From Planctomicrobium sp. (GTDB lineage Bacteria > Planctomycetota > Planctomycetia > Planctomycetales > Planctomycetaceae), in contig JAJDEL010000453.1 in NCBI GenBank assembly GCA_029259835.1, positions 1 through 22,914 on the forward strand: a stretch of DNA of 22,914 nt, given 5' to 3'. The translations under genes were made by a program, and so were the position numbers. Below, piece by piece: positions 1-22,914 of the stretch; within the stretch, counting starts at the first letter, position 1; each line of letters starts with the position of its first letter. Under the pieces are notes generated by a model that saw only the letters and a program-made list of their open reading frames with translations, searched no databases and was not told the origin of the DNA.

Positions 1-465
1 CAACCAGCCAGCCAATGTGATTGTGGAAACGATATTCACACTCCCGACAACGAACGACGCAACACCCACAGAATTCGAAAAGGCAATCCAAAGCAGACTC
101 CACCCCAATAGAGGAATCGTCCAGAGGACATTCCGAAGAACCAGTTCCGAAGAACGGTATCTCGATGAAGATGACCGCAGACGATTGATGCCGAGCGTCA
201 TTGAGTTCACGGCTATGCAGAGTGCACCAGCAAAAAGAACAATGCCCGGGACCGGAAGAGTGACTTTGCTGCCAGTCGGCAGCGACAGCACACTTCCCCC
301 TAGGAGGTCAACGAGATTCTCTCGTAATGATTGACTGATGAAAGCATCCGCTGTTGCATCAGTTTCCAAAACAAATAAAGAGAACATCGCCAGCACGCAC
401 ACCTGCACAAACAGTCCGATCAGGGCTGAGGTAGGTGTAGCGAAATCAGAGAGTGAACGTTTCAC
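1..465 (-). CDS. Partial membrane protein of unknown function (N-terminal 155 residues)
   Basis: This reverse-strand frame has no stop from 525 down to the left edge, so the gene runs out of the window and its C-terminus is missing. I chose the GTG at 463-465 because it puts a basic N-terminus (VKRSLSDF) just before the first hydrophobic segment. No clear Shine-Dalgarno is visible, and an in-frame ATG at 385-387 would lose that helix. The peptide has four hydrophobic stretches: about residues 14-33, 75-95, 113-130 and a last one at the edge. A Ser/Arg-rich loop (RLRSSSSRYRSS) lies between the second and third. It is probably an inner-membrane protein. I do not recognise the family. Its codons are readable throughout, whereas the forward-strand frames over this stretch look like shadows. 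Confidence 0.6.
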   Translation of the reverse strand, partial: MKRSLSDFATPTSALIGLFVQVCVLAMFSLFVLETDATADAFISQSLRENLVDLLGGSVLSLPTGSKVTLPVPGIVLFAGALCIAVNSMTLGINRLRSSSSRYRSSELVLRNVLWTIPLLGWSLLWIAFSNSVGVASFVVGSVNIVSTITLAGWL

Positions 466-574
466 GATTAACGTCGGAGATAGATTAATAATGTCAAGAG
501 AATGTCGACATGCAGCATAGTGAATTCAAGACCTGATGTGCAAAATATATGAAGTGAATTGGAGCATCGACAAA

Positions 575-817
575 TTATTGCGCATGTCGCGTTGGGCGAC
601 CAAGCCGGTCGACTTCTGAGTATCCCACGATGCGCGGAGTTTTGTTACCAATGCGAAACTTGATCCGCACGACGTCTCCGGGAGCAAGATCACCGACCGG
701 ACCTGTCACTGAGGCGACAACTTGCCGACCGGCACCGAGTTCCACAGTCCAAAGTGCTGGTCCGCAAATATCGATGACAGTCGCGATGAACTCGGCTTGT
801 TGATCCCAATCATTCAC
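575..817 (-). CDS. Small IF1/S1-like OB-fold protein
   Basis: An 80-residue soluble protein read from a GTG start at 815-817. From residue 10 on, the pattern FIATVIDICGPALWTVEL, then RQVVASVTG, then DLAPGDVVRIKF resembles the beta-barrel of translation initiation factor IF1: a strand pattern ending in an L-GD-V stretch. IF1 is about 72 residues. It differs from canonical IF1 in its acidic/aromatic N-terminus (MNDWDQQ), so it may be an IF1 paralogue or another small OB-fold RNA-binding protein. It starts 17 bp after the stop of the DUF1080/ThuA gene and is probably co-transcribed with it, which is an odd partner for a translation-type factor. The fold call is inferred from pattern only. Confidence 0.65.
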   Translation of the reverse strand: MNDWDQQAEFIATVIDICGPALWTVELGAGRQVVASVTGPVGDLAPGDVVRIKFRIGNKTPRIVGYSEVDRLGRPTRHAQ

Positions 818-834
818 GGTTTGGACAACCTGTG

Positions 835-2559
835 TCAGTGAACTTCGTACTCTTCGACGCGCATGTCTCGCTTCGGCCAGTAGTCACCTCGACGGAATTC
901 GTACGCGGTCGGTTTGAATTCTCCGACGAGATCGACGCTGGTTCCAGTCGCAGGGATTTTGTTCTCCAGGCCGGTCAATGAATAAACTGAATTCACGAGC
1001 AAACGACGGACACCTTCGTTGAGGAAGTCGGTCGAAGACCCCATGGTCGTGTTCACTGCGCGTCCCTGCTTTCCACCAGGTGTTTGATAACTTTTTGTCC
1101 AGACGACAGGCATCATTGGTGAATTTTTACTGGCGTCCGGTTCCGTATCCGTATCTCGCATTCCGTAGAGCGGGTCACCCTTCTCGGCTGCACCGGCTCG
1201 GTTGACGACTTGCCCCAGGACAAGTGGTTGCGAATCACCAGGGAGCGGAAGTCGGACACCATAAACATCCGTCGGTCCCCAAATGTCACCGACACCTCGC
1301 AGAATCGGGTGAGTGCCCTGCCCTTCTACGACAATCCCGCGCGTACTTTGAGATTTGTGTTTTCCATGGTGGCTAATCCACTTTTCTCCAAGAACCAAAC
1401 GCCCGAAGCCACCTTCCCATTGCTTTTTGTCTCCGTTGTAACCGTTGCTGTAGTGTTTCCAGTTACTTCCATTGGGGAAGTTGAAAGCATGTGTTGCGGT
1501 TCGCATTCCAAGCACAGCGCCACCACGTTTCAGGTAACTATCGATGTGCTGCATTTGCTCATCCGGGAGTGCTCGAAACCGCGTGGAGATGATCATCAAG
1601 TCGGCGTCTGCCAAGGCTTCAAGTCCAGGAATGTTGCCACCGTAGTTCGGATCGATGCGCCCCGTTTTGGGGTCGATTGGAAACACAACGCGGCAATCGA
1701 ATCCATGCTGTTCAGAAAGAATCCTGCCAAGTTGAGGGAGAACTTCTTCAGACCGATATTCTTCGTCACCAGAGATCAAAACAACTTTTTTCCCTTGACC
1801 AGGTCCAGACTTGCCTGTGTACTCAACGTACTGCTTCGCCTCTTCGGTATGCTTCACTTCTTGCAGCTTGATGTTTTTCCAGCGAATTTGTTTTCCGATT
1901 TTGCTCTCATCTTTTCCAATTCCATGCACTTGCAGTGCGATGAATCCGGAGGCGGTCATATCGTCTTTAAGATCGGCAGCAGGAACGCCATTGATCCAGG
2001 TTTTAATCGAACCGCCGATGGCCTGGATTTTGTAATGGTTCCACTCATTCTGCTTGAAAGCTTCGCGAGCAGGTTTGTTCTTATCACCTTCAAGATTGTT
2101 GAGCCAGCCGCGCCGACCTTCATCGTAAATGCCGCCTGACCAGGCACGGTCCGAAGGATCGATCTCGACTTGATAACCATGGACTCGTCCGGCAGGAACA
2201 TTTCGTGTTTTAATTTTCCCGTTGGAAGCTTTTATAGAGACCTCTCTGGGTTCATCATAAACGTGACTACGAATTTGAATTCCTGAATTCAGTTTCGGAT
2301 CGACTTTGAAATCGACTTCAAGAATAAAGTCGGAATAATGTTTTTTCGTGCAGAGGAAACTGTTCGATGTATTGGGGACAGAAGTTCCAACAATGACGTC
2401 TCCTTCAATCGTGTATTTCGCCACGCCACCATGTTGCACCCAACCATCGAGGGACTTGCCATCAAAGAGTGAGGTAAAATCGCCTGCAACAGATGTTGAG
2501 ACAACTGCCGTAAGGCTTAGAATCCCCGCCAACAAATACGAACTGACTCGCGGCTGCAT
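835..2559 (-). CDS. Secreted DUF1080 (3-keto-disaccharide hydrolase-like) and ThuA-like fusion protein
   Basis: 574 residues from the ATG at 2557-2559, which has GGGAG about 8 nt upstream and begins a clear signal peptide (MQPRVSSYLLAGILSL...VAG). Upstream in-frame starts would bury that peptide. Residues about 25-240 form a DUF1080/LamG-like beta-sandwich: FTSLFDGKSLDGW, a GIQIRSHV core, then INGVPAADL and FIALQVHG. Residues about 260-520 form a ThuA/glutamine-amidotransferase-like domain, with KKVVLISGDEEYRSEEVLPQL, DLMIISTRFRALPD and YLKRGGAVLGMRTATHAF. DUF1080 proteins include glycoside 3-keto-disaccharide hydrolases, and ThuA domains are tied to sugar metabolism, so a periplasmic role in polysaccharide or disaccharide breakdown is likely. 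The substrate cannot be read from the sequence. The IF1-like gene follows 17 bp downstream. Such proteins are abundant in planctomycetes. Confidence 0.9.
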   Translation of the reverse strand: MQPRVSSYLLAGILSLTAVVSTSVAGDFTSLFDGKSLDGWVQHGGVAKYTIEGDVIVGTSVPNTSNSFLCTKKHYSDFILEVDFKVDPKLNSGIQIRSHVYDEPREVSIKASNGKIKTRNVPAGRVHGYQVEIDPSDRAWSGGIYDEGRRGWLNNLEGDKNKPAREAFKQNEWNHYKIQAIGGSIKTWINGVPAADLKDDMTASGFIALQVHGIGKDESKIGKQIRWKNIKLQEVKHTEEAKQYVEYTGKSGPGQGKKVVLISGDEEYRSEEVLPQLGRILSEQHGFDCRVVFPIDPKTGRIDPNYGGNIPGLEALADADLMIISTRFRALPDEQMQHIDSYLKRGGAVLGMRTATHAFNFPNGSNWKHYSNGYNGDKKQWEGGFGRLVLGEKWISHHGKHKSQSTRGIVVEGQGTHPILRGVGDIWGPTDVYGVRLPLPGDSQPLVLGQVVNRAGAAEKGDPLYGMRDTDTEPDASKNSPMMPVVWTKSYQTPGGKQGRAVNTTMGSSTDFLNEGVRRLLVNSVYSLTGLENKIPATGTSVDLVGEFKPTAYEFRRGDYWPKRDMRVEEYEVH

Positions 2560-2745
2560 AGAAACACTCCCAGTGGTGAAACAAATTCCCGCGGGATAGA
2601 TTGCTACAATTCTCACAGTATTCACCTGTAAGAAAGAGAACGACAATCTCATCCAAACGCGGTAGAGGTCGGATGGTTGATCTACCAAGGTAAGCGAAGC
2701 GAGTCACAAACGAAAGTGTCGCCATTCAAAAATGCGTGGCGTAAA

Positions 2746-3867
2746 TCATTCAGATCGCGTGCGCATTGATTCGAAGTGGCAATCTTCGGACCCTCGATAC
2801 CGCGCGCGCGGGCGGATCACTTCGTTTGTTTCGCATTGTTCCACGGCGTGTGCGCTCCAGCCACACAAGCGAGCTGCGGCGAAGAGTGGACGGAACAAGT
2901 CTCGTTCAATACCAAGATAAGAGAACAGCCGACAAAGCGTCCAGTCGACATTCGGTGGAATTTCCCGTTCTTTCCAAACCGCACGTTCGACAGCGTCAGC
3001 AAGATGTTCCATGTCCATTCGCTGGCACGCACTCGCCAAGCGTTCGCATTCCGTTTCAATGACTGTCGCGCGAGGATCATAATCCTTGTAGACCGGATGC
3101 CCGAACCCTGGAATCTTCGCATCAGGTTCCAAAGCAGCGACCCAGGCTTCCGCATTTTTCGGAGAGCCAACTTCATTCAGAACATCAAGAGGACCGTCGT
3201 CACCACCTCCGTGCGAACTGCCGATGAATGTCTCAAGAGCGGCCAAAACGGGGCCATATTGACTGCTACGCGTCGACCCAACGATCCTGGCAACGTAGCT
3301 TGAAGGATTAAATTCATGTTCCGCGCACGCAATAAACGCGACTTCGAGCGCACGCTCGAAGAGGGCATTCGGAACGACACCACTCATTAAGTAATAGGTG
3401 TTGGCGATGTAGCTCAGGTCTCGCCGCGACTTCAGTACAGGTTTACCGAGTCGAAGGCGATGCCACGCACCAATCAGCATCGGGATTTTCGCCAGCAGAC
3501 GAATCGTCTGGTCGTGCCCGGCATGCAATAGGGCTTCGCTTGATTGAGGATCAAAGTGACTGAGCAACCCAATGCCAGTCCGCAAGACTTCCAGAGGAGG
3601 AACATGAACCGGAAGCTGCTTGTAAACATCCAGAATCAAATCGGGAAGTTGATCTTCCTCAGACATGATGCTCAGAAAATCTGCGAATTGTTCTTCCGAG
3701 GGAAGTTCGTCAAACAGGAGAAGGTAGGCGACTTCAAGAAATGTCGACCCTTCCGCAAGTTCGTGCAGACAGTAACCGCGATATTGAATTCCACCATCGA
3801 GACGACAGATTTCCGTCTCTCCAGCGATCACTCCGCGTAAGCCAGGATAATAAATTTCCTGAGACAT
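2746..3867 (-). CDS. Citrate synthase family protein
   Basis: 373 residues, ATG at 3865-3867 with a strong GGAGGG about 9 nt upstream. It catalyses acetyl-CoA (or propionyl-CoA) condensation with oxaloacetate, in the cytoplasm. The catalytic triad is visible: His219 in SSHGG, His257 in PGFGHPVYK and Asp308 in PPNVDW. Also seen are AEHEFNPSSYVAR (residues 182-194), typical of the family, and the C-terminal substrate-binding RPRARYRG (352-359). The His219 loop reads HGGGDDG where most citrate synthases have HGGANE. The length is that of the short bacterial type. I cannot separate citrate from 2-methylcitrate synthase; no prpB/prpD neighbours are present, so I assign no gene symbol. It stands alone, with 186 bp before the next gene. 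Confidence 0.9.
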   Translation of the reverse strand: MSQEIYYPGLRGVIAGETEICRLDGGIQYRGYCLHELAEGSTFLEVAYLLLFDELPSEEQFADFLSIMSEEDQLPDLILDVYKQLPVHVPPLEVLRTGIGLLSHFDPQSSEALLHAGHDQTIRLLAKIPMLIGAWHRLRLGKPVLKSRRDLSYIANTYYLMSGVVPNALFERALEVAFIACAEHEFNPSSYVARIVGSTRSSQYGPVLAALETFIGSSHGGGDDGPLDVLNEVGSPKNAEAWVAALEPDAKIPGFGHPVYKDYDPRATVIETECERLASACQRMDMEHLADAVERAVWKEREIPPNVDWTLCRLFSYLGIERDLFRPLFAAARLCGWSAHAVEQCETNEVIRPRARYRGSEDCHFESMRTRSE

Positions 3868-4053
3868 AAAAAGATCCCTCCATGGTTCGAGGCGACTCCG
3901 TCCTCTGCGGGCATGCTAACCATACTCAGGGTCTTTTGTCACGCGACTTGGAGATGATTTTTCGAATGATCTGCGGAGCCGAAGAAAGCAGAAAACAAGT
4001 TCGTGACTGACCCAAGAGGTTTCTCTCCGAATGAAATCAAGCTCCAGAAGAAG

Positions 4054-4138
4054 TGAACCACTAAGATCACGAAGGAGAAAGAAGAATGCCACCGTCTGGC
4101 TTTTCATTCTTTGTGCTCTTCGTGATCTTAGTGGTTCA
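4054..4138. repeat. Intergenic inverted repeat, 21-bp perfect arms
   Basis: The arms at 4054-4074 and 4118-4138 are exact reverse complements (core GAACCACTAAGATCACGAAG) around a 43-nt centre. Inside it AGAATG (4083-4088) and CATTCT (4105-4110) also pair. Transcribed, this would form a long branched hairpin. No open reading frame across it is credible. The words ACCACTAAG and CACGAAGG resemble short interspersed repeats I have seen between genes in planctomycetes and related bacteria; that is memory, not a search. It lies in the 421-bp gap between citrate synthase and the RHH gene. Confidence 0.8.
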
Positions 4139-4140
4139 TT

Positions 4141-4220
4141 TTTTCGTCTCTTTCGTCCTTTTCGTGGTCATCATTCCGCTTCACAAATAAACGACCACGA
4201 AAGAAACGAAATGTACGAAA
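4141..4220. repeat. Second, imperfect inverted-repeat module
   Basis: Directly beside the 21-bp-arm module, TTTCGTGGTC (4160-4169) pairs exactly with GACCACGAAA (4193-4202). The flanks carry CGTCTCTTTCGTCC on the left and AAGAAACGAAATGTACGAAA on the right, which extend the pairing imperfectly. The recurring word is TTTCGT/ACGAAA. The two modules together fill most of the gap between citrate synthase and the RHH gene and probably belong to one interspersed repeat family. Confidence 0.65.
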
Positions 4221-4288
4221 TGAGGAGAGACGCTTTGCCCTGAATTGCATCGTGGAGGCTCTGCTCTGAATTTCGTGACTTGCTTAAT

Positions 4289-4468
4289 TCAACTCTCTTT
4301 TTTGCGATCAGTTTTTTCTTTCCTAGGCATGCGCCCTGCTTTTCTGAGAGCGTCTCGGAGAATGAAGTCGAGCTGAGCGTTTGCGCTGCGCAATTCATCA
4401 TCTGCCCACAGACGCAATGCCTCCAGGATCTTAGGGTCCGTCCGTAAAAGAAAAGATTCACGAGCCAT
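4289..4468 (-). CDS. Ribbon-helix-helix (Arc-like) DNA-binding protein
   Basis: A 59-residue basic protein. The start at 4466-4468 (MARESFLLRTDP) has GGAG 5 nt upstream; an in-frame ATG at 4481-4483 would add five residues and also has GGAG nearby. The body reads as beta-strand ESFLLRTD, helix PKILEALRLWADDEL, the turn RSANAQ, then helix LDFILRDALRKAG and a basic tail. This is the Arc/MetJ fold, which dimerises and inserts its strand in the major groove. It is the second gene after the SPFH protein, with a hairpin between them and no toxin gene next to it, so it looks less like an antitoxin than a regulator of its own operon. I recall SPFH/Arc pairs in other phyla, but this was not checked. 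Confidence 0.85.
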   Translation of the reverse strand: MARESFLLRTDPKILEALRLWADDELRSANAQLDFILRDALRKAGRMPRKEKTDRKKES

Positions 4469-4501
4469 CGGCTCTCCATTCAACTCCAGTTTTCAGGGCT
4501 G

Positions 4502-4530
4502 AAGCGTTGAATGCTCTACATTCAACGCTT
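4502..4530. other. Intercistronic hairpin between SPFH and RHH genes
   Basis: AAGCGTTGAATG (4502-4513) and CATTCAACGCTT (4519-4530) pair perfectly around a 5-nt loop, giving a 12-bp stem. In the direction of the operon (minus strand) no T-run follows it, so it is not a standard terminator for these genes. On the plus strand five T's follow, but no plus-strand gene ends here. It may stabilise the SPFH mRNA 3' end or reduce read-through into the RHH gene. Confidence 0.65.
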
Positions 4531-4545
4531 TTTCATCCTGTAATC

Positions 4546-5493
4546 CTAATTGTAAAGCGACCCGGTATTGATCACTGGCTGCGTGTGACGGTCACTACAC
4601 AAGACGACGAGCAAGTTGGAAACCATCGACGCTTTGCGTTCATCATCGAGTTCGATGATGTTGTCTCTTTCGAGATGCTCCAAAGCCATTTCCACCATGC
4701 CGACCGCACCTGCCACGATTTGTGTTCGGGCAGCGACGACGGCTTGCGCCTGTTGACGTTGCAACATCGCAGCGGCAATTTCAGGTGAGTAAGCCAGATG
4801 ACTGATACGAGCTTCAATGACGTTGACACCTGCTTTGTCGAGTCGCTCCTGAATGTCAATTTGAAGTTGATCGCAAACTTCCTGGGTGCTGCCGCGCAAT
4901 GAAATTTCGTGATCTTCACTGTCATACGGATGGCGACTTGCGAGGACTCGCAAAGCTGCTTCACTTTGAACTTCAACAAAGTGTTCAAAGTCATCAACTT
5001 CAAACAATGCTTCGGCTGTGTCGGTCACTTTCCAGACAACGACAGCCGAAATATCAATCGGGTTACCGTCGCGGTCGTTCACCTTTGAAGGCTTGCCACC
5101 TGACCGTTTTCCTTTCTCGACGACTTGTCCTGCCTCGTTCTTCCTGTCCGAAGATGTCGTTGACCCGGTCTCGAAGTTCCGAATTCGAAGCGATAGCTTT
5201 TTCTTGGAGAAGAATGGATTCACCCAGTAAAAACCGGATTCTTTAACTGTCCCTTTGTAGTCACCAAAGAGCAATAACACTCGGGAATCGTTCGGTGCAA
5301 CCGCCAGAAATCCAAACAGAGTGATAAAGGCACTCAAGCCCATGCCGATCGAAACAAAAATCAGAAAAATGTTCGGTCCAGGAAACCGGTTGACATTCCA
5401 AATCAGGAGTGCCAACCCACCAATCAACAACACTGGCACCAACACCAACATGCCCCAACCCGGCTTCGGAGTAAATTTCTTTTCCACAATCAT
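4546..5493 (-). CDS. SPFH/Band 7 membrane protein
   Basis: 315 residues from the ATG at 5491-5493 ([15 protein letters not shown]), with AGGA about 10 nt upstream. An in-frame ATG at 5568 would lie at the -35 box described below and is unlikely. There are two N-terminal membrane segments ([18 protein letters not shown] and [20 protein letters not shown]). An SPFH domain follows, with [24 protein letters not shown], then [22 protein letters not shown] and [28 protein letters not shown], ending in a helical tail. SPFH proteins form membrane-bound oligomeric scaffolds. A charged insert (about residues 108-140, Lys/Gly/Ser-rich) splits the domain's early strands. It is probably co-transcribed with the RHH gene downstream. 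Confidence 0.9.
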
Positions 5494-5527
5494 TGCAGTC
5501 AATCCTACAAGAGTTCCTTGAGTAACA

Positions 5528-5550
5528 AGTGATACCACAGTGATATCACT
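5528..5550. promoter_or_regulatory. Candidate operator over the SPFH/RHH promoter
   Basis: A perfect 12-bp palindrome AGTGATATCACT (5539-5550) covers the -10 box. Its half-site AGTGATA recurs as a direct repeat at 5528-5534, exactly 11 bp away, one helical turn. Phased half-sites like these suit a dimer-of-dimers ribbon-helix-helix protein, and such a protein is encoded in the same operon. Autoregulation is an inference. Confidence 0.55.
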
Positions 5551-5568
5551 TTGATATATGCCTGTCAA
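5540..5568 (-). promoter_or_regulatory. Predicted promoter of the SPFH/RHH operon
   Basis: On the minus strand, TTGACA (plus 5563-5568) and TATCAC (plus 5540-5545) are 17 bp apart. The -35 is a full consensus match and the -10 matches at four of six positions. The predicted start is near 5533, about 40 nt upstream of the SPFH ATG. Confidence 0.6.
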
Positions 5569-5856
5569 CGGGCAATTGAGCAGGGCGGATCAAAGAATCT
5601 CACAGAAATTTCGAGAATCCGGAAATCCACAGTGACCATGAGACACAGATTGTGGCTGTGAAAGAAGTTGTGACGAGAATGCGGAAGAGGGAATCAAGCC
5701 ATGACTGAAATTCGCCACGAATTGTAGACGGCTGATTCAGGGTGTACTCTCTTAGGCGAATATCACCACACTCAACGTGGAACTCCATCACCGACTTTCT
5801 GACACAGTCCATTCAACGGTTAGATCTACCAATTGATGCGAGGATGCGAGTTAGGG

Positions 5857-6327
5857 ATGCCCAAAGCAAACAAACATCATTGGAAGAAAGTGATTCGACT
5901 TTTGATCCTTGCATTTATCACTGCCAAGTGCATTGGATGCTATGCAATGGTTCCGCACCCTTGGGGAAATGGAATTCACGGAGACCTGCCAGGGAATCAT
6001 TCAATTCATGTGAAATCAAGAGTGCTTGGCAACAACGTTGATTTTCAAATCCATGTCAACAAAGGTGATAAAACTGTCGGTGCTTGGGTTTGTAAGTCGG
6101 GGCATGCGTCTAGTGAGTTTGTAACAATTAGGTATTACGAGAAAATACCCGGTGAGATCATCATCGTGATTGAACTGTCAAAAAATGAATTCATTTCGAT
6201 AGACCTAGCTTCAAAGGATTGCGGTTGCTTCACTTCGAGCGCGCCTGAGCAAGCCACGAAAATCGCAGGAATTGAATCCGCTAGTGGCTACACTGGATTT
6301 TGGTTAAGCCCGTTACTTCCATGGTAG
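5857..6327 (+). CDS. Small lipoprotein-like secreted protein, unknown function
   Basis: 156 residues from the ATG at 5857. The N-terminus is MPKANKHHWKKVIRLLIL followed by a short hydrophobic run and KCIGC, a plausible lipobox with Cys as the lipidated residue. Earlier in-frame starts at 5833/5836 would lengthen the n-region by only eight residues. The mature part is rich in beta-type sequence (HVDFQIHV-like, EFVTIRYY, EIIIVIEL) and has Cys in VCKSG and DCGCF. I do not recognise the family. Its last 25 codons and 18 bp beyond the stop recur 783 bp downstream as a broken copy, so the gene has been duplicated locally. The Shine-Dalgarno is weak. Confidence 0.6.
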   Translation: MPKANKHHWKKVIRLLILAFITAKCIGCYAMVPHPWGNGIHGDLPGNHSIHVKSRVLGNNVDFQIHVNKGDKTVGAWVCKSGHASSEFVTIRYYEKIPGEIIIVIELSKNEFISIDLASKDCGCFTSSAPEQATKIAGIESASGYTGFWLSPLLPW

Positions 6328-6345
6328 TTTTAGAGGGTCACCTGC
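6255..6345 (+). repeat. Direct repeat, left copy (3' end of lipoprotein-like gene)
   Basis: This stretch and 7038-7128 align without gaps at an offset of 783 bp. The best part is from GGATTTTGG through the stop to TTTTAGAGGGTCACCTGC. The left copy includes the intact stop TAG at 6325-6327. The repeats bracket the membrane-protein gene at 6395-6967. Confidence 0.8.
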
Positions 6346-6394
6346 CCGGTGCATTGGCTGAGACAAAACAGTTCCACACCCAGGAGGACGCATC

Positions 6395-6967
6395 ATGAGT
6401 GAGAGAAAGAACGCGTCTTCGCGAAAGTGGATTCTGAGTGTTGTCACATGCACAGCTCTGTTGATGGCGTTAGCGTTCCTTGAAATCGAGAGAGTGGGAC
6501 GAGGAGAACTCTTCGTGTTTTCTTTTCCCTGGGATCGCGCTCCCAGTCAGAGTGAACTCAATGACGCAAAACGATCTGCGAGAGAATCTCTTCTTCCGGC
6601 ATTGCTTTCACTCGCCATGGTAGGCCTGATCACGGGTTATGCATTCCCCAAAAGACGACGCAGTACGCAAACGTTGCCAAGATTCTGGCGACTGCCTCTG
6701 CTCCTTTTTGCACTTGCCGTTCTCGCAGATCTTGGAACGACATTGTGGTTCTTCCATGTTCGCGGCGTTGACCATGAACTTCATCCTGGAATCCGCCTAG
6801 TCAGTTACGCCTATGGTCGAACGGTTGGTCCTGTCTTGGGAAAGCTTGTGCAGGCGGTCGGGATACTCATGCTCTCAAGCCTGTTCGCTCGGCACGGTGG
6901 AACCCTCATGATTTCTGTCACTCCCCTCTACTTCATCGCGGCGATATACAATTTTTCTTTAATGTAA
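6395..6967 (+). CDS. Integral membrane protein, DUF5658-like C-terminal half
   Basis: 190 residues. The ATG at 6395 has a perfect AGGAGG (6382-6387) 7 nt upstream, the strongest ribosome site in the window. Hydrophobic segments lie at about residues 12-29, 65-83, 100-118, 145-163 and 170-188. The stretch LADLGTTLWFFHVRGVDHEL, followed by HPGIRL and a GPVLGKLVQ segment, matches the layout of DUF5658-type small membrane proteins: an Asp and Thr pair, then Gly, Glu and Pro before the next helix. The family match is from memory and is moderate. Function is unknown. The gene sits between the 3'-end direct repeats of its left neighbour. Confidence 0.75.
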   Translation: MSERKNASSRKWILSVVTCTALLMALAFLEIERVGRGELFVFSFPWDRAPSQSELNDAKRSARESLLPALLSLAMVGLITGYAFPKRRRSTQTLPRFWRLPLLLFALAVLADLGTTLWFFHVRGVDHELHPGIRLVSYAYGRTVGPVLGKLVQAVGILMLSSLFARHGGTLMISVTPLYFIAAIYNFSLM

Positions 6968-7026
6968 ATGAAATGGTCTGATCATTGTGAGTGGTCCAGG
7001 ATAGTAAAGACCTTCCGTAGTATTGA

Positions 7027-7128
7027 CTGATACCAGCAACGAATGGCGAAGGAATTCAATCTGAGAGTGGACAGACTGAATTTTGGTTAAGCCCATTATT
7101 CCCAGGGTAGTTTTAGAGGGTCACCTGC
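7027..7128 (+). pseudogene. Decayed 3' fragment of the lipoprotein-like gene
   Basis: In frame this reads CTG ATA CCA GCA ACG ... GIQSESGQTEFWLSPLFPG then TAG at 7108-7110, matching the intact gene's GIESASGYTGFWLSPLLPW. It also keeps 18 identical bases after the stop. A TGA lies immediately upstream in the same frame (7024-7026) and no 5' part of the gene is recognisable, so it is a remnant, not a gene. It is the right-hand copy of the 783-bp-spaced direct repeat. Confidence 0.75.
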
Positions 7129-7176
7129 GATGCATAAATGAATAGAATGCAAAGCGATCAACTACTTTTGCTTCTG

Positions 7177-7626
7177 TTATTCTACCTTCATGAACCCCGC
7201 AATCGGAATCGAGTGATAATACCACGTGAGTGGTTCCTGTTTCCCATCGAGATGGCTAGTCTTGAGTTGGATTTCGGCTTTTTCGATCAACTCTTTTTTC
7301 ACATGAATTCTAGCGACTTGTTTGCCGTCAACTTCTCTTGTCGCGAGCGAGAGTACCAGGTCCGCCATGTTCCCTCCACTTTTGTGCTTGTCGGTACTGG
7401 GAATGTAAAAATCGATTGAGTTGAGCGGCTTGAGTCTCCCTTCGTCGGCGAGAGTGAATGTAATTGTCACACGACCAGTGCCGTGGTCATAGACTGTGAC
7501 CTTGTAGTCCAGCTTTAATTTTTCCTTTGACTCGCCAAGTTCAAAACCCAAGGCCCAGGCTGGTGAAGTTGTCATTGCAAGAGTGGCGAATCCCACGACA
7601 GACAAACAGAAAGTTCGAGCAAACAT
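7177..7626 (-). CDS. Small secreted protein, unknown function
   Basis: 149 residues, ATG at 7624-7626 with GGAGG about 7 nt upstream. A signal peptide is clear (MFARTFCLSVVGFATLAM...PAWA, cleavage likely before LGFELG). The mature protein alternates beta-like strands with charged turns (KLKLDYKVTVYDHGTGRVTITFTLADEGRL, cut here into shorter elements by turns) and has no cysteine. It resembles other small periplasmic beta-sandwich proteins, but I cannot name a family. It is the last of three minus-strand genes (VIT/vWA, HIT, this one) with short gaps of 37 and 52 bp, so an operon is possible though the functions do not obviously connect. Confidence 0.75.
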   Translation of the reverse strand: MFARTFCLSVVGFATLAMTTSPAWALGFELGESKEKLKLDYKVTVYDHGTGRVTITFTLADEGRLKPLNSIDFYIPSTDKHKSGGNMADLVLSLATREVDGKQVARIHVKKELIEKAEIQLKTSHLDGKQEPLTWYYHSIPIAGFMKVE

Positions 7627-7678
7627 GAAAGGCCTCCGACTGGCGTGAACTATTGTCGAGAAATTGTTTTCTTAGGAA

Positions 7679-8101
7679 CTATCGTTGCACTATGAATGCT
7701 TCAAGCTCACGTTTAATTTGTTCTTGAGATTCTGGTGAATAGCCTTCAATGACTTGCAGGTTGCCCCAGACGGGATTTGGCCAGCAGGGATCTTCCGGAT
7801 GACGACCGATGACATGCAAATGCAGTTGCGGGACAAGATTACCGAGGGCGCCGAAGTTGAGTTTGGGAGAATGAAATCGCTGGCGGACGAATCGACCAAT
7901 CAGCGCGCATTCATCCATGATCTGGTCACGTTGCTCCGATGGTAAGTCGAGAAGATCGGCAATTTCCGTCTCAGGCACAAGGATAAACCATGGAACCGCT
8001 GCGTTGCTGTGTAGGAGGACATGGCATTCCGTCAGCCGCCCAACTTTATGGCAGTCTTCAACCAGTTGTGGATGTAACTCGAACGATTCAGCGTTATTCA
8101 C
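7679..8101 (-). CDS. HIT family nucleotide hydrolase/transferase
   Basis: 140 residues. The GTG at 8099-8101 is preferred because AAGGGA lies 6 nt upstream; a TTG two codons earlier (8105-8107) is the alternative. The HIT motif is QLHLHVIGRH, the His-x-His-x pattern that binds the alpha-phosphate of nucleotide substrates such as diadenosine polyphosphates. It is followed by PEDPCWPNPVWG, usual in the bacterial Ap4A-hydrolase-like branch. The N-terminal half carries TECHVLLHSNAAVPWFILVPE, with the typical loop before the first helix. It is a cytoplasmic enzyme. Substrate specificity cannot be read from the sequence. Confidence 0.9.
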   Translation of the reverse strand: MNNAESFELHPQLVEDCHKVGRLTECHVLLHSNAAVPWFILVPETEIADLLDLPSEQRDQIMDECALIGRFVRQRFHSPKLNFGALGNLVPQLHLHVIGRHPEDPCWPNPVWGNLQVIEGYSPESQEQIKRELEAFIVQR

Positions 8102-8138
8102 ATTCAATCCCTTGCCGCTCTATCCCTAATCCGCTCAA

Positions 8139-10538
8139 TCACTTAATCAAATAAACTTTCCCGCGGAACTTGACGAGCAGTTGCTCATCTTCTTCCTGAA
8201 GGGAGAGGACTTCATTTTCGGCGGATGTGTTCGCTTCGGTCAAGGCGAAGTATTCTTTTGAGTAGCGTTTGATTTCGACGATCTTCTTCTTGTCCTTTTC
8301 GAGGTCAAGCGATGCTGTTTCTGGAGTGACGAGCAGCTTGCCTCGTTGATAGAGCGTTTGCGTGCCGGTTTTGCGGACGATCTTTTTAAGGTCAACCTTC
8401 GCCTTCGCTTCACCACTTACTGAGCGTCCTAAACTGCCGCCTAGTCCAAAGCCACCGCCTTGTTGTCCGCCACCTTGTTGTCCTTGTTGCCCACCACCGA
8501 ACCCACCGCCGCGGTAGCTTAATCCCGGTTTGTTTGCGGGACGTCCTCCGTTCCTCGCTGAACGCTGCGATTGACTCTTGGGTCGAGATAACGCATCACT
8601 CAGAGCGCCATCGGATCGTTCTTCCGATTCAGCATTCTTCGCATTCTTGAAGCTTTGCTTCAGTCCACGTTGTAGAAAACTTCTGCGACCGCCGCTCTCG
8701 TCCAAATCACTCAGGCTTGACCGAGTCAAACTTCGGTTGCTCGCCGATGCGAGTTCCGGGCGGACTGTTTCATCTGCAAGAAATGCGGTATATGGGGTCA
8801 AGATGCCGTGCTTGGTGGAGAGCATGACTAATTCATTGACCAGCTCTTCGTTTTTGCCGTTCAAATCGAGGTCGTCGATAATTTCTCCGATCCGCCGCGT
8901 GGCCCACAGTTTTTCGATGAAAGAATTCGTGTGGTTGCCGACTTTTTTGTCGAACTTGCCTGCAAATGTCATCGTTTTTTCTTCGCCGCCAACGTTGCCA
9001 GTCAGTTGAATTTTTGCAGCACCTGTTTTGCGATAGCGACCGACGATGACAAGTTGCTCACCTTCGAACAGGTCAACTTCACCACCAGGATAAACTCGAT
9101 TAACAGGCTTCCCGGAGCCAGGCTTATCGAACTCGAACGACAGCTTCACGCCAGTCATCACAGGTGAGGAAATTCGTCGAAAAACTTTCGCAACATGGTC
9201 TTCGATATCTTCATCCGGCCGCACGTATTCGCTCAGCCCATGATTTTCACGAGCAAGTCGGTCGAGCAAACGACTGTTCACGTCGTAACCGACACCAAAA
9301 CTCAGCACACGAGCGCGAACTTCATTTGATTGTCGTGCAACTTCAGCAATCAACGCTTCTTTCGTAATCCCAGAAGTTGGGCGTCCATCGGTCATAAACA
9401 GAACATAACTCGGACGCTTATTGTCTTGTAAATTCCTGAGCGCAGTCGAAAGCGCCCCGTGGATATTCGTTCCTCCACCGGCAAACAACCCATCGACATA
9501 CGCCAGAGCTTCTTCGCGCGAACGTTTGTCGAAGACTTCCAGCTCCGGTAAAAACGATTGCACAGTGCTGTCGTACGAAACGATGTTGAATAGGTCTCCT
9601 TCATGGAGATTGTTCAAGATGAACTTCGCCGCATCTCGTGTCTGTTCGATCTTCTTACCAGACATGCTGCCGGATTTATCGACGACGAAAATAATCGTCT
9701 TCGGCTGCGTCTTGCTTTTGTCGTCTTGAATCTCCGGCGACGCCAACAGCAGGAAGTATCCATCTTCATCCTTGGTTGGTCGGTATGTGAGCAACGTCGT
9801 ACTGACTGCTCCGGACTTCGCATCGAAGAATAACCGGAAGTCGGAACTCGGGACGATGTTCTGCCGCTCATAAAGAACGACCGCTCGTTTTTTCGTCGGG
9901 CGTTTGATCGAAACTTCATGCGTCGGGCTGTAGATATTCTTGATGTTCGTGCCGCTCTCAATCGCCAGATTCACACGAACGTTCTTCACCGGAGCCGACG
10001 TATACTTCGCCGTACTCAGCGGGAAAAGGAATTCCGTGAGACCATGTTCTTGACGCAGCAGCTGGCTGTAATGAATCGATACTGTCCGCGTTTCCCCAGC
10101 CGGAATCGGAAAAACGCTCGTTTGAAACATGCCGGTTCCGATCCATTCAAGGAGTGCTGGATCTTTCTGGGAACGAACAATCGATTGGTATCGGTCACGG
10201 GCTTCGTCCGCTTTCATCAACTTCGCCGGGAGTTCCTTACCATTGACGAGCAGCGTCATCGCATCAATCGCCCCATCGTACGGCAACGGAAAGACAAACT
10301 GTGCCTGAATCGTTCTTGACCCGGTGTTCTTAAATGTCTGCGAAACCTGCACATCCGCGACCTGATCCTTTAACCGGGCTTCGACTGCGAGTTCATCAAT
10401 CTGATACGAAACCGCCTGTGGCCTGGGAGTCGGTCGTGGCAGTCGAATGTTGTCATTCGTGATGACTAAAACACCCTGGGCAAACAAAGAGGTCGCGGAA
10501 ACCGCAACCAAGGCAAAAGTAGTAGCAAGCGTTCTCAT
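8139..10538 (-). CDS. Secreted VIT and von Willebrand factor A domain protein
   Basis: 799 residues from the ATG at 10536-10538 with AAGGA about 9 nt upstream; it begins a signal peptide (MRTLATTFALVAVSATSLFA, cut before QG). A VIT domain lies at about 35-165, with VADVQVSQTFKNTG and FVFPLPYDGAIDAM. A vWA domain follows at about 280-450. Its MIDAS is DKSGSMS (Asp287, Ser289, Ser291), with GGGTNIHG and FMTDGRP supplying the Thr and Asp. This layout matches inter-alpha-trypsin-inhibitor-type proteins, which bind ligands through a metal ion. The C-terminal third has a basic/Ser-rich stretch, then a Gly/Gln tract (GGGFGGGQQGQQGGGQQGGG) and a Lys/Glu-rich end (VKFRGKVYLIK). It is likely periplasmic or envelope-attached. 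The ligand is unknown. Confidence 0.92.
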   Translation of the reverse strand: MRTLATTFALVAVSATSLFAQGVLVITNDNIRLPRPTPRPQAVSYQIDELAVEARLKDQVADVQVSQTFKNTGSRTIQAQFVFPLPYDGAIDAMTLLVNGKELPAKLMKADEARDRYQSIVRSQKDPALLEWIGTGMFQTSVFPIPAGETRTVSIHYSQLLRQEHGLTEFLFPLSTAKYTSAPVKNVRVNLAIESGTNIKNIYSPTHEVSIKRPTKKRAVVLYERQNIVPSSDFRLFFDAKSGAVSTTLLTYRPTKDEDGYFLLLASPEIQDDKSKTQPKTIIFVVDKSGSMSGKKIEQTRDAAKFILNNLHEGDLFNIVSYDSTVQSFLPELEVFDKRSREEALAYVDGLFAGGGTNIHGALSTALRNLQDNKRPSYVLFMTDGRPTSGITKEALIAEVARQSNEVRARVLSFGVGYDVNSRLLDRLARENHGLSEYVRPDEDIEDHVAKVFRRISSPVMTGVKLSFEFDKPGSGKPVNRVYPGGEVDLFEGEQLVIVGRYRKTGAAKIQLTGNVGGEEKTMTFAGKFDKKVGNHTNSFIEKLWATRRIGEIIDDLDLNGKNEELVNELVMLSTKHGILTPYTAFLADETVRPELASASNRSLTRSSLSDLDESGGRRSFLQRGLKQSFKNAKNAESEERSDGALSDALSRPKSQSQRSARNGGRPANKPGLSYRGGGFGGGQQGQQGGGQQGGGFGLGGSLGRSVSGEAKAKVDLKKIVRKTGTQTLYQRGKLLVTPETASLDLEKDKKKIVEIKRYSKEYFALTEANTSAENEVLSLQEEDEQLLVKFRGKVYLIK

Positions 10539-10731
10539 CGATCCATGTCCTTCAATTGAAGTGGAATTCCTCCTGAGTAGACGATGATACACCTGCTTGG
10601 TTCCAGAAATCACGGAAAATCGGTGAATGTTCTGAAGTCGTTGAGACGTTTCAGGCAACAGAGAGCAAGCCGCATGCAGTTATCAATTCGGAAACTTCTG
10701 CCATACCGAACACAGCAACGAAGTGTCATTA

Positions 10732-10760
10732 TTGACAGTGAACTAATGTTCACGTAAAGT
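10732..10760 (+). promoter_or_regulatory. Promoter of the Y-family polymerase cassette
   Basis: TTGACA (10732-10737) and TAAAGT (10755-10760) are separated by exactly 17 bp. The -35 is a full match and the -10 matches at four of six positions. A start 6-7 nt after the -10 falls at about 10767, the A of the polymerase ATG, so the transcript may have no 5' leader. No Shine-Dalgarno lies before this ATG (GTGCGGAA), consistent with leaderless translation. Confidence 0.75.
10738..10753. promoter_or_regulatory. LexA-type SOS box inside the promoter spacer
   Basis: GTGAACTAATGTTCAC has perfect 6-bp inverted arms (GTGAAC/GTTCAC) around TAAT. It contains GAAC-N4-GTTC, the core of the Bacillus-type LexA/DinR box. 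It fills almost the whole spacer between the -35 and -10 boxes, where bound LexA would block RNA polymerase. The downstream gene is a Y-family DNA polymerase, a typical SOS target. Confidence 0.8.
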
Positions 10761-10766
10761 GCGGAA

Positions 10767-12017
10767 ATGCCACCTCGAAATCAAATCATTGGTCACCTGG
10801 ACGCGGACTGCTTTTACGCGTCGGCGGAACGCGTTCGACACCCCGGATTAAAACATATTCCACTGGGAGTGCTTGGCAACCAGGGGGCGTGTGTGATTGC
10901 CAAGTCGTACGAAATGAAAAACTATGGTGTGAAAACCGGTGTGCCGATCTGGGATGCCGTGAAACTTTGCCCGCATGGTGTTTACGTGAAACGAGACTTC
11001 CACTGGTACGAAGTCCTTTCGCGAATGATGCTGGACTACGTGCAGACAATCAGCCCGAAAGTTGAATACTATTCCATTGATGAGTTCTTCTTTGATGCGT
11101 CTGAGTTGACTCGACAACTCAGACGTTCCATGCACGAGCCTGCCGGCACAGTGTACGAAGCAGCTCGTACAGTGCAGGATGATATTCTCAAGCAAACCGG
11201 AGTGCCGGTTAGCATTGGCATTTCTCGCTCACGAACACTGGCGAAGCTGGCTTCTGACTATGGAAAACCATTTGGCTGCTTCGCCTTGCTGGATAAAGAC
11301 GAAATCGCCCGGTTTGTGGAGTTGATCGACATTCAGGAAGTGACCGGAATCGCAACTCGCAGTGCGATCAAACTGGCTGATCATGGAATTCGGACGTGTG
11401 GCGATTTCCGCAGAGCGGACGCAAGGTTGATCAACAAGTTACTCACGAAAAAAGGAGAAGCCCTTTGGTGGGAGCTTCATGGAGAAACAATCACTCCGAT
11501 TGCCACACAAAGACCAATGCACAAAGCGATTGCTCGCGGAGGGAGTATTGGAGAATCAACAAACAATCCCGACATCTTACAGGCATGGCTGGCCAGGAAC
11601 GTGGAACGCCTCGTCGAAGCAATGTACTGGCACCGATACGTAACGCACCGACTATCGGTTTCACTGTCTTACAAAGAAGGAAAGCATTGTTCTGATCGGT
11701 GCAAACTTCCTGAAGCAAGCAACGCTTCCGAATTGCTTCTGCCAGTTGCAAAGCATTTGTTTGAGCGGTGTTGGATCAGGCAGATGCGAATCAGTCACAT
11801 GCACATCATTGCTGATGACCTGCAATATCTTGGAACACACCAGCGTTCACTATTTGTCGACCAGAGTCCTCGTCTCGACAGTTTAAAGCGACTCATCAAC
11901 GAGAAGCTGGGACGCTTCAAGCTCCGCAGCGGAGAAACACTGCCGCTCACAGAAATCTACGGCGACGACGCACACCAGTACGACATTTGCGACGTGTATG
12001 GAAAAAGTTGCTTTTGA
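10767..12017 (+). CDS. Y-family (UmuC/DinB-like) translesion DNA polymerase
   Basis: 416 residues. The ATG at 10767 begins HLDADCFYASAERV, the first catalytic block (Asp12; Tyr17 at the steric-gate position). YSIDEFFFD supplies Asp105 and Glu106. GISRSRTLAKLASDYGKP is the family's finger/palm element, and the little-finger region covers about 245-350. QRSLF at 359-363 is a candidate beta-clamp-binding pentapeptide of the QxxLF type, followed by the helix RLDSLKRLINEKLGRF as in UmuC-type C-termini. The block VLGNQGACVIAKSYEMKNYGVKTG is closer in layout to UmuC than to DinB. It inserts nucleotides opposite damaged template. It is under a LexA-type promoter and coupled by TGATG to the next gene. 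No umuD is present in the window. Confidence 0.93.
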   Translation: MPPRNQIIGHLDADCFYASAERVRHPGLKHIPLGVLGNQGACVIAKSYEMKNYGVKTGVPIWDAVKLCPHGVYVKRDFHWYEVLSRMMLDYVQTISPKVEYYSIDEFFFDASELTRQLRRSMHEPAGTVYEAARTVQDDILKQTGVPVSIGISRSRTLAKLASDYGKPFGCFALLDKDEIARFVELIDIQEVTGIATRSAIKLADHGIRTCGDFRRADARLINKLLTKKGEALWWELHGETITPIATQRPMHKAIARGGSIGESTNNPDILQAWLARNVERLVEAMYWHRYVTHRLSVSLSYKEGKHCSDRCKLPEASNASELLLPVAKHLFERCWIRQMRISHMHIIADDLQYLGTHQRSLFVDQSPRLDSLKRLINEKLGRFKLRSGETLPLTEIYGDDAHQYDICDVYGKSCF

Positions 12018-12559
12018 TGTTTTGTCATCACCAGGAATTCCGTTGCATTCAACTCGACAAGGCGGAACGCGCGTACCAATTCGAAAAGTGCATTATGTTC
12101 GGAATTGCCTTACTACGTCGCGAAGTTCCGGATGAATTCATCGCACGTCATCACTTGCAAGGGCGAATCACACGACGCACGAAAGAGTCTGATGAAGAAT
12201 TACTCTTTCTCGACCAGCATTGTGTTCCTGTCCTACCAGTTTGGTTGAATGGTCAGTTGCAAATTCTCGCCTGGGGAAACCGCAACCCAAGCTCACAACT
12301 CCCACGCACGGGTTGGTGTATGACTGACAGCCTCAAAGAAGGTCAATGGGAATCGCTGCAACCCGTCGAAGTTTGCATTCCAGCATCCTACGCATGTGAC
12401 CGAGGAGTCTGGTATCTCGTCACGGAAGGAATGCGTGGAGTCATTGTCAAAGAGAGGAGCCGCCAAGTCGTCTATCTCCTTTCGCAACAGGCCACTCACT
12501 ACTACGAAGTAATGACCAGAAATCGCCGTATGCCAGTATTCATCGGCGAAACAATTTAA
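12017..12559 (+). CDS. Unknown protein coupled to the SOS polymerase; weak SRAP-like landmarks
   Basis: 180 residues. The ATG at 12017-12019 overlaps the polymerase stop (TGATG), so the two are translationally coupled; an earlier in-frame ATG at 11987 would lie inside the polymerase gene and is less likely. The protein is rich in Cys and His, including MFCHHQEFRC at its N-terminus and CIPASYAC later. PVLPVWLNGQLQILAWG and NRRMPVF recall the central and C-terminal motifs of SOS-response-associated peptidase (SRAP/YedK) proteins. However, the hallmark Cys2 after the initiator Met, the FYEW-type Glu and the His before RMP are not seen, and Cys is at position 3 behind Phe. It is not UmuD: there is no Ser-Lys dyad with a cleavage site. 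Function is unknown, and co-regulation suggests a role with the polymerase. Confidence 0.8.
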   Translation: MFCHHQEFRCIQLDKAERAYQFEKCIMFGIALLRREVPDEFIARHHLQGRITRRTKESDEELLFLDQHCVPVLPVWLNGQLQILAWGNRNPSSQLPRTGWCMTDSLKEGQWESLQPVEVCIPASYACDRGVWYLVTEGMRGVIVKERSRQVVYLLSQQATHYYEVMTRNRRMPVFIGETI

Positions 12560-12842
12560 GGAAATGACAACAAGACAACGCAGATGGCAAGAGCTCTTGT
12601 CGCGTCCTCTGGGGTGGCTGTGTTGTCATTCCCTGCTCGATCAGGAGCATCCACTCAACGCTCGCCACGCCCATCCTTCCGCTGCGCTCCACTCTGGGTC
12701 GTGCCACCCTCAATTGTCACTCCCGGCTGTACCACCCGCCCCGTGCCGAACATGATTGGGCAGAGCCTGATCTATTTCATTTGAATGGATATTCATCCAG
12801 CAGAACTTTTTCAGGTGTTTCTCGGCGCGGATAACCAAACCC
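12560..12842. other. Intergenic region carrying the left inverted repeat
   Basis: No credible gene lies between the SOS cassette and the PEP-CTERM promoter. Apart from the left copy of the 46-bp inverted repeat, nothing else is recognisable. Short frames here would encode peptides like HAHPSAALHS only because they cross the repeat. Confidence 0.6.
12663..12708 (+). repeat. 46-bp inverted repeat, left copy
   Basis: It begins CGCCACGCCCATCCTTCCGC and ends GTGCCACC. The reverse complement of 13745-13789 matches it with one substitution and one single-base gap near the inner end. The two copies face each other across about 1.0 kb holding only the PEP-CTERM gene. Confidence 0.9.
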
Positions 12843-12871
12843 TTGAATTGCCACATTTGGACTGTTACAAT
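12843..12871 (+). promoter_or_regulatory. Predicted promoter of the PEP-CTERM gene
   Basis: TTGAAT (12843-12848) and TACAAT (12866-12871) are 17 bp apart; the -10 matches consensus at five of six positions. The predicted start, about 12878, falls in the 9-nt tandem repeat immediately downstream. Confidence 0.5.
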
Positions 12872-12907
12872 CCACCTATTCCATTTAAACCACCTAAGCC
12901 ATCTAAG
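12872..12907 (+). repeat. Four tandem 9-nt units at the PEP-CTERM promoter
   Basis: The units are CCACCTATT, CCATTTAAA, CCACCTAAG and CCATCTAAG, consensus CCAYYTAAG, with no gaps. They begin directly after the -10 box and would form the start of the mRNA leader. Confidence 0.7.
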
Positions 12908-12992
12908 AACGGGATGATTATCATACATGATCTCTAAAGAATTGCGGTTGTTCTTTCCATTCCCGATGCACACGTCGTCAAAAAACTCTGAA

Positions 12993-13658
12993 ATGCGTGT
13001 GTCCGAGAGGTCTCATCGCCGCCTATCTGCACTTGTCGTGGTTGGTCTATTCATGCTCGGCGTGTCCTTCGCCGCGCCCCGATCAGCTCAGGCATCTCTC
13101 ATCGAGATAGATCTGAATGCACCAGGCGACAAGTTGCTTACGCTGGACACATCGACCGGCCTCGAGTGGCTGGATATTACTGAAACGGCGGGCCTGAATT
13201 ACTTCCCGGCCGAAGCGACAGTTTTTGTCACCTCACAAGGGTTCCGGCATGCGACTCAAAGCGAGGTGAGCGTACTACTCACCTCATTCGGAATTCCCAA
13301 TTTTTCACCCGGTGCTGATACTGTCGCCAATTTAGTCCCAGTCAAAACGGCATTGGACTTTATGGGTAACTTAAACACAGGAGAGAACCACTTCCACCAG
13401 GGCATCTATGAGTTGGACGCATCCAATCTTGGGTTAACGCTATTGCAGGTAAACCCATTCAGCAGTGATACTACCGGATTTGCGACCCTTGTTCAGGGTA
13501 CTTCTTCACCTAAATCACATAATTTTGGGGGCTTCTTCGGGGTTGGTCACTACCTGGTACGTACCGCCGTTCCCGAACCATCCAGCTTCACCCTCCTCGG
13601 CTTCGGCTGCGTGGCGTTAGTGGGTTACCGCTGGCGAAAACGAAAACAGGCCGCGTAA
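12993..13658 (+). CDS. PEP-CTERM sorted exported protein
   Basis: 221 residues from the ATG at 12993, chosen because MRVSERSHRRLSALVVVGLF then SAQAS makes a compact signal peptide. In-frame ATGs at 12927 and 12966 would give a longer n-region and have no better ribosome site. The body starts LIEIDLNAPGDKLLTLDTST then GLEWLDITET, a stretch common in PEP-CTERM/DUF1566-like proteins. The C-terminus is VPEPSSFTLLGFGCVALVGY followed by RWRKRKQ: the PEP motif, a membrane helix and a basic tail, the signal for exosortase/archaeosortase-type processing. No exosortase gene is in the window, so it must be encoded elsewhere. Such proteins go to the cell surface or matrix. The gene has its own promoter and terminator and is bounded by inverted repeats. 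Confidence 0.88.
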   Translation: MRVSERSHRRLSALVVVGLFMLGVSFAAPRSAQASLIEIDLNAPGDKLLTLDTSTGLEWLDITETAGLNYFPAEATVFVTSQGFRHATQSEVSVLLTSFGIPNFSPGADTVANLVPVKTALDFMGNLNTGENHFHQGIYELDASNLGLTLLQVNPFSSDTTGFATLVQGTSSPKSHNFGGFFGVGHYLVRTAVPEPSSFTLLGFGCVALVGYRWRKRKQAA

Positions 13659-13683
13659 CAAAATCAGATTATTAAAGATCCCC

Positions 13684-13713
13684 AAACCCGCTGGCGTTGC
13701 TAGCGGGTTTTTT
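13684..13713 (+). terminator. Intrinsic terminator of the PEP-CTERM gene
   Basis: AAACCCGCT (13684-13692) pairs with AGCGGGTTT (13702-13710) around a 9-nt loop, giving a 9-bp stem that runs into a six-T tract ending at 13713. It lies 25 bp after the stop codon. Confidence 0.88.
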
Positions 13714-13744
13714 GTTTGGCCACGCCAACGTCCACCACCGGACA

Positions 13745-13789
13745 GGTGGCACGCTCAGAGTGGAGCGCAGCGGAAGGATGGGCGTGGCG
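13745..13789 (-). repeat. 45-bp inverted repeat, right copy
   Basis: It is the reverse complement of the left copy at 12663-12708, with one substitution and a one-base gap. It begins GGTGGCACGC and ends GGCGTGGCG. It lies just beyond the terminator. Confidence 0.9.
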
Positions 13790-14061
13790 GATTCCAGAGT
13801 TGGCTTTCATTCTTCCATGACTGGTAATGTCCAGTCCATTTGAAGATGGACGCCCTCTACCCCAGCGTACCAGCGAGCACTCGACCATTTCCACTCAACT
13901 TCTTTCTGTACAAAACCTCGTCGTACTGGGCTCTCATTGTGTTTCACTGTTTTTAACACTCACGTCGACTCCACGCCCATTACTCCACTTCGATACGTGC
14001 TGGACGTGCCACTCAATGGCAATGGCACACGGCGATACTCGACTCTCAAACCATTGTCTCT
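13790..14061. other. Intergenic region between the right inverted repeat and glycerol kinase
   Basis: I see no gene, terminator or strong repeat here. Short frames across it have no start context or recognisable content. Confidence 0.5.
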
Positions 14062-15555
14062 CTACTCGTCCTGAATCCAGCCCCGTGAGGCTTCAATTGC
14101 TCGGTGCCAGTCGGCGGAGAGTCGGTCTCTTTCCGCGGCCTCCATGCTCGGTTGGAATTCTCGGTCGAGGGCCCATTGTTTCGCTATTTCTGCCTGGCTT
14201 TCCCAGACTCCGACTGCGAGACCGGCGAGGAAGGTGGCTCCGAGAGCAGTCGTTTCCTGAATTTTGGGTCGCATGACTTGAACGCCCAGCAAGCCTGATT
14301 GGAATTCGAGCAGAGCGTTGTTCGCGGTCGCGCCGCCGTCGACTTTCAGGCGACCAAGCGTGACGCCTGATTCTTTTTGCATTGTGTCGAGGACATCCAT
14401 TGATTGAAATGCCATCGACTCCACGGCAGCTCTAGCAATGTGAGCTTTCGTTGACCCTCGCGTCAAGCCGATGATCATTCCGCGTGCGGAAGAATCCCAG
14501 TACGGAGTTCCCAGACCGACAAACGCAGGTACAAAATAAACGCCACCGTTGTCGTCGACGGTCGCCGCCAATGTTTCGACATCTGGAGAGTTCTCGATCA
14601 TTTCGAGACCGTCGCGGAGCCACTGCACGACGGCGCCAGCAACGAAAACGGAACCTTCCAGGCAGTAAGTCACCTCATCACCAATTTGCCAGCCGACGGT
14701 CGTCAGCAAACCTCGCTTGGACGGAACAGGTTTCGATCCGGTATTCAGCAACATGAAACAGCCGGTTCCATATGTATTCTTCGCATCGCCAGCGTTAAAA
14801 CATCCCTGACCGAACGTCGCCGCCTGTTGATCACCGGCACAGCCTGCAATCGGGATTGAACGACCGAACAATTCAGGGGTCGTCTCACCAAAGATTCCGC
14901 TCGAAGGTTTCACTTCCGGCAGCATGCAGCGAGGAACGTTGAGGACGCTGAGGAGTTCGTCGTCCCATTCCATCGTGTTCAAATTGAACAACATTGTCCG
15001 GCTAGCGTTCGAAACATCCGTCGCATGAACTGCGCCGCCGGTCAGTCTCCAGATGAGGAAACTATCAACGGTGCCGCAAAGGATCTCCCCCTGCTCTGCT
15101 CGTTGCCGCAGACCATCAACAGTGTCCAGTAAATACTGAATTTTGGTGCCTGAGAAGTAGGCGTCGACGACAAGTCCGGTTTTCTCACGAATCATCGCTT
15201 CGTGACCATCCGCTTTCAATTTCTTGCAGATCGAATCGGTGATGCGGCTTTGCCAGACAATCGCGTTGCAGACCGGTTTGCCGGTTTTCTTATCCCAGAG
15301 CACAATTGTTTCGCGCTGATTCGTAATCCCGATTGCGGCGATTTGTTCGACATCAACACCGCTCGATTCAATCGCATGCTGAGCAGTTACTAACTGCGAA
15401 GACCAGATCGCCTCTGGATCGTGCTCAACGTGACCAGGCGTCGGGAAGATTTGTTCGAACTCTTCCTGAGCCTGCGAGACAATGCTGCCGTGGTCATCGA
15501 AGAGGATTGCTCGACTGGAAGTCGTGCCTTGATCGAGAGCGAGAATGTATTTCAC
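14062..15555 (-). CDS. glpK: Glycerol kinase
   Basis: 497 residues, the usual length (E. coli GlpK about 500). The GTG at 15553-15555 is chosen because GGAG lies 8 nt upstream and VKYILALDQGTTSSRAI matches the family's start; an in-frame ATG 13 codons earlier has no such site. Motifs in order: DQGTTSSR (phosphate loop), GITNQRET, TYGTGCFML, GGVYFVPAFVGLGTPYWD, and GGATANNALLEFQSGLLGVQV near the C-terminus. It phosphorylates glycerol to sn-glycerol 3-phosphate with ATP, in the cytoplasm. No glpF or glpD neighbour is present, so it stands alone, divergent from the PQQ-repeat gene. Confidence 0.95.
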   Translation of the reverse strand: MKYILALDQGTTSSRAILFDDHGSIVSQAQEEFEQIFPTPGHVEHDPEAIWSSQLVTAQHAIESSGVDVEQIAAIGITNQRETIVLWDKKTGKPVCNAIVWQSRITDSICKKLKADGHEAMIREKTGLVVDAYFSGTKIQYLLDTVDGLRQRAEQGEILCGTVDSFLIWRLTGGAVHATDVSNASRTMLFNLNTMEWDDELLSVLNVPRCMLPEVKPSSGIFGETTPELFGRSIPIAGCAGDQQAATFGQGCFNAGDAKNTYGTGCFMLLNTGSKPVPSKRGLLTTVGWQIGDEVTYCLEGSVFVAGAVVQWLRDGLEMIENSPDVETLAATVDDNGGVYFVPAFVGLGTPYWDSSARGMIIGLTRGSTKAHIARAAVESMAFQSMDVLDTMQKESGVTLGRLKVDGGATANNALLEFQSGLLGVQVMRPKIQETTALGATFLAGLAVGVWESQAEIAKQWALDREFQPSMEAAERDRLSADWHRAIEASRGWIQDE

Positions 15556-15608
15556 CGTGAAAACTCCATAAAGAATAGAAGGGACGGCAATCATCGCACA
15601 GCCCAGTC

Positions 15609-15628
15609 CTGAGCGTCAACTCGCTCAG
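15609..15628. promoter_or_regulatory. Palindrome in the glpK/PQQ-repeat divergent region
   Basis: CTGAGCG (15609-15615) and CGCTCAG (15622-15628) are perfect inverted arms around TCAACT. It lies about 54 bp upstream of the glpK start and 140 bp from the PQQ-repeat gene. It could be an operator or a chance hairpin. Confidence 0.35.
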
Positions 15629-15768
15629 AGCACATCGAATGATGAGCGTTCTGAAAATTGTCGAACCCGACTTTCAGCAGGAAATGCACAATCTCGCCGG
15701 TAGCTTTTGACTTTCTAGCACGCACTTCCAAGAATGCTTCCAACTCATTCATGAAGGAGCTTATTTCA

Positions 15769-17106
15769 ATGTCTCGAACGATTCGCTTTGCAATCTGTTT
15801 TGCTCTGTTTTCAACTCAAGTCATTTCCATTTCTGCCGAAGATTGGCCCCAGTGGCGGGGGACTGGCGGAGATGCTGTCTGGCATGAAGATGGAATTATC
15901 GATTCGATTCCGGAAGATGGTCTGAAAATTCAATGGAGAGTCAAAATTTCCGGCGGATACTCTGGCCCCGCTGTCGTCGGTGATTTGGTGTATGTCACCG
16001 ATTATGTGCGCGAGTCAGGCGATGCCTCGAACGGTCCCGGAACGATCAATCAGTTGCAAGGGGAAGAACGTGTCCTCTGTCTGAATGCAACAACTGGAGA
16101 GATCGTCTGGAAACATGCATACGATTGTCCGTATCGCATTTCTTACCCTGCTGGCCCACGCACAACACCAACTGTTGATGGCAACTACGTTTATACCTTC
16201 GGGTCGGAAGGCCATTTGTTCTGCTTCAACCGCAAAACAGGTGAGATCATTTGGTCCAAACAGTTACGAGATGAATACAAAGCCAAAACACCAATCTGGG
16301 GATTTTCTGCTCACCCACTGGTTCATGGCGAAACGATTTATTGCATTGTCGGTGGACAAGAGAGCGTCGTAGTGGCTCTCAACAAGACGACAGGTGAAGA
16401 AATATGGACGGCTCTTTCAGCGTCTGAAGCGGGGTACTGCCCACCCACGATGATTGAAGCAGGTGGCACCGAGCAGCTATTGATTTGGGACGCGGACAAG
16501 CTAAGTAGTTTGAATCCTGAATCGGGAGAGATTTACTGGTCGCAACCATTGAAGCCTCAATACGCGATGTCAATTATGGCTCCGCAAAAGTCCGGAGACT
16601 TCCTCTTTGCAAGCAGCATTGGCGATGTGGGGGCTCTCTTCAAACTTGATACGGAGAAGCCGTCTGCCAGCATTGTTTGGCGAGGTGATAATCGGTCGGC
16701 AGTTTATTGTGCGAATAGCACTCCATTTTTGACGGATGATACGATCTACGGAGCCGATTGCCGCACTGGTGCCCTGATGGGTGTTGACCTTCAAAGTGGC
16801 AAGCGTCTCTGGCAAACATTCAAGCCAACTACCGGTTCACGAAGAATGGGACATGGAACTGCGTTTATCGTAAAAAACAAAAAGCAGTATTTCCTCTTCA
16901 GTGAAACAGGCGACCTAATCACTGCTCAATTATCCAGAGAAGGTTACAACGAAAACGGAAGGTTCCATGTTCTCGAACCGACAAATGAAGCGTTCGGTCG
17001 AAACGTCGTTTGGACTCACCCTGCGTTTGCAAACGGTCATTGCTATGTGAGAAACGATGAGGAAATTGTTTGTGTTTCACTGAAAGCAGAAGACTACAAA
17101 AAATAA
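15769..17106 (+). CDS. Secreted PQQ-like beta-propeller repeat protein
   Basis: 445 residues from the ATG at 15769, with AAGGAG 9 nt upstream; earlier in-frame starts would bury the signal peptide (MSRTIRFAICFALFSTQVIS then ISA, cut before EDWPQWRG). The mature protein is a series of PQQ/BamB-type blades: DWPQWRG at the N-terminus, CLNATTGEIVWKHAY, YVYTFGSEGHLFCFNRKTGE, VVALNKTTGEEIWTALS, LLIWDADKLSSLNPESGE and GVDLQSGKRLWQTF. In this group such proteins are usually periplasmic and annotated as outer-membrane assembly-like. I see no cofactor-binding residues that would make it a PQQ dehydrogenase. The next gene starts 22 bp downstream, so the two are probably one operon. Confidence 0.9.
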   Translation: MSRTIRFAICFALFSTQVISISAEDWPQWRGTGGDAVWHEDGIIDSIPEDGLKIQWRVKISGGYSGPAVVGDLVYVTDYVRESGDASNGPGTINQLQGEERVLCLNATTGEIVWKHAYDCPYRISYPAGPRTTPTVDGNYVYTFGSEGHLFCFNRKTGEIIWSKQLRDEYKAKTPIWGFSAHPLVHGETIYCIVGGQESVVVALNKTTGEEIWTALSASEAGYCPPTMIEAGGTEQLLIWDADKLSSLNPESGEIYWSQPLKPQYAMSIMAPQKSGDFLFASSIGDVGALFKLDTEKPSASIVWRGDNRSAVYCANSTPFLTDDTIYGADCRTGALMGVDLQSGKRLWQTFKPTTGSRRMGHGTAFIVKNKKQYFLFSETGDLITAQLSREGYNENGRFHVLEPTNEAFGRNVVWTHPAFANGHCYVRNDEEIVCVSLKAEDYKK

Positions 17107-17128
17107 GCATGAACCACGACGGATCGAA

Positions 17129-18115
17129 ATGCGAAATCGAATGACAAAGAATGTCATTGCAATTGGGATGATTGGAATTCCGGACGTCGATGACGATCCG
17201 GTGTTGTGTGCACTGCGATCTCAACAACGAATTCAGCTTTCTGCTGCATTTTCCCCAGTCTATGCAAACGTTGAGACATTCTCACGAAAGAATCAAACTT
17301 CTCCATTTGGAAGCCTGCGCCGAATCGTTAATCACGAGTGTATTCAAGGATTGATCTGGAACCAGCATTTCGACGAGATCGATCATGTGAAATGGGCCTT
17401 CGGAACGGAACCGAAACCAATTCTCGCTCGAAGGCAATTTCTGGAACAGCGTTCAATGGAATCGCTGGTTCATTTGCGCAATCGGGCGGCAAACGAGCAC
17501 GTTGTGATACTTCCAGAGCTTCTGCATCGTTGGACGCCTGCGACTTTACGTTTGCGCGAGTTGATCGCAACCGAAATGGGACCAATTCGCGAAATAACGA
17601 TGACAGTCCAGCATGGTAGCAGCGCTGCTTCACTGGTTCACTCCATCGACTGGATCAGAATGTTAATGGCCCTCAGAGAGGTTACCGTTGTTACAAATCG
17701 AGTAAGCGAATCGGTCTGTCTTGAGTTTGCTCGCGTTGACGGCTTGCCAGCGATTTGCGATTTGAAGATGATGAAAGACGATTCCGGCTCGCTCTCTAAA
17801 AAGGGAGAAACCCCAGCAGCACGAATTGATTGCGAGCGTGGGACGGTCGAAATCCTTTCTGACGATGATTTGAAATGGCGAACAAGCAAAGACTGGACAG
17901 CGGAACATCTCCAAAGTGACCGGTCGGCGGCGGATGTGATGCTCGACTTGTTTGGGCGACGCATTGTTGGAGGGATCGTACCTGTTCCAGATCTGAACGA
18001 ATACTTGCGAAGTTACCGACTCATCGCTGCAATTCGGAACAGTCAGGAAACGGGCGATCCCATCAGTATCGACGACACGTTAATTCCCATCGATCACGGC
18101 GAACTCAGCTTTTGA
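17129..18115 (+). CDS. Gfo/Idh/MocA-like protein lacking the glycine-rich NAD loop
   Basis: 328 residues. The ATG at 17129 is used; a second in-frame ATG at 17141 is as likely. Family features from about residue 130 include LPELLHRWTPATLRLRELIA, TEMGPIREITMTVQHG, SLVHSIDWIRMLM and a closing PVPDLNEYLRSYRLIAAI. They match the alpha/beta substrate domain of oxidoreductases that act on sugars and inositol. The N-terminus (VIAIGMIGIPDVDDDPVLCA) sits where these enzymes carry GxGxxG, but that motif is absent. The EKP-type lysine loop reads GTEPKPILAR. It may bind a ligand without dehydrogenase activity. The last 36 bp overlap the convergent HEAT/haem gene. It follows the PQQ-repeat gene at 22 bp. 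Confidence 0.75.
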   Translation: MRNRMTKNVIAIGMIGIPDVDDDPVLCALRSQQRIQLSAAFSPVYANVETFSRKNQTSPFGSLRRIVNHECIQGLIWNQHFDEIDHVKWAFGTEPKPILARRQFLEQRSMESLVHLRNRAANEHVVILPELLHRWTPATLRLRELIATEMGPIREITMTVQHGSSAASLVHSIDWIRMLMALREVTVVTNRVSESVCLEFARVDGLPAICDLKMMKDDSGSLSKKGETPAARIDCERGTVEILSDDDLKWRTSKDWTAEHLQSDRSAADVMLDLFGRRIVGGIVPVPDLNEYLRSYRLIAAIRNSQETGDPISIDDTLIPIDHGELSF

Positions 18116-19855
18116 TCCATTAGGTCGTTTGAATTCCAGCTTGATGGCATCCGCCTGCCTGGCGTTTGAATCAATTCTCAAAGTGATTGAGTGAATGCCC
18201 GGATCCAGGTGATTCTCAAACGTTTCGCCGGATTCCAACTGTTCGTCGTCCAGCCAGAGTTGAATTCCTTCTGCTGAATTCAATGTTCCTTGAATGACCC
18301 CAACCTTGGAGACATTCAGTTCACCTTGAACGTAAACAACCGGTTGCGAAGTTCGTGTTATCAATTCTTCGAGCGGTAACTCACCGTTCGCTTTCGCATA
18401 TACGGACAACCAGCTTTTCGAACGCAGTACGAGATCCTCAAAGGAAGAAAGTGTCGGAACTTCGTCGATCAACTCTTGTGGAGACTCGGTCAACAGCTTC
18501 CATCTTTGCATTCGCTGCGTGGAACGAATCGCATACTCACCCGGCCTTCCAAGCATTGAGAGGAACTTCGCCAAATCGATGAACTCCGCGTGGGTCATGA
18601 ATTTCACAAGCCCTTTGGGCATGAGCGACTTTCCTTCGATTTCGTCTTCAATATCGTCAATGGGGATCGATGTTTGCTTGCCGGTCGCGTCTTTCAAGAC
18701 AAGTGCATTCGCAGTTCGGTCGGAGACCAGCCCTTGATGAATTCTCCCTGCGGTCGTAACAACAACGCGCGTTGTGTACGCCTCCTTGATCGCTTGATCC
18801 GGATCAAGAACGGACATGACAACATAATCAACAGGTGAACTCGCCCCGATCGCGCTCAGATCAGGACCGATCTGCCCGCCCGCTTTACTGACAGCATGGC
18901 ATTTCATGCAACTCAAATCGTTACGCCGGAAGACACGTTCGCCTCTTGCTGCGTCTCCCTGCTCATTCACTTCGATCACAAGTGCTGCCAACTCTGCCTT
19001 TGTCGGTGGTTTGGGATCACCAGCGATCCCTGCGATTTTGGATAAGACATCGGACAATTCTTTGTCAGTTCGTCCAATCGAAAACATGTGCCGCAGCGCC
19101 AGCTTCGCAACATCTCCCTGAGGAGGGTTTGCCTCAACCGCGGTCGCTAAAACTTTTGAGCCTCCTTCTCGATCAAGAAAACCATCGAGAATTGTCGCCG
19201 GAAGATCTCTTTCGCCAGCGTCCACAAGTGCTTTGGCGGCCAGGCTCGCTGCTGCATCGACATCGATTCTTGACAAAACACGAATCGCCGTTGAACGCTC
19301 ATGAAATGTGTGATCTGCTTGCGCGATATTGCTCAACAACGATTTCGTTTTGTCTGGTGCTATATTCGCCATAGAAAGCAGAGCACTTGTCTGCACCTCG
19401 AAGTTGACCTGGTCATTCGTCGCAATAGATTTTAGTGATTCGAATGCCGCTGGAATGTTCCATTGACCAGCGAGTTGAATTGCAGTCTCGCGAATCTCTT
19501 TTTGGTTGGAGTCAAAAAGCTGGGCAATATCTGAAAGATCTCCGGAAGGTACAACCTTACGCGTTGTCGACGCGTCGGAGAGTTGAAGAAGAGCGCTGCT
19601 CCGTAAATCATTAGGCCAATGGTCAGGCTCGACAATTTGATCGAAGACAAACCGCAAATCGTGCTCGTTGCCACGGTCGCAAATCAGTTTCACGATTGTT
19701 CCCAAACGTTGCTCTGGGACGCGACCACTTTTCAAGAGCTTGAGCATTGATCCAACAGCACTCGGAGGTTCTGCTGCAACGGCGGGCGAGGCCAGCGCGA
19801 ACACATAAATTGAACTCAACAGAATCAACACGAAAACACCAGGACGTTTCAACAT
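18080..19855 (-). CDS. Secreted HEAT-repeat protein with planctomycete haem-binding domain
   Basis: 591 residues from the ATG at 19853-19855 with GGAG 10 nt upstream; it begins a signal peptide (MLKRPGVFVLILLSSIYVFA then SPAVAAE). Residues about 50-290 are HEAT-like helical repeats (ETAIQLAGQW, QTSALLSMANIA, ERSTAIRVLSRI). The haem domain has CMKCH at 316-320 then GGQIGPDLSAIG, YVVMSVLDPDQAI, GRIHQGLV and SLMPKGLVKFMT, whose Met is a likely axial ligand. This is the TIGR02603-type domain of planctomycetes. A C-terminal beta-sandwich follows (about 500-590). It is probably periplasmic electron transfer or binding linked to sugar breakdown; the redox partner is unknown. Its 3' end overlaps the neighbouring gene by 36 bp, tail to tail. 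Confidence 0.9.
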   Translation of the reverse strand: MLKRPGVFVLILLSSIYVFALASPAVAAEPPSAVGSMLKLLKSGRVPEQRLGTIVKLICDRGNEHDLRFVFDQIVEPDHWPNDLRSSALLQLSDASTTRKVVPSGDLSDIAQLFDSNQKEIRETAIQLAGQWNIPAAFESLKSIATNDQVNFEVQTSALLSMANIAPDKTKSLLSNIAQADHTFHERSTAIRVLSRIDVDAAASLAAKALVDAGERDLPATILDGFLDREGGSKVLATAVEANPPQGDVAKLALRHMFSIGRTDKELSDVLSKIAGIAGDPKPPTKAELAALVIEVNEQGDAARGERVFRRNDLSCMKCHAVSKAGGQIGPDLSAIGASSPVDYVVMSVLDPDQAIKEAYTTRVVVTTAGRIHQGLVSDRTANALVLKDATGKQTSIPIDDIEDEIEGKSLMPKGLVKFMTHAEFIDLAKFLSMLGRPGEYAIRSTQRMQRWKLLTESPQELIDEVPTLSSFEDLVLRSKSWLSVYAKANGELPLEELITRTSQPVVYVQGELNVSKVGVIQGTLNSAEGIQLWLDDEQLESGETFENHLDPGIHSITLRIDSNARQADAIKLEFKRPNGSKAEFAVIDGN

Positions 19856-20278
19856 CGACAAGTTACTCCAGGAAGGTCTCATCACTTTGATTCAATGAAA
19901 TCAGAAAAGAATGCGATGGCAGGTCATCCAGTCGCATCATGGGGCGAGAACCCCATGATAATCGAGCGACCGATGAAATGCATCTAAAGCCTGAGACTTA
20001 CAGTGTTTGATGCTCTGTAAGGCAGATGTCGATTACGAGATCAGCACGTGTTTTTCATGTCAGTTTCCAGGATGCCTTGCTTTTCCGATCAGGTAAAATG
20101 GGTGTTTCGGTGAAAGCTTGCGAGCCTTCCCTGTTTCATGCCCTGATCCGAATAAAGATGTGAGCGGCATTTTTCTGCTGATGGCAGACAATCGTTGTCG
20201 ATCAACCTGCTATTCGCCGTTTTAACGGTGTCCCTTCAGAGAGTCTCCACACACCTTCATCCACCGAGGGATTGAAGC
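19856..20278. other. Divergent intergenic region with a 9-bp hairpin
   Basis: No gene is credible here. ATCATGGGG (19936-19944) and CCCCATGAT (19951-19959) form a 9-bp stem with a 6-nt loop, about 80-105 bp upstream of the HEAT/haem gene. There is no T-tract on either side, so it is not an ordinary terminator; an operator or mRNA-leader element is possible. I see no clear promoter pair for either divergent gene. Confidence 0.45.
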
Positions 20279-21268
20279 ATGACGCGTCAGCGACGTTCCA
20301 AGCGCTACCCTCCAAAAAACCTCCTAGTCATTCTCATCGCTTGCGGTGCGTTGGCACTTGTTCACGCCAACTCCGATCCGACAGCGATTGGTGGTAGCCC
20401 AATGGAAGTGAGCGTCTCGATGATGCCACCACTTCTTCAACTCCCTCCTGCTCCCGCTCTGCCTAACCGGGCTTCGAACGCGATTCAAGAAGACGTTGCA
20501 GAAGGAAACGTGACGGTGTCTCACGTTGAAGACCCGATGGTCCTTCACGGGATTTGGGCACTGAAGATGACAGAAACGCTACTACGAAAAGGAACAAAAT
20601 CTTTTGAGACAATCCCCGACTACACGGCTTCGTTCTATAAGCAAGAGAGATTGAACGGCGTGCTCAGTGAAGGTTCAATTATTGAATTCAAAATGAAGCA
20701 TGAGCCATTCAGCGTCTACATGAAATGGCTCAGTGGGAGTGATAAAGGGCAGCAGGCAATTTTTGTCAAAGATCAAAACGATGGAAAATTGCTCGTTCAG
20801 CCTGGAGGCATCAAAGGTCGGCTCACGGGTGTCCTCCCTCTCGATCCAAACGGAAGCCTCGCAATGGCGAAGTCCTTACACCCCGTAACTCAAGTTGGAA
20901 TTCTCGAACTCGCCAGAACGATTTTGAAATACCAGGAAAAGGACCTTGCACGCGGAACCGGACTTCAGTGCCAACTCGTGGATGGACAATCCTTCGATGA
21001 TCGTCCCTGTTATGTCTTCACTTGCGTGTATGAGAGTCCAGAAATCAACAGCGACTATCGCAAATCTATTTTCTACATTGACAAAGAACTTTCAATGCCG
21101 ACTTGCGTTAAGAACTTCTGCTGGGCGAAAGATGCAAACCCAGAGACGATCGACGAAGAGACATTACTCGAGTTCTTTGCCTACTCAGATCTCAAGCTGC
21201 TGAAGAAACTCGACGTCGCAGAATTTGACGCGAAAAATCGAGCTTACCGAATGCGTGTTCGTCGTTAG
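20279..21268 (+). CDS. DUF1571 family protein, membrane-anchored or secreted
   Basis: 329 residues; the ATG at 20279 follows GAGGGATTGAAGC, so GAGGG is about 9 nt upstream. The N-terminus is basic (MTRQRRSKRYPPK) and runs into a hydrophobic segment NLLVILIACGALALVHA that is either a signal peptide or an anchor. A Pro-rich linker (about 50-65) precedes a DUF1571 domain at about 100-320: DYTASFYKQERLNGVLSEG, HEPFSVYMKWLSGSDKG, then KLLVQPGGIKGRLTGVLPLD, NGSLAMAKSLHPVTQVGILE and RPCYVFTCVYESPEINSDYR. DUF1571 has no known reaction and is common in planctomycetes. Two terminator arms follow within 30 bp of its stop. Confidence 0.92.
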   Translation: MTRQRRSKRYPPKNLLVILIACGALALVHANSDPTAIGGSPMEVSVSMMPPLLQLPPAPALPNRASNAIQEDVAEGNVTVSHVEDPMVLHGIWALKMTETLLRKGTKSFETIPDYTASFYKQERLNGVLSEGSIIEFKMKHEPFSVYMKWLSGSDKGQQAIFVKDQNDGKLLVQPGGIKGRLTGVLPLDPNGSLAMAKSLHPVTQVGILELARTILKYQEKDLARGTGLQCQLVDGQSFDDRPCYVFTCVYESPEINSDYRKSIFYIDKELSMPTCVKNFCWAKDANPETIDEETLLEFFAYSDLKLLKKLDVAEFDAKNRAYRMRVRR

Positions 21269-21295
21269 AAAACGTTCGAGTGAAAACAACAAAAC

Positions 21296-21326
21296 AAAGC
21301 CGCAGCGGAAATTCCACTGCGGCTTT
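21296..21326. terminator. Hairpin between the convergent DUF1571 and pilin-like genes
   Basis: AAAGCCGCAG (21296-21305) pairs perfectly with CTGCGGCTTT (21317-21326) around an 11-nt loop that itself holds GGAA/TTCC. The 10-bp stem is flanked by A's on the left and T's on the right, so it can end transcription from both sides. It lies between stops at 21268 and 21366. Confidence 0.8.
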
Positions 21327-21365
21327 GGTCGTTTTGAAGTCGATCTCGATTAAGTCGAGATCAGC

Positions 21366-21692
21366 TTATTTAGGGGCTTCGACAATTGGAGCATCGCAAT
21401 CGATGTCACACTGATTGTCATCGCACTCATCGCGGACGTCGTTGAAAATCGATCCACGAGTGTAGGCAGCGTCTCCACCTTGTCCGAATTGTTTAGCTTT
21501 GCTGAATCCAGTGAAACAGTAGCTCTGATTGAGTTGACCAATCGCATCGGCAACGTCGTTGAGTTCTGAAACAACAGCGTGTTGAATTTCGCTCAAACCG
21601 ACAATCAGGCCGATTACGAGGATGGTCGCCACGAGGACGAGTTCAGCAGAAACGATGAATCCTGCTTCGTCATTTAGAAGTGTACGCAACAT
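21366..21692 (-). CDS. Pilin-like small membrane protein, paralogue A
   Basis: 108 residues, ATG at 21690-21692 in the conserved leader GGGAACTAAAAAATG. The N-terminus MLRTLLNDEAG leads into a hydrophobic helix FIVSAELVLVATILVIGLIV, as in class III/Flp-type or type IV pilins, where a leader is cut before the helix. If cut after Gly11, the invariant Glu would sit at +6, not the usual +5. The helix is followed by QHAVVSELNDVADAIGQLNQ and a C-terminal acidic tail DECDDNQCDIDCD, which with YCFTGF gives four cysteines. I recall such proteins in many planctomycetes, often with no function assigned. A paralogue sits about 0.6 kb upstream. Confidence 0.85.
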   Translation of the reverse strand: MLRTLLNDEAGFIVSAELVLVATILVIGLIVGLSEIQHAVVSELNDVADAIGQLNQSYCFTGFSKAKQFGQGGDAAYTRGSIFNDVRDECDDNQCDIDCDAPIVEAPK

Positions 21693-22278
21693 TTTTTAGT
21701 TCCCTGTTTTGAAGTAATAATTCTTCGATTTTTGAAAAAACTTGAGTATCTGAGCATCTTGAAATCAAGACGACTCGATTCGAAATGGGAAAGGCTGATC
21801 CCCCTTCACATTTCACACTGGTTCAACACCCCGATCCGATGTTGACTCTCACCACGGTTGACAGGTCGGTGTCAACTACGACTACTGAACGCTTCCAATC
21901 AAGCTGTCGCCGTTGCTACGAGAAGCATTCAGGTACGTCCAAAAGTTGATGTTTTCAACATGAGGACGATTCTTCTAAATGCACCGGGCATACCAGAAAT
22001 CAAAACATAGTGGTGAGTGATGGCATCACAAAGAGAGAGCTTTCGTTGAGCATTCGACACAAACTTTTACAAAGCCGGCAGTTGTGTCTGAATTGTCGCC
22101 CCAAAAGAAAGATGCACAAACGCCACGCGAATTGCCCAAGTGTGAGGTGCAAAAGAAACGTGTTCAAAACTCTTAGCAGAATGTTCACTCAGTTTGTTCG
22201 CGATTTCAAACAAGAAGCAACCACTCCGGACAGGGAACCGAAGTGGTCGCTAAAATGATTGATCTGCTTTTGAATTCT
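21693..22278. other. 586-bp intergenic region between the two pilin-like genes
   Basis: No gene is supported; the two short forward and reverse frames at about 22000-22250 overlap and show no family features. GTTGAC occurs at 21841-21846 and 21857-21862 and as its reverse complement at 21871-21876, and GTTGA/TCAAC form arms at 21945-21949 and 21955-21959. This clustering upstream of paralogue A is a candidate regulatory zone, not a proven one. Confidence 0.4.
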
Positions 22279-22608
22279 CTATCGAATTTTCGGTTCTTCT
22301 ACGAGCGGTGGATCGCAATCAATATCGCACTGATTGTTGTCACATTCATCGAGGACATCGACAAAGATCGATCCGCGAGTGTAGGCAGCGACTCCACCCT
22401 GGAATTGCTTAGCCTTTGAGAATCCACTGAAACAATAGCTCTGATTCAAACTTCCAATTGCATCGCCAACATCGTTGAGTTCAGAGACGACGGCGTGCTG
22501 AATTTCGCTGAGTCCAACGATCATTCCGATGACCAGAATGGTCGCGACGAGGACAAGTTCAGCGGAGACGATGAAGCCTGCTTCATCATTGAGTAATGTA
22601 CGCAACAT
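22279..22608 (-). CDS. Pilin-like small membrane protein, paralogue B
   Basis: 109 residues from the ATG at 22606-22608, chosen because MLRTLLNDEAG and the leader GGGAACTTAAAAATG match paralogue A base for base except one. A longer in-frame start at 22662 would add 18 unrelated residues. The helix FIVSAELVLVATILVIGMIV, QHAVVSELNDVGDAIGSLNQ and the acidic tail DECDNNQCDIDCD correspond to paralogue A, with the same four Cys in order. The end is PPLVEEPKIR. The two differ mainly in the loop after YCFSGF and in the last residues, so this is a tandem duplication kept in both copies. Shared unpaired Cys suggest disulfides or metal binding. Confidence 0.85.
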   Translation of the reverse strand: MLRTLLNDEAGFIVSAELVLVATILVIGMIVGLSEIQHAVVSELNDVGDAIGSLNQSYCFSGFSKAKQFQGGVAAYTRGSIFVDVLDECDNNQCDIDCDPPLVEEPKIR

Positions 22609-22914
22609 TTTTAAGTTCCCATTTGTAATTTTTGTATCTTGAATGAATCGGCGACATGCCAATTCAATTCGCTATGAATGGAACTGATCCTCCCACTCAC
22701 AGGTTTTTGTCATACTCACCTTCGCCCAGGCGAGTTCAGACGAAAGCAGACGCAGGGCGACGCATCCGCTACGATTCCCCCTGGGAGTTCAGCAACGAAC
22801 GGTTGCAAAATTGCTTCCTTGGGGAACAAAGTGTGATGACAGTTATTCACTCTTTGTGCAAGAATCCAAAAGCAACAGCTATGCCGATTGTGACGGATAT
22901 AACCGTAAGACGGG
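22609..22914. other. Right-edge intergenic region, possibly the start of a further gene
   Basis: A plus-strand frame from an ATG at 22674 stays open to the edge (80 codons), and two other frames are also open there. None has a recognised motif or convincing ribosome site, so I cannot call a gene. The stretch just upstream of paralogue B is otherwise unremarkable. Confidence 0.3.

What the first reader, a model, noticed from the sequence alone, without database searches (positions are those of the whole stretch)
10732..10769. LexA box inside the -35/-10 spacer of a probably leaderless SOS polymerase gene
TTGACA, 17 bp, TAAAGT, with GTGAACTAATGTTCAC filling the spacer. The expected +1 is the A of the ATG, or within a base of it, and there is no Shine-Dalgarno. 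Bacillus-type GAAC-N4-GTTC boxes are established LexA sites. A leaderless SOS-induced polymerase in this lineage would be unusual, because its translation would use intact 70S ribosomes and so escape normal initiation control.
Basis: partly seen in the sequence, partly recalled or inferred. Interest (0 to 1): 0.7.

Follow-up and report, generated by a model that had tools for sequence, protein, structure and literature searches.

The report
Leaderless SOS promoter of mutagenic polymerase
In this planctomycete, a damage-tolerance DNA polymerase gene seems to be switched by the SOS repressor LexA from a promoter set so close to the gene that the messenger RNA probably starts at the start codon itself, a layout also found in many distant relatives.

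Summary
The box is very probably the LexA operator: recA of the same genome carries GTGTTCTAATGTTCAC and lexA of five same-genus genomes GTGRAC-N4-GTATAY, and a matrix built only from such recA/lexA sites ranks this box first in about 196 kb of own genome. The strict leaderless layout (-35, 16-18 bp, -10, 5-9 nt, ATG) occurs in 33 of 76 non-redundant orthologue loci, in 0 of 235 genes of a same-genus genome, and in 1 of 130 own-genome genes, this one. In Peribacteria/Peregrinibacteria 2 of 3 deep-branching loci keep the layout with another operator, GGTGAG-N6-CTCACC, which there also precedes lexA and recA. recA and lexA seem to have leaders. The layout is not universal: 35 of 76 loci lack it, among them all nine Gemmataceae rows. 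Downstream lies a SRAP-fold protein gene, a pairing already reported. 5' ends, damage induction and 70S initiation are untested.

The parts
10732..10737 (+). -35 hexamer TTGACA
   Evidence: sequence; promoter scan 10/12 together with the -10
10738..10753 (+). LexA operator GTGAACTAATGTTCAC, filling the -35/-10 spacer
   Evidence: best recA/lexA-matrix site in the sampled own genome and above all 799,400 positions of 400 kb of a relative; matching sites at recA of the same genome and lexA of same-genus genomes
10755..10760 (+). -10 hexamer TAAAGT; its TAA (10755-10757) is an in-frame stop that excludes upstream starts
10765..10767 (+). predicted transcription start (A of ATG, or up to 2 nt before it)
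   Evidence: inferred from the 6-nt -10/ATG distance; orthologues mostly at 6-7 nt
10767..12017 (+). Y-family DNA polymerase, 416 aa, UmuC/DinB-like subfamily found mainly in Planctomycetota
   Evidence: PF00817 E 4.5e-40, PF11799 E 2.8e-12; below the cut-off of every NCBIfam Pol IV/Pol V model it matched; D12 and the S-I-D-E motif 103-106 invariant in 13 of 13 aligned orthologues
12095..12559 (+). SRAP-fold (YedK/HMCES-like) protein, 154 aa; alternative in-frame start ATG 12017 overlaps the polymerase stop (TGATG)

Best explanation
An SOS operon (translesion Y-family polymerase plus a SRAP-fold partner) is driven by one sigma-70-type promoter whose -35/-10 spacer is the LexA operator. Undamaged, LexA occupies the spacer and blocks RNA polymerase. 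After damage, RecA-stimulated LexA cleavage frees the promoter, and transcription starts at, or within 1-2 nt of, the A of the polymerase's AUG. The mRNA is therefore leaderless with no Shine-Dalgarno, while recA and lexA in the same regulon keep leaders. Leaderless initiation probably limits output and ties it to ribosome state (70S entry). Shown here: gene layout, operator identity by comparison, and the recurrent -10/ATG distance. Inferred: LexA binding, damage induction, the 5' end and the translation mode.
For: Operator: a recA/lexA-only matrix gives the box 19.3 bits, 0 of 799,400 background positions as high, and puts it first in ~196 kb of own genome, also with own recA left out. Layout: strict leaderless promoter in 33 of 76 non-redundant orthologue loci, against 0 of 235 genes of a same-genus genome, 6 of 336 neighbour ORFs, 1 of 130 own-genome genes, this one, and 132 of 22,500 shuffles. 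Gap 6 or 7 nt in 31 of the 33; 33 of 93 candidate ATGs but 0 of 45 candidate GTG/TTG starts have it, as leaderless initiation would favour. In the 22 loci with gap 7 the base before ATG is C (19) or T (3), so the A of ATG is the first purine at the usual start distance. Dyad score 7-8 of 8 in 19 of the 33 promoters, 3% in shuffles. In three Peribacteria/Peregrinibacteria genomes the operator is GGTGAG-N6-CTCACC, present at lexA, recA and polymerase in 3 of 3 (14 sites, reversed control 0); two of the three polymerases are again TTGACG-box-TATNAT-6 nt-ATG, while their recA and lexA start 30-44 nt after the box.
Against: No transcript data. 35 of 76 loci meet neither the strict nor a relaxed rule. 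On the tree the strict label needs 15 changes over 81 rows, 10 of them forced by well-supported branches, so the layout is recurrent, not a fixed family trait. The same-genus orthologue in G005 keeps a 6-nt gap but has no recognisable box and a weak -35. With the same matrix the G003 orthologue's box is unremarkable: 104 of 799,400 background positions score as high. lexA itself was not found in this genome. The training sites were picked by eye. The loci are related, so counts overstate independence.
Confidence: 0.8

Rival explanations
1. LexA-controlled but not truly leaderless: RNA polymerase starts a few bases earlier, or an upstream promoter gives a leadered mRNA, and the close ATG is just compaction.
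For: A gap of 6 allows starts at 10765 or 10766. Some orthologues clearly look leadered (L129: AAGGAG before the ATG). 35 of 76 loci lack the layout.
Against: No other consensus promoter on the + strand of 10480-10900. Gap concentrated at 6-7 nt across diverged loci; no GTG/TTG starts. Pyrimidine before ATG in all 22 gap-7 loci. A leader of 1-3 nt would still lack a Shine-Dalgarno.
Confidence: 0.15
2. The palindrome is the site of another dimeric repressor, not LexA, so the gene is not in the SOS regulon.
For: lexA not found in this assembly; recA's site is GTTC-N4-GTTC rather than GAAC-N4-GTTC.
Against: Same 16-bp frame at recA of the same genome and lexA of same-genus genomes. In three Peribacteria/Peregrinibacteria genomes the polymerase operator is the same as the lexA and recA operator, although the sequence differs from that of planctomycetes.
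Confidence: 0.05
3. Leaderlessness is a genome-wide default in these bacteria and carries no information about this gene.
For: Planctomycetes have low Shine-Dalgarno use and a leaderless/S1-type base bias in one surveyed genome (PMC5397173, passages read). Only 37 of 128 own-genome first ATGs (a crude guess at the start) have an SD-like 4-mer.
Against: The strict leaderless promoter is absent from 235 genes of G005 and from the other 129 of 130 own-genome genes. The rule detects only strong sigma-70 promoters, so weak leaderless genes would be missed.
Confidence: 0.15

Closest known systems
Escherichia coli recA promoter, LexA box in the -35/-10 spacer (recalled, no call)
   Same: Operator fills the spacer and LexA excludes RNA polymerase
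   Different: E. coli recA has a leader and SD; operator sequence unrelated (CTGT-N8-ACAG, recalled)
Mycobacterium tuberculosis lexA, translated from a start codon at the transcription start (PMC2897130, passages read)
   Same: SOS gene with a leaderless mRNA
   Different: Another phylum; the regulator gene, not a polymerase
Deinococcus imuY-imuB-C-dnaE2 cassette under LexA (PMC8072749, abstract and passages)
   Same: LexA-controlled mutagenesis operon in a genus with important leaderless mRNAs (a title in its reference list)
   Different: Different polymerase module; whether it is leaderless was not seen in the passages, and the cited RNA-seq paper was not held
UmuC-like PolY with SRAP-related partner, one of 11 DnaE2/PolY modules (PMC12926913, section 21 and passages)
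   Same: UmuC-like polymerase linked to a SRAP-related protein; very probably this operon type
   Different: The passages read say nothing on promoters, LexA sites or leaders; identity of the group not confirmed
Bacillus subtilis DinR/LexA box, GAAC-N4-GTTC core (recalled)
   Same: GAAC-N4-GTTC core
   Different: Here the shared frame is roughly GTGWWC-N4-GTWYAC, with other half-sites tolerated

Membership tests
LexA/SOS regulon | operator shared with recA/lexA of the same genome | tested here: met
   recA of the same genome, 14 of 16 identical; lexA box only in same-genus genomes
LexA/SOS regulon | a lexA gene in the genome | tested here: inconclusive
   none found in the 82%-complete assembly; present in 38 of 40 genomes searched, the two without being this one and G021
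LexA/SOS regulon | operator overlaps the promoter | tested here: met
   fills the -35/-10 spacer
LexA/SOS regulon | induction by DNA damage, LexA binding | not testable with these tools
   needs wet work
Leaderless mRNA | -10 element 5-9 nt before an ATG that is the only sensible start | tested here: met
   orthologues
Leaderless mRNA | no Shine-Dalgarno | tested here: met
   -18..-4 reads TTCACGTAAAGTGCG
Leaderless mRNA | mapped 5' end at the start codon; 70S initiation | not testable with these tools
   needs 5' mapping and toeprinting
Y-family DNA polymerase | IMS and IMS_C domains with catalytic acidic residues | tested here: met
   D12 and S103-I-D-E106 invariant in 13 of 13
DNA polymerase IV / UmuC (NCBIfam models) | score above the curated cut-off | tested here: not met
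   best 180 bits against a cut-off of 399; all 10 models matched are below cut-off
SRAP (downstream protein) | SRAP fold | tested here: met
SRAP (downstream protein) | Cys as second residue, absolutely conserved in SRAP (PMC3765255, passages) | tested here: not met
   window protein begins MFGI; Cys2 in 33 of 45 aligned members

The most novel reading that the evidence does not exclude
Leaderless initiation is a selected regulatory layer of this polymerase-SRAP operon: it has been kept or regained across Planctomycetota and in some Peribacteria/Peregrinibacteria while the LexA operator sequence was replaced, so that the mutagenic polymerase is made by 70S-type initiation, separately from its Shine-Dalgarno-led SOS partners recA and lexA.
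Probability: 0.35. Interest if true: 0.72.

Novelty: new variant of a known kind. Interest (0 to 1): 0.56.

Why it matters
SOS control of translesion polymerases is known mainly at transcription and protein turnover (recalled). A recurrent leaderless start on the polymerase, beside apparently leadered recA and lexA under the same repressor, suggests translational sorting inside one regulon, and it can be tested in cultured strains. The work also gives candidate LexA operator motifs for a Planctomicrobium-like genus and for Peribacteria/Peregrinibacteria. Planctomycetes with 'LexA-binding motif' gave 1 paper and with LexA and SOS response 7; in the passages read of three of these no planctomycete operator is given, the other papers were seen as listings only. 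Planctomycetota with LexA and SOS gave 3 listings, not read. LexA with Peregrinibacteria gave none.

Tried and rejected
Bare GAAC-N4-GTTC as genome-wide evidence was rejected: 124 sites against 90 for the control. Extended GTGWACN4GTWCAC in 40 genomes gave fewer sites (13) than the reversed control (29); several hits lie inside coding sequence. Plasmid origin: the 5,000 best plasmid records (cap reached) all match below 60% identity. Searches of 286 phylum and 192 class genomes around a Peribacteria genome show the subfamily is sporadic there: 20 of 286 match at 1e-40, all but the query's own genome at 26-37% identity and so more like other Y-family polymerases; 3 of 192 match at 1e-70. The downstream family's profile against solved structures gave only a beta-lactamase inhibitor match at 5e-5 over 43 positions, not supported by the fold comparison.

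How the counts were made. 79 of 80 named loci (L138 starts at its contig edge, dropped) plus the window and five unnamed loci, 85 in all, 76 after removing 9 near-copies. L013 was left out by oversight: it is not a copy and meets the strict rule with gap 7, which would make 34 of 77. Only 80 of 172 confirmed relatives were returned. The tree has 81 of the 85 rows; its row L162 has a very long branch (match length not a multiple of three) and was left in. The downstream alignment holds the window and 44 of 55 located ORFs. The own-genome sample (173 kb plus the window) consists of contigs known to hold a GAAC-N4-GTTC site. Gene calling in the controls was by open reading frame only.

Full report
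What is there. The window is contig C393 of a 6.0-Mb, 82%-complete planctomycete assembly; the nearest named relative is Planctomicrobium sp. CSMAG_88 (L092, 89% identity). The ORF at 10767-12017 is a Y-family polymerase that scores below the cut-off of every NCBIfam Pol IV/Pol V model it matches. The in-frame TAA inside the -10 and the position of HLDADCFY leave ATG 10767 as the only sensible start.

Is it a LexA site? recA of the same assembly has GTGTTCTAATGTTCAC, with the same four central bases, and recA of the five same-genus genomes has close variants. lexA was not found here, but the five same-genus genomes have it, with GTGRAC-N4-GTATAY upstream. A matrix built from ten of those recA and lexA sites, picked by eye and without any polymerase site, gives the polymerase box 19.3 bits, more than any of 799,400 positions in 400 kb of G005, and 9 bits above the next distinct site in the window. 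With de-duplicated training and the own recA left out it is still first of 391,278 positions of own-genome sequence. Against this, the matrix singles out the G002 orthologue's box (14.8 bits, 1 background position as high) but not the G003 one (8.5 bits, 104 as high).

Is it leaderless? A strict rule was used: at least 4/6 of TTGACA, 16-18 bp, TANNNT with at least 4/6 of TATAAT, 5-9 nt, ATG. It is met by 33 of 76 non-redundant orthologue loci, by 0 of 235 genes in 400 kb of G005, by 6 of 336 neighbouring ORFs (one of these reads the same box from the other side), by 1 of 130 own-genome genes, namely this one, and by 132 of 22,500 shuffles. Of the 40 loci with a strict promoter within 100 nt, 33 have a gap of 6-9 nt and 31 of exactly 6 or 7; none of 45 candidate GTG/TTG starts has it. 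In the gap-7 loci the base before ATG is a pyrimidine (22 of 22), which leaves the A of ATG as the first purine at the usual start distance. In the gap-6 loci, like this one, it is C 5, G 2, A 2, so a start 1-2 nt earlier is possible. A dyad scoring 7-8 of 8 lies in the promoter of 19 of 33 strict loci, against 3% of shuffles; in six loci it sits over the -10 and the start codon instead of the spacer.

Against a simple story: 35 of 76 loci meet neither the strict nor a relaxed rule. On an 81-row tree the strict label changes 15 times, 10 forced by well-supported branches, and all nine rows labelled Gemmataceae lack the layout. In L129, for example, a box-like dyad is followed by AAGGAG before the ATG. 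The same-genus G005 orthologue has the 6-nt gap without a recognisable box. The layout is therefore common and recurrent, not universal.

A second phylum. Four loci come from Peribacteria/Peregrinibacteria records. Three of these (L165, L166, L168) match at only 34-37% identity and form one branch. Their genomes have lexA and hold 7, 4 and 3 copies of GGTGAG-N6-CTCACC, with none for the reversed control; the fourth genome has none. In each of the three, one copy precedes lexA, one recA and one the polymerase (two of the recA genes checked). Two of the three polymerases read TTGACG-box-TATNAT-6 nt-ATG; L165 does not. One PIF1-like helicase gene has the same spacing. recA and lexA there start 30-44 nt after the box. 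The fourth locus (L124, G043) has GTGTACGCTTGTACAC and a strict leaderless promoter. Its recA has GGTGTACTTCCATACACC and one of its two lexA-like genes GTGAACGATCGTCCAC; at the other no box was seen (read by eye). The operator at the polymerase thus follows the genome's own operator type, while the short distance to the ATG is often kept.

Contrast inside the regulon. Read by eye, recA of the window's genome has a promoter TTGATT-16-TATTAT and a leader of roughly 40 nt with AAGGAG; same-genus lexA genes start several tens of bases or more after the box, with AAGGAG before the start in G002 and G004. So leaderlessness is not a property of these SOS promoters in general; a dinB-type gene of G003 has a box 60 nt before its likely start.

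Mechanism. Shown: layout, pinned start codon, operator identity by comparison, recurrent distance. Inferred: LexA binding and cleavage, damage induction, start at the A of AUG, 70S-type initiation. Prior art: leaderless lexA in M. tuberculosis (PMC2897130, passages); LexA-controlled mutagenesis cassettes in Deinococcus (PMC8072749, abstract and passages); low Shine-Dalgarno use with leaderless/S1-type bias in Planctomycetes (PMC5397173, passages); LexA of Planctomycetes said not to use the E. coli box (PMC3108266, passage). Verdict: a new variant of a known kind, a leaderless, LexA-in-spacer promoter of a translesion polymerase operon, recurrent across a phylum and kept in part of a second.

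Noticed in passing
L198-L211 (genomes G040, G041, G042): Candidate LexA operator GGTGAG-N6-CTCACC of Peribacteria/Peregrinibacteria: TTGAC-box-TA at lexA and recA in 3 of 3 genomes and at the polymerase in 2 of 3; also before a PIF1-like helicase gene and a D12 adenine methyltransferase gene.
   Followed up: partly
window 12017-12559: SRAP-fold protein without Cys2; 33 of 45 aligned members keep Cys2.
   Followed up: partly
L206, L208, L209 (G040): GGTGAG-N6-CTCACC copies near a repeated stretch containing GAGCATTT, not beside obvious SOS genes.
   Followed up: no
window 21366-21692 and 22279-22662, - strand: Two very similar neighbouring ORFs with a shared N-terminal part MLRTLLNDEAGFIVSAELVLVATILVIG (pilin-like by eye).
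   Followed up: no
L087 (G003): A dinB-type polymerase gene with GTGAACTTGTGTTCAC upstream but about 60 nt to its likely start, so probably SOS-controlled with a leader.
   Followed up: partly
L074, L075, L071, L073: recA promoters of four genus members read TTGATT-16-TANNRT followed one base later by the box, so there the operator covers the start region instead of the spacer.
   Followed up: partly
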